Source: Albibacterium bauzanense
GTDB taxonomy: Bacteria > Bacteroidota > Bacteroidia > Sphingobacteriales > Sphingobacteriaceae
Assembly (NCBI RefSeq): GCF_004339765.1
Contig: NZ_SMGO01000003.1
Location: 372,001 to 436,000 of the forward strand
Length of the DNA stretch: 64,000 nt
Direction of reading: 5' to 3'
Shown: piece after piece, positions 1 to 64,000 of the stretch
Layout of the letters: every line of letters begins with the position of its first letter
How positions within the stretch are numbered: the first letter of the stretch is position 1
Notes under the pieces: generated by a model
The model's input: only the letters and a program-made list of their open reading frames with translations
The model's database searches: none
What the model was told of the DNA's origin: nothing
Position numbers and translations under genes: made by a program

Positions 1-566
1 ATAGCAATTAAAGATGCAGGAATGGCTTTTGTAATTTTAGGAAAGAACAGTACGATAACGATAGTAAGCAAAGTTAGACCTCCCATTATATATAATGGAG
101 GGCCTGTCAACCAGGCAGTAACTCCATTTTCAATAAGCTTAAACTGTTCTATTTGCGCCATAAAAATAATGACCGCCAATCCATTTAAAAATCCATACAT
201 TACAGGTTGTGGGATTAACCGTACAAATTTTCCCAATCTAAAGACCCCAACCAGGAACTGAAGAAGTCCTGCCAACGCAACTGCAGCAAATAAATATTCC
301 ACTCCATAGATCTTGCTTAAAGCGATTAACACCACAATAGTAGCACCTGCACCACCAGAAACCATCCCTGGTCTTCCACCAAAAACGGCTGTGATCAAAC
401 CCATTAAAAAAGCAGCGTATAGTCCAGTAAGCGGAGATAATCCTGCTAATATTGCAAAAGATAAAGATTCGGGAATCATTGTCATCGCAACTGTTAAGCC
501 TGCTAAGAGTTCCGTTTTATAGTTTACTTTTTGCTTAAAATCAAAAAAGTGCAAATAAGAATTCAT
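1..566 (-). CDS. SulP family anion transporter, N-terminal part
   Basis: Reading the minus strand from an ATG at 566 gives an open frame of 188 codons that leaves the window at base 1. The N-terminus has a short cytoplasmic stretch and then MIPESLSFAILAGLSPLTGLY, the conserved first membrane segment of SulP/SLC26 anion transporters, followed by GGRPGMVSGGAGATIVVL and further hydrophobic helices. Members move sulfate, bicarbonate or other anions across the inner membrane, often with a C-terminal STAS domain, which would lie outside the window. Substrate cannot be assigned. It is not clearly in an operon with the dehydrogenase, whose stop codon is about 145 bp away. The frame is intact; only the window edge truncates it. 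Confidence 0.88.
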   Translation of the reverse strand, partial: MNSYLHFFDFKQKVNYKTELLAGLTVAMTMIPESLSFAILAGLSPLTGLYAAFLMGLITAVFGGRPGMVSGGAGATIVVLIALSKIYGVEYLFAAVALAGLLQFLVGVFRLGKFVRLIPQPVMYGFLNGLAVIIFMAQIEQFKLIENGVTAWLTGPPLYIMGGLTLLTIVIVLFFPKITKAIPASLIA

Positions 567-710
567 AATTAATTTTAAGAGATTATTTTATTACTGCAAT
601 CAAACTGTTCAACTGCGAAATGTTACGTAAATAAGTACTCAAAAGATTAAATAAAATAAATTCTATATAATGCATGAACTATGTACTTTATACCTTATAT
701 TATATAACTA

Positions 711-1766
711 TCAATTCTTTAAAGAAGCCATATCAATTACAAAACGATACTTTACATCACCCTTTAAAAGACGTTCGTAAGCATTGTTGATGTCTTGCAT
801 CTTAATCAGCTCTATATCAGAAACGATATTGTGTTTACCACAAAAATCCAGCATCTCCTGTGTTTCAGCAATGCTTCCAATCGTAGAGCCTGCAAAATTT
901 TTGCGAGCAGGGATCAAGCTAAAAGCTGCTATGGGTAAAGGGTGTTCCGGAGCACCAACTAATGCTAATGTACCATCTGTCTTTAATAAACTTAAATAAG
1001 CATTGACATCGTGCTGAGCCGAAACACAATCTAATACAAAATGTAAAGTGTTGACATTGGCTTTCATTTGTTCTTCATCTGTGGATAAAATTACTTCATC
1101 TGCACCAAGGCGTTTTGCATCTTCAATTTTTGAAGGTGAAGTTGTGATCACCACAACGTGAGCTCCTAACGCCTTAGCCAGTTTTACACCCATGTGTCCT
1201 AAACCTCCGATACCTACTACACCTACTTTTTGTCCGGGACCAACCTTCCAGTGTTTTAACGGCGACCATGTAGTTACACCAGCACAAAGCAATGGTGCAG
1301 TTGCAGCCAAATCTAAATTTTCAGGAACATGTAAAACAAAATCTTCATCCACTATTACACGTTCTGAATAGCCTCCAAAAGTCTGTTTATTCAAGTGTTT
1401 GTCTGCACCATTGTAAGTTTGAATATTTCCTTTTTCACAATACTGCTCCAATCCTTCTCTACAGTGTTCACATTCACGACAGCTATCTACCATACAGCCA
1501 ACTGCGGCATAATCTTCAATTTTAAATTTGGTGACTTCACTTCCTATTTTGGTGACTCGACCTACAATCTCATGACCAGGCACATTTGGATAAACGGTAC
1601 CATGCCATTCATTACGAGCAGTATGTAAATCTGAATGACATACCCCACAGTATAAAATATCGATCTCGACATCCTTCGCCGTTACTTCACGACGATCAAT
1701 ATTCATTTGTTTTAAATCTGCATCAGGTGCATCTGTACCAAATGCTTTTACAGTATATATATTCAT
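711..1766 (-). CDS. Zinc-dependent NAD(P) alcohol dehydrogenase (YahK/CAD type)
   Basis: Medium-chain zinc alcohol dehydrogenase of 351 residues, the usual family length. Catalytic-zinc ligands are visible as C40 in YCGVCHSDLH and H65-E66 in VPGHEIVG, and the structural zinc site as C96, C99, C102 and C110. A Rossmann motif GIGGLGHMG follows near residue 185; the second strand ends in TTSPSK rather than an acidic residue, which in this family favours NADP(H). Relatives in the YahK/cinnamyl alcohol dehydrogenase group reduce aldehydes to alcohols in the cytoplasm. The gene starts 12 bp after the stop of the FAD oxidoreductase on the same strand, so the two may be co-transcribed. Family is secure, substrate is not known. 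Confidence 0.9.
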   Translation of the reverse strand: MNIYTVKAFGTDAPDADLKQMNIDRREVTAKDVEIDILYCGVCHSDLHTARNEWHGTVYPNVPGHEIVGRVTKIGSEVTKFKIEDYAAVGCMVDSCRECEHCREGLEQYCEKGNIQTYNGADKHLNKQTFGGYSERVIVDEDFVLHVPENLDLAATAPLLCAGVTTWSPLKHWKVGPGQKVGVVGIGGLGHMGVKLAKALGAHVVVITTSPSKIEDAKRLGADEVILSTDEEQMKANVNTLHFVLDCVSAQHDVNAYLSLLKTDGTLALVGAPEHPLPIAAFSLIPARKNFAGSTIGSIAETQEMLDFCGKHNIVSDIELIKMQDINNAYERLLKGDVKYRFVIDMASLKN

Positions 1767-1778
1767 ATGCTAATTAAT

Positions 1779-3452
1779 TTATTCGGGCAAAACTAAAAGT
1801 TGTTTTTGGCTTAACAATGCTTGTTGAAGTTTTTGATAATTTATTTCCTGAACATCCTGGGCATCATCAATCGCAATAGCAGCAGCGGTAGCAGCAGACT
1901 GGCCTAAAATCATAAATACCGGCTCCATCCTTACTGAACCGTATGCGATATGGGAACTAGACAAACAAACAGGGACTAGTAAATTCTTAACTTCTCCTTT
2001 TTTCGGAATTATAGCATCATAAGAAATACTATAAGGTTTTGGGGCGCTAACTCCTATATCACCTTCATTTTGCACATTGCCTTCAGGTGTTATATAGCGT
2101 TGCGTATTATGAGAATCCAAAGAATAGGAACCCATACCAATAGGTTTTGGCACTTCACGTTTGCTTAATACTTCATGTTCAGTCATTACATAATCACTTA
2201 CCATCCTCCTGGCTTCTCTGATATAAAGTTGATAAGGCCAATTTCCATTATCTATAAACTCATCTTTTGCCAAACCCCATTCATTTAATTGTCTTTGCAA
2301 ATCTACTGGAACCCTGGAATCATTTGCCATAAAATACATCAAACCTTTTTGATACACTTCATGTTGCTTTATAATTTCCTTACGTTTCTCATAAGACGAT
2401 TCAGGATATTCATAGTTCATACCGATATAGTCAGTACTAAAAGGACCATGATTGTTAGTATCAGTTTTTCGATTAGGGATAGGATCAAACTTGTTGAATA
2501 ATTCATTCCATCCACTTTGAAAAACTCGAATCAATAGTTCATACTGATTCGGATCATAACCAGCTGGCTTAGGAAAAGGAACTCTATTATCAGGATTGTT
2601 AGAAAGACACATTCTAAAACAATAAGCCTGAAGTCTATTATCACCTTCTCCCTTTCTTCCAGAGGGATATGGAGAAATACCAGCTAGAAGCCCGCTAGAT
2701 TTATCCCCAGGAACTTTATATGGATCTATATTAGTCCTAAAATAATGCTGATGCTGAAAAACACCCGTTTGAACTCCATTCCATTGCTCATTATACACAT
2801 CATTTCCCTCTCTGCCTACATGATAAGATACACCAGAAGCTGCCATTAAATCCCCTTCATAAGTTGCATCAATAAAAACACTGCCATGGAAAACTTTTCC
2901 CGACAGAGTACGTATAGAAATTATTTTACCATTATTCAGTTTCACACCATTCTCTCTATCCAACCATTCATCACGATATACTTTAATATTATTATTTGTA
3001 ATAAAGTTTTCAAAAATTTCTTCGGCAACATGGGGTTCAAATATCCACATAGTTCTTTCATTACCATCAATTGCAGAAGTTCCTTGGCCTTTATTGCCAT
3101 AATCCTCTTTCTTTTGCCATTTCCATGCTGAATCCGATTGATAGTGCAGATAGATTTGATGATAAAAATCCCTTGCTAACCCTCCTATTACTGTTTTATC
3201 ACCAGTATCCGTAAATCCCAAACCTGAAGATGATAGTCCGCCCAAATGTATGTCTGGAGAAACCAGAATGACAGATTTTCCCATTCGTATAGATTGAACT
3301 GCGGCCGTAACAGCAGCAGAAGTTCCACCATAAATAATTATATCTGCGCTATATTCATTTTTTATATGTGCATCTACTTCAGTATTTAAAACAGTAAAAA
3401 AGAATAATAATATAATTCTTACAGTACTTTTTAATTTAAAGTCTATTATCAT
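1779..3452 (-). CDS. Secreted FAD-dependent oxidoreductase (FAD_oxidored family)
   Basis: The 557-residue product starts with a signal-peptide-like segment (charged start, hydrophobic residues 10-25). A dinucleotide-binding motif follows, IIIYGGTSAAVTAAVQS, and then GGLSSSGLG. This layout is typical of PF12831 FAD-dependent oxidoreductases, often annotated as xanthan-lyase-like, which are common in Bacteroidota polysaccharide loci. The C-terminal VRMEPVFMILGQSAATAAAIA is the usual FAD-contacting end of these proteins. Export suggests a periplasmic role in oxidising a sugar or sugar-derived compound, but the substrate is not known. It is divergent from the glucokinase gene, with 258 bp between the two starts. 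Confidence 0.8.
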   Translation of the reverse strand: MIIDFKLKSTVRIILLFFFTVLNTEVDAHIKNEYSADIIIYGGTSAAVTAAVQSIRMGKSVILVSPDIHLGGLSSSGLGFTDTGDKTVIGGLARDFYHQIYLHYQSDSAWKWQKKEDYGNKGQGTSAIDGNERTMWIFEPHVAEEIFENFITNNNIKVYRDEWLDRENGVKLNNGKIISIRTLSGKVFHGSVFIDATYEGDLMAASGVSYHVGREGNDVYNEQWNGVQTGVFQHQHYFRTNIDPYKVPGDKSSGLLAGISPYPSGRKGEGDNRLQAYCFRMCLSNNPDNRVPFPKPAGYDPNQYELLIRVFQSGWNELFNKFDPIPNRKTDTNNHGPFSTDYIGMNYEYPESSYEKRKEIIKQHEVYQKGLMYFMANDSRVPVDLQRQLNEWGLAKDEFIDNGNWPYQLYIREARRMVSDYVMTEHEVLSKREVPKPIGMGSYSLDSHNTQRYITPEGNVQNEGDIGVSAPKPYSISYDAIIPKKGEVKNLLVPVCLSSSHIAYGSVRMEPVFMILGQSAATAAAIAIDDAQDVQEINYQKLQQALLSQKQLLVLPE

Positions 3453-3710
3453 AATTCTGGATATTAATAGTATTCATTATAAAAGACCCAAGTGTAATAT
3501 AGTGTTGCTATAATAAATATACAATTTATAGCGAAATTAGTTATTATGTTAACATTGATTATTCTGGATTGTAATTGATAAAAAAAAACAAATAAATTTT
3601 ATGGCAGAACAGTCTCTGAAGCGATTAACACAGTAAAATTATCAATCCTCAATAAAGTGTCTGAAAATCTGTATCTTCGAAGGTAACTTCAATTTCTATG
3701 CAATAATAGA

Positions 3711-4748
3711 ATGAATAACATGATCAATTTACCCCTATTTCTGCCAGGACGAAGCCAAAATAAAGTAGCTAAAATACTTGCTGTCGATATCGGTGGTACC
3801 AAAACAAGTTTTGGTTTATTTACCATAGTCGGTGCCAATGTAAATCTGGTTCAGGAAGAAACTTATCCTTCTAAAAATTATTTATCCTTTAACGTTATTT
3901 TAGACAAATACCTACAAGAACATGTTTCTTCTATTCCAGACATACTGTCTATTGGTGTAGCCGGCCCTGTTGTAGATGGCAAGGTGCAGCTTACTAACTT
4001 GTCCTGGTCAATCGATGCTAATGTACTCCAACAGGAAAAAGGCATTACGAAAGTTTTTTTATTAAACGACCTTGAAGCAACAGCTTATGGATTAGCAGGC
4101 ATCGAAAAAGACGATTTAGCAATCATCCATTCGGGAGAACAAAAGAAAGGAAATGTGGCTATTTTAGCTCCAGGTACTGGACTTGGTGAAGCAGGATTAT
4201 TTTGGGACGGTTCATGTTATCGGCCGTTCGCAACTGAGGGAGGACATAGCGAATTTTCTCCACGCACTGAGCTGGATATAGAATTATTTCACTATCTGCG
4301 CAATGAAACACCTCTCATCAGTTGGGAGTATTTAATTTCTGGAGATGGTATTTATCGCATTTATACTTTTCTGCGAGACATTAGAGGCTATAAAGAACCT
4401 ACATGGCTTGAAGAAAAGTTAAGAACCGAGATTCCAGCAGCCGTAGTCAGTCATACCGCCATACGTCAGTTAAATGAAACCTGTGTAAAAGCTATGCAAC
4501 TTTTCGTTACTTATATGGCCCGTGAGGCAACAAATCTAGTATTAAAATTAAAAGCAACAGGAGGCCTATTTCTTGGTGGAGGAATACCTCCTAAAATATA
4601 TCCGTTATTACGAGATGAACTATTCCGACAACAGTTTATTCAAAGCGATCGCATGGAGCCACTTCTTCAGGACATCCCTATACACCTTATTTTAAACAGT
4701 AAAGCAGCATTAGTAGGTGCTGCTTATTATGGAGCTTTTTGTGATTAA
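3711..4748 (+). CDS. glk: Glucokinase
   Basis: A 345-residue glucokinase of the Glk type (PF02685), which phosphorylates glucose with ATP in the cytoplasm. Visible landmarks are the phosphate-1 loop AVDIGGTKTSFGLF near residues 24-37, LLNDLEATAYGLAG with the sugar-binding/catalytic Asp, the adenosine-side LAPGTGLGEAGLFWDG, and TEGGHSEFSP with the conserved acidic residue. The first ATG (MNNMINLP) gives about 20 residues before the core; the second Met three codons on is an alternative start. The gene faces a convergent ABC permease. Its position near glycan-degrading genes fits a role in feeding released hexose into glycolysis, though the genes are not one operon. Confidence 0.9.
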   Translation: MNNMINLPLFLPGRSQNKVAKILAVDIGGTKTSFGLFTIVGANVNLVQEETYPSKNYLSFNVILDKYLQEHVSSIPDILSIGVAGPVVDGKVQLTNLSWSIDANVLQQEKGITKVFLLNDLEATAYGLAGIEKDDLAIIHSGEQKKGNVAILAPGTGLGEAGLFWDGSCYRPFATEGGHSEFSPRTELDIELFHYLRNETPLISWEYLISGDGIYRIYTFLRDIRGYKEPTWLEEKLRTEIPAAVVSHTAIRQLNETCVKAMQLFVTYMAREATNLVLKLKATGGLFLGGGIPPKIYPLLRDELFRQQFIQSDRMEPLLQDIPIHLILNSKAALVGAAYYGAFCD

Positions 4749-4833
4749 GATAAAATACAAGTTTAGAGCAAGGCTATAAAAAATACTATTTTATAAGCTC
4801 AAATTGCATCTCATTAAAAAGAAACATTTTACA

Positions 4834-7263
4834 CTATTCAGTTCTCAAACTCTTCACAGGATTTGCTATTGCTGCTTTTATTGCCTGAAAACTTATTGTT
4901 AAAAGTGCAATCATTATTGCAACAAGTCCGCCTGCAGCAAACAACCACCAACTAATGTTGATGCGATAAACATAATCTTGCAACCATTGATGCATGGAAT
5001 ACCATGCAATAGGAGTAGCAATCGCAAAAGCAATTGCAATGAGTATGATAAACTCTTTTGAAAACAAATAAACAATATTACCAGTGGTAGCACCGAGTAC
5101 TTTACGAATACCAACTTCTTTTATTCTTCGCACTGCCATAAATGAGGCTAAACCATACAAACCAAGACAACTAAGGAATATTGCGATTGCTGCAAAAATC
5201 TTATACAACTCTGCTAACTGATTTTCCTGTTTGTAAAAACTTTCAATTTTATCATCAAGGAACTTGTACTCATAAACAAAATCAGGAAATGTTTGCTCAA
5301 ATATGTTTTTAACGGATTGCATTGTAGAAGAAATGTTTGTTGTTGCAAGTTTTATTCCAGCCTGGTTGTACATGGTTACATTTGTGGTAATAAGCAACGG
5401 TGCAAGATCATGGCGAAAGGACCTGTCATTAAAATCTTTCAGCACGCCAACAACAGTACATTTTATTTGATCATCCCATATACTTATTTCTTTGTTTAAT
5501 ATTTCTTCAGGGTCTTTTATTCCCAAACTTTTCATGAGAGATTCATTCACCAAGAATTCTCTTGTCATGCTAGAAGGCTGTAAATTTCTTCCCGCTATCA
5601 GTTGCAATTTATAAGTCGATATATACTCGTTATCAGCAAATTTGGTAATAGCTTTAAAATCTGTTTCCTTTATCGCATGGTTAAATCTAAGTGGGTTCCA
5701 CGTATCATTACCATCTTCAACGGGAGTATTGGAGCTGAAGCTTACTGCCTCCACTCCATTTATTGATAATAACTGTTCTTTTAAATAATCCAACCTGCTA
5801 ATACGAAGACTATCTACACGAAAAGGAACATTTACAATTGCATCTTTATCAAAGCCTAATGGTTGGTCCATAAAATAATTCATTTGCTTTACAATGATGA
5901 GTGTTCCAATGATGAGCGCCTGCGCAATGACAAATTGAAACACAACCAGCCCTCTTCTTAATGAAACTCCCTTTACAGCATTTACTGTGAGTTTACTCTT
6001 TAAAGCATTAACAGGATTGAACCGCGATAAAACAATAGCCGGATAAAAACCGGCGAATGTGGTTACAAAAACTGTTACAGTCAAAAGAAAGAGAGCGATG
6101 GCAGGATTGCTCAATATATTAAATGAAAGCGTAAGTTCTAGAAGTTGATTAATATAAGGTAATGCAAGAATTGTTATGAGTACTGCAAGTGTTACAGCAC
6201 CAATAACTATCAAAAATGTTTCAACTATGAATTGAATTTGCAATTGAGATTTACTGCTTCCTAAAACCTTTCTCACACCAACTTCCTTTGCACGATTAAC
6301 AGCTTGTGCAGTAGAAAGGTTAATAAAGTTTACGCAAGCAATTAGCAGAATAATTGCTGCAATAAGCCATAATACATTCACTAGCTCATAACTAATTGTT
6401 TTGTTGCTGTAATTACCTGCTTCTGTATCATAATGTACCGCACTTAATGGCTGTATAATTTGACTATCCTTATTGATAGGAGATTTCATCTTTCGTGAAT
6501 ACGCATCCAATTGTTGATTAAACTTTTCAACAGAAATATTCGGCGGCAACAAAATATAGCAACCAAAATCGGTTATAGTACCATCCCAATCACTTGACCC
6601 AGCAACATAATCTGAAAAAAATCCACTATAAGAAGCAACAACTTTTAGATGAAAATCTGTATTTGCAGGTATCGTGGCAAGAATACCCGATACTTTCAAC
6701 ACTTCAGTGCTATGACTAAATTTGTAACCACCTGCTTCCAGCTTAATAGTTTTGCCAATCGCTGCCTCCCAACTACCGAAATATTTTTCTGCTATCTCTT
6801 TTGTAAGCAATACATTGTTTGGCTCATTTAATGACTCATATGAACCGGCAAGTAGTGGAAAATCAAATATTTTAAAGAATGAAGGTTCTGTATAAAACAA
6901 TCCCCGTTGCTCTTTGAATACTTTCTCGGTCTTTCCATTACTATCAAATATCAACAACTGATCATTTTGACTTGCATAAATAGGTGCTACCTGTTCTAAT
7001 TGGGAAAAAGCAGTTTTTAATCCTAGGGGTACTGGAAAGGGGATATCTTTTCCAGAAATTTCTGTATGTTGATATTCAGTTAATACCCGAAAAATGCTAT
7101 CTTTCTTTGTATGAAAATTATCAAAACTTGTATGAAATTGTATAATGATAAAGATTATCATGCAAACTGAAATACCCACAGCTAAGCCAATAACATTCAT
7201 AATAGCATAGCTTTTATTATGCATCAGATTACGCCATGCGACTTTCAAATAATTTTTAAACAT
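4834..7263 (-). CDS. MacB/FtsX-type ABC transporter permease
   Basis: An 809-residue permease of the large two-unit FtsX/MacB family that is multicopy in Bacteroidota. It has an N-terminal membrane helix (KSYAIMNVIGLAVGISVCMIIF), a long periplasmic MacB_PCD region, three helices around residues 290-420 with the signature AVNRAKEVGVRKVLGSS, then a second periplasmic part and a C-terminal FtsX unit carrying MAVRRIKEVGIRKVLGA. These proteins work with an ATPase in efflux or mechanotransmission rather than uptake. No partner ATPase or adaptor is adjacent, so the substrate is unknown. A sigma-54-like site and a perfect inverted repeat lie upstream. Confidence 0.9.
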   Translation of the reverse strand: MFKNYLKVAWRNLMHNKSYAIMNVIGLAVGISVCMIIFIIIQFHTSFDNFHTKKDSIFRVLTEYQHTEISGKDIPFPVPLGLKTAFSQLEQVAPIYASQNDQLLIFDSNGKTEKVFKEQRGLFYTEPSFFKIFDFPLLAGSYESLNEPNNVLLTKEIAEKYFGSWEAAIGKTIKLEAGGYKFSHSTEVLKVSGILATIPANTDFHLKVVASYSGFFSDYVAGSSDWDGTITDFGCYILLPPNISVEKFNQQLDAYSRKMKSPINKDSQIIQPLSAVHYDTEAGNYSNKTISYELVNVLWLIAAIILLIACVNFINLSTAQAVNRAKEVGVRKVLGSSKSQLQIQFIVETFLIVIGAVTLAVLITILALPYINQLLELTLSFNILSNPAIALFLLTVTVFVTTFAGFYPAIVLSRFNPVNALKSKLTVNAVKGVSLRRGLVVFQFVIAQALIIGTLIIVKQMNYFMDQPLGFDKDAIVNVPFRVDSLRISRLDYLKEQLLSINGVEAVSFSSNTPVEDGNDTWNPLRFNHAIKETDFKAITKFADNEYISTYKLQLIAGRNLQPSSMTREFLVNESLMKSLGIKDPEEILNKEISIWDDQIKCTVVGVLKDFNDRSFRHDLAPLLITTNVTMYNQAGIKLATTNISSTMQSVKNIFEQTFPDFVYEYKFLDDKIESFYKQENQLAELYKIFAAIAIFLSCLGLYGLASFMAVRRIKEVGIRKVLGATTGNIVYLFSKEFIILIAIAFAIATPIAWYSMHQWLQDYVYRINISWWLFAAGGLVAIMIALLTISFQAIKAAIANPVKSLRTE

Positions 7264-7318
7264 ACAATTACGATTTAATTTATAATGAAACCACCTATGA
7301 GTGGCTTCCTAAAAGAAA

Positions 7319-7334
7319 TTCAATTGCTGTTCCA
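7319..7334 (-). promoter_or_regulatory. Possible sigma-54-like promoter of the ABC permease
   Basis: The minus strand reads TGGAACAGCAATTGAA, close to the sigma-54 pattern TGGCACnnnnnTTGC but with A for the final C of the -12 element. It lies about 55 bp upstream of the permease start. In Bacteroidota, permeases of this family are often controlled by NtrC-type regulators, which makes this plausible; the assignment is an inference from one sequence match. Confidence 0.3.
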
Positions 7335-7393
7335 AAGACACAATATACTAACAATTAAGTTGTTAACAGATAAATCAAGACGAATAGTGTACC

Positions 7394-7420
7394 AAAACCG
7401 AACGCTGTATGTTCGGTTTT
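7394..7420. repeat. Perfect 10-bp inverted repeat, operator or terminator
   Basis: AAAACCGAAC (7394-7403) pairs perfectly with GTTCGGTTTT (7411-7420) across a 7-nt loop. It lies in the 383-bp interval 7264-7646, downstream of the secreted protein gene at 7647-8504 and about 130 bp upstream of the permease start. It could terminate the former (TTTT ends the arm) or be an activator site for the latter. Apart from this repeat and the sigma-54-like site, I see no gene in the interval. Confidence 0.55.
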
Positions 7421-7646
7421 GAAATAGCATTTTGAAATTATTACTAAAAGGAAGTCACTTCTACCTCAGCCCTTTAATCAAAGTCATGTTCATATTACTA
7501 CCTAAGTCTTAAAATAAATTTGTGTCAGCTTACCAAAATAGTTGGAATGAAATTGTCAATGAGAATGCGGCTAAATTTGTCACCAACAATTTTGAGTCAT
7601 AAGTATTACCAGAATTACCAGTCGTCAAGACCACAATTAAATAGAA

Positions 7647-8504
7647 TTAAAAACTTGCCACCTTAAAATTACTAATACCTATTGCAGCACCATTACTTAA
7701 TTCGGTTCCTGTGCTAACATAAAAATACTTTCTCTCTTGATCACGGCTAAACATTTCGGTATCCAAAACCTTTACTTTATCTAAATAAATAACCATCTGT
7801 TTGTTTTTGACCTCAATAGCAACATGCATTTTCCCCACCGCATATTCAGCCAATGGAAAATCGATTGTATTATAAATCTTAGTATCGCTACTGGAATTAA
7901 TAATAGTTTTGTTCCAATAATGTATTGAAGTGGAGGTAATGGCATTATCATTATAAGCGTCACTAATATAATTATTAATGGCATTATCGTGAGCAAAGCC
8001 GAATTTTAACTCCATTAAGTCTTTTGCATCTGTATTACTCTGAGTAGCAATATCAAACTCCAGAGTAAAGTTGTTAGGAAGTGGCGCATTACTTTTTAAT
8101 TTGTAACTAGTAAATTCTTTTAGTAACAGCCAATTTCCGCTTTGATCAGGTAAGTTGGCAACAGAACCGCTTCCACTAGCCTTCCAAAACTGAGCCATAC
8201 TCCCAATGGAATCTCTGGAAAGATCATCCGAAAAAACTAAGATAGATCCGGTCTTAAACTTGAAATCATTAGCTGCATTGGCAAATATATCTGAATCAGT
8301 TCCTTTTGCACCCCTTGTGGAAGAGACTGTGGCATCTTCTGAACTGCCCTTTCCTTCAAAAGCCTTATCGACAGCGTTATTTACCTTATTTTCAACTTTA
8401 GAAGAAACCTTGTCTTTAAATCGCTTGAGAATTTGAGCTTTTACGGGTTGAATAGGTAACAAAAAAAACAAGGAAATGACAATAGAAAATAAGACTTTTT
8501 TCAT
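7647..8504 (-). CDS. Secreted protein resembling the N-terminal half of Bacteroidota OmpA proteins
   Basis: The 285-residue protein begins with a clear signal peptide ending near PVKAQ. A lysine- and valine-rich amphipathic repeat follows (KVSSKVENKVNNAVDKAF), and then SILVFSDDLSRDSIGSMAQFWKASG, the start of a concanavalin/LamG-like beta-sandwich. This arrangement is familiar from the N-terminal half of Bacteroidota OmpA-family proteins, but here the peptidoglycan-binding OmpA domain is absent and the protein ends after the sandwich. A role in binding glycan or cell wall in the periplasm or at the surface is an inference. The gene is alone on its strand. Confidence 0.7.
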   Translation of the reverse strand: MKKVLFSIVISLFFLLPIQPVKAQILKRFKDKVSSKVENKVNNAVDKAFEGKGSSEDATVSSTRGAKGTDSDIFANAANDFKFKTGSILVFSDDLSRDSIGSMAQFWKASGSGSVANLPDQSGNWLLLKEFTSYKLKSNAPLPNNFTLEFDIATQSNTDAKDLMELKFGFAHDNAINNYISDAYNDNAITSTSIHYWNKTIINSSSDTKIYNTIDFPLAEYAVGKMHVAIEVKNKQMVIYLDKVKVLDTEMFSRDQERKYFYVSTGTELSNGAAIGISNFKVASF

Positions 8505-8784
8505 AATTAGTTATATGTAAACAATACAATATCTCTTTTGAGAATTTTGCATTGCATTTCACAAATATTGTTCCAAAGTAAAAGTCATTTTCAATAAAAA
8601 GACTTGAAATCCTACACTCTATAACCCTTAGTTACACCATTTTTTATCTGATTATTTTTTACAGCAAAAACGTCGGAAAATCTTGATAAGCGTAAGGTTT
8701 GTCACAATTCAAATACAAAACCTTTAAGTAATTATGGCTTAAGTCTACAAAAATAAATATATTAGTAGTATCTAAACTTAACTA

Positions 8785-8798
8785 TAACCACATGGTTA
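8785..8798. promoter_or_regulatory. Candidate operator upstream of the sugar operon
   Basis: TAACCA-CA-TGGTTA is a perfect 6+2+6 palindrome ending 20 bp before the aldose epimerase start. Its position in the promoter/leader of the epimerase-GH2-CE15 operon suggests a repressor or activator site. The rest of the divergent interval 8505-8817 shows nothing else I can assign. Confidence 0.35.
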
Positions 8799-8817
8799 AA
8801 CAAAGACCTAATTAAAT

Positions 8818-9990
8818 ATGATGATAAACACTAAATGCCTACTTAGTCCACTCTTAATTCTGGGGTTAGGAATTGCAACAGGTTGTACTAATAATACAGC
8901 AAATCAAGAAAATAACATAGATTCAAAGCATGAGGTAACACAGATTTTAGACAGTGCATTTGAAAAGACAATTAATGGTAAAGAAGTCAAGCTATATACT
9001 CTCGAAAATGCAGAAGGGCGTAAAGCCTTGATCACTAATTATGGCGGTCGCTTAGTAAGTATGCAGGTGCCCGATAAAACCGGCAATTTAGTTGATGTAA
9101 TTGCTGGTTTCGACTCAATTGAAGGTTATCAGCATTCAACAGAACCTTATTTCGGTGCAACTATTGGTCGCTTCGGAAATAGAATTGCAAAAGGTAAGTT
9201 TAGCTTAGACGGTAAAGATTATCAACTATTTATTAATAATCCGCCAAATACATTGCATGGAGGAAAGGTTGGGTTCCAAGATGTGGTTTGGGATGCTGTA
9301 CAAATCGATCAAAGCACTTTGGAGCTGAATTACCTATCAAATGATATGGAAGAAGGATTCCCCGGGAATCTGAAAGTAAAAGTAACTTACGAGCTTAATG
9401 ACCAAAATGAATTAAAAATTAGCTATGAAGCTACTACTGATAAAAATACTTTTGTAAACCTAACGAACCATGCCTTCTTTAATTTAAATGGCGATCATAG
9501 CGGAACAATCTTAAACCACCTTGTTAAAATTAATGCAGATCAATATACGCCTGTAGATAGTACACTTATTCCAATAGGGGAAATTATTACGGTAAAAGAT
9601 ACTCCCTTTGATTTCACAAGTTCAAAGATTATTGGAAAAGACATAGAAACGCAAAATGAGCAATTGAAGTACGGAAACGGTTATGATCATAATTTTGTTT
9701 TGAATGAACACGCTCCAACAACGGCTGTGGCAGTAGTACTTGGTGACATAAGCGGTATCGAAATGAGTATTTATACCGATCAGCCAGGTCTTCAGTTTTA
9801 TAGCGGAAACTTTATGCAAGGGAAGAATACAATGAAAGGCAATCATAAGGATGATTTCAGAACTGCATTTGCTATGGAAACGCAGCATTTTCCAGATTCC
9901 CCTAATCAACCTTCTTTTCCTTCTACCTTACTTAAACCAGGTATGACATATAATTCAACATCAATCTATCAATTCAATATAAAGCGATAA
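8818..9990 (+). CDS. Aldose 1-epimerase (mutarotase), lipoprotein
   Basis: A 390-residue galactose mutarotase-like enzyme that interconverts alpha and beta anomers of aldoses. The N-terminus is a lipoprotein signal with lipobox ATGC at residues 20-23, so the enzyme is probably periplasmic or surface-anchored. Visible active-site parts are the GRFGNRIAKG sugar-binding loop, the histidines in NTLHGG and NLTNHAFFNL, and the catalytic Glu in AFAMETQHFPDSPN near the C-terminus. Only 3 bp separate its stop from the start of the GH2 gene, so the epimerase, GH2 and esterase genes form one operon. The operon suggests it acts on sugar released outside the cell. Confidence 0.92.
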   Translation: MMINTKCLLSPLLILGLGIATGCTNNTANQENNIDSKHEVTQILDSAFEKTINGKEVKLYTLENAEGRKALITNYGGRLVSMQVPDKTGNLVDVIAGFDSIEGYQHSTEPYFGATIGRFGNRIAKGKFSLDGKDYQLFINNPPNTLHGGKVGFQDVVWDAVQIDQSTLELNYLSNDMEEGFPGNLKVKVTYELNDQNELKISYEATTDKNTFVNLTNHAFFNLNGDHSGTILNHLVKINADQYTPVDSTLIPIGEIITVKDTPFDFTSSKIIGKDIETQNEQLKYGNGYDHNFVLNEHAPTTAVAVVLGDISGIEMSIYTDQPGLQFYSGNFMQGKNTMKGNHKDDFRTAFAMETQHFPDSPNQPSFPSTLLKPGMTYNSTSIYQFNIKR

Positions 9991-9993
9991 CAC

Positions 9994-11835
9994 ATGAAAC
10001 AAATCTTAACAGGTCTTTTACTATTGACCAGCTTGAGCCTAATGGCTCAGGATAAAAATTGGGCACCTGTAGGTAATAAAATTATGTCAGAATGGGCCAG
10101 CAAGGTGGATCCAGCCCAACCTCTACCAGAATATCCGAGGCCACAAATGGTTAGGGAACAGTGGTTAAATTTAAATGGTTTATGGAATTATTCACTTCAG
10201 GCGAAGGATGATCAAAATAAGCCTCAACAATATGAAGGTAAAATCCTCGTTCCCTTTGCTGTAGAATCAGCCTTGTCTGGCGTTGGCAAAACAGTGGGAA
10301 AAGATAGTGTGATCTGGTACAACAGAACTTTTTCACTGCCATCGAATTTTAAAAACAACAATGTGTTGATGCATTTTGGTGCTGTTGACTGGCGTAGCGA
10401 AGTATATATCAACGGAAAATTAGCCGGTTCACATGAAGGCGGCTATGATCCTTTTTACTTCGATATTACAGAATTGTTAAAGTCAGGTAAAAATCAGGAA
10501 GTGACAATTCGTGTTTGGGATCCAACTGATGAAGGGCCTCAGCCACATGGAAAACAAGTTATAAAACCAGAAGGTATTTGGTATACACCAGTTACAGGAA
10601 TCTGGCAAACAGTATGGATTGAAGCAGTACCTAAATCTTTTATCGCTTCTACAAAACAAACTCCAAATATTGATCAAGAAACCCTTAAAATAAGCACCGA
10701 TTTAAAGAATTCCCTAGCTGGTGACGTAGTTCGTGTGACCGTGTTTGATGGGGCAAATAAATTAGTTGAACAACAAAATGCAGCTGGTGAGGAATTGACC
10801 TTAAAAATTCCTAATCCAAAATTGTGGTCACCTGACCAACCTTTTCTCTATAATCTAGATATTACTTTGATCCGAAATGGAAAAACAATAGATGAGGTGA
10901 AAAGCTATGCGGCTATGCGCAAAATATCTCTTCAAAAAGACGCAGCCGGAATTCAGCGAATAATGCTAAACAATAAATTCCTTTTCCAATATGGTCCGCT
11001 AGATCAAGGCTGGTGGCCAGATGGGCTATACACAGCACCGACAGATGAGGCGCTAAAATTTGACATTATGAAAACCAAAGAAATGGGCTTTAACATGATT
11101 AGAAAGCACATTAAGGTAGAACCTGCTCGTTGGTATAATTACTGCGATCAGCTAGGTATGTTGGTTTGGCAGGATATGCCAAGTGGCGATTTAGGAAATG
11201 GATGGGAACAAAGACCAGGAGTTCTTGATCGCGCAACCGATCAGAACAGAACGCCGGAATCAGAAGGTTATTATAAAAAAGAATGGAATGCAATTATAGA
11301 TGCCCTTTACAACTTTCCAAGTATAGTAATTTGGGTACCATTTAATGAAGCTTGGGGTCAATTTAAAACAGAAGAAATTACGGAGTGGACCATGGCAAAA
11401 GATCCATCCAGATTGGTAAATAGTGCCAGTGGTGGTAATTATTATTTAACAGGACATATGGTAGATTTGCATAACTATCCCAACCCTGCAATGCCAAGAC
11501 CAGATGTATTCGGCGAAAAATATGCTTTAGTGCTTGGTGAATTTGGTGGCTTAGGTTTACCAATAACTGACCATACCTGGCAACAAAAAGATAATTGGGG
11601 ATACCAAACTTTTAAAAATCCAGAAGACATGTTTAAACGGTATAACGAGTTCACTAATCGTATTCAGGAATTCATTAAAAAAGGACTATCTGCAGCCGTT
11701 TATACGCAGACTACCGATGTAGAAGGAGAAATCAATGGTTTCCTCACTTATGATAGAAAGGTGATGAAAATGCCTATAGAGAAATTGAAAACAGTGAATA
11801 AACAACTATATACTGTGCCTGTAAATTTTAATTAA
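9994..11835 (+). CDS. Glycoside hydrolase family 2 enzyme
   Basis: A 613-residue secreted GH2 enzyme with a signal peptide ending at LMAQ. The N-terminal sugar-binding jelly roll contains DWRSEVYINGKLAGSHEGGYDPFYFDIT, followed by an immunoglobulin-like domain and a TIM barrel. The acid/base Glu is E452 in VPFNEAWGQ and the nucleophile candidate is E516 in VLGEFGGLG, so the enzyme looks catalytically competent. GH2 includes beta-galactosidases, beta-glucuronidases and beta-mannosidases; I cannot choose from sequence alone. It lies between an epimerase and a glucuronoyl-esterase-like gene (6 bp gap), which fits cleavage of a decorated plant glycan in the periplasm. Confidence 0.9.
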   Translation: MKQILTGLLLLTSLSLMAQDKNWAPVGNKIMSEWASKVDPAQPLPEYPRPQMVREQWLNLNGLWNYSLQAKDDQNKPQQYEGKILVPFAVESALSGVGKTVGKDSVIWYNRTFSLPSNFKNNNVLMHFGAVDWRSEVYINGKLAGSHEGGYDPFYFDITELLKSGKNQEVTIRVWDPTDEGPQPHGKQVIKPEGIWYTPVTGIWQTVWIEAVPKSFIASTKQTPNIDQETLKISTDLKNSLAGDVVRVTVFDGANKLVEQQNAAGEELTLKIPNPKLWSPDQPFLYNLDITLIRNGKTIDEVKSYAAMRKISLQKDAAGIQRIMLNNKFLFQYGPLDQGWWPDGLYTAPTDEALKFDIMKTKEMGFNMIRKHIKVEPARWYNYCDQLGMLVWQDMPSGDLGNGWEQRPGVLDRATDQNRTPESEGYYKKEWNAIIDALYNFPSIVIWVPFNEAWGQFKTEEITEWTMAKDPSRLVNSASGGNYYLTGHMVDLHNYPNPAMPRPDVFGEKYALVLGEFGGLGLPITDHTWQQKDNWGYQTFKNPEDMFKRYNEFTNRIQEFIKKGLSAAVYTQTTDVEGEINGFLTYDRKVMKMPIEKLKTVNKQLYTVPVNFN

Positions 11836-11841
11836 AAAATT

Positions 11842-13140
11842 ATGAGAGATTATCTTTTAACAACTGCATTACTCTACCTTGCATTCTCACTATTCCCAAT
11901 CAACGCCTTTAGTCAAAACGCACCACCTACTGTCGTAGCGGGAATTCCAGTTAATTATGATGAGGCTTTAGTAGGTTCTTATACTCTTCCAGATCCTTTA
12001 ACCTTTCAGAATGGAAATAAGGTAACTGATGCAGCTTCATGGCTAACTAAACGAAAACCAGAAATCATTCGGTTATATGAAGAAAATCAATTTGGAAAGG
12101 TACCTTCAGCACTAACAGATATAAGTTTCAATGTTTTTGACAAAGGAACCTTGGTTTTTAACGGAACGGCCATTCGTAAACAAGTAACCATTTATTTCAC
12201 AAAAGACACATCAATACATAAAACAGAGCTTTTGATCTATCTACCCGCAAAAGCTACCAAACCTTCCCCTTTGCTACTAAACTTATCCTTTTCTGCTAAC
12301 TCAAATGTAGTAGATGATGATGGCATTAAACCAGGTATGATGTGGTCGCCAGACGGCAAAAGAATCCCTGCGCCTAAATCTAATTTTGGCAAACTCAATA
12401 TTGAGCAGTTTATTAAAGAAGGAATAGGAATCGCAACTCTTTGCTATTCAGACATTGAACCCGATTTTAAAAATGGTATAAATTTTGGCATTCGGAACTT
12501 ATACTTAAAAGAAGGCGCCACTCAGCCAGAACCTAATGAGTGGGGAGCAATTGCTAGTTGGGCATGGGGCCTTAGTCGTGCAATGGATTATCTTGAAACC
12601 GATAAGAATATTGATTCCAAACGGATTGCAGTTACAGGCGCTTCCAGGCTAGGAAAAACTGTATTATGGGCAGGTGCTAATGATGCTCGCTTTGCAATGG
12701 TAATTGCTAGTATTTCTGGAGAAGGAGGTGCCGCATTAAGTAGAAGAAATTATGGAGAAACGATAAAACATATCACTGATACTTCCCGTTATCATTATCA
12801 ATTTGCAGCTGATTATCACAATTTTAGTGACCGGGTAAATGAACTACCTGTAGATGGCCATATGTTAATCTCTCTAATTGCTCCGCGGCCATTATTGCTA
12901 CAAACAGGAAACTCTGACCTATGGTCTGACCCTAAAGGAGAGTTCCTGGCTGCAGTAGCTGCTGAACCTGTATACAATCTATTTGGACTGAAAGGACCAG
13001 GAACTACAACAATGCCTGCATCTGGAGATCAAAGCTTACTAAAAAACCAACTCGGGTATTACATGCATGAAGGCGGGCATAGCGTGCTTCCTGAAGATTG
13101 GAAGATTTTTATTGAGTATATGAAGAAGTATTTATTGTAA
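11842..13140 (+). CDS. CE15-like glucuronoyl esterase (alpha/beta hydrolase)
   Basis: A 432-residue secreted alpha/beta hydrolase; residues 1-25 form a signal peptide ending FSQN. The sequence WLTKRKPEIIRLYEENQFGKVP and the nucleophile motif VTGASRLGKTVLWAGA are characteristic of carbohydrate esterase family 15. S268 is the nucleophile candidate, with alanine where fungal members have cysteine (GCSRxGK), as in some bacterial members. The catalytic His is H413 in MHEGGHSVLPEDW. CE15 enzymes cut ester links between lignin alcohols and 4-O-methyl-glucuronic acid on xylan. It is the last gene of the epimerase-GH2-CE15 operon. A related acetyl-xylan esterase activity cannot be excluded. Confidence 0.82.
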   Translation: MRDYLLTTALLYLAFSLFPINAFSQNAPPTVVAGIPVNYDEALVGSYTLPDPLTFQNGNKVTDAASWLTKRKPEIIRLYEENQFGKVPSALTDISFNVFDKGTLVFNGTAIRKQVTIYFTKDTSIHKTELLIYLPAKATKPSPLLLNLSFSANSNVVDDDGIKPGMMWSPDGKRIPAPKSNFGKLNIEQFIKEGIGIATLCYSDIEPDFKNGINFGIRNLYLKEGATQPEPNEWGAIASWAWGLSRAMDYLETDKNIDSKRIAVTGASRLGKTVLWAGANDARFAMVIASISGEGGAALSRRNYGETIKHITDTSRYHYQFAADYHNFSDRVNELPVDGHMLISLIAPRPLLLQTGNSDLWSDPKGEFLAAVAAEPVYNLFGLKGPGTTTMPASGDQSLLKNQLGYYMHEGGHSVLPEDWKIFIEYMKKYLL

Positions 13141-13159
13141 TAGTTCGTATTTAAAGACT

Positions 13160-13552
13160 TTAAACCACTTGCATAAAATCGTTTCTGCTCCAGTGGTCTG
13201 TTATTTTTCCATCTTTTAAAATATCTATTTCAATTACGTTCATTTCTACTTTTTTTCCTGTGGGCATTTTTCCCATAAATTCTCCTATATGGGTAGCGGT
13301 TATTGTTTTTCTCAAAGAAACTGTATCCCCCTCTCCCAACACTTCGTGAATTTGTACGGAAACATCTGAAAAGCCTTTATGAAAACCGATAATGAATTGA
13401 ACCATTACGCTTGCATCTGTCGGTGCGTTGGGGGGAGCAGTATGATTTACAAAATTATCTGCCAACAATTCTTTTGTAATTTCTGTATTTCCTGATTCAA
13501 AAAATTCTTTATTGAATTTGATAACCACTTGTTTATTTTTTTCTATTGCCAT
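13160..13552 (-). CDS. SnoaL-like ester cyclase family protein
   Basis: The 130-residue product has the compact alpha+beta-barrel pattern of SnoaL/NTF2-like proteins: an N-terminal helix (NKEFFESGNTEITKELLADNFVNH), then FIIGFHKGFSDVSVQIHEVLGEGDTV and a C-terminal strand DGKITDHWSRNDFMQV. Family members include polyketide cyclases and many uncharacterised small enzymes, so a specific reaction cannot be given. The gene converges on the CE15 gene and is probably transcribed alone. A 16-bp perfect palindrome lies about 70 bp upstream of the start. Confidence 0.8.
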   Translation of the reverse strand: MAIEKNKQVVIKFNKEFFESGNTEITKELLADNFVNHTAPPNAPTDASVMVQFIIGFHKGFSDVSVQIHEVLGEGDTVSLRKTITATHIGEFMGKMPTGKKVEMNVIEIDILKDGKITDHWSRNDFMQVV

Positions 13553-13623
13553 TTTGGTTATTTAATGATTCAAAGATATAGGCATGAAGCAACCTTCTCC
13601 AATGATATTTAAAGGAAAAAAGC

Positions 13624-13639
13624 CTTGACATCTGTCAAG
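13624..13639. promoter_or_regulatory. Palindromic candidate operator
   Basis: CTTGACA-TC-TGTCAAG is a perfect 7+2+7 palindrome in the intergenic region between the SnoaL-like gene (start 13552) and the Fur-family gene (start 13805). It is closer to the SnoaL-like gene and is most simply read as its repressor site; the protein that binds it is not known. Confidence 0.4.
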
Positions 13640-13792
13640 ATCAATCATTAAATTCCAATTATTTTTTTGCGGATTGGCTCCTTCCTGCAAAACCACAACA
13701 TTTTTCTAAGTATTTCATTTACAAATCATTGAAATTAGGTTTCTCTCTATTCAATCTGAAAACTCCAAATTTTATTAATCAATCATTAACAT

Positions 13793-13800
13793 TAACTTTG
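13793..13800 (+). promoter_or_regulatory. Bacteroidota -7 promoter box of the Fur-family gene
   Basis: TAACTTTG matches the Bacteroidota -7 consensus TAnnTTTG exactly. It ends 4 bp before the GTG start codon, so the transcript would begin almost at the start codon and be close to leaderless. No good -33 TTTG is visible at the usual spacing. Confidence 0.45.
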
Positions 13801-13804
13801 TAAA

Positions 13805-14242
13805 GTGAAAACAACTGAAAAATTTAATGATCTTCTTGATAAACACCATCTTAAAAAGACTGGACCACGGTTAAGTGTTCTATCTATTTTAAATTCAAGG
13901 GAAGTCGCAACATCACAACCCGATCTGGAACAGATGCTTGGAGAAGAAGTAGACAGAGTAACCCTTTATCGGATATTGAATACTTTTGAGAAGAGTGGAA
14001 TTATTCATAAGATTCTGGATCTAAACGGAACTTCAAATTACGCCTTATGTTCACCTTTATGCACCAGCGAAAAACATAAAGATGAACATGTTCATTTTAA
14101 TTGCACAATCTGTTTGAATATCTACTGTATGGATGAAGTCCAAATTCCTGCTGTTTCTATTCCAAAAGGGTTTAAGGCTACCAATAAAAATCTGATAATA
14201 TATGGTTCTTGTGATAGCTGCAATAAAAAAGGCAAAGAATAA
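13805..14242 (+). CDS. Fur family metalloregulator, possibly Zur
   Basis: A 145-residue Fur-superfamily repressor. The N-terminal winged helix contains HHLKKTGPRLSVLSIL and VDRVTLYRILNTFEKSGIIHKI. The dimerisation domain has the DEHVHFNC histidines and two zinc-holding CxxC pairs, C100/C103 and C136/C139. The start is GTG: an in-frame stop lies only four codons upstream and no other start gives the full N-terminus. It is convergent with the run of genes encoding DUF4625 lipoproteins, a ZnuD-like TonB receptor and a MerC protein, which points to zinc (Zur) rather than iron, but metal identity is an inference. Confidence 0.85.
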   Translation: MKTTEKFNDLLDKHHLKKTGPRLSVLSILNSREVATSQPDLEQMLGEEVDRVTLYRILNTFEKSGIIHKILDLNGTSNYALCSPLCTSEKHKDEHVHFNCTICLNIYCMDEVQIPAVSIPKGFKATNKNLIIYGSCDSCNKKGKE

Positions 14243-14280
14243 ATATCTACCAATTCATTTATAAGAAAGCGACACGAAGC

Positions 14281-14757
14281 TCAATCTGTAATTTTAATGC
14301 TTAGTCCTTTGATCGTTTGCCATCCTTCCTTATCCGTCAGACGAATCATAAAATGATAGTCGCCCAGATCAACACCGACCGGTACGCTTACTTCTTGCTC
14401 AATTTCAAAAACCTTCAGGTTTTCGGGAATGTCGTAACTCTGGATCAACAAAAAAGGATTCTCAGGAATTTTGATAGGATCCAGATCGCAACTTTTCACT
14501 TCGGTACTGTGCGTATGCTGATCGAAGTTGTGATGAATGTCAATGCTTATCGAGCCGAGCTCTGCATTATCTTGCAGAATTACACTGAATATAAAGGTTT
14601 CTCCCCGTTTTATCGTTGCACATTGTTTAGGAAAGGCATTGGTACCCGTAATGTCTATTTCGGGGTATTCTGTATCTATTTCCGGCTGAGAATCTTTTTT
14701 ACATGCACTAATAGCCATAACGAGGATCAGGAATAAACCTGTTAGCTGTTTTTTCAT
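14281..14757 (-). CDS. DUF4625 lipoprotein, short
   Basis: A 158-residue lipoprotein: the signal sequence ends in the lipobox ISAC with C19 as the lipidated residue, followed by KKDSQPE, a typical Bacteroidota surface-export flavour. One Ig-like DUF4625 domain follows, with histidine-rich segment DIHHNFDQHTH that could bind metal. It is 59 bp downstream of a longer DUF4625 gene and of the TonB receptor on the same strand. I infer a cell-surface or periplasmic partner of that receptor in metal capture; no activity is established for the domain. Confidence 0.8.
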   Translation of the reverse strand: MKKQLTGLFLILVMAISACKKDSQPEIDTEYPEIDITGTNAFPKQCATIKRGETFIFSVILQDNAELGSISIDIHHNFDQHTHSTEVKSCDLDPIKIPENPFLLIQSYDIPENLKVFEIEQEVSVPVGVDLGDYHFMIRLTDKEGWQTIKGLSIKITD

Positions 14758-14816
14758 GATATATTATTATTGTGGAATTAAAAATGTCGGGGCTATTTTA
14801 TGCCCCGGTCATTTGC

Positions 14817-15749
14817 TTAGTTAATTTCAACAGGAACCTCAATGTATTGGAAGTAGCTCATATTATAGGTAGTGTTTTTGTAGACTACCCCAAAATAATA
14901 GGTGCCAGACTCCCAAATTTTGTCACCATTAATAAGTCCAGGCTGTGGATTGTTATTATCTTTAACAGCTCCGACAATCAATGAAGGTATCTTGCGCGTC
15001 CATGTAAATGTCGCCGCATCAAAAACTGCGTTAGAAAAACTTCCAACCTTCTCCCAGCCTTTGTGCTCATAAACGTCATATACAATAACTTTGTCCATAT
15101 CTATCTGATCGATATTCTCAGGCCTGTGACCTAACTTTTTGTTAATCAGAAGCAGGTACATTTTTCCGTCTCCTTTAACGCCGTCAATCGTAGTTTGTGA
15201 ACTAAATTCGTTGTTTTTAGATAAATTAGCTCCCTCTACCGCGAATTTTCCGTCTCGATAAAAGAATGATCCATTTGTCTGTATATTCAGTTGTAACAAT
15301 GTAGGATTTACCGGCAGATTCTCCGCTTTATAGATATTTATCTCCCTCTTTTCTTCAAGTGTTGTCCCATTTTGGTCATTAACAATAATTATGAAATCAT
15401 ACTTACCTTCGGCTGCGTCTTCCGGTATATCAAAATGCTTATGCACAGTCGCATTTTTAGCATCTTTATACTGATCCCAAGTAATTTCGAACTCCCATGG
15501 TTTAGTATAGGTCTCACCGCTTCTAGGCAAGATCTTAACCTGCACATTCTCGATTTTATCGCCAGCCAATATTTCGGCATTTAAGTGAAAGTCTTTCCCA
15601 ATTACCCCTATCTGATTATTACCTAGGCCGATTTCGATGTTGTCGATGGTGGGCTTGGCCAATTCGGGCTCTGGTTGAGTGTCTTTCTTGCAAGCGTTAA
15701 AAGTGGCTACAAATAAGAATACTGCTGCAATAGTTTTTGTTGTTTTCAT
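14817..15749 (-). CDS. DUF4625 lipoprotein, long
   Basis: A 310-residue lipoprotein (lipobox FNAC, C20, then KKDTQPEPE). The N-terminal half is an Ig-like DUF4625 domain resembling the neighbouring 158-residue protein, including the THxHFDIPEDAAEGKYDFIIIV pattern. The C-terminal half is a second beta-rich domain with no family I recognise. It begins 29 bp after the TonB receptor stop and is surely co-transcribed with it. Histidine content is lower than in the short paralogue. A substrate-binding role at the outer membrane is inferred from the neighbourhood. Confidence 0.8.
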   Translation of the reverse strand: MKTTKTIAAVFLFVATFNACKKDTQPEPELAKPTIDNIEIGLGNNQIGVIGKDFHLNAEILAGDKIENVQVKILPRSGETYTKPWEFEITWDQYKDAKNATVHKHFDIPEDAAEGKYDFIIIVNDQNGTTLEEKREINIYKAENLPVNPTLLQLNIQTNGSFFYRDGKFAVEGANLSKNNEFSSQTTIDGVKGDGKMYLLLINKKLGHRPENIDQIDMDKVIVYDVYEHKGWEKVGSFSNAVFDAATFTWTRKIPSLIVGAVKDNNNPQPGLINGDKIWESGTYYFGVVYKNTTYNMSYFQYIEVPVEIN

Positions 15750-15778
15750 GTTTTTAAAATTGAATGGTTGTTATTTTA

Positions 15779-18043
15779 TTAATTGTTATTATTAATGTTC
15801 ATTGTTGGCGAGCCAATTAAAAAGGGAATTTTAAGTGCCAAAATGATGCTCCTTCCAGCCTCGGGCAGTTCTATCAACCTGTAAAAACTAGTGTGGTTCA
15901 TATAGCGGGTATTTAATAGGTTTTGCGCCTGTAGGCTAACCATTATCTGCTGGCCATAAAGGTTGAATTCAGTACCTGCCTGTACATTCACAATCTGGTA
16001 ACCAGGCGTTTTCTTTTCCGGAGGCACAATGTTGTTCTGTGCAGCTGCAACCCGATAATCCAACGACAGATAGTTGTTTTTCAAAAGGCTGTTTATCTCA
16101 GGTGACCATGTAAAATTGAGCAAACCTGTAACTGGTGGAGAAAAAGGCAGTGTATAGCCCTTTTTATCACCCGATAACTGTTCAGAATACAGATATTCTC
16201 CCAATAGTTCCGTACTCAGGTTCTTTAAGAATTTCCATTTCAGCTGAATTTCTCCTCCGTAACGCATAATCTGACTTTGAGCATACTGAAAAACTTGATT
16301 TCCTGCCCCATAGTAATAATCATGATCCGCAGTAGGATTAAGATAAATGTAGTTGGGAAAGTAGTTGTAAAAAGGACTGACCTGTACCGACCAATTTTGC
16401 TCATTCCACCCCAAGCTCAGATCTGCCTGGTACGACTGCTCCGGCGACAAAGCCGAATCTCCACGTTCGTAGCTGAAATAATGATAGTTAACACCGTTGG
16501 CTCCAAGCTCCTTAGCAATCGGAACACGAAAACTTTTACCTACATTGGCTTTAAAAGCGATTTTTCCAAGATTGTAATTTAAACCGGCAGACCATACCAA
16601 GCTATGAAAACTACGGTTCAAATCACTCGCCCTGACAAGATTTTGCGATATCATGTTTCCACCTTCATTGATTTCAGAATTGAACCAGTCAGTATATTTA
16701 TACATCCGAATTCTGGCATAGTCGTAGCGAATAGCACCATGAAGAAGCATTCGATCATTCAGTTGAAACTTATCATAAATGAATATACCTCCTGTCGTTT
16801 GTTTAAAGGCTGGTATCAAGAACGTCCAGCCATTGATATCATTTTGCTGATATTCTCCGTTGAGACCAACAGTCAACCTATGTTTGCCTAGAACCATTTG
16901 GTCTCGAAGATTTAGAGAATATACCTGTTTATCAAATTCCCTTTCCAAATTAATAGGAATTCGCATTGTATCAGGATATACCGGAGGCATATAACCATGA
17001 TTAATATATTGACTGAATTCTTGACGGAAATTATTCTGATAGCTCAGTTCCGCTTCATACTGATGAACACCCAATTGATAAACGCTTCGGTTAATAATCT
17101 TAAAATGGTTCACCTCCTGGCTTGGCATCAAGATATCCCGTGGCGAAACATCATGCAATTCAGCATTTATATTTCGAGGTTCAAGACCATGCGCATTGGC
17201 GAAAAAACCACTTTTCATACGCGTATTGCTTATATAAAAAATATTGCTGAAATGATCATCGATGTATCCGGCATTAAAATGCAGACCGCTTTCATGACCA
17301 GCTGTATTACGCAAGTAATTTTTATATAAGTCAACAGCATAGTTGTATACATACACCCTGTCAGTAGGTACTCGATAATCTCCGTAACTTTGATAGGTCA
17401 GCCTTGCATCAAAAAACAAGTGTTGTTTCCGACCAAAAAGATTTACAGAAGTACCATATAAATTATTGTTGGTCTTACCTATCAGGTCAATAGATCCGCC
17501 AAGCGTTTGTGGCGCAGGTATGTGAGGAGGCTTCACGTCAATTATCCCACCTATAGCACCAGAGCCATATATAAAAGATGCTGCACCTTTAATCAATTCA
17601 ATCTCATCGGCTGCAAATTGGTCAATTTCCAATCCATGGTCAGCTCCCCATTGCTGCCCCTCATGTTTAACGCCATTATCAATTACCACCACGCGGTTAA
17701 ATCCAAGACCACGTATCAGCGGTTTCGACTGCCCGGATCCAATCCCAATGGTCTTAATTCCTGGAAAACGCTCTAACGATTTCATGAGGCTACCTCCCAA
17801 ATTTCGTCGGATAAATGTACTGCTGACCGTCTCAATGTTCATCGATTCCGTTTTCTTTCGTAGCTCGACAATACTCCTGGTAATTGTCACCTCCTGCAGT
17901 TCATTGATTAGCGGATATGACTTAATTGTATCATGCAAAGGCCGATCATTTCCCCCTGCTGTTATTTCAGATGGTTTTGAAGATTGACCCAAAAGCGGGT
18001 TTATAAGAAAAAAACAAAATAGAACAAAGTAGTAAACCTTCAT
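15779..18043 (-). CDS. TonB-dependent outer-membrane receptor, ZnuD-like
   Basis: A 754-residue TonB-dependent receptor with signal peptide (ending LLGQ), plug domain and beta-barrel. The plug has LQEVTITRS, IRGLGFNRVVVIDNGVKH, GQQWGADHGLEID and IELIKGAASFIYGSGAIGG. The EGQQWGADHG segment is characteristic of the ZnuD-like branch, linked to zinc uptake. There is no N-terminal carboxypeptidase-like or SusC extension, which argues against a glycan porin. It ends in ARSIILALKIPFLIG and a short asparagine-rich tail. It sits upstream of two DUF4625 lipoproteins and downstream of a His/Cys-rich small protein and MerC. Metal import is the likely role; zinc is inferred. Confidence 0.88.
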   Translation of the reverse strand: MKVYYFVLFCFFLINPLLGQSSKPSEITAGGNDRPLHDTIKSYPLINELQEVTITRSIVELRKKTESMNIETVSSTFIRRNLGGSLMKSLERFPGIKTIGIGSGQSKPLIRGLGFNRVVVIDNGVKHEGQQWGADHGLEIDQFAADEIELIKGAASFIYGSGAIGGIIDVKPPHIPAPQTLGGSIDLIGKTNNNLYGTSVNLFGRKQHLFFDARLTYQSYGDYRVPTDRVYVYNYAVDLYKNYLRNTAGHESGLHFNAGYIDDHFSNIFYISNTRMKSGFFANAHGLEPRNINAELHDVSPRDILMPSQEVNHFKIINRSVYQLGVHQYEAELSYQNNFRQEFSQYINHGYMPPVYPDTMRIPINLEREFDKQVYSLNLRDQMVLGKHRLTVGLNGEYQQNDINGWTFLIPAFKQTTGGIFIYDKFQLNDRMLLHGAIRYDYARIRMYKYTDWFNSEINEGGNMISQNLVRASDLNRSFHSLVWSAGLNYNLGKIAFKANVGKSFRVPIAKELGANGVNYHYFSYERGDSALSPEQSYQADLSLGWNEQNWSVQVSPFYNYFPNYIYLNPTADHDYYYGAGNQVFQYAQSQIMRYGGEIQLKWKFLKNLSTELLGEYLYSEQLSGDKKGYTLPFSPPVTGLLNFTWSPEINSLLKNNYLSLDYRVAAAQNNIVPPEKKTPGYQIVNVQAGTEFNLYGQQIMVSLQAQNLLNTRYMNHTSFYRLIELPEAGRSIILALKIPFLIGSPTMNINNNN

Positions 18044-18162
18044 TTTCAGTTACATAAGAATACAGATTAGAAATACAGGATAAATTCAATCACAAAGCAA
18101 AGACGGAGAGCCTCACGACTATCACCGAAAACATTTACGTTATGATATGATTGATTGGGTCG

Positions 18163-18510
18163 TTAGACCAAAGGATAGGGAGGCCCCCTATTGATAAAAT
18201 CCTGTATATCGGTTTGATATCTTCTTGTAAGCTCAAGCGTGGTTAAGGAGCCATCTTGAAAAATGAACAAGGCAAAGGAAATAATTACACTTACAGCAAT
18301 TTCCTCTTTTTTATGATGAGCGAAATAAGCACATATTTTGCAATCAACTGCATTCGATCCATCATTTAAACCATCAGATAAACTAATCTCAACAGAGTTA
18401 TGATGAATATGAAAAGCTTCTATTGCAAAAATCGAAACATAGAAAACAGCAAGCAGAGCCAACAAAATCCGGCTAAAAGCACTTACTGAATATTTTCTGT
18501 TCCTTTTCAA
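18163..18510 (-). CDS. Small His/Cys-rich membrane protein
   Basis: A 115-residue protein with an N-terminal hydrophobic helix (residues 12-31), the cluster AFHIHHN, and a CKICAYFAHHKKEE motif at residues 57-70, then a second hydrophobic segment. The Cys/His clusters look like a metal-binding site facing the periplasm. Small proteins with this pattern are common next to metal transporters in Bacteroidota, but I cannot give a named family. It is located between the merC-like gene and the TonB receptor on the same strand, so it probably belongs to the same metal regulon. Confidence 0.7.
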   Translation of the reverse strand: MKRNRKYSVSAFSRILLALLAVFYVSIFAIEAFHIHHNSVEISLSDGLNDGSNAVDCKICAYFAHHKKEEIAVSVIISFALFIFQDGSLTTLELTRRYQTDIQDFINRGPPYPLV

Positions 18511-18587
18511 AATTGTATTTATTTTTCTCTAAAAAACACTTTCAACAAATAATAAAAAAATGATATCATGAGCTTATAAAAGCTCCT

Positions 18588-19028
18588 CTATTTTGCAGAT
18601 ATGTCACAACGATGACCGTGATAGGGTTTGGATAATTTCCAGTTGAAATAATGGGAAGCAGCTATACAAAACCCTCCAAGAGGTACCAGTATAGGTTCCA
18701 TTTCATGAAAACCCAAAAAATGTGCACCAAAAATCAACACAAAGCCGATCGTCAAAATAATCAACGGCTTTCTATTATGATGGTATTTCCGATAAGATGG
18801 GATTAACGAACCAATTCCAACAACTATTGAGAATGCTGTAATACTTGTTTCAACCCAAGACTCAACCAAGAAGCCCAAACCAATAAGCGGTAAAAAGGCA
18901 ATCACGAAAGGCATGAGCGCGCAGTGGACAGCACATAATGTTGAAGCAGTAAAGCCAACACCATCCAATTTAGCTACAATACTATTTCTCCTGGCAGATT
19001 CTATTCCCATATCTCTTTTCATAAACAA
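18588..19028 (-). CDS. MerC domain membrane protein
   Basis: A 146-residue MerC-family (PF03203) protein with four predicted membrane segments. The first carries STLCAVHCALMPFVIAFLP with cysteines C32 and C36, the pair that binds metal in mercury-transport MerC proteins. The C-terminus is Cys/His-bearing (HGHRCDISAK). No other mer gene is present, and in Bacteroidota MerC-domain proteins are often found in zinc-responsive clusters, so Hg resistance should not be assumed. It is the first gene of the run leading to the TonB receptor and has a promoter overlapped by a large palindrome. Confidence 0.85.
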   Translation of the reverse strand: MFMKRDMGIESARRNSIVAKLDGVGFTASTLCAVHCALMPFVIAFLPLIGLGFLVESWVETSITAFSIVVGIGSLIPSYRKYHHNRKPLIILTIGFVLIFGAHFLGFHEMEPILVPLGGFCIAASHYFNWKLSKPYHGHRCDISAK

Positions 19029-19052
19029 GACTAACTAAATGAAACAATGTTG

Positions 19053-19083
19053 CAAACATAGAAATAGTATTTATTAATTGCAA
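19053..19083 (-). promoter_or_regulatory. Promoter of the merC-TonB-DUF4625 run
   Basis: On the minus strand a -33-like TTG (19081-19083) is followed after 20 nt by TATGTTTG (revcomp of 19053-19060), a full match to the Bacteroidota -7 consensus TAnnTTTG. Spacing is within the usual 19-21 nt. It lies 24 bp before the merC start and overlaps the palindrome described next. Confidence 0.65.
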
Positions 19084-19111
19084 CTAAATTGCATTAATAA
19101 ATACTATTTCT
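19060..19111. promoter_or_regulatory. Long palindrome over the merC promoter, candidate Zur operator
   Basis: A 24-nt left arm (19060-19083) and 23-nt right arm (19089-19111) are reverse complements except for one extra T, with the 5-nt centre CTAAA. The centre reads TTGCAACTAAATTGCAT, and a further TTGCAA lies at 19050-19055. The element covers the -33 region of the merC promoter and touches its -7 box, as expected for a repressor site. Assignment to Zur is inferred from the metal genes it precedes. It could alternatively be a hairpin that ends the small gene at 19171-19260, but neither side has a T-run. Confidence 0.6.
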
Positions 19112-19170
19112 CTTAACCTAATTAAAGAGGTCATTAATTTCTGCTTGGAACTTTCGAAATATCAAAATAG

Positions 19171-19260
19171 TTAAGTTGTCCCCACTCCATTTAATGTATA
19201 AGTAACCGCAAACAGAATACACAGAAGTCCAACAATTAAATAAAAATAATTTCGAATCAT
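19171..19260 (-). CDS. Possible 29-residue membrane peptide
   Basis: An ATG at 19260 opens a 29-codon frame with one strongly hydrophobic helix (NYFYLIVGLLCILFAVTY) and a short tail NGVGTT. The composition is that of a single-pass small membrane protein and not of random AT-rich DNA, but there is no strong ribosome binding site. Function unknown. It lies in the otherwise geneless interval 19112-19428, upstream of the merC operator. Confidence 0.4.
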   Translation of the reverse strand: MIRNYFYLIVGLLCILFAVTYTLNGVGTT

Positions 19261-19428
19261 TTCATTATTCAAAATGCACCAGATGATGTAATTAATTGTT
19301 TATCAATCCAATACAGCAAATTCCAACTCTCTAACTAATTTAATATAACGTTTTCAAGGATATTTATTTCTAAACTTGTTAATTCTAATAAGGTGTTTTT
19401 TATTAAAAGGCCTAGAAATTTGCGTTTC

Positions 19429-19875
19429 TTACTGTTTTCTTCCTTTCAATACCGCTGACGATATTTGCCCACAATGATGAGAATTGTGAAATAGCAGAAT
19501 TGAAAACAATTTTATTTTTGATATTTTTCCAAACCAGGCTGTATCTATTTCTTCAAGCCATTCCTTGTCTGTTGTATTGGCAATCAATTCCTTAAGAGTA
19601 TTATACCCTTTTTCAAAATATGCATGGCTTATTTCCAGGTTATATTGAATTTCTGTATCTTTTTGCCCAATTGTTGTTCCTTCCACGTCTGTTTCATAAC
19701 CAAAAAATTCACCAATTAAATTCATCGTTTCGCCAATATGTCGATAAATAAATCCAACCGATGCTGTTTGTTCCGTTAAGCGAAAGTCAATATTCTCTGC
19801 GTTTATGTTCTTGCAGAAATGAGAACAGTCCATTCGGTTCTGTTCTAACATTTGTAATAAAATTTCTTTTTGCAT
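19429..19875 (-). CDS. DinB family protein
   Basis: A 148-residue four-helix-bundle protein of the DinB/YfiT superfamily. The metal-site histidines appear in SVGFIYRHIGETMNLIGEFFG and, near the C-terminus, LLFHNSHHCGQISSAV. Such proteins are often metal-dependent thiol transferases, but most are uncharacterised. It is the third gene of a tight operon behind an SRPBCC protein and an ArsR regulator (10 bp spacing), a combination seen repeatedly in Bacteroidota and Firmicutes. The operon is probably autoregulated by the ArsR protein. Confidence 0.85.
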   Translation of the reverse strand: MQKEILLQMLEQNRMDCSHFCKNINAENIDFRLTEQTASVGFIYRHIGETMNLIGEFFGYETDVEGTTIGQKDTEIQYNLEISHAYFEKGYNTLKELIANTTDKEWLEEIDTAWFGKISKIKLFSILLFHNSHHCGQISSAVLKGRKQ

Positions 19876-19885
19876 TTGATATATT

Positions 19886-20212
19886 CTAATTTGAATTCTT
19901 TTTACCCTTTAAAATTGTATCTAGATTCTTCAATTTGATGTTCCAAAATTCATCAAAATGGTCTATCCAATTACGCAGTTCAGTAAAACCATCTTGATTT
20001 AAAGTGCAAAAACGTTCTCTACCAATACTTTTAATAGTAATAAAGCCAGCAGTTTCCAAGATTCCGATATGTTTGGAAACTGCCGGTCGGCTCATCTCAA
20101 AGTTTTCGGCTAAATTGCTTATGTTGTAACTATCTTTGGTAAGTAAGTACAATATTTGTCTGCGACTTGGATCCGCTATTACCTGAAAAGCATCAAGGGT
20201 TGGTGTTGCCAT
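19886..20212 (-). CDS. ArsR family winged-helix repressor
   Basis: A 108-residue ArsR-type regulator: FQVIADPSRRQILYLLTKDSYNISNLAENFEMSRPAVSKHIGILETAGFITIKSIGRERFCTL gives the full winged helix. There is no CxC metal motif of arsenic sensors; this is the SdpR/YgaV-like branch that usually accompanies SRPBCC (AHSA1) genes. It lies 7 bp behind the SRPBCC gene and 10 bp before the DinB gene. It probably represses its own operon through the GTTAC repeats upstream of 20642. Confidence 0.9.
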   Translation of the reverse strand: MATPTLDAFQVIADPSRRQILYLLTKDSYNISNLAENFEMSRPAVSKHIGILETAGFITIKSIGRERFCTLNQDGFTELRNWIDHFDEFWNIKLKNLDTILKGKKNSN

Positions 20213-20219
20213 TGTTATT

Positions 20220-20642
20220 CTAATTTATGTGGTCAAGCATTTTTTGAATGTTCTTAAGCCAACCATCTGTCATACCCATTAGGATATCATAGTTTTCTCC
20301 TTTAAAGCCTGAGTGCTTCAAATTCAGTATTGTCCCATTCCCCTGTTCTTCCAGCGTCCACTCAACAATGGTGTCAAGCGTTGTTATTCCATAAACTGGT
20401 CCACCTTTCCAACTGTAAGTAAGTTTTTTAAATGGAACGATTTCAAGAACCTTACAATAAAAGATTCCGCTTAGTTCGAGGCTTGGAATAGGATTTGTTC
20501 GAAATTCGAACTCGTGCCCTACCACTGCTTCAAAATTATTGGGCATAAGCCATAAAGCTATTAACTCTGATTGTGTGAGATATTTCCAAACTTCGTACGG
20601 GGATTGCTCATAAATCCATTGATGTTTAATTTCTGTTTTCAT
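20220..20642 (-). CDS. SRPBCC (AHSA1-like) domain protein
   Basis: A 140-residue START/Bet v1-fold protein of the AHSA1-like family: IYEQSPYEVWKYLTQSELIALWLMP at the N-terminus, then a beta-sheet with KLTYSWKGGP and IVEWTLEEQGNGTILNLKHSGF, ending with a long C-terminal helix. These proteins bind hydrophobic ligands; ligand here unknown. It is the first gene of the SRPBCC-ArsR-DinB operon. Confidence 0.88.
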   Translation of the reverse strand: MKTEIKHQWIYEQSPYEVWKYLTQSELIALWLMPNNFEAVVGHEFEFRTNPIPSLELSGIFYCKVLEIVPFKKLTYSWKGGPVYGITTLDTIVEWTLEEQGNGTILNLKHSGFKGENYDILMGMTDGWLKNIQKMLDHIN

Positions 20643-20647
20643 ATAGA

Positions 20648-20688
20648 TAACTTTGAAGTTACGAATATAAGCGTAACCCTCGAGTTAC
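20648..20688. promoter_or_regulatory. Tandem operator-like repeats upstream of the SRPBCC-ArsR-DinB operon
   Basis: Two palindromes stand side by side: TAACTT-TG-AAGTTA (20648-20661) and GTAAC-CCTCGA-GTTAC (20673-20688). They share the GTTAC/GTAAC half-site and lie 6-46 bp upstream of the first start codon, covering the probable promoter. The likely binder is the ArsR protein encoded in the operon. Confidence 0.5.
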
Positions 20689-20928
20689 ACAAATTTTTAT
20701 CTGGATTTTTTTTATAAACGCTTAGAAAGTTATTTCACACTTAAATAGTAAACAAAAGTCTCTCAAAGCTACATATCGCACCAATAGTTTTTTGTTTAAC
20801 CATTACATTTTTTAGTTCGGTTGGATAACTTCGAACCAAAGTATAATGGAACGTATCTACTTTAATAAAAAATAACGACAATGAACAACTCAAATACTTA
20901 AATTTACGGAAACAGTCCCAATTATCCG

Positions 20929-22035
20929 ATGTCTGAAATAAATACCTTAGCTGCTTTCTATGCCTTTTCAAGTGGAGCATTATGGCTATTAGGATCCCTT
21001 CTTTTTATGGGGTTCGATAAAGTGAATATCCAAGCCAACCGATGGCTTGGCGCATTCTATTATATTCTTGCATGCACTTTTACACAGCTTTTCCTGGAAG
21101 ACTTTGGAATTGGAGGAAGTTTCCTTATCCATCTACTCGAACTACCTAGATGGGCAATGCTCCCCTGCCTTTATATGGCAGTAAACAGTTACGTGTCACC
21201 ATCTTTGCCTAAGAAGAAATGGTTTTTCCATTTCGTTCCTTTTCTGCTTTTCCTTATATTTTCCCTGGTTTATTTAATGCCAAACCTATTTAATGAACAA
21301 AACGATCTATTGCCTTCGTGGATCGGGTTTATTGTTCGATACTTTTTCTTCATCCAGACGATTTATTACTGGATCCTCTGTTTCTCTTTGCTCCGTTGTC
21401 ACCAAAAAAACTTAAAGATGGTGGCGTCGTTTACCGAAAAAATAGATCTTGAATGGCTAAGATATCTGTTGATTTCAGTATTATTCTTGATTTTCATTCG
21501 TATATTGAGTATATCCAATATTCAGGCAACTTATTTCTCTCCCATTCTATACTTTTTGGGGATAATCCTTTTGGCATATTCAACACTAACTCAAAAATCA
21601 ATTTATGCTATCGAAACATATCATCCAGCGGAAAAAGATGAAATAGCACCCAAAAAAGCACTAAACGAACGACTTACACCTGAACAAGTTGAAGGACTCA
21701 AATATATAGTGATGCGAAAAACAGTCGATGAAAAACTATATCTCGACCCAAGCCTAACACTTTCAGCACTTTCAGATAATATAGGCATCAACACACATGA
21801 ACTATCCTACGTCCTTAACAATGGAGTCGGCAAGAATTTTTATCAGTTTATAAATGAGTTGCGGACAGAAGAAGCAAAGTCACTTCTATTATCGGAAGAT
21901 ACCAAGCATTTAGATATGTTCGGTGTTGCTATCAGAGCCGGCTTCAACTCCAAAACTACATTTTATACCACCTTTAAAAAAGCAACTAAGCTCACTCCTA
22001 AAGAATACATTAAAGCAAATTCGGAAGCTCATTAA
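20929..22035 (+). CDS. AraC family regulator with membrane N-terminus
   Basis: A 368-residue protein with seven or so hydrophobic helices in residues 1-225 and an AraC-type double helix-turn-helix at residues 260-365 (LSALSDNIGINTHELSYVLNN, then FGVAIRAGFNSKTTFYTTFKK and TPKEYIK). Membrane-anchored AraC regulators of this layout are common in Bacteroidota; the membrane part probably senses a lipid-soluble or envelope signal. The next gene in the same direction follows after 77 bp and may be a target. Confidence 0.88.
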   Translation: MSEINTLAAFYAFSSGALWLLGSLLFMGFDKVNIQANRWLGAFYYILACTFTQLFLEDFGIGGSFLIHLLELPRWAMLPCLYMAVNSYVSPSLPKKKWFFHFVPFLLFLIFSLVYLMPNLFNEQNDLLPSWIGFIVRYFFFIQTIYYWILCFSLLRCHQKNLKMVASFTEKIDLEWLRYLLISVLFLIFIRILSISNIQATYFSPILYFLGIILLAYSTLTQKSIYAIETYHPAEKDEIAPKKALNERLTPEQVEGLKYIVMRKTVDEKLYLDPSLTLSALSDNIGINTHELSYVLNNGVGKNFYQFINELRTEEAKSLLLSEDTKHLDMFGVAIRAGFNSKTTFYTTFKKATKLTPKEYIKANSEAH

Positions 22036-22112
22036 CCGCATTCTGTTCATTTGCATCCATCCGAACTTCTTCTAATCGCTAAAGGGTTATCATTGCATAA
22101 AAAAAGATAATT

Positions 22113-22793
22113 ATGAAAACAATGAACTCATTTAAGTCAGCAATCGCCCCAAAGATCCGTGTGGTCATCAGCGGCATTTTATTCGGAAGCGCAATTATTT
22201 CAATGAACTGTTTTGTACAAACACCCGCCCTAGCAGGTGTTATTGCACAAGGAGATAGCCAGCAATCTAAAACTGTACCTCTCGAAATGTTCGCAGGATA
22301 TTACCAACTTCCCGATAATGCATCCTTTATTCAATTTGAGCTCAAAGACAATGTGCTTTTTGCCCAATGGAATAACAAAGAATATCAGCTTATCCAAATC
22401 AATGAAACAAACTTTGAATCAAAAGAAGAAGGTCACAAAGTCGAATTCCTAAAAGACAGTTCTGGTCAGTTTACTTCTGCTAAGATATTGGATAAAATCG
22501 TAACAGTAAAAGTCGAATTTGATCCCAAAATAGTCAAACCGCTATCTGCAGCACAACTTAAAGGTCTTGAAGGAACCTATAGTTTACAAAACAATAGTTT
22601 TAAGATCAATATCCGATCTTCAGCAAACGGATTGATATTAAAACAGCTATGGGACAATAAAGAAATTGCCTTTACGCCCAGATCGGAAACTTTTTTCCTG
22701 AATGAGGACGGCACTTTTCCTCTTACTTTTTTATTGAGCGATGGAGAAGCAACTCAGGTCACCTGTTTTGAAAAAGATGTTTGGCTAAAGTAA
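22113..22793 (+). CDS. Exported protein with two small beta-rich repeats
   Basis: A 226-residue protein with a signal peptide or N-terminal anchor (residues 17-43). The mature part has two similar units, roughly residues 55-125 (FAGYYQLPDNASFIQFELKDN) and 145-226 (LEGTYSLQNNSFKINIRSSANG), each resembling the DUF3471-type beta domain that accompanies beta-lactamase-like proteins. No enzyme domain is present. It follows the AraC-type regulator gene and may be controlled by it; function unknown. Confidence 0.65.
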   Translation: MKTMNSFKSAIAPKIRVVISGILFGSAIISMNCFVQTPALAGVIAQGDSQQSKTVPLEMFAGYYQLPDNASFIQFELKDNVLFAQWNNKEYQLIQINETNFESKEEGHKVEFLKDSSGQFTSAKILDKIVTVKVEFDPKIVKPLSAAQLKGLEGTYSLQNNSFKINIRSSANGLILKQLWDNKEIAFTPRSETFFLNEDGTFPLTFLLSDGEATQVTCFEKDVWLK

Positions 22794-22810
22794 AGTAGGT
22801 TTTATCTTTT

Positions 22811-22868
22811 AGAAACCGGATAAAAGAGCCCAGCAATGACAGGCAAAAGCTTAAATTATCCGGTTTCT
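22811..22868. repeat. Perfect 13-bp inverted repeat between convergent genes
   Basis: AGAAACCGGATAA (22811-22823) is the exact reverse complement of TTATCCGGTTTCT (22856-22868), separated by 32 nt. It sits between a rightward gene (end 22793) and a leftward gene (end 22939), so a bidirectional terminator or mRNA-stabilising hairpin is the simplest reading, although no T-run follows. Confidence 0.5.
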
Positions 22869-22938
22869 GCCTCGTTCTATAAGTTAGGAAGCAGCGGTTT
22901 ATTATATATGTAATAATTGACAATAAAAAGGAATAATT

Positions 22939-24240
22939 TTAGTCGGCAATAAAAATCTCGATAGAATCTGCTTGCAAGCGCGTGTTAAGCCATGTTTTCA
23001 ATTTCACTTGGTCTGCATTCAACAAAGGTTTTAGATCCGTCTTCAAAACAACCAAATAATAAGGAGTTGCTATTGAGTCCTTAAAAAACAGCTGCTCTCC
23101 GACAGAGCAGGCAATTACTTGGGGAAAAAAAGCTTCGATTTCCTTTAATAGAACTTTACCTAATTCTCGGTTCTTCTCAATACTATCTAATTTTAATTGA
23201 TTGTTGGCTAAATCTAACCTCAGGCGGTTTAGTTCAGAAAGCGTTTTATCTTGTGTCGAAGTCTTAAGTTCCGTATCATTAATTTTAAACCCTTGCTGTA
23301 TAGCCAGATCGGTTCCTTCCAAACCATAAAAGGGCAGTTTACTTTTTAATTTTTCCTTTTCAACTTCTGTAATAGCCTTACCGCCATAAGTCAATGATAT
23401 TTTTTTAGCGGCAGCATTAATCTTTGATTGAAGCAGGTAGTCGCCTTCAATGAAGGTCTCGTTATTGATAAAAGAAGTGGCGTTTTGGTTATAGTTTTCC
23501 TGCTGTACCATAATATAACCAAAATAAATACTGGGAATCATGGTCATTAAAGCAATAAAGGTCACCCACCTGTTTGCTTTTATTTTTTGCCTCTCATCGG
23601 TATAAGTTATCATCGGAAATTTAAGAAGCCGAACTGTTATCAATGTGGCCGCTCCGATAAAAACTGTATTGATTGTAAACAAGTAAAACGCTCCCAAAAA
23701 AAAGCTCCAATTTGCCGTAGCGAGGCCATAACCCGCAGTACACAATGGTGGCATTAAAGCTGTAGCGATGGCAACTCCTGGGATGATGTTCCCTTTGACC
23801 TTACTCGACATTGCAACAATCCCAGCCAAACCTCCGAAAAGTGCTATCAGAACATCGTATATATTAGGCTGAGTTCTCGCCAAAAGTTCTGAATGAGCTT
23901 CGTTTATCGGAGTAACCAAAAAATAAAGGGTAGAAGTAATTAGCCCAGAGGCAACTGCAAAGACAAAATTAGAGGCTGCTTTTTTCAGCAGGAAAAAATC
24001 ATAAGTAGCCAAACTGTAACCCATGCCAATAATCGGACCCATTAGTGGTGATATTAACATGGCGCCAATAATCACCGCGGTTGAGTTCACATTTAAACCC
24101 ACACAGGCAATAAAAATTGCAAATATTAATATCCATAGGTTCGTGCCCTTGAATACAATTCCGCTCTCCATGACTTGATGGATCACCTCATAATCTTCTT
24201 GTTCGGAGCGAATATTGAATCTACGAAGCAGTTTGTTCAT
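22939..24240 (-). CDS. DUF389 family membrane protein
   Basis: A 433-residue protein with an N-terminal DUF389 membrane domain: GLNVNSTAVIIGAMLISPLMGPIIGMGYSLA, AGIVAMSSKVKGNIIPGVAIATALMPPLCTAGYGLA and neighbouring helices to about residue 240, then a coiled-coil-rich soluble C-terminal region with paired lysine/glutamate runs. The conserved polar membrane motifs suggest a transporter or channel, but no activity is firmly established for the family. The gene is transcribed alone, convergent with the exported protein gene. Confidence 0.88.
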   Translation of the reverse strand: MNKLLRRFNIRSEQEDYEVIHQVMESGIVFKGTNLWILIFAIFIACVGLNVNSTAVIIGAMLISPLMGPIIGMGYSLATYDFFLLKKAASNFVFAVASGLITSTLYFLVTPINEAHSELLARTQPNIYDVLIALFGGLAGIVAMSSKVKGNIIPGVAIATALMPPLCTAGYGLATANWSFFLGAFYLFTINTVFIGAATLITVRLLKFPMITYTDERQKIKANRWVTFIALMTMIPSIYFGYIMVQQENYNQNATSFINNETFIEGDYLLQSKINAAAKKISLTYGGKAITEVEKEKLKSKLPFYGLEGTDLAIQQGFKINDTELKTSTQDKTLSELNRLRLDLANNQLKLDSIEKNRELGKVLLKEIEAFFPQVIACSVGEQLFFKDSIATPYYLVVLKTDLKPLLNADQVKLKTWLNTRLQADSIEIFIAD

Positions 24241-24406
24241 CTATTTTCTAAGTTGTTAATTCTGTTTACGCTTTCTTCAATAATGGAATAATCGGATAAA
24301 ATTAATGCTTTTCCTTCTTCACACAAACATCATGCTCAAAATAAACAGAAAGTTGTCCATCAAGCGTACCGTAATGATTACTATTTTATTCCTTTAACCA
24401 TTGAGG

Positions 24407-24766
24407 TTAACGTTCATATGGATGGGAATTAAAAAATATCCCGAACACTATTCCCCCTATAAAATAACAGACAGTATCTTTATAGTCAGCTGTAAATGAA
24501 GGACTCCATCGTGGAAATAAAACCTCACACACAACGGAGATCAGAACAGATACCATAATTATTTGAGGCCAAGAAAAAGTATAATCTGAACCTTTTCCGA
24601 ATACGTAACGTCGCTCAAGGAGTATTAGGTGAAGTAATATTGGTAAAAATAGAAGAGGATCAAGATAAGAATCAACAAACGGTATACTAACCTGCAGTAT
24701 TTTTTGTAAAACCTGGTGTGCAATTGCCAATGCCAATGCTATAATAAACCACCGTTGCAGCAACAT
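24407..24766 (-). CDS. Small integral membrane protein (ATG at 24766 chosen)
   Basis: With the start at 24766 (MLLQRWFIIAL) the product has 119 residues and four membrane segments, including HQVLQKILQVSIPFVDSYLDP and LLFLPILLHLILLERRYVFG. This resembles Bacteroidota proteins annotated as magnesium citrate secondary transporters, a weak label. A longer frame starting at 24898 adds 44 charged residues that overlap the small upstream gene and do not look like the family N-terminus, so I prefer the shorter start, which lies 17 bp after the upstream gene. Confidence 0.6.
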   Translation of the reverse strand: MLLQRWFIIALALAIAHQVLQKILQVSIPFVDSYLDPLLFLPILLHLILLERRYVFGKGSDYTFSWPQIIMVSVLISVVCEVLFPRWSPSFTADYKDTVCYFIGGIVFGIFFNSHPYER

Positions 24767-24783
24767 CGCTTTCACCCTAGCAT

Positions 24784-25014
24784 TCAAAGTGCGATCAAAA
24801 AAATTAGTAATAAGACGACGATCAGAATTGGAGAACATAAAATCAATAATAAGACTAGAGGCATCTTTGCCAGGCTCTTTATAATCTGTAAAGACCAATG
24901 ATCAACCGGGTTTGGCTTCAGCCACCTCCAGAAATCAGTAGCGACACCTCCTATCTTCGTTCTGACCTCTTTAAAAATGGACTCTTTCTTATTTTCTTTC
25001 AACTTCAAATACAA
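24784..25014 (-). CDS. Small membrane-anchored protein, TTG start
   Basis: A 76-residue frame opening at a TTG directly after an in-frame TAG, so no longer start exists. It has a basic N-terminal half, the motif RWLKPNPVDHWSLQIIKSLAK, and a C-terminal hydrophobic helix MPLVLLLILCSPILIVVLLL. Small Bacteroidota proteins with this layout are familiar to me but have no assigned function. Its position just before the membrane protein gene suggests a two-gene unit. The unusual start codon makes the exact N-terminus uncertain. Confidence 0.45.
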   Translation of the reverse strand: MYLKLKENKKESIFKEVRTKIGGVATDFWRWLKPNPVDHWSLQIIKSLAKMPLVLLLILCSPILIVVLLLIFLIAL

Positions 25015-25201
25015 ACTAGTTATTTCATTTTTCTATTTGCATTGCTGCTAATAAACATTTCGTTACGTTCTTCTGAAATAATGGTCAAAAACCGCTCATA
25101 ATGTTTCAATACGTCTGAAATCAGCTCATTCGTTATAAAACAAATTTATTCTTTTCTTTAACGTCGTTAAAGCCACCTGTCAAATATGATCTTCTACAAT
25201 A

Positions 25202-26428
25202 TTACCGTTGGTTTTCTTCAATTAATTCTATTGCTCTTTCTACTCCGTTTTCTGATTTGATTTTTTTTGACATTTCTAAGCTATTTGTATAAAGTGTTTC
25301 TGTTGACAATAATGCTTGGGCATTGTCAATTAGCATTCTTTCTGTCAAATTTTTCAGTGCTATGGGTCTTAAAGCTATTCCTTTTTTGAAACCAATATAA
25401 CCCCAAAAGTACTGATCACCAAGTGGATATAAGACAGGACAAGTAAAAAACGGTTTTCCTGCAATTAAACAAGCAGAAACAGTACCAATACCCCCGTGAT
25501 TAATTACTGCTTTGACAAGAGGAAATAGCTTGTCATATGGTGCGGACTTTATAACTTTTATATTTGGGTTTTCATCTAATCTTTTTGTGCTGTTAAAGCC
25601 CCAACCTTTAACTACAATAACTCTTACATTAAGCTCATTTGAAAGGTTTTCAATTGCTGTTGGCAAATCCATTTTAGTTTCAAATGTCATACTACCGAAA
25701 GTAATTAAAAGAGGTGGTGTACCTCGCGTTATAAAGTCAATAAGATCTTTATCCAATTCAATATTTGATGTGGTTGTCCAAAATCCTGTAAAATGAGTGC
25801 TTACAGAATAGTCTTTGGGCTTTGAGAGATAGGTTTCACTAATTCCATAAATAGATGGAAGTGTAGGCTTCTTAAATTTTAGCGAAAGTCCTTCGCTTTT
25901 TCTAAATTCATTTACTGGCTTCATCATCATACTTATACCAAGGTCCGATAATTTGTAGCTCAGTCTGTTAAGAAACGAAGGAATAGGCAAAGCACTGAAA
26001 ACCGGATTAATAAATTCTGTTGTATATTCTATTGCCGGAATTACATTCGCCTTTATCATCTTATCTGGAAATTGATCCGCAAAATAGTCCCCCATTGTTT
26101 TGACATGAAAAATTACCCTATCGCTTTCTTTAGATAGTTTGTAAAAGATCTTCATTGAATTATAAATCATTGGATAAACCCAAACACGCAAATTCTTCTT
26201 TGCACGAAAAGGATTTTTCATCATTTTTTTTCCTTCTTCCGAGTTCATAAACTCTTGAAAGTCTGCTTCTATTGGCAAAAATTCGATGTCGTAAGATTTC
26301 ACGAGTGCTGCAAAGTTCTTCGCTGTCGAAAGTGTTACCTGATGTCCACGCTTTTTCAATGCCTGTCCTAAAATTGCAAATGGTTGAACATCTCCTTGTG
26401 TTCCCATTGTTAATATCGCTATTTTCAT
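25202..26428 (-). CDS. MGT-type glycosyltransferase
   Basis: A GT-B glycosyltransferase of the UGT/MGT family, 408 residues from the ATG at 26428 (MKIAILTMGTQGDVQPFAILGQAL). A further ATG ten codons upstream (26458) is less likely, as the family begins right at the first beta strand. The N-terminal acceptor domain is followed by the C-terminal nucleotide-sugar domain with PPLLITFGSMTFET and VKAVINHGGIGTVSACLIAGKPFFTCPVLYPLGDQ, which includes the donor-binding HGGxGT motif. Relatives glucosylate sterols, carotenoids or macrolides; the acceptor here is unknown. Confidence 0.88.
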   Translation of the reverse strand: MKIAILTMGTQGDVQPFAILGQALKKRGHQVTLSTAKNFAALVKSYDIEFLPIEADFQEFMNSEEGKKMMKNPFRAKKNLRVWVYPMIYNSMKIFYKLSKESDRVIFHVKTMGDYFADQFPDKMIKANVIPAIEYTTEFINPVFSALPIPSFLNRLSYKLSDLGISMMMKPVNEFRKSEGLSLKFKKPTLPSIYGISETYLSKPKDYSVSTHFTGFWTTTSNIELDKDLIDFITRGTPPLLITFGSMTFETKMDLPTAIENLSNELNVRVIVVKGWGFNSTKRLDENPNIKVIKSAPYDKLFPLVKAVINHGGIGTVSACLIAGKPFFTCPVLYPLGDQYFWGYIGFKKGIALRPIALKNLTERMLIDNAQALLSTETLYTNSLEMSKKIKSENGVERAIELIEENQR

Positions 26429-26509
26429 TTTTGCGTGTTGTTGTTGAGCAGTCTGCAATGCTTATTAAAATACAATTACCGTATTTCGTACGTCTTACAG
26501 AATCGTATT

Positions 26510-29074
26510 TTACTTACCGTTTAATTTCTTTATACGCTCTTTTGCTAGAGGGATGACATCATCATCTCCTTCATAATTTTCAATCACACTTTCCAACGTG
26601 CTCTTCGCCTGAAATTTATCGCCTTTGCCAGCATAGGCATCCGCTAGCAAGATGAAGCTTTTGGCCACCCAATAGTCTGGTGACCCCATGCTGTTGATCA
26701 CATCAAAGGCTGTTTTCTCAGCTTTATCATATTGTTTGTTTTCATACTGTAATTGTCCTAGGCGATACCGCGCTTCTGCACCGACTGCCTTTTGGCTCTT
26801 TTGCGCCGCTAGACTTAGCTCCTGCATGGCAGGCTCCACGTTCCCTTCCTGCAACATGAGTCGTGCGTCGTACAAATGTGCCATGGCAATTTCCTCCTCA
26901 GTTGCCTCATCATAAGTCTTTACCAACATCGAATACTTGGCAGCCTGCCCCAAGTCACCGATTTCGAAATAACACTTCATCAGGTTCGTTACCGCATAGC
27001 CATAGCGTTCTTTGTATTCTGAAGTGAGCTCTAGTTTTTTGAGGTGCACGATAGCCTCGTTGTATTCCTCCAAATCCAGATATAACGCTGATACCGTCAG
27101 CAAGGTATTCTCTGTATACTGACTCGTCCAGTCGTTCAGGATAATATTCAGGTCATGCAGCGCTTCCTTGGGGCGCCCACTATGGTACAAACTTACTCCA
27201 CGGATATAACGGGCATGTTTTTCCTGTCTGGGTTTCGAAAATTTATCAAAATACGCATTGATCGCTTCCACGGCTGCCCCATAGGCCCCTCTGGAAAACA
27301 AGGAATTGGCTACTTGGAAAGCCATATTATCTTGTTCTGCGGGACTCAGAGCACTAACATTAACGTTGGTTGCGTAATTAATATAACCTGTAGTATCACC
27401 CTGATCCAGGTATATATTTTCAATGGAACGCATAGCCTGCACTGCCTCGGCAGTCGCGGTATGTTCCTCTATCACCTTTTGAAAAGTGGCCTTCGCAACT
27501 TCGGTCTCATTTTTATTGTACTGAACCAATCCGATGGTCATCAATGCCCGGGGAACATAACTGCTGCGCGGATATTGTTCTATCATCTTCTGCAAGCCTT
27601 CAATGGCGATATCGTAATGTCCTTCAGTGAAATACGTATATGGTATCTCAAAGGCTACGTCATCTGCGTAGTTCGAATTTGGAAATTGTTCGATAACAGA
27701 CCGCATGATACTGAGCTTGGTTTCATTGTCACCTTGCAATCCATGAAGAATACCACGCTGAAACAATGCATAGTCCTGATTGGGAGCTTTGCCGTTGATC
27801 AACTCATCATAATATTGATTAGCTCGGCCGTAATTGCGCACGGCTAAATACGAATCACCCAAACGTGCAATCACATCATAACGTACTTTATCCTCCATTG
27901 AACTTCCCTCAAGAGACATAAAGCGTTCAAAATACTCGGCCGCTACACCAAAGCTGTTATTACGAAACGCCGCATAAGCCAAGCCATAGTTCGCATAATT
28001 GTATACATCGGTGTTTCGTGCAGCGGGCAACCGAAGGAACCGTGAAAAGTTATCAACAGCTTCTCCGTACTTGCGCACTTCATACATCGCCTCCGCTTTC
28101 CAATACGTGGCTAACGCCGCCATTTCCGCATCGAACGTAAATTTTTCGGATCGCATGAACATGGATATGCTGTTTTCAAAAGCGCGCTCGTTATAAAACT
28201 CCAATCCGCGATAATACGTTGCTTTTTGATAGATTATATCGGCTTCTCGCTCCCTATTGTCTAACATTTCTAGCAGACTTACCCCCGCATGGAAATTACT
28301 CGTACCCAATAAGATATCAGCTGAAAGTGTTTCTTCAGTCTCAGTTTCTCTAATCTCCAAATCACGATCCATAGATTTCTGAGCAATATATTCCTGTGTG
28401 ATTTTCAAGGCAGCTGGTACAGAGTCTAATTCATATAAGATTTTAGCATAGTTAAACAACCCATCGACTTTCAATATCGGATCGAAATCCAATTTGGACG
28501 CTTGAGCAAATGCATTACTAGCACCTTGCTTATCCCCGGTTTCTAGGGCGATATGGCCTAAAGTAATCAGCGAGCTTTGATAAAAGGCATCCGAGGCTGT
28601 CATCTTCTTCATAAGAGAGACCGCTCTTTCATATTCGTGTGCTTGGTAGGCCAGATAGCCCATCCGGTAATTATCGATATTGTTTTGCGAAGCATCAGCG
28701 TGCTGTTCCAGCACGGTACTGTAATAAGCTTGTTTGAATTTGTTCTTTGCAAAATATCTGGCGGCGGCGATCTTGCGAAGCTCAATCTCTAGCGATTGAC
28801 GATCAAAACTCATGTCCGGAGTCCGGCGCATCTTGATGGCATCGGCCAATATCGGCCGATATTCACGTACGACATCCAAAGACTCAATAATCGCAGGTTG
28901 ATTTTCGTCTTGTTGCTCACTAGATTGTCGCTTCTCTTCCTGTTTTTTCTCCTCTTCCTGTGCATAGCCCATAACTAGCACTACTGAAAAGACCCCGGTA
29001 AGCAGGTATTTTAGGTAGTTATAGCCAATCCTTTCTTTTAATATCATTCTTTTTCCGTATTCGTTCTTATCCAT
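26510..29074 (-). CDS. Large tetratricopeptide-repeat protein
   Basis: An 854-residue exported protein. After a charged N-terminus a hydrophobic stretch YLLTGVFSVVLVMGYAQ acts as a signal peptide; a Lys/Glu/Gln-rich linker follows. Most of the rest is TPR units, for example YAKILYELDSVPAALKIT, YGLAYAAFRNNSFGVAAEYFERF and PRALMTIGLVQYNKNETEVAKATFQKVIEEH. Its role is likely a periplasmic scaffold. The codon usage and base composition look slightly more GC-rich than flanking genes. It is the last host gene before the tRNA-derived boundary at 29431. Confidence 0.88.
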   Translation of the reverse strand: MDKNEYGKRMILKERIGYNYLKYLLTGVFSVVLVMGYAQEEEKKQEEKRQSSEQQDENQPAIIESLDVVREYRPILADAIKMRRTPDMSFDRQSLEIELRKIAAARYFAKNKFKQAYYSTVLEQHADASQNNIDNYRMGYLAYQAHEYERAVSLMKKMTASDAFYQSSLITLGHIALETGDKQGASNAFAQASKLDFDPILKVDGLFNYAKILYELDSVPAALKITQEYIAQKSMDRDLEIRETETEETLSADILLGTSNFHAGVSLLEMLDNREREADIIYQKATYYRGLEFYNERAFENSISMFMRSEKFTFDAEMAALATYWKAEAMYEVRKYGEAVDNFSRFLRLPAARNTDVYNYANYGLAYAAFRNNSFGVAAEYFERFMSLEGSSMEDKVRYDVIARLGDSYLAVRNYGRANQYYDELINGKAPNQDYALFQRGILHGLQGDNETKLSIMRSVIEQFPNSNYADDVAFEIPYTYFTEGHYDIAIEGLQKMIEQYPRSSYVPRALMTIGLVQYNKNETEVAKATFQKVIEEHTATAEAVQAMRSIENIYLDQGDTTGYINYATNVNVSALSPAEQDNMAFQVANSLFSRGAYGAAVEAINAYFDKFSKPRQEKHARYIRGVSLYHSGRPKEALHDLNIILNDWTSQYTENTLLTVSALYLDLEEYNEAIVHLKKLELTSEYKERYGYAVTNLMKCYFEIGDLGQAAKYSMLVKTYDEATEEEIAMAHLYDARLMLQEGNVEPAMQELSLAAQKSQKAVGAEARYRLGQLQYENKQYDKAEKTAFDVINSMGSPDYWVAKSFILLADAYAGKGDKFQAKSTLESVIENYEGDDDVIPLAKERIKKLNGK

Positions 29075-29393
29075 ATACCCATTTCAACTCTAGCTTGTCA
29101 TCAAAATTCATTCCATAGACATCCATAAAGCAATATACACAATAAACTATGCAGGAACTTATGTATCCATCGGCTCCACGACTATTCATTGGCAAGTTCT
29201 CCCGTCACACAGGATAATGTTTCTTAAAATCAAGATCAACAGCTCGATATCGAACTGCTCGAAAAACACTCTACACAAAAATAGAGGCAGTGTCTCAGAA
29301 GATTCAACGCTAAAGTACAAGAACTTTGGATATATAATTCGAACTACAAATAATCGAATGTCAACAATCTGTGTAACAGATATTTATTGATAT

Positions 29394-29426
29394 AAAAAAA
29401 GGAGAAAGCAGTTAACTACTTTCTCC
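29394..29426 (-). terminator. Rho-independent terminator of the disrupted tRNA
   Basis: On the minus strand GGAGAAAG (revcomp 29419-29426) and CTTTCTCC (revcomp 29401-29408) form a perfect 8-bp stem with a 10-nt loop, followed by a run of seven T (29394-29400). It directly follows the tRNA 3'-end fragment by 4 nt, as expected for a tRNA gene's own terminator. Confidence 0.75.
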
Positions 29427-29430
29427 TTAA

Positions 29431-29445
29431 GTCGGGGTGGCAGGA
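29431..29445 (-). other. tRNA-Pro 3'-end fragment, probable attachment site of the ICE
   Basis: The minus strand reads TCCTGCCACCCCGAC. This is the part of a Bacteroidota tRNA-Pro running from the T-loop end through the T-stem and acceptor strand (CACCCCG plus discriminator A). Upstream of it the sequence no longer resembles a tRNA: no T-arm 5' strand, anticodon or D-arm follows. A 3' fragment followed by an intact terminator is the classic scar of tyrosine-recombinase integration in a tRNA 3' end. The intact tRNA-Pro should be at the other end of the element, beyond 64000. The remaining sequence 29075-29393 and 29446-29709 shows no gene. Confidence 0.6.
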
Positions 29446-29709
29446 CGCACCCTCTATATCCTAAATCACTTGTTATCAATTAATTACAAAATCAACTCAA
29501 ACCAGGGTCACCTTTTGGTTCTCAACCTGTTTGGAACTATAAAGGTAAAGTTTCTTACCGGTACTTAAAAATCTATATTCAAATCGGCTAATTCACAAAG
29601 TTTTTATGTACGTTCATAATCAGTCAAAACTACCTTTTTTTAGAGGAAATGGTGTAAAAGACACTGCTTCCTACCTGCAAGAGACTAATTTATTAAAAAT
29701 ACTTCAATT

Positions 29710-32700
29710 TCATCCTGCTTTATAATAAATTGTAATCTTGTCTTTATTGTTTTTAATCGTACCTAATTTTTCAGGCAATAATTTCTTCACTCCTTCAATA
29801 AAGGATTTCAACCCAGGAAAATTGGGAAAACTCCTTTGTGTAGTGTCATTCATAGAAATATTGTTGTAAGGTTCGTCCCAAGTTGACTCTATATTTTTAT
29901 AAGTTTCAATTGATATTTCTAATACTATCGGTGACAGGACCCTTATCCTTTCAGTCGTTGAGAACGAAAGCTTCAAAAGATTTATAACGTTGGCTATCTC
30001 GATAAGTTGAGACCATAAGGCATAGCGTGATAAAAAGGTTGTGATTGTCGAGCCGAGCTCATCTTTTTCTACTGTTTTGTTCGCTAGAATCAGGCGTACT
30101 AAATTAGCTTTTTGCTCGTCGCTATTCTGTGCGGAGTTAAGAGCACCTATCAAGGTTTGATCAGTAATTGAAAACTCGGAGAATTTTTCCAAAAAGTCGT
30201 CGAAGTACTTGCTAATGTACAAGTTTGTCAGTCCAGGATGATTAGTCTCTAAATCGTTGAATATCTCATTAACAAAACCAAAACGATTACTTCTAATTAA
30301 ATAGCTGGCCTTTTCCTCGTTTAACTTTCCTACCTCTACATCTTCCAATTTTGGAGAAAGTTGCTCTATAAGTCCTTTATAACTATTCATGCTAAGCTCA
30401 TTCCGGTAAAGTACTTCGTGAGACAAATCGATAAGGTTTTCTTGATCCGGATTACCAGTTGGCACATACGGTTCCTCAACAAGCACTTCATAAACTTCTG
30501 GATCATTTAGATAACTGGTGAGCGTATCTTCCAGAACTCCTTTATGAAAAAAATAAGTTGAAACATTATTCCAAGTTGGGCTTAACCGTCGTTCTGTAAT
30601 TAAAAAATACCAATAAATCTCTGGAACCATCTGCATATCTGTTATGAGCGCATCTTGTTTTCTCACAAATGATTCAACTTTCTCCATATCCATTGTTTCG
30701 ATATGTAGGAGTTTTATAATCGTTTCTTCGCTTTCTTTTACATTCAGCTCGCTGCTGCTAATAAGCTCCAAATATTCGGGCCATTTCATTTCAAGGTAAC
30801 TTTTGAGGTTCTTAGCTTCCGAAGAAAGGACAGTAGTTAAGTTAGCCGTGATCCAATCATTTTCAGGAAATACCTCATAACCTCCAAATTTTCTCAGTAT
30901 ATATTTAAGGTTTTCCGAATTGATTTCATAACGATTCCCTTCATATGCAGCCTTAAGAGTCTTAGGCAATTTTTCAAGTAAACTAATTTTCTCTAGTGAA
31001 ACATCTAGTTCATTCATGACCACTCCTAGTGTATCCTGGTTATCCTTAAGCAAACCATCTTCATATAGGTTTGAATTGAAGGATAGAAATTTGCTAAAAT
31101 TCTTACTGGCATCGATTTTCTTCACGAAGGTATCGATAGAAAGATATCGGATGAATAAGGCTGCATATTTAGCTAATACTGCATCTTCATAAAAAGCCTC
31201 TTCAAAAAGGTGATCCCAGAATTCTGACCAATGAAGTCCAAGGGCAATAATAAATTCACTCTGATTTTTATTTAATTCTAAAAATTGATCAATAAATACA
31301 AGCTCGTTCCTACCTTTCAACATTTTAATTAATATGGAGAGTTCATGGTCACGGTTAGGCTGTTGTAGCAACCATCTCAGTAAACTAAAATTAAGTATGG
31401 CAGGATTTGAATATTGGCCAACACTTATCCAGTCTTTTTGAATGACGTCGATATTACTAATCTCATAGGTATAAGGTAAAGGTTGTCGGTTTAAAACACT
31501 CATCACAAAATTCATATCTTCCTTTTTTAAACTACCTTCAATAAAATAAGAAATATATGGATGATAATACTCGTCGATATAACCATTGGCCATAAGATAG
31601 ATAAGGATAGGCGAGGTGGGCTTTTCAGTTGAAAACTCTAACTCTTCTTCATCAATTAAATTATCTCTAAAACTTTGACCCGTAATCGAGGCTCCCTGTT
31701 GTTTTGGTGAGACTATCCTTTCAGATGGAAATTCGAACTTACCCCCATCATTTATGATTTCTTTAAGACTTTGACCAGAAATCAAAGCACGTTGTTGTTT
31801 AAGAGAATCAATTTTTGCTTTGGTCCTATTTATACCCTCATTGCAATATGATTTAATTTGATCTTCGCGGTGGGAATAATTGTAGACTGGATCCACTTCC
31901 TTTTCTGCGTCGGAAAATGAGTATTCGAAATTAACTTTTCTGTAGTCACCATAATAACTACTATACTGAATAGCAGTAGCAGATCCTCCGTTTCGCCACC
32001 AATCAAAAATCTGATCTTCTACAAATTCGGAAAGACTAACTTTGCCGTTGAGCTCAAGAGATGCCATCTGGGGCATGGCCGACATTACTTTATAGATATA
32101 AAGTGTCCGAAGTTCATTAATATCTTTTATTTTGAGAGATTCAAGATCTCGAATGTAAGTTTGGAACTCATTTATCTCATGATCAATCTTTTCTTTTTGT
32201 TCATTGACATAGGCTTTCTTTTTTTCCAATACATGTATAATCATCCCTTCTCCCCTATGGAGTTCAGCAAAATCTTCAGGATGAAGATTTTTGAATATTA
32301 TTAGTGAAAGTAACTTTTCAGGATCTAAGTCTTTAGTTAACTGCGTAAAATAGAGACTAAACTCATTAATGACATTTAACAACATTCGCATATCCTGTAT
32401 ATATAGGGTGACTGTACTTAATAGATCCCTTGGAATTTGCCGTCCTGGTATAATCCTTTCTAGCCTTGCAGCAAGTGCGTCTCCTGCGTTAGATATATTA
32501 ATAACTGGAATAACTGGAACTAAAAAGTCAAAAAACTTAGTTCGGTTGTCCTCCGTAAATATATTGTCACGTACCGCATAAACAAAAGTCACCTTATGTT
32601 TGATCTGCCTTGAATTATTAATCAGGATGTTTATTTCCCTGAGTTTGGTAAATATCTCGGGGTCATTAAAACGATCTAAGTCTTCAATGACCACAATGCT

Positions 32701-33624
32701 GGTACGAGTTTCCTCAAAAAAATAGATTATTTCATCAAGATGTTTATTAAATATTGAACGGACTTCACCTTCCGAAAACTCAGCACCAGCAGAAACAACA
32801 GACAACTTAGTAAAGCGCAAATTTCTGATATTACGATAGAGTCGATACAATAAGTACATACAACCAAAGATCAAAATAACAAGAAAAACAAGGTCTAGTA
32901 CAGATCTCATCTCGTTCGTAATAAACTGAAATTTTGTAAAATAACCTGGTTGCACCACATAAAAATAGGATAACACTAAGATTGATAGTGATAACGTCCC
33001 AAATAAACGCCTAAACCAATGTATAGGTCTTATTTTCACAAAACGTGAATCTGGTAGAGCATGACTTCTTTCGTGGTAAATGAGCTGTTGTAGTACACTG
33101 AGCTCTACCTTGTTTCGCCATTCACCCTCTTTATCCTTTATTTCGTCAAAAGAGGCAAGTGAAACATTCACAGTTCGGAATTCAGGATGGCGCTTTTGAA
33201 AAGTGCGGATAATACTGCTTTTTCCAGAGCCGTAAGGTCCCGTAATAGCAATATTGGTAACATTAGGATTCTTTATTCCCCAAAGTAACATATCACTATA
33301 TAGCTTTTTACTATCTGCACTATCAATCGGCGCTAAGTCCTGATAACGATTAGTATTGGGGTTGAAAGCAAACTGAGTCAATCGGCCATCAAGAAATACA
33401 ATAAGTGTAATTAATATTTTGCTGATTCTGGTTTTCAGCATACTAGGTATTAAAATTACCGCTGAATATGCGGACCTCCGTTCTCGATTCAGGGCAGCAC
33501 GAAAAATCTTTAATCTTCTACGGATGTTGCTCGGACGAGCACCGTGCTTTTTCGGTATCGTAGCAGCTTTCTCAGGAGTCGGAGAGTTGTCTAGAGTATC
33601 CATTAGTTTAGAATGCTTCATCAT
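29710..33624 (-). CDS. YobI-like membrane P-loop NTPase, probable defence protein
   Basis: A 1304-residue protein. The ATPase domain has a Walker A GPYGSGKSS at residues 129-137 and a Walker B VVIEDLDRF at about 311-319; between them two membrane helices (about 209-225 and 243-262) are inserted, as in KAP/YobI-type ATPases. The remaining ~900 residues are helical with no family I recognise, and include a duplicated ~32-residue unit around residues 605-670 (QQRALISGQSLKEI and QQGASITGQSFRDN). Related membrane-inserted NTPases occur in phage-defence islands. It is transcribed alone, next to the attachment site and a decayed DUF4391 gene. Confidence 0.75.
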   Translation of the reverse strand: MMKHSKLMDTLDNSPTPEKAATIPKKHGARPSNIRRRLKIFRAALNRERRSAYSAVILIPSMLKTRISKILITLIVFLDGRLTQFAFNPNTNRYQDLAPIDSADSKKLYSDMLLWGIKNPNVTNIAITGPYGSGKSSIIRTFQKRHPEFRTVNVSLASFDEIKDKEGEWRNKVELSVLQQLIYHERSHALPDSRFVKIRPIHWFRRLFGTLSLSILVLSYFYVVQPGYFTKFQFITNEMRSVLDLVFLVILIFGCMYLLYRLYRNIRNLRFTKLSVVSAGAEFSEGEVRSIFNKHLDEIIYFFEETRTSIVVIEDLDRFNDPEIFTKLREINILINNSRQIKHKVTFVYAVRDNIFTEDNRTKFFDFLVPVIPVINISNAGDALAARLERIIPGRQIPRDLLSTVTLYIQDMRMLLNVINEFSLYFTQLTKDLDPEKLLSLIIFKNLHPEDFAELHRGEGMIIHVLEKKKAYVNEQKEKIDHEINEFQTYIRDLESLKIKDINELRTLYIYKVMSAMPQMASLELNGKVSLSEFVEDQIFDWWRNGGSATAIQYSSYYGDYRKVNFEYSFSDAEKEVDPVYNYSHREDQIKSYCNEGINRTKAKIDSLKQQRALISGQSLKEIINDGGKFEFPSERIVSPKQQGASITGQSFRDNLIDEEELEFSTEKPTSPILIYLMANGYIDEYYHPYISYFIEGSLKKEDMNFVMSVLNRQPLPYTYEISNIDVIQKDWISVGQYSNPAILNFSLLRWLLQQPNRDHELSILIKMLKGRNELVFIDQFLELNKNQSEFIIALGLHWSEFWDHLFEEAFYEDAVLAKYAALFIRYLSIDTFVKKIDASKNFSKFLSFNSNLYEDGLLKDNQDTLGVVMNELDVSLEKISLLEKLPKTLKAAYEGNRYEINSENLKYILRKFGGYEVFPENDWITANLTTVLSSEAKNLKSYLEMKWPEYLELISSSELNVKESEETIIKLLHIETMDMEKVESFVRKQDALITDMQMVPEIYWYFLITERRLSPTWNNVSTYFFHKGVLEDTLTSYLNDPEVYEVLVEEPYVPTGNPDQENLIDLSHEVLYRNELSMNSYKGLIEQLSPKLEDVEVGKLNEEKASYLIRSNRFGFVNEIFNDLETNHPGLTNLYISKYFDDFLEKFSEFSITDQTLIGALNSAQNSDEQKANLVRLILANKTVEKDELGSTITTFLSRYALWSQLIEIANVINLLKLSFSTTERIRVLSPIVLEISIETYKNIESTWDEPYNNISMNDTTQRSFPNFPGLKSFIEGVKKLLPEKLGTIKNNKDKITIYYKAG

Positions 33625-33793
33625 TGTAAGTTAAATCTTATATATCTGTAATTTTGCCGTTGGGTCTCCAATAGGATTATTTTAAAAATGACTTTCGGTC
33701 TGCTATTATATACCTGAAAGTCTCAAAAAAATCTTTGCCAAGTATTTATCTAAGTCGCTCTAAAAAACATTAGACCAATTGTACCGAGCTTAT

Positions 33794-34060
33794 TTATAGC
33801 GCTAAGGTTGTAAACAGCCTCTCCAACTCACCTTCTTTCGATTTCAATTTCAAATTTGGTTCAACCTTTTTATTAAATTGCTTGCAAGGAATAATTTCTG
33901 TCCTCAACAGAGAAATCTCTTTTTTTAGCGGTTCAATCTTCCCCTCATTTTCGACCAGCTCTGGTAATGGTAGTACTTTTTTTTCCTTATTTCCAGATAG
34001 CTGAATACATCATGATAAACAGCCTCAATACAAAAACTGATGTAATGTACCTATCACCTT
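33794..34060 (-). pseudogene. Remnant of a DUF4391-like gene
   Basis: On the minus strand a coding-like segment reads IEAVYHDVFSYLEIRKKK, then after a frame change in an eight-A run continues VLPLPELVENEGKIEPLKKEI, RTEIIPCKQFNKKVEP and stops at 33794. The ending, a coiled coil with QFNKKVEPNLKLKSKEGELE, resembles the C-terminus of DUF4391 proteins, which accompany helicases in defence loci. The 5' part is missing and the frame is broken, so it is non-functional. The remainder of 33625-34214 contains only the promoter of the next gene. Confidence 0.4.
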
Positions 34061-34186
34061 TTTTTGTAAAACCTTTCCCAATTCATTCTTAATCCTTAAC
34101 TCCATACATGCATGGTCGGATTGTTAAATAATACTTTAAAGCTTCCCTCTAAACATGACACAATGCCATATTATAAACCTAATGGT

Positions 34187-34194
34187 TATATTTG
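34187..34194 (+). promoter_or_regulatory. -7 promoter box of the AlbA_2/Abi_C pair
   Basis: TATATTTG matches TAnnTTTG and lies 20 bp before the ATG of the AlbA_2-domain gene, giving a short leader. No convincing -33 box is seen. Confidence 0.45.
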
Positions 34195-34214
34195 AATAAA
34201 TCAATTATATAAAA

Positions 34215-35195
34215 ATGAATTATTGCGAGCAAATCTTCAAGAAATCATTACGAGAGCTAAAGTACAAGGATTTAGAGTCTTTCTTTCAACAAGAAAGAGA
34301 AGAAAGTGAAATTCTTGAATTTAAATCACTAGGAAGAGATACTATGGATGCGACGCTGACTAAACATGTATTCAGAACTGTTTCCGCATTCCTAAATTCT
34401 TCAGGAGGCATCCTGATTTTGGGAAGCCCTGTCCCTACTGAAATTATAAAATATAAAAAAAAGGTGAAAATTTGCCATGGTATATTAACGTTAACATCAG
34501 AATATATAGAAAAAGATATTTTAATTAATCGGATTTCGACTGCTATATCATATATGCCTATCGGGATAAATATTCAAGTGATCGAACAGGAAAACAAGTA
34601 TTTATACCTAATTGAAGTCCAAGAGAGCAATTCCAAACCGCACCAGCACAACGGCATATATCATATACGATTAGATGGGCAATCTAAACCGGCTCCACAT
34701 TATTTAGTAGACGCAATGTTTAACCAAATAAAATATCCGGATCTTGATGTAACTGCATTCTTTTTATTGCACTCAGAAACCAGCGATACAATTAAGTTAT
34801 GGGCTTATTTAGTTATTACAAATGAGTCTTACGTTTTGAATGCGATTGACTATGAATACAGAATCGATTTTCTATCGAAAGGCGCCTCATCTGAAGACAA
34901 AACCAAATCGTTCATGGAAAATATGAGGCTAAAAGTTCAACCTAAAACATTAGCTGCAGGAGACAAAGAAGAGATTGAAGATCACTTTTATGTAGATAAA
35001 GCTCATTGCAATGACAATCTATTCATTCGAATTAATGCTTATGCAGCAAATACACCCCTAATTTCAAGTTATTATCAAATAAAATTCGATGATAAAAGGT
35101 CCAGGAAAGGCTTGCCCATTCATAAAGAGTTATTTAAAAATATAAAAGGTCAGGAGAATAAAAAAATAGTACAAAAACTGACTGAGCAACAGTAA
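34215..35195 (+). CDS. AlbA_2 (Schlafen-like) domain protein
   Basis: A 326-residue protein whose N-terminal ~170 residues match the AlbA_2/Schlafen-type nucleic-acid-binding fold: REESEILEFKSLGRD, VFRTVSAFLNSSGGILILGS and later YLYLIEVQESNSKPHQHNGIYHIR. The C-terminal ~150 residues are predicted mixed alpha/beta of unknown type, with no ATPase or protease motif. AlbA_2 domains occur in regulators and in many anti-phage systems. It is 44 bp upstream of an Abi_C-domain gene in the same direction, with a promoter box only before the first gene, so the two probably form one operon and act together. Confidence 0.75.
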   Translation: MNYCEQIFKKSLRELKYKDLESFFQQEREESEILEFKSLGRDTMDATLTKHVFRTVSAFLNSSGGILILGSPVPTEIIKYKKKVKICHGILTLTSEYIEKDILINRISTAISYMPIGINIQVIEQENKYLYLIEVQESNSKPHQHNGIYHIRLDGQSKPAPHYLVDAMFNQIKYPDLDVTAFFLLHSETSDTIKLWAYLVITNESYVLNAIDYEYRIDFLSKGASSEDKTKSFMENMRLKVQPKTLAAGDKEEIEDHFYVDKAHCNDNLFIRINAYAANTPLISSYYQIKFDDKRSRKGLPIHKELFKNIKGQENKKIVQKLTEQQ

Positions 35196-35239
35196 AGAAA
35201 TAACTATTTTCAATCTAAACTAAAAGAAAACTATAAGGC

Positions 35240-36142
35240 ATGGACGATTTATTTTCAATTCGGAATAAAAACAAAAACTTACCCTTAATATATGATAACT
35301 TCCCTGAAAAACCTAAAGTTCAAATCTTTCTATTATTTGGCAAATTGACATATAGTTTAGGGGAAGATACATGGGAGGTATTTTGGACTAATGTTCATTC
35401 ACGCATACGTGAAGCGGTAGGCAAAAATGACCTTATAAATGGAAAATTCTTTCCGATGTCCTCATTTGAGGAGTCTAAGGTGTATTTTGAAAAGAAGGCA
35501 TCAATTGAAGAAAGTTTCGATATTCTGGAAATTATAATGAGACTTTTAAAATGGTGTTATGAAAACGACAAAATCAATATACAAGATGCTGATATAGAAA
35601 AAATTACAAAAAAAATCAACAAGATACTACACAACAATGATATCGGATACGAATACTCAGAAGGCGCTATTATACGAATTGACAGCAAGCATCTACATAA
35701 AGAAATCATTAATAAAACAATAAACCTAACGAATAATGAATTATTTACCAATGCAAACGAGGAATATCTAAGTGCATTACAACATTTGAAAGCTGAGAAG
35801 AATAAAGAAGCATTAAATGACGCATTAAAGGCATTCGAATCAACATTGAAAATTATTTTCGACAATTTTGACTGGTCCTATGAAAGCAATGCAACATCGA
35901 GTAAACTCCTTGATATTTGCTTTCAAAACGAGCTTATTCCAAAGTATTTAGCAACGCATTTTACTGGACTGAGGGCAACTTTATCTTCAGGGATCCCAAC
36001 AATACGAAATAAAAATGGCGCACATGGACAAGGAAGTAAAGCCATAACAGTTCCTAATAGCCTCGCTATTTATGCAATCTACCTAACAGGAACTAGCATT
36101 AACTACCTTATCGATGCTTTTAATGATTTTCCGAGGAAATAA
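35240..36142 (+). CDS. Abortive-infection family protein with C-terminal Abi_C-like domain
   Basis: A 300-residue protein. The N-terminal ~100 residues (PKVQIFLLFGKLTYSLGEDTWEVFWTNVHSRIREAVG) resemble the AbiJ/STM4504-type N-terminal domain, and the C-terminal region (ALKAFESTLKIIFDNFDW, then LRATLSSGIPTIRNKNGAHGQG and SLAIYAIYLTGTSINYL) matches the Abi_C domain. The IRNKNGAHG stretch is HEPN-like, with R and H separated by six residues, and could be a ribonuclease site. Abi proteins typically halt growth after phage infection. Its partner is the AlbA_2 protein upstream. Confidence 0.7.
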   Translation: MDDLFSIRNKNKNLPLIYDNFPEKPKVQIFLLFGKLTYSLGEDTWEVFWTNVHSRIREAVGKNDLINGKFFPMSSFEESKVYFEKKASIEESFDILEIIMRLLKWCYENDKINIQDADIEKITKKINKILHNNDIGYEYSEGAIIRIDSKHLHKEIINKTINLTNNELFTNANEEYLSALQHLKAEKNKEALNDALKAFESTLKIIFDNFDWSYESNATSSKLLDICFQNELIPKYLATHFTGLRATLSSGIPTIRNKNGAHGQGSKAITVPNSLAIYAIYLTGTSINYLIDAFNDFPRK

Positions 36143-36676
36143 AATACTGCCTTTTCGCAAAAAAACAAATCTTATATATACAGTAAATTTGAGTGTCGAA
36201 GCGCTTAGGTATCAGTTATCTTCTCCGCATGAGCACACTCTTCTGTAATAACAATATAAACTCCGCAGCCTCTTTCGGCAAATTTCAGTAATGGAAGGAT
36301 GGAATGGAGAAAATTGTCGAACGTAGTTGCACCGCTTTTCGCTCATCTGCATTTCTTCCTTCGGAAAAAGCAGACGAGCCGCCCAAATCGTTTTGGATCA
36401 TTCAAGAATCTGCATCACCTCAACAGTCCCCAAACTATTAATATCGTTCCCACCCATTTTAACATTCCCTCCAAAAAAAGGGTCAATAAGCCCATAAAGT
36501 AATTGCTGAGATGCTGTACGCCTCCCCACCCTCTACGGTTGAACTCCGCATCCCGACAAAAAGCTTGAAGGCTATTCCCGACCCCACCCATGTTGGGTAG
36601 GATACTGATTGAAAAAAACTGCTGATCGTTTCCACGTCCACTTTAGGTTAAGAATTTTAAAAAAGGGGTTTCCCCC
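36143..36676. other. Geneless interval, possible decayed coding sequence
   Basis: No intact gene is supported. On the minus strand around 36210-36300 a short coding-like segment (FAERGCGVYIVITEE) ends in a stop, which suggests a gene remnant I cannot identify. A 67-codon plus-strand frame at 36299-36502 has no recognisable features. Confidence 0.35.
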
Positions 36677-37147
36677 TTAAATCATTCCCTCATCTGCGAA
36701 TGAATAATAACGGTCAGATGTTATGATAACATGGTCCAATACCATAATATCTAAATAGCTTCCTCCAGTTTTAATCTTCTTGGTTAATTCAATGTCCTGC
36801 TGACTTGGTTGCAAGTTTCCTGAAGGATGGTTATGACTTAAAATGATGGAACTTGCACAAGCTTTTAATGCTGTTGAAAAAATCAGTTTGGGATCTGCAA
36901 CTGTTCCAGCGATTCCTCCAGATGATACTTGAAATATCCCAATCACGTTGTTTGCTCTATTCAATAATAGGATTTTAAACAGTTCCAATAGTTCAATTTT
37001 ATCCAAATCCCAATTATTATATAGAATCTCATAAGCGTCCTTGGATGACGTTACTTTTGGTCTTTCTGACGCTTTAAATTTGGGTCTGTAGGTTAAATTG
37101 ATTTCTGATACCTGGTACAATGAAATCTGATCTTGTTGCGTAGCCAT
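36677..37147 (-). CDS. RadC-like JAB domain protein
   Basis: A 156-residue short RadC: NWDLDKIELLELFKILLLNRANNVIGIFQVS followed by the JAB/MPN metal site ILSHNHPSGNLQPSQQDIELTKKI and the ending DHVIITSDRYYSFADEGMI. Chromosomal RadC has an additional N-terminal helix-hairpin-helix half, which is missing here; the short form is a hallmark of conjugative elements and plasmids, where it is thought to help incoming DNA survive. The chemical activity is not settled. It is expressed leftward from its own promoter region. Confidence 0.88.
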   Translation of the reverse strand: MATQQDQISLYQVSEINLTYRPKFKASERPKVTSSKDAYEILYNNWDLDKIELLELFKILLLNRANNVIGIFQVSSGGIAGTVADPKLIFSTALKACASSIILSHNHPSGNLQPSQQDIELTKKIKTGGSYLDIMVLDHVIITSDRYYSFADEGMI

Positions 37148-37534
37148 AATCTTAAATTTTAATAGTTAATAAATTAATTATGGCACTTTATCTGCCTCTA
37201 TGAGGCACTAAGGGCAAGGTGGAGATTTTAAAAATGCGGAGGGTTCCCACTTCTGGGATACCCATTTTTCAAATACACCTTGGCATCAGCAAACCCGTGT
37301 GAGGAATTGGAGGCTAACTTTGTGGGATAATTGATGTGTTAATTCTTTTTTTCGGGTACCCTATTTACAAGATTCCTATCTATATTTAAAACCTAATATC
37401 TTTTTTTAAGAAAAAACTATCTTCATGACAGAATTGGTTAAGTTAAAATTTCAGTTGAGACCTTATATTTAAAAATTTTCCACGAAATCAATAAAATCCT
37501 TACTATATTTAGGAAACCCGAAATCCTTACGCTG
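37148..37534. other. Intergenic region without a supported gene
   Basis: This 387-bp AT-rich interval separates the divergent radC and DUF4160 genes. A near match to the -7 box, TATATTTA, is at about 37502-37509 in front of the DUF4160 gene. I see no open frame with coding character, tRNA or strong hairpin. Confidence 0.4.
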
Positions 37535-37882
37535 ATGGCTGATGATATATTAGAAAGAATAGTAGCAGATGCTTTACGCATTTATCTTAGCTATGACGAC
37601 CGGACTATTGAGTTTTTATTGAATAACCCAAATTACGCGGATAAAAAACGAATTGAGACGATTGAACATCTTGAGGTATTGATACATTCAGACGACCATC
37701 TTCCTCCGCATTTTCACGTCAGGTCAAATGATTTGAAGATTAATGCCAAATTCTCTATTGAAACGGGCGAACACTTGTCAGGGCCCATCCGTCCAAAAGA
37801 TGTTAAAAAAATTAATGCCTTCTATCAGAGCATAAAGGGCAAAACAGTTTTACAAACCGTTTGGAAAAAGTTTCATGGTTGA
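37535..37882 (+). CDS. DUF4160 domain protein
   Basis: A 115-residue protein. The C-terminal two-thirds contains IHSDDHLPPHFHVRSNDLKINAKFS, the conserved His/Pro-rich core of DUF4160 proteins, then LSGPIRPKDVKKINAFYQSIKGKTVLQTVWKKF. An N-terminal extension of about 45 residues is not typical. DUF4160 proteins are usually ~80 residues and paired with a DUF2442 gene, a suspected toxin-antitoxin arrangement; no partner is present here. Whether it is active alone is unknown. Confidence 0.7.
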   Translation: MADDILERIVADALRIYLSYDDRTIEFLLNNPNYADKKRIETIEHLEVLIHSDDHLPPHFHVRSNDLKINAKFSIETGEHLSGPIRPKDVKKINAFYQSIKGKTVLQTVWKKFHG

Positions 37883-37933
37883 AAGCTGCTTCGGGTAATG
37901 TTTTTTTAATATTCTAGCTTTTATTGATATAAG

Positions 37934-38455
37934 TTATTTCCGATTATTTCCGATCCTCCATCCATCATCATAAAGTACGACGTTGACTTTGCGTACATTT
38001 TCTTTCTCAAGGTCTATTTTCGATACCTTAGAAAAAGGCGAAACATTCACAAAAGTCGTCTTGTATTCAACCACAGCTCGGTTCTCACCATCCTCCATTT
38101 GAATTCCCGTCACCTCCTCAATCACCTCATCAGCAACTTTAACCTGCTGTATTTTCTCATCATTGACCGGTAGTAGATACTGTTCTGCTTTTTCGGTAAA
38201 GGAGATCAAGGGCTCACCAACCTCGCTTAAAGACTGTGTTCGCTGAACGGTAATGAGACCCGCATCTTCAAGTCCAGCATCCAGTAATCTTTTAGCATCC
38301 GCAGGATCAGCGACATAAATATCTTCAGTAACCGGTTTGGGGTAAGTGTTTTCTTCTTTAAGAATGGATAGCACTGTTTTCCGGTCAAGTTTTTCTTTGG
38401 ATTCACAGGAGGTAAGCAAAATTGCAACGATGCAGAGGGCTAGAATACTTTTCAT
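37934..38455 (-). CDS. Conjugative-element lipoprotein
   Basis: A 173-residue lipoprotein: lipobox LTSC with C17 at the cut, followed by a mostly alpha/beta domain (NVSPFSKVSKIDLEKENVRKVNVVLYDDGWRIGN at the C-terminus). The ending resembles a scaffold of small Bacteroidota lipoproteins. It is downstream of the tra operon on the same strand but is separated by a terminator at 38533-38562, so it probably has its own promoter. Entry exclusion or a mating-pore accessory role is possible but unproven. Confidence 0.6.
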   Translation of the reverse strand: MKSILALCIVAILLTSCESKEKLDRKTVLSILKEENTYPKPVTEDIYVADPADAKRLLDAGLEDAGLITVQRTQSLSEVGEPLISFTEKAEQYLLPVNDEKIQQVKVADEVIEEVTGIQMEDGENRAVVEYKTTFVNVSPFSKVSKIDLEKENVRKVNVVLYDDGWRIGNNRK

Positions 38456-38532
38456 AACGAGTGGTTGATGAGACGATTAGGAACTATACTATAAAATTAA
38501 CGAATCATTTTCAAATGTGTTGTATTAATTGG

Positions 38533-38562
38533 AAAAAACAAATGAGCCCGATTGGGCTCATT
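38533..38562 (-). terminator. Terminator of the tra operon
   Basis: AATGAGCCC (38541-38549) and GGGCTCATT (38554-38562) form a perfect 9-bp stem with a 4-nt loop. On the minus strand the stem is followed by a run of six T (38533-38538, after TG). It lies 6 bp beyond the stop of the last tra-operon gene. Confidence 0.8.
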
Positions 38563-38568
38563 CATTGA

Positions 38569-39633
38569 TCAAACACTTAGCTTTTTTTTCCTTCGTGTCT
38601 TCTGCTTGGGAGTGCCGTCCTCAGCATCCGGCTTTTGTTCTTTCTTCGCATCAGTTTTTTGTGCTACCGCTTGTCGGCCGACTGAATTTTCCGTTTGAAC
38701 GTTCTGCCTTTTAACCATATTCATTTTCGGATCATATACATTGATGTTTTTATATTGCGGTACAGCCTCAATGAAATACTTTAATTGATTCCCGTCCTTT
38801 TCCATCGTAACCTGCTGGACGTTACCCTTCTTCAAAGAACTAAGAAGCATCAATTTTTGTTCTTCACTACCCATTTCTTTGATTGGAAAATTGGAAAGTG
38901 TCTTTTCCAAATCATAGCCATATTGCTCACTAAACTGATTTAACTTATGATTTCCCTTATCATCTTTATTTTCAAAGTCAATCTTTAACCAAGCACTATA
39001 GGGGTTTCCCTTCCTGTTAATCAGATTTCTAAAGACGGAACGTCCCTCCAATAAATTATAGGCTTCCTTTGCAGTTACTCCATTCCCTTTGTTAATGTAA
39101 AACGATTGGTTTTTGTTATGGTCTGGATTACCATTTTGAAGGGAAGCATCATAACGATTGAAAAAATACATATCAGTGGAATCCGACCTCTTAAAATGGA
39201 GGGTGTAATCCATCTTGTTGTTGAAATGGGGGATTTCTAATTTGAGCTGAAATTCTTTTTGCTGCTCACTAATGCTCTTTTCCAAAGCTTCGTTTAACTT
39301 GTCGCCGAATCCAAAATACTTTAAATTGGATTGCAGGAATTCTAGATTTTGTGTATTCATAAACTTTATAATTATTAGATTCTCATAAATTAGTCTAAGC
39401 GCTTCCTTATAGCGGTTGCCATCCGCTGCACTGTTCTCGAAGGGACGGGGCTTCAGATGGCTTGGCATCTTAAAACACTTCAATTCGGAGCTTATCTCCA
39501 AGACTGATTTGCTTTCAACTCCGACCCAATCCTTGTTAAGCTTTACTTCATTTTGCAGAAAAGCTAGGATTTGAGTCCGATCTTTTTCAGACACTACAAT
39601 GAATTCTTTATTCGATAGCACTCGCATTTTCAA
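38569..39633 (-). CDS. Conjugative-element protein, DUF3945-like C-terminal region
   Basis: A 354-residue soluble protein. The region from M92 (NTQNLEFLQSNLKYFGFGDKL) on resembles a protein found in many Bacteroidota conjugative elements: SDSTDMYFFNRYDASLQ, NKGNGVTAKEAYNLLEGRSVF, and a basic lysine/arginine-rich tail. The first 91 residues are an extension that overlaps the traN end by 26 nt; the alternative start at 39360 would remove it. No enzymatic motif is visible. It is the last gene of the tra transcript and is followed immediately by a terminator. Confidence 0.6.
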   Translation of the reverse strand: MKMRVLSNKEFIVVSEKDRTQILAFLQNEVKLNKDWVGVESKSVLEISSELKCFKMPSHLKPRPFENSAADGNRYKEALRLIYENLIIIKFMNTQNLEFLQSNLKYFGFGDKLNEALEKSISEQQKEFQLKLEIPHFNNKMDYTLHFKRSDSTDMYFFNRYDASLQNGNPDHNKNQSFYINKGNGVTAKEAYNLLEGRSVFRNLINRKGNPYSAWLKIDFENKDDKGNHKLNQFSEQYGYDLEKTLSNFPIKEMGSEEQKLMLLSSLKKGNVQQVTMEKDGNQLKYFIEAVPQYKNINVYDPKMNMVKRQNVQTENSVGRQAVAQKTDAKKEQKPDAEDGTPKQKTRRKKKLSV

Positions 39634-40186
39634 TATCGGATTGTTTTGCTTTCAAATAAAGGTGCCGTCCTCCATTCTTTTCATAGACTTCCATGATAAG
39701 AGCTTTATCCTTTGTGATGGGAAACTTATCCAAAGCAAAGACGTATTGTTCTGAATGCTGGCCCTCGACAGTATTGTTACCTGTACCGTAGGAATGAACC
39801 GTCTCCAATTCCCTTTCCTGGGTAACTGTACGTTTCGCTGTTTCTAGATCTCGCACATAGAAGCGAATGAAGTCGATGTCGTAGTTGATGTTCGACCGGT
39901 TTTCGATCTTCACTTTGTAATAGAGTGTGTTGTCTCTGATTTGGAAGCCGCCCAATTGTGCGGAAATTTTTCCGCTTTTATCGCGGTCAACCTTATTGAA
40001 GTTTCTTTGCCCATATATTCTCTTACAAATATTTTCCTTCGAATAGATGCTTTCGTATGTATCCTTCTCAACTCGGTAATCGGAGGACTGACTCGCATTG
40101 GACAAGGATATTACGCTATCCTGAGCGTATGCTATTGGCTGAATGATATAAAGCAGCAACAGCATCCAAAATTTTAATGCTTTCAT
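39608..40186 (-). CDS. traN: TraN-like protein, unusually short
   Basis: A 192-residue exported protein (signal peptide ending AYAQ). Residues ~85-185 match the C-terminal half of Bacteroidota conjugative TraN (DUF4138): FQIRDNTLYYKVKIENRS, YDIDFIRFYVRDLETAKRTVTQE and EKNGGRHLYLKAKQSD. The ~100-150-residue N-terminal domain of CTnDOT-type TraN is missing, replaced by a short segment after the signal peptide. The gene stands in the expected place after traM. It is either a minimal TraN or has been trimmed. It is probably an outer-membrane or periplasmic part of the mating apparatus. Confidence 0.8.
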   Translation of the reverse strand: MKALKFWMLLLLYIIQPIAYAQDSVISLSNASQSSDYRVEKDTYESIYSKENICKRIYGQRNFNKVDRDKSGKISAQLGGFQIRDNTLYYKVKIENRSNINYDIDFIRFYVRDLETAKRTVTQERELETVHSYGTGNNTVEGQHSEQYVFALDKFPITKDKALIMEVYEKNGGRHLYLKAKQSDIENASAIE

Positions 40187-40193
40187 AACGTTC

Positions 40194-41336
40194 CTAGTGA
40201 TTTTTGATATTCTTATCTCTTAGCAATAGCTGATATCCGGCTTTGACTTTAACCCGTACCTGCTTAACTTTTTTTCGAAAGAGACCTTTCGCGGCATCAA
40301 CCCCAGCGCCGGCTACTTGGGCAGAAAGTGAGGGGTCTAAAGACATCACTTGCAAGCTTTGGATAGCATCATTCACTCCATCCTTTGAAGCGTCGCGAGT
40401 AATTGCTCCGGGAATATATAATCCTTCCAGACCGTCTAAATCATAAGCAGATAAAGCGATCGGTAAAATTGAGTTCTGATAACGAAGGGATGCAATGTTG
40501 ATTTTTAACCGTTCATCGTCTATAGTTGCTACTCCATAGACGAATCGGTTCCGTGGGATTAAGACTCCATTGACATGAATGCTATCTAAGAGGCGGAGCT
40601 TAATAACAGATCCCGAAACGATATCCTGATCTTCATGAATTGTGGCTTGTATGGTATTGCCTTTTTTTGAGTCTGATTCTTCGTTAACAATTGCCGGATT
40701 GTCGCTACTTGCGCCAAGCGCATAAACGCTATTCTGCATGTCGACGGATTCATTCGGTACATCTTTCGTTTCAAGGTCTGGATATTGAATTTTCAGAATC
40801 TTATCGAGGACTTCATTCAGTTGTTCCATTTCTTTATCCTCTTCCTCTCCAGCCTGAAAAGACAACATTAGCTTTTCCAGTCGCTCTACGTCTTTGGTGA
40901 TATTGGAGGAGCTTTCATACGCAGAAGTTTCCGCTCGTGTATACTCGGATTCAGGAAGAGTAGGGCTATTTATCTGTTCTTCAATTTTGGCAAGCTTAGA
41001 TGTGATTTGCTCTTCGTTAATATCGAGCTCTTCATCATTAGCATTTGAGAACGATAATGACTCAAAAATATCATCGGCACTACTGTTTGCGTCAGTCTCA
41101 TCTTTTTCCGATGCTTCGTAGATACTGAATTTATCCTGCTTCTCTTCCGTGTTGAATTTTGCTTCAGGTAGCTCTGTATTCAGTCCGCTCTGAACCACAT
41201 CTTCCGATGCGTCGTTCCCATTTTTTCCGCCGCCCAGGGACCAAAATGCCAAGGTGACAAATGGTAATACGAGGAGCGGTAAAACCAATAGAAACTTCCG
41301 TTTCTGTAGCATTTTTGCTGATTGCTGTTTTTCCAT
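40194..41336 (-). CDS. traM: Conjugative transposon protein TraM
   Basis: A 380-residue inner-membrane protein. One N-terminal helix (KFLLVLPLLVLPFVTLAFW) is followed by a long acidic, low-complexity linker (residues ~45-170) and a C-terminal periplasmic domain with VSGSVIKLRLLDSIHVNGVLIPRNRFVYGVATI and IPGAITRDASKDGVNDAIQ. This layout is analogous to VirB10, bridging inner and outer membrane in the mating channel. It lies 8 bp before traN and 28 bp after traL. Confidence 0.85.
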   Translation of the reverse strand: MEKQQSAKMLQKRKFLLVLPLLVLPFVTLAFWSLGGGKNGNDASEDVVQSGLNTELPEAKFNTEEKQDKFSIYEASEKDETDANSSADDIFESLSFSNANDEELDINEEQITSKLAKIEEQINSPTLPESEYTRAETSAYESSSNITKDVERLEKLMLSFQAGEEEDKEMEQLNEVLDKILKIQYPDLETKDVPNESVDMQNSVYALGASSDNPAIVNEESDSKKGNTIQATIHEDQDIVSGSVIKLRLLDSIHVNGVLIPRNRFVYGVATIDDERLKINIASLRYQNSILPIALSAYDLDGLEGLYIPGAITRDASKDGVNDAIQSLQVMSLDPSLSAQVAGAGVDAAKGLFRKKVKQVRVKVKAGYQLLLRDKNIKNH

Positions 41337-41364
41337 GATGTTTGATTTTTAAGGTGAATAGATT

Positions 41365-41592
41365 CTAATAAAGTGATGTGAAAATCAGGTAAAGACTTAA
41401 GGCGCTAAAGATGACGCTGATGATAAGTAGCAGAATCTGTTTTTGGCTCTTTGTGAAATGTGCAGTTCGTTGGTTTAAAAAGCTAGCCAATCGAACCTGC
41501 CGACCAATGATCTTGTTCGCAATCTTCCGAGCTGTAATCTCCTGATTTGGATACTCTGACTTTCGGTGAGAGTTTTTCTTCTTGTAGAACAT
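41365..41592 (-). CDS. traL: Small TraL-like membrane protein
   Basis: A 75-residue protein: basic N-terminus, then a single C-terminal membrane helix (ILLLIISVIFSALSLYLIF). Its size, topology and position between traK and traM match TraL of CTnDOT-like elements. Sequence similarity of such a short protein is weak, so the name rests on synteny. Confidence 0.65.
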   Translation of the reverse strand: MFYKKKNSHRKSEYPNQEITARKIANKIIGRQVRLASFLNQRTAHFTKSQKQILLLIISVIFSALSLYLIFTSLY

Positions 41593-41593
41593 A

Positions 41594-42211
41594 CTAGTTG
41601 GATTGGAGGGCTGTATCGTGGTTACTTATCGTTTGCCACCGCTCGATAAGAAAGCCATGGGGATTATTGTCGGAACGGCTCACGTTCCTTAGATACCCTT
41701 GTGTGATTAAATTCCGAGTTGTAGATGAAGTGGAACGGATGAGTTCCTGAGTTGCGTAGCACCGGAAGAAATAAGGGTATTGATTCACGTCGAGATGAAC
41801 ACTGTCAATACTAATCTTCTGACTGATATTTGCGGATATCAGATTGGAATAGTACCCTTTTTCTTTCAGATTATCATACTGAGATTTTGCAGAACCATCT
41901 GCCAAATACAGTGCTTTGCCGACGTTAGTCTTAATAACCTTATCGTCCGGGTCGAGTGAGAAGAAGTACTCATGAAAAGTTTTGACATGATCCTTTGCTT
42001 CGACGTGAATGTTTTCTTTTCTGCCGGCGGAGAATGCTTCCAAAGCTTTCCCGTTGGCTAAAATATAGATCCGATTCTGTGCGGCTTGAACCGCTTGGTA
42101 GCTCTTAACCAATGAGAAACCTGAGATAAAAAGGCATGCCAGTATCAAGAAAATACTGAAGATTTTTATATGCCTAAAGGCTGTGTCGATATTTTTTAGT
42201 TGCTGAAACAT
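41594..42211 (-). CDS. traK: Conjugative transposon protein TraK
   Basis: A 205-residue protein with an N-terminal membrane helix (IKIFSIFLILACLFISGFSLV) and a periplasmic domain with HVKTFHEYFFSLDPDD, GYYSNLISANISQKI and LIRSTSSTTRNLITQGYLRNVSRSDNNPHGFLIE. This is the VirB8-like TraK of Bacteroidota conjugation systems, an assembly factor of the inner-membrane complex. Its neighbours traJ (11 bp) and traL (1 bp) keep the canonical order. Confidence 0.88.
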   Translation of the reverse strand: MFQQLKNIDTAFRHIKIFSIFLILACLFISGFSLVKSYQAVQAAQNRIYILANGKALEAFSAGRKENIHVEAKDHVKTFHEYFFSLDPDDKVIKTNVGKALYLADGSAKSQYDNLKEKGYYSNLISANISQKISIDSVHLDVNQYPYFFRCYATQELIRSTSSTTRNLITQGYLRNVSRSDNNPHGFLIERWQTISNHDTALQSN

Positions 42212-42222
42212 ATGCTTTTTGC

Positions 42223-43440
42223 TTAATTGTTATTACCTGATAGTCTATCCTCCTGAAACTTTGATTGACTTGTCTGGTCATTTCCGAAATACCCGGAAGA
42301 CTGGCCGTATCCCGCCATACCTTGTGACATCTGTCCACGTTGATCGCCCAGTGAATCAGCCATCATTCCACCGGCAGCAGCACCGGAGGCGACGACGGTA
42401 CTTGCAGAACTTATAACCATGGAGTTCACTTTCTGGAGAAGTCCGTTTCCACCTCCGGCATGCACGACGTAATTCGCAATCGTTGGAACAGTAAAGTATC
42501 CTACAATGCCGATCACCATAAAAATGAGATAGGCTGTATCCGTAGAGCTGAAAAAAGTGTCACCAGCAGACTCGACTTGGTTTATGTCTAGTTTTAACAT
42601 GTTTTCTTGAATCTTACCCAGAATGGAGCCGAAGATATTGGCAATAGGGAGCCATAAAAAGACATTAATGTACCGGGCAAGCCAAACTGTCAACGTGTGC
42701 TGAAAACCATCGAAGACGGCAAAGCCAAAAACTAAAGGACCAAGAATGGCGAGCACAATTAGGTAAAAAGTACGGATGGTGTTTATACACAAGGCAGCAG
42801 CTTCGTAGATAACTTGCAGGACTTCACTCATCCATTGCTTGATTGAATTCCGGAAATTATAGGACTGCTTATCCATCCAAAATTTCATGTCGTTCCCAAT
42901 ACTTTCGAAAATGCCTTCTTCTCCTTCGAGTGCTTCCTCAGGGTGCGTGTATTTATACCATTTCTCACGGTCGCCACTCCCGGTTTCTCCTACGTACATG
43001 TCCCATGATTTGGAATTCTTAACAGCCTGTTCCTTTTTTGCCAAAAGAACCGCGATGGCTTTGTCTGAATCTTTCACCATACCGCCAGTTGCGCCAACAA
43101 TGGGCTGAAGGATGCCATTCATAAGCGATAGAACTGCCGGAAAAAGTAAAATAGCGAGGCCTAATGCAAACGGCCTAAGGAGTGGATAGAAATCCAATGG
43201 TTCCGCAGCGGCAATTTGTCGCCATACTCGCGAAGCGATATACCATAATGCAGCAAACCCTGCGATTCCCCGAGCGACCCCAATAAGCTTACTTGACAAT
43301 TCGATCATCTCGTCATAAACTTGATCCAGAACGCTTTGGAGGCTACTGATTTCACCTGCCAAACCTTGAGCGAATAAATTTTGCGGCAAGGAAGCACCAA
43401 TAATCATCAAGAAGACGATTAGAAATTTTGAATTTTTCAT
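42223..43440 (-). CDS. traJ: Conjugative transposon protein TraJ
   Basis: A 405-residue polytopic membrane protein with a signal peptide (ending LFAQG) and about six hydrophobic segments, including GFAALWYIASRVWRQIAAAEPLDFYPLLRPF, a hallmark of TraJ, and RTFYLIVLAILGPLVFGFAVFDGF. It is the VirB6/TrbL-like channel component of the mating pore. The C-terminal tail is Gly/Ser/Met/Gln-rich. The gene sits between the third TraI-like gene (5 bp) and traK. Confidence 0.9.
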   Translation of the reverse strand: MKNSKFLIVFLMIIGASLPQNLFAQGLAGEISSLQSVLDQVYDEMIELSSKLIGVARGIAGFAALWYIASRVWRQIAAAEPLDFYPLLRPFALGLAILLFPAVLSLMNGILQPIVGATGGMVKDSDKAIAVLLAKKEQAVKNSKSWDMYVGETGSGDREKWYKYTHPEEALEGEEGIFESIGNDMKFWMDKQSYNFRNSIKQWMSEVLQVIYEAAALCINTIRTFYLIVLAILGPLVFGFAVFDGFQHTLTVWLARYINVFLWLPIANIFGSILGKIQENMLKLDINQVESAGDTFFSSTDTAYLIFMVIGIVGYFTVPTIANYVVHAGGGNGLLQKVNSMVISSASTVVASGAAAGGMMADSLGDQRGQMSQGMAGYGQSSGYFGNDQTSQSKFQEDRLSGNNN

Positions 43441-43445
43441 AGTGC

Positions 43446-44075
43446 TCAGTTTAGATTTAAGTGATAGAGCTTCTGGGATGCTTCTACATCTCGAGCTTCT
43501 TTGCTTCGTTGTAAAGCCATAATTTTAGCGTTCTTATTGAACATCCGAAGGAATTGCAGTTTATCTTCCGTTTCTGCAAAAATCCGGTCGATCGCCTGAA
43601 GCCGCTCGTCATCACTCATACTTAGCTTTGATGAAGTAATTACCGTTGCCAGCTCATCCAGGCTCTGAACACTTTGGTCGATCAGGTTGCCATAGACACT
43701 TCCCATATATTCAATCTCGCCGTCATTGAAAAATCCGCTCAGCTTAAAGCCCTTATAAGCTCTTTTATATTCCTGAACGATGTATTTCTGATAACGTATG
43801 ATATCAGGAACACGTTTGTAGTTCTTTATAGCAGGACTTACTGCAAAAAGGCCGTCGATGAAAGCGTCGTGAAGGTTGAAGTTTCCTTCCGAAATGTTTT
43901 TGATCGTTGTATAGCCACTGCTGACAACCTGATATCCCTTCTTCATATCTGCCAGTATGTTTTTTAGCTGTGATAGCTTTTCATAGTTCAGCAGCAATTG
44001 TTGTACTTCGTGTGACTGTGCCCGCGATGAAAAAGTCGTCGTGGCAAGTATCAGGAGGATCCATATAATTTTCAT
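43446..44075 (-). CDS. TraI-like conjugation protein, copy 3
   Basis: A 209-residue exported, helical protein (signal peptide ending SSRAQ). The pattern YEKLSQLKNILADMKKGYQVVSSGYTTIKNISEGNFNLHDAF and MSDDERLQAIDRIFAE, QFLRMFNKNAKIMALQRSKE corresponds to that of the two preceding genes. These are TraI-related (DUF4141-like) periplasmic components. It is the third of three tandem paralogues before traJ. Confidence 0.75.
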   Translation of the reverse strand: MKIIWILLILATTTFSSRAQSHEVQQLLLNYEKLSQLKNILADMKKGYQVVSSGYTTIKNISEGNFNLHDAFIDGLFAVSPAIKNYKRVPDIIRYQKYIVQEYKRAYKGFKLSGFFNDGEIEYMGSVYGNLIDQSVQSLDELATVITSSKLSMSDDERLQAIDRIFAETEDKLQFLRMFNKNAKIMALQRSKEARDVEASQKLYHLNLN

Positions 44076-44081
44076 AATTGT

Positions 44082-44708
44082 TTAATTTGGGATCTGATAT
44101 AGATCGAATGATTTTTCTAGGTTTCGCTTTTCTTGTTCGATTTGCTGGTCAAGAATCTTTATCTGACTGATAAAGGAGCGGGTAAACTGAAATTTATCCT
44201 GCATTCGCTGATGGATCTTTTCGAGGCGTTTCAGTCGCTCATCATCTGACATCTCTAATTCTCCCTTAGAAACTAGTAGAAGAAGCTCGTCCAAATCAAA
44301 CTCACATTGTTTGAAGACTTCGGCTTTGACATTTTCCACGTATGATTTATGATGAGCATAGCTGCCAACCTTAGCGACTAGATTGAACTCTTTCTTTATC
44401 GAAACTTGCCAACCGACGATATCCGCAATCTTCTTGTTCTCACGAATTACCGAACTCACCATCTCAAGGGAATTGAAGAAATCACCATGAAGCGTAAACT
44501 CACCGTTCGAGAAAGCCTTTATGGAATTGATCCCTTGTGAGGCAATGTCATATCCATCTTTTAAATAACCAGCATAGATTTTCATCGCTAGTATTTGCTG
44601 AAGCAGATATTTCTTTTGAGTTTTCTTTTGTTTGAAAATCTCATCCCAGGTTTGAGCTTGACTGCCAAGCGAAAAAAAAAGAAAGATGATGCATAGAGTA
44701 GCTTTCAT
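44082..44708 (-). CDS. TraI-like conjugation protein, copy 2
   Basis: A 208-residue exported helical protein (signal peptide ending GSQAQ) with YLKDGYDIASQGINSIKAFSNGEFTLHGDFF and MSDDERLKRLEKIHQRMQDKFQFTRSF. It clearly shares its frame of motifs with copy 3. Only one nucleotide separates it from copy 1 and six from copy 3. Probably a periplasmic part of the mating apparatus; how three copies divide the work is unknown. Confidence 0.75.
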   Translation of the reverse strand: MKATLCIIFLFFSLGSQAQTWDEIFKQKKTQKKYLLQQILAMKIYAGYLKDGYDIASQGINSIKAFSNGEFTLHGDFFNSLEMVSSVIRENKKIADIVGWQVSIKKEFNLVAKVGSYAHHKSYVENVKAEVFKQCEFDLDELLLLVSKGELEMSDDERLKRLEKIHQRMQDKFQFTRSFISQIKILDQQIEQEKRNLEKSFDLYQIPN

Positions 44709-44709
44709 A

Positions 44710-45405
44710 TCAGTCTGCTTTTAATCCATACAATCGTTGAACCGCCTCAACCTGTTCCTGACTCTTTGAACGCTGTAAACTCATCACAATGCTTTGGCTG
44801 TTGAACTGCCGTAGATCATTGAAGTTCTCATCGATCTTATCTGCTGCTTCATTGATCAGCTCCAATCTTTTGGCATCGCTCATTTGAGTCTTGAAGGAAT
44901 TGACGACTAGAAGAAGCTGATCCAGATTCTTCGCGCTTTCTTTTAGAATTCCAGCATATACCTTGTGCATATAGTCAAGCTCATCAGCGGTGAAGTTTTT
45001 GTCTTGTTGTGCGAGATTCCACGCTTTTTTGTATTCTTCCACCAAGAACACTTGCTTGGTCGTTACACCCTTGATCCGCTGATAGTAGGAAATGGCAGCT
45101 TTCACTTTCCACAAATCCGTATAGTATTTACTGTATAATTCCTTTTGCCGTTCCGTCCAGTCTGAGATTTCTGTAAGTTTCAATTTGGATAGCTGGTTCT
45201 CCATCACCTTTTGTGCGTTTTGTAGCCAGATGGTCTCATTCTGCATCCTTTGAATTTTAAGATCAACAGCCTTGATAACCTTTTTTACACCTGCCTTTAT
45301 TACTTCAACCACGGCCAGCTGAGCATTCGCCTGCTTCATGGGCAGTGATACCATAAGCACAATCATACTGACTGGCATATAAATCATAAATTTTTTCATG
45401 TTCAC
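44710..45405 (-). CDS. traI: TraI-like conjugation protein, copy 1
   Basis: A 231-residue exported protein (signal peptide ending ANAQL) with helical periplasmic domain: KIQRMQNETIWLQNAQKVMENQLSKL, LYSKYYTDLWKVKAAISYYQRI and MSDAKRLELINEAADKIDENF. This is the copy most like classic TraI of CTnDOT-type systems and takes its position directly after traG (12 bp). The other two copies follow. Confidence 0.82.
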   Translation of the reverse strand: MNMKKFMIYMPVSMIVLMVSLPMKQANAQLAVVEVIKAGVKKVIKAVDLKIQRMQNETIWLQNAQKVMENQLSKLKLTEISDWTERQKELYSKYYTDLWKVKAAISYYQRIKGVTTKQVFLVEEYKKAWNLAQQDKNFTADELDYMHKVYAGILKESAKNLDQLLLVVNSFKTQMSDAKRLELINEAADKIDENFNDLRQFNSQSIVMSLQRSKSQEQVEAVQRLYGLKAD

Positions 45406-45417
45406 TTCGATTAGGGT

Positions 45418-47907
45418 TTAAAATTCAGTTTTCAACTCCTTTGCAAGCACGGCAATTCCTCTTTCCGTACTTCCGTATTTGCGCGTGTACTCTTGAACCT
45501 TCATTTTTTCACTTTCTTCTGTTGTGTAGGCTAGATATTCCTCAGGACTAACCTCCGTGCGATAAACCTTGCTTAGCTGGCCACCAAGACTGATGAAAAC
45601 TTCCTTGTATTTCAGGTTCGGGTCATTGGCTTTGTTTACAGAGAGGATCTGTACTTTTTCTTTCTCCGTCAGCCCCAGAAGCGCCTGTATCAGATCGAAT
45701 TTGTTTTGATACTTGGATTGATCCAACAGGATTTTACAGTCGGAATTATTGATGATCGTCTCTTTCACAATGGGCGAACTAATCACATCTTCAACTTCCT
45801 GGGTGACGATGATCGCTTCTCCAAAGAACTTACGAACCGTTTTGAAAAGGTACTTTATGTACTCCGCCATGCCTTCCTTGGCTATCGCTTTCCAGGCCTC
45901 CTCAATCAAAATCATCTTCCTGATTCCTTTGAGTTTCCTCATCTTACTGATGAAGGTTTCCATAATGATCAAGGTGACTACCGGGAAAAGAATCGGATGA
46001 TCTTTGATGTTGTCCAGTTCAAAAACGATAAATCGCTCATTTAACAGGGCAAGGTTCTCAGTCGCATTCAGTAAGTAGCCAAACTCACCATCCTTATAGA
46101 AAGGCCTTAAGACATAGAGTAAGTTGTCCAGATCAAAATGCCGTTCTTTCACGTTATCTCTTTTAAGCTGTTGCGCAAAGTCGGATTTCAGGTAATCGTA
46201 AAACGTATTGAAACAGGGAAAGAGCGAGGGCGAATCGGCTAACTTTGAATAATAACCTTGCAGGGCGTTGGACAAAGCGACATATTCAGGGCGTTCCAAT
46301 ACTTCATCTTCCTTTTTCCAAAGTGCCAGAATTAGACTTTTTAAGCTTTCTTTCTTTTCTGTATCTAAGATATCGCCAGCTGCTATATAGAAAGGGTTGA
46401 ACTGGATCGGATGCTTTTCATCGTAAGTGAAATAGTATCCACCTACCAGATCGCACAAGCCTTTATAACTATGACCTACATCGACCAATAGAATATGGGT
46501 GCCTTGTTCATAATAGCTTCTGACCATATGGTTGGTAAAGAATGATTTTCCCGAACCAGAGGGACCAAGTATAAATTTGTTCCTGTTAGTGCAGACTCCA
46601 TTTCTCATAGGTTCATCAGAAATATCGACATGAACCGGTTTTCCTGTCAATCGGTCTCCCAGACGAATGCCTACCGGACTTAAGGATGTTCGGTAGTTGG
46701 TTTCAAGACTAAGGAAGCAGCATGCCTGTTCCAGAAAAATATCAAAGGTGTCGTTCATCGGAAAGTCCGCTTCATTTCCTGGGATACCTGCCCACCAAAT
46801 CTGAGGCGCTCCGTCAGTTTCTTGTTTCGGAATTGCGTCCATCTGTGCCATCGCAGAAGAGACGTTTGTCCTTACAATTTTTCTTTCTTCTGGATTATCA
46901 GACCACGCCAACACATTAAAATGTGACTTAATTGGCAATCGCTGTTGACTTATGGCTTCGTTCAGGAAATCCTGAGTGGCATCCCGACCAATTGAATTCT
47001 CTCGAGAATAGGATGAGAGCGACTGGAGGCGCAAACGTTTCGCCTCCAGTTTTTTTAGGGTCTTAACCGAGTCATCAATAAAAATGTATTGATTGTAGAT
47101 GTGATTGCAGTTCAGTAGCTGCCCCAATGGTGAGGCGAAACCAATGCTGCACTTCGTTCTATCCGTGCTGTATTTGTCGTAGTTAATACGGGATCTGCAC
47201 AGTGAAGGCAGGTTTTCAGCATCAGAAAGACTAAACAATTGGCAATGATTTTCACCAACTTTAATCTCATCTTTTAAATGCACATCCTTCAACGCTGGCT
47301 TCTCCGACTCATTCAATAAAAAGCAGTAACGTTCAATTAATCCGGCCTTTTCGTTTGTTCCAGCCAATTGATCATTGGATAAACGATTGATTTTGACAAA
47401 TCCACTGTCCGTCATAATCCGCTCAAATTGATTGGCTTTGTCAAAGAAGTCATTAATGAACCCTGCTTTCAATACTTCACCAGGAACAATTGATTTTCGG
47501 AACAATCCAGAGAAAGCCGAAGTCGCTGGTCGTCTTCCATCAGGTTTTTTTGATAAGAAGACGTAGCATTTATGGTTCAAGAACGGGCGCTCATTAAAAA
47601 AACGTTCGCTGCTGGATGAGAGAAAACTTCTGCGGCCTTGTGCTGATTCTTCGCCGTTCCCAAAACCTGGCTTGTAAGCGTCTAAAACAAACCAGTCCTG
47701 TTTATGAAAACAGCTATGCTTGGGAAGTACACGAATTGCCTTAACCCAGGCCTGATGAAATGCTTCGTACTCATGATTGGAAAGTGAGAAAATCTCGGGA
47801 AGCGTAATCTCATAGGCTATAGTGATATCACCGTATACGGAAATAATCGAGTTGTTTTCGACCTTATAGATTGGTAGTATTCTTTCAATGTCGATTGGCT
47901 TAGCCAT
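45418..47907 (-). CDS. traG: TraG family conjugative ATPase (VirB4-like)
   Basis: An 829-residue ATPase from the ATG at 47907 (MAKPIDIERILPIYKVENNSI). The start at 47955 would overlap traF by 56 nt; the chosen start gives the compact ATGGCTAA overlap with the traF stop. The Walker A GPSGSGKS lies around residue 450 and the Walker B MILIEEAWKAI around 664. TraG energises the mating pore. The neighbours traF and the TraI-like genes agree. The protein length is typical for the family. Confidence 0.93.
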   Translation of the reverse strand: MAKPIDIERILPIYKVENNSIISVYGDITIAYEITLPEIFSLSNHEYEAFHQAWVKAIRVLPKHSCFHKQDWFVLDAYKPGFGNGEESAQGRRSFLSSSSERFFNERPFLNHKCYVFLSKKPDGRRPATSAFSGLFRKSIVPGEVLKAGFINDFFDKANQFERIMTDSGFVKINRLSNDQLAGTNEKAGLIERYCFLLNESEKPALKDVHLKDEIKVGENHCQLFSLSDAENLPSLCRSRINYDKYSTDRTKCSIGFASPLGQLLNCNHIYNQYIFIDDSVKTLKKLEAKRLRLQSLSSYSRENSIGRDATQDFLNEAISQQRLPIKSHFNVLAWSDNPEERKIVRTNVSSAMAQMDAIPKQETDGAPQIWWAGIPGNEADFPMNDTFDIFLEQACCFLSLETNYRTSLSPVGIRLGDRLTGKPVHVDISDEPMRNGVCTNRNKFILGPSGSGKSFFTNHMVRSYYEQGTHILLVDVGHSYKGLCDLVGGYYFTYDEKHPIQFNPFYIAAGDILDTEKKESLKSLILALWKKEDEVLERPEYVALSNALQGYYSKLADSPSLFPCFNTFYDYLKSDFAQQLKRDNVKERHFDLDNLLYVLRPFYKDGEFGYLLNATENLALLNERFIVFELDNIKDHPILFPVVTLIIMETFISKMRKLKGIRKMILIEEAWKAIAKEGMAEYIKYLFKTVRKFFGEAIIVTQEVEDVISSPIVKETIINNSDCKILLDQSKYQNKFDLIQALLGLTEKEKVQILSVNKANDPNLKYKEVFISLGGQLSKVYRTEVSPEEYLAYTTEESEKMKVQEYTRKYGSTERGIAVLAKELKTEF

Positions 47908-48253
47908 AGTCACTCCTTTCTTTTTTGTTGGCAGATCTTGGTTCCAGCTTGACAAAGAGTTTGCGCGACTGGAATCGAATAAACTCTGGAGTATATTTTT
48001 TAGCGAGCCTTTTCAATAATCCATATTCTCCGAATTTGTGGCTCAGGCGGAATACTGTTATGAATAATCCGAACCCTAAGCTGCCTACTATCAGAATGCA
48101 TGCAAACAGATTTAACCCAATGATATACATGGAAGCAAAAAGGATAAGGAGAATGACCAGCCCGATTGCCAGGTAGGTGATATACTGCGCCTTCAATCCC
48201 TTGAATTCAATCGGCTTGTTGATCCCTTTGTTGATTTTATAGATCGTCGCCAT
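47900..48253 (-). CDS. traF: Conjugative transposon protein TraF (DUF4133)
   Basis: A 117-residue inner-membrane protein with two helices (TYLAIGLVILLILFASMYIIGL and FACILIVGSLGFGLFITVF) after the family start YKINKGINKPIEFKGLKAQYI. It corresponds to DUF4133/TraF, a VirB3-like partner of the TraG ATPase, which it precedes with an 8-nt overlap. Confidence 0.9.
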   Translation of the reverse strand: MATIYKINKGINKPIEFKGLKAQYITYLAIGLVILLILFASMYIIGLNLFACILIVGSLGFGLFITVFRLSHKFGEYGLLKRLAKKYTPEFIRFQSRKLFVKLEPRSANKKERSDYG

Positions 48254-48255
48254 AA

Positions 48256-48591
48256 CTAAATACCAAAAAATGATTGGAGAACCGTTGCGACTACTACCAG
48301 AAATACACAGCTACCAAACCAAGCGGCTGCAACCTTTCCGGTATCATGCTCACCGCCGTTCCACTTTTGATACACTTTAATTGCGCCGATTAAACCAGAG
48401 ACAGCACCAATTGCGTACATTAAATCCGTACCGGTTGAAAAGTAACCTTTTACTTTGTTCGTAGCTTCACTTATTCCGGCATTGCCATCCTGAGCGAATA
48501 AACTTCCTGCAACGAGTATGAGCGCAATAGTTGCCAGGCTTACCAACACGTTTTTTTTAGATAAATTGATTGATTTTGAGTTTGATTTCAT
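48256..48591 (-). CDS. traE: Conjugative transposon protein TraE (DUF4134)
   Basis: A 111-residue protein with a signal peptide (ending LFAQD) and two membrane helices: LMYAIGAVSGLIGAIKVYQKWNGGE and VAAAWFGSCVFLVVVATVLQSFF. This is the DUF4134/TraE family, thought to be the VirB2-like pilin-type subunit. It lies 2 bp before traF. Confidence 0.92.
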   Translation of the reverse strand: MKSNSKSINLSKKNVLVSLATIALILVAGSLFAQDGNAGISEATNKVKGYFSTGTDLMYAIGAVSGLIGAIKVYQKWNGGEHDTGKVAAAWFGSCVFLVVVATVLQSFFGI

Positions 48592-48602
48592 GATTGTGGG
48601 GA

Positions 48603-48875
48603 TTAAAGGTTTTCTTCGATTGGCTGATTGAGATCCTCTTGGGAGAATTCGAGCTCTTCGGAATTTAAAGAGTGATCATTATGATCCACCGCAATTTTTC
48701 CAAGAACTTCTTTGCGAGGTCCGTCTGGTTCCTGAACCGACTTCCCGCTTTTAATCCTTTGTAGTATGGCGAGTAATTCAATGCGGTAATAAAGCAGAAT
48801 GACCACCGAATAGTATCCAGCGATCAGGATTGCCAAGGCCTGCAAGTATTGCAGCCATGAAATTGATGTTAACAT
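48603..48875 (-). CDS. Small membrane protein opening the tra operon
   Basis: A 90-residue protein with one N-terminal helix (LQYLQALAILIAGYYSVVILLYY) and an acidic C-terminal tail. It occupies the place of TraD in related elements, but I do not recognise clear sequence similarity. The ATG at 48875 is preceded by an AAGG ribosome binding site that lies within a hairpin. It is the first gene of the leftward tra transcript. Confidence 0.7.
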   Translation of the reverse strand: MLTSISWLQYLQALAILIAGYYSVVILLYYRIELLAILQRIKSGKSVQEPDGPRKEVLGKIAVDHNDHSLNSEELEFSQEDLNQPIEENL

Positions 48876-48878
48876 AAT

Positions 48879-48917
48879 CCTTCAGTTTATCGAACAGCTC
48901 CATTGCTGAACTGAAGG
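48879..48917 (-). promoter_or_regulatory. RBS-sequestering leader hairpin of the tra operon
   Basis: In the minus-strand mRNA, CCTTCAGTT (revcomp 48909-48917) can pair with AACTGAAGG (revcomp 48879-48887), a perfect 9-bp stem. The right arm contains the AAGG ribosome binding site 3 nt before the ATG at 48875. Such a stem would block translation unless it is opened. Translational control is an inference. Confidence 0.5.
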
Positions 48918-48945
48918 CAAAAGTGGGGGGAGTTTGGATTAGGAA

Positions 48946-48978
48946 TTCACACCTTTAGGGGGAGGTGTGTGTTTTTAA
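48946..48978. repeat. 33-bp hairpin element, tra copy
   Basis: TTCACACCT, an 8-nt variable loop (TTAGGGGG) and AGGTGTGTGTTTTTAA. The arms CACACCT and AGGTGTG pair. A copy with identical flanks and arms but a different loop is at 60627-60659, upstream of the mob operon. It lies 71 bp before the first tra start codon. In the plus direction it looks like a terminator (stem then T-run), in the minus direction like a leader hairpin or operator. Confidence 0.6.
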
Positions 48979-49116
48979 AAAATATAGTCGATTCTTTAAA
49001 CCTTAAATCAATGGTAGTGGATCACAGTAAATATTATGTGTGTTCCAGAAATATTCTTTCTTAAAGAAACTTCTATTGTTGAAGGGAACAATTCAGCTAG
49101 GTTTATCCCTATCTTA

Positions 49117-49124
49117 TAAATTTG
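49117..49124 (+). promoter_or_regulatory. -7 promoter box of the HEPN-like gene
   Basis: TAAATTTG matches TAnnTTTG, 50 bp before the ATG at 49175. No good -33 box is seen. The rest of 48876-49174 contains the two hairpins described above. Confidence 0.35.
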
Positions 49125-49174
49125 ATCGAAAGATGTAGTGAAACTAATTAACTTTACAGTTTTAGCTTTAATTT

Positions 49175-50104
49175 ATGTTATTCAAAGACCTCTTAGATCA
49201 GAAGTACAAGGAATTAAGACCTCAATTTGAACAATTGTACTATCTCGCTCTCAAACGACAAACACATGATAGCGATTTGCTTCTTATTCACTTGAATGCA
49301 TTTTATAATTCTGAAACACATACATGGAATAATCTGGAGGAAAAAATGAGCCCATATATGTTTGGCTTAAGCCATGAAGGTCATTCAGAGCACACACACC
49401 ATAATTTTATCGGAGAGTATATGAAAAAAAATATGTCTGATAAATCGTTAACAGATTATCTTTTAGACGTCGAGTTCTCGGCTGCAAGAAGAGTAGAAAT
49501 TGATATATTGACTTTCAAGGAATCTATATCTATCCAAACTGAAATGCTGATTTATTTAAAAATATGGGAGTCAGACAGTTTTATTAAGAAATTTTTTCAG
49601 CTTGCTAATTTGATCGATGGGAGAGCATATGACTGGCATTATAAACTCATGACTACCAGTAGAGAAAGAGGAACAACTGGAAGTCGAGATGTCATAATTC
49701 GGAGGAAAATAAGGGATAAATTTGAAAAGGACATTCCCAGATTATACGCTGCCTTTAAAAGATCGTACAATTTTCAGATCAGGAATTCAATCGCACATTC
49801 ACAATATTCAATATTAGGACGTCATATTCAACTTAATAACTATGTTAAGGAAGACCCGTTTAGTCATATCAGAGTACAATCTTTCGAAGAGTGGACCGAT
49901 AGATTTCATGAAACCTTGGTTATCTACACTTTATATCACGAGTTGTTAGGAATCATTAACCATAATTATGGAGTTGTTTCTACACAAATGGGAGATGCCG
50001 TACCAATAAGAATCACAAGACAAGATCCCATAACTGAAATAGAATACCGGTATGTTCATTACAGAGCAGCATTTAAAGATTGGGGCTGGCAACCAGATAA
50101 ATAA
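49175..50104 (+). CDS. Unknown protein with HEPN-like RNxxxH motif
   Basis: A 309-residue helical protein without a family I recognise. Near the C-terminus FKRSYNFQIRNSIAHSQYSI carries R203-N204-x3-H208, the RNxxxH signature of HEPN ribonucleases, in a helix-rich context. There is also a His-rich segment EGHSEHTHH around residues 68-76. The gene is convergent with the LA2681-HEPN gene with no nucleotide between the stop codons. Both lie between tra and rteC, so they are cargo. A toxin or defence role is plausible. Confidence 0.6.
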   Translation: MLFKDLLDQKYKELRPQFEQLYYLALKRQTHDSDLLLIHLNAFYNSETHTWNNLEEKMSPYMFGLSHEGHSEHTHHNFIGEYMKKNMSDKSLTDYLLDVEFSAARRVEIDILTFKESISIQTEMLIYLKIWESDSFIKKFFQLANLIDGRAYDWHYKLMTTSRERGTTGSRDVIIRRKIRDKFEKDIPRLYAAFKRSYNFQIRNSIAHSQYSILGRHIQLNNYVKEDPFSHIRVQSFEEWTDRFHETLVIYTLYHELLGIINHNYGVVSTQMGDAVPIRITRQDPITEIEYRYVHYRAAFKDWGWQPDK

Positions 50105-51625
50105 TTATATTCGATCTTTAAACGGTACATCCGGCAAATACATAAGAATGGTATGCTTTTGTTCCTTTCCTACTTCCTCATGATGGATTGCTAAAGAGGT
50201 GTAAATTATTGCAGCTCTTATTAGCCGTAACTGCTTAAATGTTTTTTGTTCGAATTTTGCTCTGCCAATCGAGAATGTGAAATTATCTTCATCCTCTCCC
50301 CAATTTCCATATTGTTTGATCTTGAACGACTTGTGTTCGATGTGATTTCTAATTTCTGACAACTCCTTTGCTTCAGGTTCAATAGCTTCTACATGTGCGT
50401 CATCTTTATCAAATAAATCTTTGCTTAGCCAATATAAGCCTCTTAAGGCCAAGTTCCGATTGCCCATGAAAATATTTCGTAAAGACCTATCTCTATTATT
50501 TTCATGCCATAAGCCTCTAAAGCTTGTCCTATTTCGGGGCATCCCTACTTTTAAATAATCGTTTAGGAGATACGCTATTTTATCAAATAGAGAGTAAATT
50601 ATTCTGTACGTAATTTTAATCTTTTCAAGGTTATACGAGTACTCCGCATAATCTGAAGTATCTACCAAAACAATGTCCTTATCACCATAAGACTGGGATG
50701 GCAATCTAGTTCCTTCATAAAATAAAAATCTTGCAGTTCCGTATTCTTGTTTAATTTGATTAAATAATGTATGATATTTTGGAGTTGCGTTAAGTTCCAC
50801 CGTCATACTTGGCAAATGGAGAAGATCATGTGAAGCTATTTCCAAGGGGCCTAAATCATTCAAAGAGTTGAGATATAAAGTGTTTTGAAGGCACCATTCT
50901 CTGTAAGACCTTAGCTTTTTATTTTTACCTAAATCAAATTCAAAAGATTGCTTGGAATCTAAATATTCCTTGGGCCATTGCCTTTCGATGTTTTCTAATA
51001 GTTTTTTAAAGGATTGATACGCATTCGGATGAAGAAAATTCTTATAGTTAAGTGTTTGTTTTAAATGTTTATAGGCATGGTAAACAAAAATAGTTTTATG
51101 AGAACTAGAGTAAAGGCAACCAGCGTAGCTAAAAAGTCCATGACCAATATTTCCTAATGCCATAGGAAAATAAGATATGACAGAAAGAGCTTTATTCCAC
51201 CATTCCTGTGCATCAATAAAACGTCCGACATGGGAAAAATGATTACCTAAATTGGTGTAAACCTGACATTGAAGCTCTGATTTTTCTTTATTAAAATCTT
51301 CGATCGAAATACATTTCCTAAGATGGAAGAGTTCTTTACTTAGCTCTTGTTGGTCAAAGTCCCAACTTTCTGATTTTTCATATCGGGTGAAAAAGCGTCT
51401 GGAAGACCATCCGTTAGCAAGATAATAATGAAAACGAATAAGATCTGAATTAGAAAGGTTGCCGTCGGCAATTTTTAAGCTAAGCTCCAGTCCTTTATCA
51501 ATTCCTTTGGGATTATTTAAGTCTAATGATAAGTCAAATAATTCTCCGATAAAATCAAGAATTTCAACATCGTTGAAATTTGTCGGATCAAGCTCTAGAA
51601 GTTGATCAAAAGATCTTTTGCTCAT
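50105..51625 (-). CDS. LA2681-type HEPN protein with TPR-like N-terminus
   Basis: A 506-residue protein. The N-terminal ~180 residues are TPR-like (VYTNLGNHFSHVGRFIDAQEWWNKALSVI). The C-terminal part resembles the LA2681 HEPN family: YSLFDKIAYLLNDYL, FRGLWHEN, LRGLYWLSKDLF and the catalytic motif LSEIRNHIEHKSFKI (RNxxxH) near residue 425. LA2681 HEPN proteins are predicted RNases in conflict systems. The gene is tail-to-tail with the other RNxxxH gene. Confidence 0.75.
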   Translation of the reverse strand: MSKRSFDQLLELDPTNFNDVEILDFIGELFDLSLDLNNPKGIDKGLELSLKIADGNLSNSDLIRFHYYLANGWSSRRFFTRYEKSESWDFDQQELSKELFHLRKCISIEDFNKEKSELQCQVYTNLGNHFSHVGRFIDAQEWWNKALSVISYFPMALGNIGHGLFSYAGCLYSSSHKTIFVYHAYKHLKQTLNYKNFLHPNAYQSFKKLLENIERQWPKEYLDSKQSFEFDLGKNKKLRSYREWCLQNTLYLNSLNDLGPLEIASHDLLHLPSMTVELNATPKYHTLFNQIKQEYGTARFLFYEGTRLPSQSYGDKDIVLVDTSDYAEYSYNLEKIKITYRIIYSLFDKIAYLLNDYLKVGMPRNRTSFRGLWHENNRDRSLRNIFMGNRNLALRGLYWLSKDLFDKDDAHVEAIEPEAKELSEIRNHIEHKSFKIKQYGNWGEDEDNFTFSIGRAKFEQKTFKQLRLIRAAIIYTSLAIHHEEVGKEQKHTILMYLPDVPFKDRI

Positions 51626-51883
51626 AATTTACGTTGTAATTCTGAAAAAATAGCGGTTAGAGTGGTGTCGATAACAATTACTTTACCAGACACCAAATCA
51701 AATTTAATAAATAACTTGTTATTAACTTTGATTCGCCATACTCGCTCACTTCAAACCTATTTGTGCACTGCCGAACGTGTTGAAAAGAAAACATCCCGCT
51801 AAGACTAATAACAGAAATTATTTCATAGCAAAAGACGAATTGAAACGGTCATATTATAACGATGTGATAATGCAGGAATACTT

Positions 51884-52756
51884 TTACAGCGGGAAATTAA
51901 TACTTTTTAGTTCTGGTTGCTTCAGCTCATGCTTACTATCCATTTTCTTAACCAAGCGGGTTCTAAGCTTATCTAAGAATACTGTACGTTCCTTTTTTCG
52001 GTTGGAAATGTCGGTGTATTTATGGTAATAATATTTTAAATCGACCTGAAAAACATTTTGGAAGTAGAGAACTAAAGATTTGATTTGAACATCACCGTTA
52101 TTGAAGGACCCGCATTCCACTAAAGCATAGAGTAGTTCTACCAAATCTGACTGGCTTCCAGTCCAAACGATCGGTGTATCCGGCTTAATTCTACAATCTC
52201 GATTTATTTCCTTGCACTTCGTCATTAGAAATTCCTGATACTGCTCATTTGCGATGACCTTCGATATCTTATAATCATGACTGGTCGAAAAGATTTCGTC
52301 GCCCTGAAAATCTTCTATTTCTGCGTAGACATCGAAATGTCCCCTTGTGAAATAGCATGTGTCGAGATGAGTTGAACCAGAACGGTAGTATTGATAAAAA
52401 GCTTGATTATGATCAAAGAAATGCTTAAGATCAGTTAACTGCGATGTTATAAATTCCGAAACGACCTGCTCGCTTCCGACAGGCTTTTTAATATGATAGT
52501 TATACACCTTGATGTAATAGATGTACTTACTATAAAATAGAGGTTTAATGATTTTAAAAAAATGAATTTCTTCATCAAGCGATTCAAAAAAGTAACCAGC
52601 TAAAAAACGCTTTAAGATTCCCAGTGCTTTTTTGCACAATGCTATTGCGTCTTTCAGTTGTTCACATTCCGAGGTAGGCTTTAAGGAAGTAGCGTATAAT
52701 TCAGTTTCAAGGGCGTACAGTAGTCGATCAGAAAGATGCTTCATAATAATCTTCAT
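51884..52756 (-). CDS. rteC: RteC family regulator
   Basis: A 290-residue protein of the RteC family: the C-terminal half contains IVWTGSQSDLVELLYALVECGSFNNGDVQIKSL and FQNVFQVDLKYYYHKYTDI then RTVFLDKLRTRLV, characteristic of RteC. In CTnDOT, RteC activates the excision operon after induction by RteA/RteB. Here no RteA/B genes are seen nearby. An inverted repeat upstream of its start may be an operator. Confidence 0.88.
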   Translation of the reverse strand: MKIIMKHLSDRLLYALETELYATSLKPTSECEQLKDAIALCKKALGILKRFLAGYFFESLDEEIHFFKIIKPLFYSKYIYYIKVYNYHIKKPVGSEQVVSEFITSQLTDLKHFFDHNQAFYQYYRSGSTHLDTCYFTRGHFDVYAEIEDFQGDEIFSTSHDYKISKVIANEQYQEFLMTKCKEINRDCRIKPDTPIVWTGSQSDLVELLYALVECGSFNNGDVQIKSLVLYFQNVFQVDLKYYYHKYTDISNRKKERTVFLDKLRTRLVKKMDSKHELKQPELKSINFPL

Positions 52757-52831
52757 TAAATCAACACGATGAGAGAATCATCAGTTGGTGGGTGATACAT
52801 AAATTATTAGTGAAGGGCAAAATTGCTGAAA

Positions 52832-52858
52832 GAAATAAGGTCAGTAAATACTTATTTC
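52832..52858. promoter_or_regulatory. Inverted repeat upstream of rteC
   Basis: GAAATAAG (52832-52839) and CTTATTTC (52851-52858) are spaced by 11 nt; a third GAAATAAG is at 52947-52954. They lie 76 bp upstream of the rteC start. A dimeric regulator could bind here. The rest of 52757-53136 shows no gene with coding character. Confidence 0.4.
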
Positions 52859-53136
52859 GGCGGATTGATGTACTCAAAAAGGAGTATTCTATATGTTTTT
52901 TGTTGTAAACACTCAATCATCCGTTGTGATAGTCATTTCTGTCAGCGAAATAAGTCATCAAGGCGATTAATCGTCAAATATAAATTGTCGTATAGATTGA
53001 TTAGTTTAGACGCGGGAAACATACGTTTTTGGATAACAGCCGATAAAATACGATTGGGCTACCTAGCGGTCTTGAAGTGATTAACTTTAGGTCGTTACCT
53101 AATTGTGGTATTTAATTATCAACAGAGTAGAAATAA

Positions 53137-54492
53137 ATGGGAATATTAGAAATTTGCGTGCCTCTTATTGTCGCAATTTTTGGCGTTGCTTACCCCTTAA
53201 CAATTAGTGAAATAGGGAATATAAACACAAAATATAGTTCTGAAAAGTTAAGTAACCGGTTAAGAAATGAAAAGGAATGGAAGATATTTAATATAGCACT
53301 ATATATATCTTTGGGCTCGATTGCCGCTTATATATTTGGGAAAATTTTTCTATTTCCCATTCGGATTAACCATCTTTTAATTTGGACGATTTTCTGTTCC
53401 GCAAGCGCTCTGTCAGTTTCTTTCCTATTCTTTGTAAGGAAAATATTTGATTATAAAAGCGATGTTAATTTAAGAAATTATCTTCTAAGAGAAAACCAGT
53501 ATAGTGATACGTTTGACGAACTTGCTGATCTGTTTGCATATTTCATTAAAAAAGATCCCGTATCAACAGACTACGAATTAGTGAGATATTTTTCATTAGC
53601 ATTCGACAGCAGACGAAAAGCTCAGATAAATTCGAAAACCGGTGTAATTTACTTTGATGTAAAATACTTGAGCTTCATAACCCGATTTCATAACATTGTT
53701 TTAAAGTTGAATAGACATGAAGCGGTTCACTTGCAGTATAACATTTCAGGAGGAGAATGGTTGCTAGGACACGAAAGATATGGAAGGATATCTGAAGATA
53801 CGTGGCGCGTTCTTTGGCGAAACTTGTCTACTGCAATCGAAAATAATAGACCTGATATTGCATTTCGATTCTGGAGAAATATCTATGATTATTATGATAA
53901 AATGCCAGTTGTATTGCCGGAGAATGTAGATGGACAAGTCATAAATAAAACCGTCGTTGACTTTCGACAAAATGAAAGACAAGACGTCATTGATTTTGTA
54001 ACGGCTCTTGGTGGCTTGTTGTTTCATACCTCAAACTTGAAGGCAATTAATAAGATATTTTACTACACCCAGAGTGAGCCAGCTCGATATAAAATTCTTC
54101 CGGATACTATTAGAGATATATTAATACTTTATGGACAGTATTATAGTGGCGAGCAATTAAGATATGCACTAATTGACCTAAGTTTTCCATTCCCTGACGA
54201 GGAAGGAGTCAATTCGGCAGGCGTAATTTTTACAAATATCTTCAGTTACATTGTTCTCTTATATCTAAGGTTGTCAACAATTCATTCCCCATTCGTTAAT
54301 TATGAACCGATGGAATATAAGGGAATGAACGGAAACCAAGTAAGTGCATTCTTGAATTTTCACGGCCATTTTAAGAATTCATTAGATTTTCTCACGAAAA
54401 ATGACGCATTATTAAGAGATGTTTTTGGGATAAGGGAGTTTAGGCAAGACCCAATTGTGTATTTCGAACAAATTGTCAATCATTACGAGTAA
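53137..54492 (+). CDS. Membrane protein of unknown function
   Basis: A 451-residue protein with three hydrophobic segments at the N-terminus (about 5-25, 50-73 and 80-100) and a ~350-residue soluble C-terminal region, helical and rich in aromatic residues (RYGRISEDTWRVLWRNLSTAIENNRPDIAFRFWRNI). I recognise no domain. It stands alone in the ICE between rteC and a LuxR gene on the opposite strand. Membrane-anchored cargo with a large cytoplasmic part is common among effector proteins of defence loci, but nothing in the sequence proves this. Confidence 0.6.
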   Translation: MGILEICVPLIVAIFGVAYPLTISEIGNINTKYSSEKLSNRLRNEKEWKIFNIALYISLGSIAAYIFGKIFLFPIRINHLLIWTIFCSASALSVSFLFFVRKIFDYKSDVNLRNYLLRENQYSDTFDELADLFAYFIKKDPVSTDYELVRYFSLAFDSRRKAQINSKTGVIYFDVKYLSFITRFHNIVLKLNRHEAVHLQYNISGGEWLLGHERYGRISEDTWRVLWRNLSTAIENNRPDIAFRFWRNIYDYYDKMPVVLPENVDGQVINKTVVDFRQNERQDVIDFVTALGGLLFHTSNLKAINKIFYYTQSEPARYKILPDTIRDILILYGQYYSGEQLRYALIDLSFPFPDEEGVNSAGVIFTNIFSYIVLLYLRLSTIHSPFVNYEPMEYKGMNGNQVSAFLNFHGHFKNSLDFLTKNDALLRDVFGIREFRQDPIVYFEQIVNHYE

Positions 54493-54579
54493 CCTTTGGA
54501 TACTAATAATGTTCGGAGCTTGTTGTGTGGCAATTCGACTTTTACTATTCCGTTCATTCTCATGGATAGCCTAGATCAC

Positions 54580-55503
54580 TCAATTTAACTTGTGTTCCAA
54601 TTTATGAATCAACTCGATCCGATTATTGGAGTTCGTTTTTGCAAAGATATTCTGGACGTGTTTCTTAACAGTCGATTCCGAAATAAATAGTTCATTGGCT
54701 ATGTCCCTATATTTATTCCCTTCCCGGAGCAGCCGAACGATTTCTATTTCCCGGTTGGTCAACTGGTAGTTTTGAGTATTCTCTTCAATGATAAACGTCC
54801 GATCACCATAGGAGGACAATTCAAGAAGTTGTTGGTATTCATTTCGGGCGGTCGTGACAGATTTCGATAAGAACATAAAAGTGATTATAACCAATCCGCC
54901 ATTAGAGAACAGAACTTCTACAAGCTGTCCCCAGTCGTAGTAAGCTATCAAGGGCATGGCCGCCCAGGGAATCACCGCTGCATAAACCGCTATCACTTCG
55001 ATAAAGCTATCCTCGTTCCGGTCCTTATATTTTATTTTTATCGCTTTTAATATTTCCCACAGAATCACGAATGCGTAGAAAAATGGAATGATTACCCCGT
55101 TTTTGACAGCGTAGTCGAGGTTGTTATTTAAGGAGTAGACCACGACAAAAAAGATGAGGAACGGCAGTAGGAAGAATAACAAAACTCCGTAGTTGGCATG
55201 GAATCGAAGGTTTTCGAGTTCGAAGGCCTTGTAAAAATAGTAAGGAATGTAGGAAGCCATCAAGAATCCGCTTCCATAGGCAATGCTGTTTTGAGCGGCA
55301 ATTGGAATTTTAATATTGGGATCGGGGAATAAGCCTCCAGTAATATTGTAGATGATTAAGATTAAAAGCAGAATCAGGTAGTAAAGTCTTTGCTTCTCCT
55401 GAGGCCGCGAAAGAAAATAGATAAGCTGATAAAAAAACATCACAGATTCGAGAACGACGAAAATGAATGTTACTAGGAGCATCTCTGTACCAAAGACTTC
55501 CAT
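54580..55503 (-). CDS. Membrane-bound LuxR-type regulator
   Basis: A 307-residue protein with seven hydrophobic helices in residues 1-220 and a C-terminal LuxR/GerE helix-turn-helix: LTNREIEIVRLLREGNKYRDIANELFISESTVKKHVQNIF. The membrane part has no recognised ligand domain. The gene starts 17 bp after the GNAT gene's stop and belongs with it. A membrane sensor that binds DNA directly is inferred. Confidence 0.85.
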   Translation of the reverse strand: MEVFGTEMLLVTFIFVVLESVMFFYQLIYFLSRPQEKQRLYYLILLLILIIYNITGGLFPDPNIKIPIAAQNSIAYGSGFLMASYIPYYFYKAFELENLRFHANYGVLLFFLLPFLIFFVVVYSLNNNLDYAVKNGVIIPFFYAFVILWEILKAIKIKYKDRNEDSFIEVIAVYAAVIPWAAMPLIAYYDWGQLVEVLFSNGGLVIITFMFLSKSVTTARNEYQQLLELSSYGDRTFIIEENTQNYQLTNREIEIVRLLREGNKYRDIANELFISESTVKKHVQNIFAKTNSNNRIELIHKLEHKLN

Positions 55504-55519
55504 ATCGAGATAGTTTTGA

Positions 55520-56089
55520 TTATTCCCTGTTCAAGAAATAGAGTTTATAGGATAGATTTAATTCATTATATACCTGGAATCCGAACTTTTCATACCAAGG
55601 GAGGTTGCTAAGCGTAGAAGTTTCAAGATATAAGGGTTTCTGTACTTTTTCGCTGTAGTAAATGATTTCCTCCATCAATTGAGAACCGATGCCTTTGCCC
55701 TGTTCTTGCGGATCTACACCAATAAACCATAAATAGTTCATTGGTTTTTGTGGTTGAAGTTTCTTGATACTAGATTCCCTCTTTAGAGCTTTCCCGATAT
55801 TGGATACTCCGATACAATTCAGAATTAATTTAACATCGAGGAGCACCGACGAAAGATTCGTTTTCTTCGTTTCTGGATAAAGGATAAGTGCAACAGCATG
55901 CCGATCATCTGACAGAAAGATGTCTCCAAATTGATGGCAGACTTCAAAAGAATAATCCATTAAATATCTGATTCGGTTACTTTTCCTGTTTCCAGAATTT
56001 GCGATGTAATTTACGCTTTGGTTGTTCTCAAAGGATTTAGATAGGATATCTACAACCAGTTGTTTGTCGCCATAATTCGCTTTAATCAT
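55520..56089 (-). CDS. GNAT family N-acetyltransferase
   Basis: A 189-residue acetyltransferase: YLWFIGVDPQEQGKGIGSQLMEEII is the acetyl-CoA-binding motif A (QxxGxG), followed by LETSTLSNLPWYEKFGFQVYNELNL. Substrate unknown. It has its own -7 box and is probably co-transcribed with the downstream LuxR gene. It is likely accessory cargo inserted between the coupling-protein and rteC genes. Confidence 0.88.
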   Translation of the reverse strand: MIKANYGDKQLVVDILSKSFENNQSVNYIANSGNRKSNRIRYLMDYSFEVCHQFGDIFLSDDRHAVALILYPETKKTNLSSVLLDVKLILNCIGVSNIGKALKRESSIKKLQPQKPMNYLWFIGVDPQEQGKGIGSQLMEEIIYYSEKVQKPLYLETSTLSNLPWYEKFGFQVYNELNLSYKLYFLNRE

Positions 56090-56129
56090 GATCTTTTTTT
56101 AATGAGATGGGTTCGAGCTAGAAGCCAAA

Positions 56130-56137
56130 CAAAATTA
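56130..56137 (-). promoter_or_regulatory. -7 promoter box of the GNAT-LuxR unit
   Basis: The minus strand reads TAATTTTG, matching TAnnTTTG, 40 bp upstream of the GNAT start codon. No clear -33 box. Confidence 0.35.
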
Positions 56138-56202
56138 GTTATTAATTAAATTACGTAGCTAAGCATTAATATTCAACGAGTTGACATGCTTTTTATTATC
56201 TA

Positions 56203-58203
56203 TTACATTCTCATAGTGCGCATTTTCGAATTTCCTGGCTGATCCGAGTTATTTCCAGAGAAGGTCTCGTTCTGGCGATTCGATCCGAGTTCTGCCGCTA
56301 GTATTTCCTGAACATCCTGCTTTATTTGAAAGTAAGTCATCTCTACAATTTCCGAATCAATGGTTCGGATTTTCGGAATTGGTTTGAAGCTCGTCTCTTC
56401 CTTTTTTAGTCCACCGTGGTCATTTTGAATCTTATTGTGAAAAACTTTTAGATCAATTTCTGTGTGAGGATCATCGGCTACCATGCCTACAAATTCTCCC
56501 GAAGATAGCGTAGAAATTTTGGAGGCTGGTATCGCATAATCTAGCTGCGTTGATTTAGATAATGAAGTATCAGAGCTGTTAATTGAAATGCTTCTTCTTT
56601 GTTGTTGTATCTTGCCAAAGCGCTCGGATAAGTGTTTAGCAGTATCCCCGGTTACCTGTCCGGAAATAACATTTCCGACGATGTTTAAAATCACTTCGGC
56701 CTGCTCTCTTCCGTAGTCTTTTTTCAATTGACTATAATCTTGAACGGCCAGAGACGTAGCGACCTGATTAGATCTTGCAGTAGCGATCAGGCTGTCCATG
56801 TTGTTGAAGTAGATGGTAGGGAACTCGTCAAAAATTAAGCTACATTTCTGTTTGTCTTTTTGATTGACCAGTTTGATCATTCTGGAAATATATAAACTAA
56901 GCACAGCACCGTATACCTGTTGCTTTTGGGGATTGTTTCCAACGCAAATGATTTTGGGGTCATCTGGGTTATTTAAATCCAGGGAGAAGTCGTTTCCGGA
57001 TAGAACATAATAGAGGGCGGGGGAAGATAGTTTCGCCATACTTATTTTTGCACTTGCTACCTGACCTTCCAATTGGTCAAAAGCCTCGTTCTTCCACGCT
57101 GATATAAAGGGGTTAATAAGCACTTCAATTTCGGGTTCCCGATTGAGAATCGCAAATAAGAATTGATACTCGACCTGCATCAACTCAATTACATGCGGTA
57201 AGGTGCAATAAATGCCGTCTTTGTACTTCCTCAAATACCAGATAACAGCAGTTAGAAAATTGATCGGAGATTCCACAAAGAAATCGCCTTGCTTTTTAAT
57301 CCACTCCCTATTCAATCCTAACATAATGGTTCTCGCCGCTTCGGTTGCATCAGTGATGTCAGTCATGCCATTCGGATCAAGTGGATTGCAACGGTGCGTA
57401 TGTGATAAATCATCAAAGTTGATCACGTAGAAGCTTGCCGGATTTTTGTCGTTCAATAGGGTATTATAAGCAATGCGTGTGAGATCATCGTATTTGAAAT
57501 CATAGATAAACATAGAAAAGCCTTTCTTGATATGCTGAGAGATAATGTGCCGTATTGCGAAATAGGACTTCCCGGATCCAGGTGTTCCTAACACTAATAG
57601 CCCACGAAAAGGATTAATAATATTAATCCAGCTGTCGCGAAATTTTCCCTTGAAATAATATCGAGCCGGAAGATTGATTGAATATGGGTTGTCTAACTTC
57701 CGTTCCTCTTGCGGAAACGTTTCATTGTCCCTATTGAAAATATCGCCCATCAAATTGAATTTGATCAGTCTCGATAAGCGGGTACCGCTCGTTAAAACTA
57801 AAATATATCCCAGTGAGCAGATGGCGATGTAAAGCGACACAAGGGCTTTGAGGTTCAGATTTAGACGGAAACATAGTACGCTGCCAAAGAAAAGAGATAT
57901 CGCCAAAATTCCGCATATAATCCAGGCCTTTGCATCCGTTTTCTCGTCTTTGCGGCCTTTCGCGCCAATCAAAGAAATTAGGAGAAGGCCAAGTGCTGCC
58001 GACTTACTCAAAACGGTTGATTCGAATATTTTAATATTTGATATGATTCGGATGACTTTATCAGTTATCTCCGAGGAAAGCCCTAGCTCGCTGAAGGCCA
58101 CATAACAGGACAAATAAAAATGAATGATAAGTATGGCTATGGATAGCAATCTGGTAAAATCCAGAATCTTCCTTAAGCCCTGTTCGTTTTCTCCAGTTCT
58201 CAT
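56203..58203 (-). CDS. VirD4-like conjugative coupling protein (TraG/MobC family)
   Basis: A 666-residue type IV coupling protein that links the relaxosome to the mating channel. The N-terminus has four hydrophobic helices (about 18-40, 68-80, 92-110 and 120-138). The Walker A GTPGSGKS is at residues 206-213, and the Walker B is SLIFDEFPTIYF. The segment ARSNQVATSLAVQDYSQLKKDYG is typical of VirD4 proteins. The gene begins directly after the relaxase stop. Confidence 0.9.
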   Translation of the reverse strand: MRTGENEQGLRKILDFTRLLSIAILIIHFYLSCYVAFSELGLSSEITDKVIRIISNIKIFESTVLSKSAALGLLLISLIGAKGRKDEKTDAKAWIICGILAISLFFGSVLCFRLNLNLKALVSLYIAICSLGYILVLTSGTRLSRLIKFNLMGDIFNRDNETFPQEERKLDNPYSINLPARYYFKGKFRDSWINIINPFRGLLVLGTPGSGKSYFAIRHIISQHIKKGFSMFIYDFKYDDLTRIAYNTLLNDKNPASFYVINFDDLSHTHRCNPLDPNGMTDITDATEAARTIMLGLNREWIKKQGDFFVESPINFLTAVIWYLRKYKDGIYCTLPHVIELMQVEYQFLFAILNREPEIEVLINPFISAWKNEAFDQLEGQVASAKISMAKLSSPALYYVLSGNDFSLDLNNPDDPKIICVGNNPQKQQVYGAVLSLYISRMIKLVNQKDKQKCSLIFDEFPTIYFNNMDSLIATARSNQVATSLAVQDYSQLKKDYGREQAEVILNIVGNVISGQVTGDTAKHLSERFGKIQQQRRSISINSSDTSLSKSTQLDYAIPASKISTLSSGEFVGMVADDPHTEIDLKVFHNKIQNDHGGLKKEETSFKPIPKIRTIDSEIVEMTYFQIKQDVQEILAAELGSNRQNETFSGNNSDQPGNSKMRTMRM

Positions 58204-59463
58204 TTAATTGGAATTTAGTAGTGATCTCTTCCGTTTTTTCTTCCGCTTGTTCTGAAACATGCCCTCTGGCAGGGAGTTATTCTGCGGATCAACTTCCATT
58301 AAGGCGTCAAGTACATTTTTAGAATCAGAAGAGAATGGGATACCGTTCCGCTGATAGCCTTCGAATCGTACTGGTACAGGATGATTCTGTTTGCTTGTAT
58401 TAGGTTCCGGATTGGAGGCGTTTGTCTTGCCGAACCACTGACTTAAAGCATTCGCACTATAGGACTTACCCAAGTCGCTCCCATTAAAAACCGATTTTGT
58501 GTTATGGTCAATGAACGTGACGCCGTACAGGCGACCTTCTTCATTTCTGCGAAACAATACATTAATCCCTTTTGAAGATAAGGCCTGTTGGAAACCAGCA
58601 GGACTTGCTTTTGCTTTCATGACTTGATCGATAGAGGTCTTGAGCTGACCTTTCTGGGTAGACTTTCGTTTTTTATTCGATTCAAATTTCCTCTCCAGGC
58701 TCTTTAGCGTAGGAGAACTGTAAATGCTACTGGCCTTGATCGGAATTCCAACCTTTCGACCCTTCTCATCAAGTGCCCAATACAATAACCCGTTCTTAGC
58801 ATACATGGTAGAATTTTTAGAACCACGATCTGCCACAACGTTAAAACATGATAGTGCTGCGTTAAATTCTGAAAGACTTGAAAACTTGTAAGTGCTCACT
58901 ACACCTTGCACCACATTAGAGATTGCCCTTTTAGTATCGTCTGTCCCATAGTTGACTTTTGACAATCTCTGATTCTCCGTCTTTCGTAACTCGGCTTGCT
59001 TTGCAGGAATCAGCCCATACTGTATTTCAATTGCCTTACGCGCTTCCTCTGATTTCGTTTTTCCCAAGTTGTGCAGGCTTATCCGTTTACCGGTAGATTT
59101 GATATTTGTGGTGACGATATGGATATGAGGATGACCAGCATCATTGTGCGCATAAACCAGATAGGGTTGGTCTTGAAAGCCGATTTCATTCATATACTGG
59201 TCAGCAATTTCGATTAGCTTTGAATCCGAAATTTGTTCGCCTACCGCGAAGTTGAGCGAAATATGAACCGAGTTAGTTTTGCTTCGTTGATTGGACATCG
59301 TCAGATTAGTAAAGCGTTGTAACTTGTCGTAAAAATTGAGATGTTGCAGTTCTTTATGAAATCCATATTGCCCAATGAGTTCAGCCTTTCCCTGATTCAC
59401 TTTGCGTTCATTATAGTTTAGTGCGCCTGCTATGTTCCTTCCGCTCATGATTTTTGCGACCAT
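58204..59463 (-). CDS. MobP-type relaxase
   Basis: A 419-residue relaxase. The N-terminal SGRNIAGALNYNERKV includes the candidate catalytic Tyr17; the metal-binding motif AHNDAGHPHIHIVTTN holds H106, H111, H113 and H115. The C-terminal half is basic and repeat-poor. The relaxase nicks oriT and leads the DNA strand into the recipient. It overlaps mobC by 19 nt, a translationally coupled arrangement. Confidence 0.92.
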   Translation of the reverse strand: MVAKIMSGRNIAGALNYNERKVNQGKAELIGQYGFHKELQHLNFYDKLQRFTNLTMSNQRSKTNSVHISLNFAVGEQISDSKLIEIADQYMNEIGFQDQPYLVYAHNDAGHPHIHIVTTNIKSTGKRISLHNLGKTKSEEARKAIEIQYGLIPAKQAELRKTENQRLSKVNYGTDDTKRAISNVVQGVVSTYKFSSLSEFNAALSCFNVVADRGSKNSTMYAKNGLLYWALDEKGRKVGIPIKASSIYSSPTLKSLERKFESNKKRKSTQKGQLKTSIDQVMKAKASPAGFQQALSSKGINVLFRRNEEGRLYGVTFIDHNTKSVFNGSDLGKSYSANALSQWFGKTNASNPEPNTSKQNHPVPVRFEGYQRNGIPFSSDSKNVLDALMEVDPQNNSLPEGMFQNKRKKKRKRSLLNSN

Positions 59464-59840
59464 ATTTCCGAATAGTTATTCAGTTTGTCCTTGATTTCTC
59501 TCATAGACGGTTCAAGCTGATCCCTAAGAACAGTCAAGGCTTCTTGCCACAATTTGGCATCCGGCATACCCATTACGCTATTAAGTTTATGCACGGCCTG
59601 ATTGAAATTATTTCCAATATAGTTCAGTTCTCTTCTAAGCTTGATCAGTTCCTCCAACATGTCATCCATGGACTTATCGCGGTATGTAAAGATTACCGGC
59701 TTCTGAAGCAAGACGTTTCGGTTGTACTCACTCATATATTGGAACATCGATTTTCGGAACCGTTTTTCAAGGAGCTTAAACTCATTCGGCTTCAACCTAA
59801 TCAAAATTACCCTGGAACGATTTTCATCCGTATTTGCCAT
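59445..59840 (-). CDS. MobC-like relaxosome protein
   Basis: A 131-residue protein with an N-terminal ribbon-helix-helix (SRVILIRLKPNEFKLLEKRF) and the MobC core ELIKLRRELNYIGNNFNQAVHKLN. MobC proteins open oriT for the relaxase. It is encoded immediately upstream of the relaxase and next to the candidate oriT. Confidence 0.88.
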   Translation of the reverse strand: MANTDENRSRVILIRLKPNEFKLLEKRFRKSMFQYMSEYNRNVLLQKPVIFTYRDKSMDDMLEELIKLRRELNYIGNNFNQAVHKLNSVMGMPDAKLWQEALTVLRDQLEPSMREIKDKLNNYSEIWSQKS

Positions 59841-59990
59841 AATTTGTCATTAAAGAATGCGACTTCGGAGGATATTTTTACCATGACAGATCCTGACTTC
59901 GGAAGGGCGGTCAATTTCCGTTTGTATTACAAACGTACATCTTGCTGATTGCAGAAAACGACGCAATCTACCTTCAAAGATCCTTCAATT
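59841..59990. other. Candidate origin of transfer (oriT)
   Basis: The 150-bp interval upstream of mobC contains the perfect palindrome CGTTTGT-ATT-ACAAACG (59919-59935) and two direct repeats GACTTCGGA (59861-59869 and 59895-59903). Palindromes and repeats next to mobC/relaxase genes are typical of oriT. The exact nick site cannot be named from sequence. Confidence 0.5.
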
Positions 59991-60266
59991 TCAAGGGGTC
60001 ATCAGCTTCGATTTGCTTCGGAGATATGGACGGTTTTTTTGCCTTCTCCACATCCAATCCAAAGCCTTCCCTCGCCAGTTCTTAACCGGAATTCCTTTCG
60101 TTCCTGTCCAGTGCCGGGCCGAGTATTCTTTGAAAAAGGATTCGGCATCCTCGTGGCCGAAACCTTTTTGATCAAAGAAAATGGTTACTTGTACAAAACA
60201 AGGAATATCAGTATTCGAGTTCTTAGCCACATCGTCAAGTTTTAATACATATCTTCCTTGTTGCAT
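59991..60266 (-). CDS. Small protein of the mobilisation block
   Basis: A 91-residue protein: a first half with VQVTIFFDQKGFG, then DAESFFKEYSARHWTGTKGIPVKNWRGKALDWMWRR. The second half resembles a helical tail seen in replication and primosomal proteins of mobile elements. The start overlaps the HTH gene's end by 25 nt, so the two are translated together. Function unknown. Confidence 0.6.
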   Translation of the reverse strand: MQQGRYVLKLDDVAKNSNTDIPCFVQVTIFFDQKGFGHEDAESFFKEYSARHWTGTKGIPVKNWRGKALDWMWRRQKNRPYLRSKSKLMTP

Positions 60267-60577
60267 TTCTTGGCTTCCATCATGGCGTGAATATCTTCAT
60301 AGTCATAGTAGATGGATCCACCGATTTTGGTAAAGGGTAAAGTTCCGGTATCGCGAAGTGTTTGAAGGAAGCCGTGGGATATTCCAAGTAGTTTTTTAAC
60401 CTCAGTAGACTTTAACCATTTTTTGCCGGGCTGGCCTTTGCTTTCTTTGATGATCTGCTTTATTTCATTCAGTATTTCATCCTTGAAGTTTTCTAAATCG
60501 CCTATGGTTAGCAATTGATCTTTTGTTGGAAGAAGAGACCGTACTCCTTTCTTTTGTTGTTGAGATACTAGTGTCAT
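60242..60577 (-). CDS. Excisionase-like helix-turn-helix protein
   Basis: A 111-residue protein with an HTH_17 (excisionase/MerR-like) domain: WLKSTEVKKLLGISHGFLQTLRDTGTLPFTKIGGSIYYDYEDI. The N-terminal part is a coiled coil. It is the first gene of the mob operon, 50 bp from the 33-bp hairpin element. It probably binds DNA in control or excision. Confidence 0.85.
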   Translation of the reverse strand: MTLVSQQQKKGVRSLLPTKDQLLTIGDLENFKDEILNEIKQIIKESKGQPGKKWLKSTEVKKLLGISHGFLQTLRDTGTLPFTKIGGSIYYDYEDIHAMMEAKKCNKEDMY

Positions 60578-60626
60578 AATTCATTGTTTTTGAATTACAA
60601 AAGAAGAAAGGAAGCGTATTGTAAGT

Positions 60627-60659
60627 TCACACCTTGTTGGTGAGGTGTGTGTTTTTAAT
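60627..60659. repeat. 33-bp hairpin element, mob copy
   Basis: TTCACACCT, loop TGTTGGTG and AGGTGTGTGTTTTTAA; identical to the copy at 48946-48978 outside the 8-nt loop. It lies 50 bp upstream of the excisionase-like start. Apart from it and the terminator near 60859-60886 the interval 60578-60922 shows nothing else. Confidence 0.6.
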
Positions 60660-60858
60660 GATTTTGGAACCCGCATTCTTTTGAAATCAGCAAAGGTCTC
60701 ACGTTCACTTCACCAGTAAAGAGCTTTCACGGCATAAATTCTCCCTCGTTCCTCAGTCCGATTTATTCCATGTTCTCTTGACAGGTTCATTCACTTAGGA
60801 GAGGGGAGCTTTATCAAAAGGAATCCGAGGTTTTGCGTCTAAAAATTTAATGAAAGTT

Positions 60859-60886
60859 AAAAAGGCCGCCCTTACTTGGGCAGCCT
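60859..60886 (-). terminator. Terminator of the metal-efflux genes
   Basis: The minus strand has AGGCTGCCC, loop AAGTAA and GGGCGGCCT (one mismatch), followed by a short T-run. It lies 37 bp beyond the P-type ATPase stop. Confidence 0.65.
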
Positions 60887-60922
60887 CATGAGATTTAAGA
60901 GAAAATTGATGTTTCTACTAGC

Positions 60923-62833
60923 TTAGTCCACTTTCTTATTCTGAATTCTTACTGCATTTAAAATTGCCACTAAAGCTACTCCAACATCAGCAATCACCGC
61001 CTCCCATAAGGAAGCCACGCCGCCAGCTCCTAAAGCAAGGACAATAATCTTAACGGTCATTGCAAGGATAATGTTTTGCCAGACGATATGCCTAGTTATT
61101 TTACCAATCCTAATTGCTGCTGCTATTTTTGTAGGCTGATCGTTTTGAATGACCACATCCGCTGTTTCTATTGTCGCATCGCTACCTAACCCTCCCATAG
61201 CGATACCAACATCGGCCAAAGCGATGACGGGTGCATCATTTATCCCATCACCTACAAAAGCTAATTTATCAATTGAACTCCTTAGCGCTTCCACCCTTTC
61301 AACTTTTCCATCAGGTAACAGACTTCCGTAAGCTTCGTCAATACCTAATGTACGGGCTACCTGATCAACAACCGTCTGCTTATCACCTGATAGCATTATT
61401 GTTTTGATTCCCATGCGATGCAAATCACTAATTGCTTTTTGAGCGTCCTCTTTGATTTCATCTGCAATGGTGATATAACCAACATATTCTTTATCAATTG
61501 ATAGCACTACAATTGTGTCAACGATTTGCTCTACTTCTTTCGGATAAGGGATGTTGAATTTTTTCAATAGTTTCACATTTCCTGCCAGCACATCTTTTCC
61601 ATCGATAAGCCCTTTTAGTCCATGTCCTGCAACTTCCTCAATATTATCGGCTTTAAGATCTTCATAACCGTCATGAGCATATTCAGTCACCGCTTTTGCA
61701 ATTGGGTGGGTTGAATATTTTTCTATTGCAGCTGCGATTTTTATTAATCTATCTTTTTCGATGCCAATAGCAACCACTTCTTTTACTTTAAACACTCCTT
61801 TGGTTAAGGTTCCTGTTTTGTCCATAACGACCGTTTTAACTTGAGTCATTACGTCCAGAAAGTTCCCACCTTTAAACAAAATTCCTGTTTTAGAGGCAAG
61901 TCCAATCCCGCCGAAATATCCTAAGGGTATAGAAACTACCAATGCACATGGACAACTGATCACTAGAAAAACAAGCGATCGATATACCCACTCTTGAAAT
62001 ACATAATCGCTTACGAAGAAGTAAGGAATTATGACCAAGGCAACTGCAAGAAAAAATACGATCGGAGTATAAATTTTCGCAAATCGGGAAATGAAGAGCT
62101 GCGTTTGCGATTTTCGGGATGTGGCATCTTGCACCATTTCCAAAATTTTGCTCAATTTACTGTCTTTGAACAATGCTTTAACTTTTACTTCCGCAGGAGT
62201 ATTCAGGTTAATCATACCAGCCAATACGTTTTCCCCTTCATAAAGCGTGTCCGGCTTGCTCTCTCCAGTAAGAGCAGCGGTATTGAAAGAGGCATTAGCC
62301 GATATTAATTCGCCATCCAGTGCTACTTTCTCACCGGGCTTTATTTGGATGCGCTCTCCAAGTTCTACATTCGAAGGATGAATCGTTTCTGCTTTACCGT
62401 TCCTTATGACCGTAACCTCATCCGGGCGGATGTCCAACAATGCCTTTATATTTCCTTTGGCTTTTTGCACAGCTGAATCTTGAAACCATTCGCCGATTTG
62501 GTAGAATACCATCACAGCGACCCCTTCTTCATATGAGCCGATCAAAAAAGCCCCAATCGTTGCCACGCTCATCAGCACAAACTCATTAAAAAAATCACCT
62601 CGCTTTGACTTTCTCCAAGCAAGGTCTAATACATTTTTACCTGCTAACCAATAGGCAATCAGGTTAACAATCAACAAGGGGATGGAGGGCAATTTATATT
62701 CAAACCCATACTGTCCTACCAATAAAATTACCAAGATGGCCAATGCCGTCAATAAATTTACATGGGCTTTCCATCCTGATTTTTCGACCGAATGGTCATG
62801 TACGTCTTCTACTGTTTGCTCAGTTGTTTCCAT
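60923..62833 (-). CDS. Heavy-metal P1B-type ATPase (Zn/Cd/Co-like)
   Basis: A 636-residue P1B ATPase. Membrane helices bracket the TGES actuator motif (189-192), the metal-binding membrane motif SCPCALV (C294, C296) and the phosphorylation motif DKTGTLTKG (D338). There is no N-terminal CxxC metal-binding domain; the start is His/Glu-rich (HDHSVEK). The CPC motif and C-terminal helices match Zn/Cd/Pb exporters (ZntA/CadA). It is downstream of an RND adaptor gene by 10 bp, forming a metal-resistance cargo unit. Confidence 0.9.
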   Translation of the reverse strand: METTEQTVEDVHDHSVEKSGWKAHVNLLTALAILVILLVGQYGFEYKLPSIPLLIVNLIAYWLAGKNVLDLAWRKSKRGDFFNEFVLMSVATIGAFLIGSYEEGVAVMVFYQIGEWFQDSAVQKAKGNIKALLDIRPDEVTVIRNGKAETIHPSNVELGERIQIKPGEKVALDGELISANASFNTAALTGESKPDTLYEGENVLAGMINLNTPAEVKVKALFKDSKLSKILEMVQDATSRKSQTQLFISRFAKIYTPIVFFLAVALVIIPYFFVSDYVFQEWVYRSLVFLVISCPCALVVSIPLGYFGGIGLASKTGILFKGGNFLDVMTQVKTVVMDKTGTLTKGVFKVKEVVAIGIEKDRLIKIAAAIEKYSTHPIAKAVTEYAHDGYEDLKADNIEEVAGHGLKGLIDGKDVLAGNVKLLKKFNIPYPKEVEQIVDTIVVLSIDKEYVGYITIADEIKEDAQKAISDLHRMGIKTIMLSGDKQTVVDQVARTLGIDEAYGSLLPDGKVERVEALRSSIDKLAFVGDGINDAPVIALADVGIAMGGLGSDATIETADVVIQNDQPTKIAAAIRIGKITRHIVWQNIILAMTVKIIVLALGAGGVASLWEAVIADVGVALVAILNAVRIQNKKVD

Positions 62834-62843
62834 GGTTTCTCTT

Positions 62844-64000
62844 TTAATGTCCGTGGCTATCTCCTGTGTCCATCATTTTCGCTAAAATGAAAAAGGCGCC
62901 TTTGTTCGCGATCTTGGCGTTTTTATCAATCTCTTGAACAGGGGTTATTTGGGTGTACCCCACATCGGATTTTGTAGTGATAACCGGTACCCGTATAAAG
63001 GTGATTCCCTGATGTTCGTCCTCAACCAAATCATTCTTGGATTCGTCCTCATGATCCTGTACGATGAAGATATAATCTTTTCCATCTTGGTTCACAACCG
63101 CCTCAGTTGGGACTGCATCAACGGTGGATTTATCAAAGCCTACATTCGCTATTATATTCATCCCATCAATTAAACCAACTTTCCCACCTGTAACTTCGGC
63201 ATGCACAATGATGGTTTTGCTGTTGTCTTCAAAGGAAGAACCAGTGGAGAAAATACGGGCAGAATACCGCTTTTCCTGATTATTGGTCAAGTAAAAATCA
63301 AGGTCTTGCCCAACTTTAAAACGTGGAAGATCTTTTTCATACACATGTAAATCAACATGAATCTTACTGTTATCGATGATCTCGGCAATTGGGGTACTTG
63401 TATCTACATAACTGCCTATCTGTACCAAAGAATTACTTAAAACGCCGCTTATTGGAGCCAATACATATAAACTTGTAACGAGGTTTCCATTGCTTATGTC
63501 AGAAGTGTTTATTCCCATCATCTGCAACTGCTGTTTCAGGGATGCTTTTCGGGTGCTTAATGCGCGAAACTCAGTTTCTGCACGTTGAAGATTCTTTAGG
63601 GCACCCGCTTTTCCTTCATAGAGTTCTTTTTGTCTTCTATATTCCGTTTCGGCTAGGGTGCTTTCGGTAGTCAGATTGAGGTAATCTTCCTGCATCTTTA
63701 TGTAATCCGCATTCGTGATGGATGCGATCCGTTGTCCTTTTTTAACAGCACTCCCGGGCTGGATGTAAATCTCCTTTATTATACCGGGATAAAGGGTCGT
63801 TGCGTTTGCCTTGTTCTGATTGGGCACACTTAATTCCCCGTTAATCTTTAAGCCGTCCGATAATGATTTTTGTTCAATTTGACCCAGCTGAATACCAACT
63901 GCCTTTATTTGCTCATCGGTTAGAAAAACAGAATTCGGAATCTCTTCATGGTCTTCAATCGGATTCTCTTCGTTCCTGTTGTTGGGTTGTTCGTTCCGGC
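62844..64000 (-). CDS. RND efflux periplasmic adaptor, N-terminus beyond window
   Basis: The frame stays open from 64000 to the stop at 62844, so the gene begins to the right of the window; an internal GTG at 63827 is not the start. Segments seen are LTDEQIKAVGIQLGQIE, the lipoyl/barrel YPGIIKEIYIQPGSAVKKGQRIASI, a helical hairpin, and ENSKTIIV-like beta-barrel parts ending in a His-rich tail DTGDSHGH. This is a CusB/CzcB-type metal efflux adaptor. Its partner RND pump would lie upstream, outside the window. Confidence 0.88.
   Translation of the reverse strand, partial: RNEQPNNRNEENPIEDHEEIPNSVFLTDEQIKAVGIQLGQIEQKSLSDGLKINGELSVPNQNKANATTLYPGIIKEIYIQPGSAVKKGQRIASITNADYIKMQEDYLNLTTESTLAETEYRRQKELYEGKAGALKNLQRAETEFRALSTRKASLKQQLQMMGINTSDISNGNLVTSLYVLAPISGVLSNSLVQIGSYVDTSTPIAEIIDNSKIHVDLHVYEKDLPRFKVGQDLDFYLTNNQEKRYSARIFSTGSSFEDNSKTIIVHAEVTGGKVGLIDGMNIIANVGFDKSTVDAVPTEAVVNQDGKDYIFIVQDHEDESKNDLVEDEHQGITFIRVPVITTKSDVGYTQITPVQEIDKNAKIANKGAFFILAKMMDTGDSHGH

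Follow-up and report, generated by a model that had tools for sequence, protein, structure and literature searches.

Two adjacent genes, here called P1 and P2, lie in the 64,000-nucleotide stretch of DNA that was analysed (the window). In the reading we consider likely, they are two independent, self-contained abortive-infection-type RNase genes that stand side by side, are probably carried on one transcript, and belong to the defence-rich cargo of a CTnDOT-type ICE. P1 (34215..35195, + strand, 326 amino acids) is a bacterial Schlafen protein, with an SLFN_AlbA_2 domain at residues 30–160 (Pfam PF04326, 1.3e-13). P2 (35240..36142, + strand, 300 amino acids) is a member of the STM4504/CBY_0614 family (NF046078, PF18863, PF22809). 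The original prediction had put the two genes forward as a candidate undescribed two-gene anti-phage system. Both proteins are further members of already recognised families, and the claim of two-gene novelty is not supported. A defence-like role for each gene does appear well supported by sequence comparison, because both lie in ICE cargo, belong to known Abi/HEPN and Schlafen families, and have relatives on plasmids or in prophages.

The ICE and its variable cargo

The ICE was identified by its genes for TraM, TraJ, TraG, RteC, a relaxase, and a coupling protein, and the earlier placement of the pair in ICE cargo thus stands. The tra backbone also occurs in six related ICEs, whose TraM proteins are approximately 54–58% identical. 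At the corresponding position, most of the related ICEs that were read carry RadC relatives with 62–78% identity; L102 and L103 have no RadC in the part read, and L099 stops at a contig end. The cargo varies between the related ICEs wherever it is readable, and both P1 and P2 are absent from all of the stretches read in these six ICEs. Because the backbone is conserved, the cargo differs, and no related stretch holds either gene, we regard the pair as variable cargo.

On one side the pair is flanked by a gene for a YobI-type P-loop NTPase (29710..33624, – strand; PF20693, 9e-118) and a DUF4391 remnant (33794..34009, – strand), and on the other by the RadC/JAB gene of the ICE (36677..37147, – strand; PF04002, 3.8e-38), which bounds the variable cargo slot on one side. 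All three neighbours had been named correctly from the letters of the sequence. The remnant retains only a C-terminal part of its domain and matches the last 51 model positions (182–232 of 232) of PF14335 with a score just under the cut-off (E 4.6e-6). The YobI-type ATPase is a relative of Tmn, a transmembrane NTPase defence; its match to the PADLOC Tmn model (4.1e-82) covers about the first half of that model. It is a separate gene, however, on the opposite strand to the pair. Within this Tmn-like gene there is an imperfect 82-nucleotide tandem duplication (31623–31704 and 31719–31800, 72% identical).

Several other genes of these elements were recorded. A DUF4160 gene with a weak match to the DhiT toxin and no obvious partner is found between RadC and a tra-side lipoprotein gene (37535–37882, + strand). 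A second HEPN-type gene in the same ICE, HEPN_LA2681 (50105–51625, – strand; Pfam 2.4e-74), lies between the tra genes and rteC and has no match among the PADLOC models. In one related ICE (G123, L104 8133–12799), three unrelated genes occupy the slot on RadC's other side. On visual inspection they look like genes for a reverse transcriptase, a HerA-type ATPase and a SIR2-type protein, and may form a defence set. That same slot in a same-genus ICE (G017, L098 5901–8916) has genes that, again by eye, look ubiquitin-like and JAB/E1-type-like. An AlbA_2 gene near the G017 ICE (L098, approximately 14.8 kb) was dropped as a lead, as it encodes a different kind of AlbA_2 protein.

P2 and the AbiJ-NTD4/HEPN family

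P2 matches the NCBIfam model for STM4504/CBY_0614 (NF046078) with 223.5 bits against a cut-off of 150, over model positions 2–280 of 281. Its N-terminal domain is AbiJ_NTD4 (PF18863, 2.3e-13, residues 3–159) and its C-terminal domain is the HEPN domain DUF7014 (PF22809, 1.6e-32, residues 169–292). The protein had been described as carrying an Abi_C domain. That name was rejected, since the Abi_C model (PF14355) gives 19.3 bits, under the Pfam gathering cut-off of 24, and DUF7014 is the better assignment; the broader description of P2 as an Abi/HEPN-type protein holds. The HEPN-like stretch IRNKNGAHG on which the description had relied is genuine. It contains the motif R256-x5-H262, both residues of which are invariant in 29 aligned homologues, as are K197, E200, S201, N257, G263, Q264 and G265. 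By score, by the presence of both domains, and by the invariant R-x5-H motif, P2 is a full-length member of the family.

An AlphaFold model of P2 (pLDDT 86) is mostly helical with a small beta-hairpin, and the loop bearing the motif is the low-confidence part. In a Foldseek search with this model the top-probability matches were the HEPN structures 2hsb, 3o10 and 1ufb (probability 0.99). Since their E-values of 0.5–0.7 are above 0.1, these matches lend support to, but do not prove, a helical HEPN fold in the predicted structure.

The architecture itself has been known for some time. AbiJ-NTD4 was named by Anantharaman et al. in 2013, with CBY_0614 as the type protein in which it is fused to a HEPN domain. 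The authors proposed that the N-terminal domain either recognises phage components or holds back the HEPN RNase, and that the RNase acts as a suicide toxin (PMC3710099). P2 has the same arrangement, AbiJ-NTD4 followed by a HEPN domain with an R-x4-6-H motif. In the literature searched, AbiJ-NTD4 appeared in the 2013 paper only, no paper matched DUF7014 or PDC-S32, and no functional study of the P2 family was found. PDC-S32 is a candidate single-gene defence in PADLOC. Its models are matched by all 29 of the aligned P2-family members (best 2.6e-14), whereas the window P2 itself gives a low-scoring match over part of the model only (residues 64–209; 9.6e-6, 23.5 bits).

P2 differs from other members of its family in its divergent N-terminal domain, in the loss of most of the family's SKRQKR motif, and in having a Schlafen gene alongside. 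Identity to the window P2 among relatives is 35–46% in the HEPN part and 18–25% in the N-terminal part, the latter against viral-contig homologues. By analogy with the published proposal, the probable role of the variable N-terminal domain is to detect phage components or to keep the C-terminal HEPN RNase in check; once released, this RNase would cut RNA and lead to growth stop or death of the infected cell.

Relatives of P2 are found in 335 plasmid records, 299 of them predicted to be conjugative, and the version on E. coli plasmids is present in 398 of 5,426 complete E. coli genomes. Further relatives are found in one E. coli filamentous prophage and 34 viral contigs. In the contexts read they usually stand alone. 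On one viral contig (L047 2873–5061) the P2-family gene is spread over two open frames and is probably a broken copy.

P1 and the Schlafen nucleases

The identification of P1 as an AlbA_2 (Schlafen-type) protein was confirmed with 52 bits against the Pfam SLFN_AlbA_2 model, for which the cut-off is 25.3. A profile built from 17 P1 relatives matched Schlafen structures in the PDB, with an E-value of 1e-11 for 5yd0, and also SLFN11, SLFN12, SLFN14 and SLFN5. With the anti-phage bacterial Schlafens and with vertebrate SLFN13 and SLFN11, P1 has in common the AlbA_2 core, the E-x4-E-F-K and N-S-x-G-G motifs, and the combination of a conserved nuclease part with a variable C-terminal part. E30 and E35 of P1 align with E205 and E210 of SLFN13 (ESASIEFK of 5yd0), which in the rat protein are pivotal for RNase activity (PMC5862951). 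Across the 17 relatives E30 is invariant, and position 35 always holds E or D. P1 differs from these Schlafens in having a single lobe, a C-terminal region of its own, and no third carboxylate: P72 is found where SLFN13 has D248, and members of the P1 subfamily have G-A/S-P opposite the GVD of SLFN13. RNase activity of P1 is uncertain because its subfamily does not have this third carboxylate, but it could still be possible, because SLFN12 is likewise without the D248-equivalent aspartate in the printed alignment.

The original prediction had assigned P1 the part of a nucleic-acid-binding sensor and P2 that of an RNase-like effector. The AlbA_2 domain of P1 can be aligned with the Schlafen RNase core and has retained the two pivotal glutamates. 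P1 is therefore more likely to be an effector than a protein that only senses by binding DNA, and we set the sensor-only assignment aside as less likely. The N-terminal AlbA_2 domain would then be a probable RNase, with a tRNA-type substrate suggested by other Schlafens, and recognition of the trigger would probably fall to the variable C-terminal half. Identity to the window P1 among relatives is 37–56% in the Schlafen part and 11–22% in the C-terminal half, which is beta-rich by low-confidence secondary-structure prediction. An AlphaFold model of P1 from three sequences was poor (pLDDT 47) and was set aside.

Conservation thus suggests that P1 and P2 each combine a conserved effector with a fast-changing sensor. 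As each joins a conserved part to a fast-diverging part, in opposite order, both look like complete sensor-plus-RNase proteins. This argues against a division of labour in which AlbA_2 is the sensor and HEPN the effector.

Relatives of P1 occur as solo genes in two viral contigs or prophages and also between unrelated chromosomal genes. On a Spirosoma plasmid (L008 3045–4531) a shortened P1 relative is arranged head-to-head with a Lit-family phage-exclusion gene. A contig scan with P1 alone as the query gave a single, distant match. A comparative-genomics paper from 2026 cites prokaryotic Schlafen-linked systems as anti-phage tRNases or modules (PMC12839542).

We also considered that one or both genes might have no role in defence, for example with the AlbA_2 protein as a transcription regulator, and be neutral cargo of the ICE. 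Some proteins with AlbA_2 domains are annotated as regulators or ATP-binding proteins. One such annotation was encountered among the loci read, and the missing third carboxylate of P1 would be in keeping with a role of this kind. However, the cargo site beside a Tmn-like gene, the solo occurrence in prophages, and the conservation of RNase motifs are more in line with conflict genes, and we judge a non-defence role very unlikely.

Association of the two genes

P1 and P2 had been described as a compact operon with one promoter box. The two genes are on the same strand and are separated by a gap of 44 nucleotides, and a TAnnTTTG box of the –7 type, TATATTTG, is present by sequence match upstream of P1 (34187..34194, + strand). 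The window contains 82 such boxes where 77 are expected by chance. Because this frequency is at chance level, the box is weak and at best suggestive as evidence of a promoter, and it was dropped as a promoter argument. A search of the 44-nucleotide gap for a –7 box found none. A single transcript is plausible because the gap has no further box, and to this extent the layout suggests that P1 and P2 are probably co-transcribed. A search of positions 33000–37600 against Rfam returned no family, and the repeats around the pair are short and chance-like only.

A true module, in which the Schlafen protein and the HEPN RNase cooperate because one senses for or licenses the other, or because they cut RNA in layers, might be expected to recur in other genomes. 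In the stretches read, no P2 homologue was found near P1 relatives at any of 13 readable loci (L066–L070, L076, L077, L088–L093). An adjacent AlbA_2 gene on the same strand was found at 2 of approximately 42 P2-family loci (40 plus two more, a count that includes some near-relatives), leaving 40 without one. In L014 the AlbA_2 gene is in reverse order with a gap of 8 nucleotides. In L046 it is upstream of the P2 relative, with a gap of 229 nucleotides and an AlbA_2 score under the Pfam cut-off. Both proteins belong to other subfamilies than P1, and gene order and AlbA_2 subfamily vary across the three loci. In a class sample of 395 genomes, 7 carry P1 relatives and 3 carry P2 relatives; the window genome is the only one with both. 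The check proposed with the original prediction, co-occurrence of the two families, therefore shows that a conserved neighbourhood is largely lacking, and a conserved two-gene AlbA_2 and HEPN operon was rejected on these counts.

The two adjacent cases do exceed the genome-wide background of AlbA_2 genes, which is roughly one per 2.8 Mb (28 genes in 21 relatives, approximately 78 Mb). As such genes are more common in defence and mobile regions, the excess does not argue strongly for a system. The same-strand layout with its short gap, the AlbA_2 neighbours in L014 and L046, and the presence of other HEPN-type genes beside P1 relatives (AbiV in L068 and DUF4145 in L070) all speak for cooperation. 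Nevertheless, given the neighbourhood counts, the variable order and subfamily, and the frequency with which both genes occur solo, we consider a true two-gene module unlikely.

The same loci could be read more loosely, as an exchangeable cassette of two RNases in which Schlafen subfamilies repeatedly join different HEPN families, with layered or mutually controlling shutdown of translation as the outcome. Its cases would be AbiJ in the window, L014 and L046, DUF4145 in L070, and AbiV in L068. We hold this to be quite unlikely.

HEPN toxins are often paired with an antitoxin gene, and P1 might accordingly restrain P2 in uninfected cells, as the antitoxin or regulator of a HEPN toxin. One P2 relative (L108, G909) has downstream of it a gene (4149–4571) that by eye is nucleotidyltransferase-like, an arrangement reminiscent of HEPN/MNT toxin-antitoxin pairs. 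However, P2 relatives usually occur alone and so have no need of a P1-like partner, and P1 relatives are also found alone. Moreover, P1 is not a small protein, and its similarity is to Schlafen nucleases rather than known antitoxins. A toxin-antitoxin or regulator-toxin pair is, in our estimation, highly improbable.

We therefore prefer to view P1 and P2 as independent genes, probably two single-gene defences of known kinds brought together by chance rather than a new two-part system. The short gap, shared strand and lack of a second box count against this preference, in that they could suggest co-expression and, through it, cooperation. If independence is right, the false lead of a new two-gene system is removed and two single-gene candidates take its place. 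One would be the AbiJ-NTD4/HEPN family, which is widespread both on plasmids of E. coli and Salmonella and in prophages, and the other a Bacteroidota Schlafen subfamily without one catalytic carboxylate.
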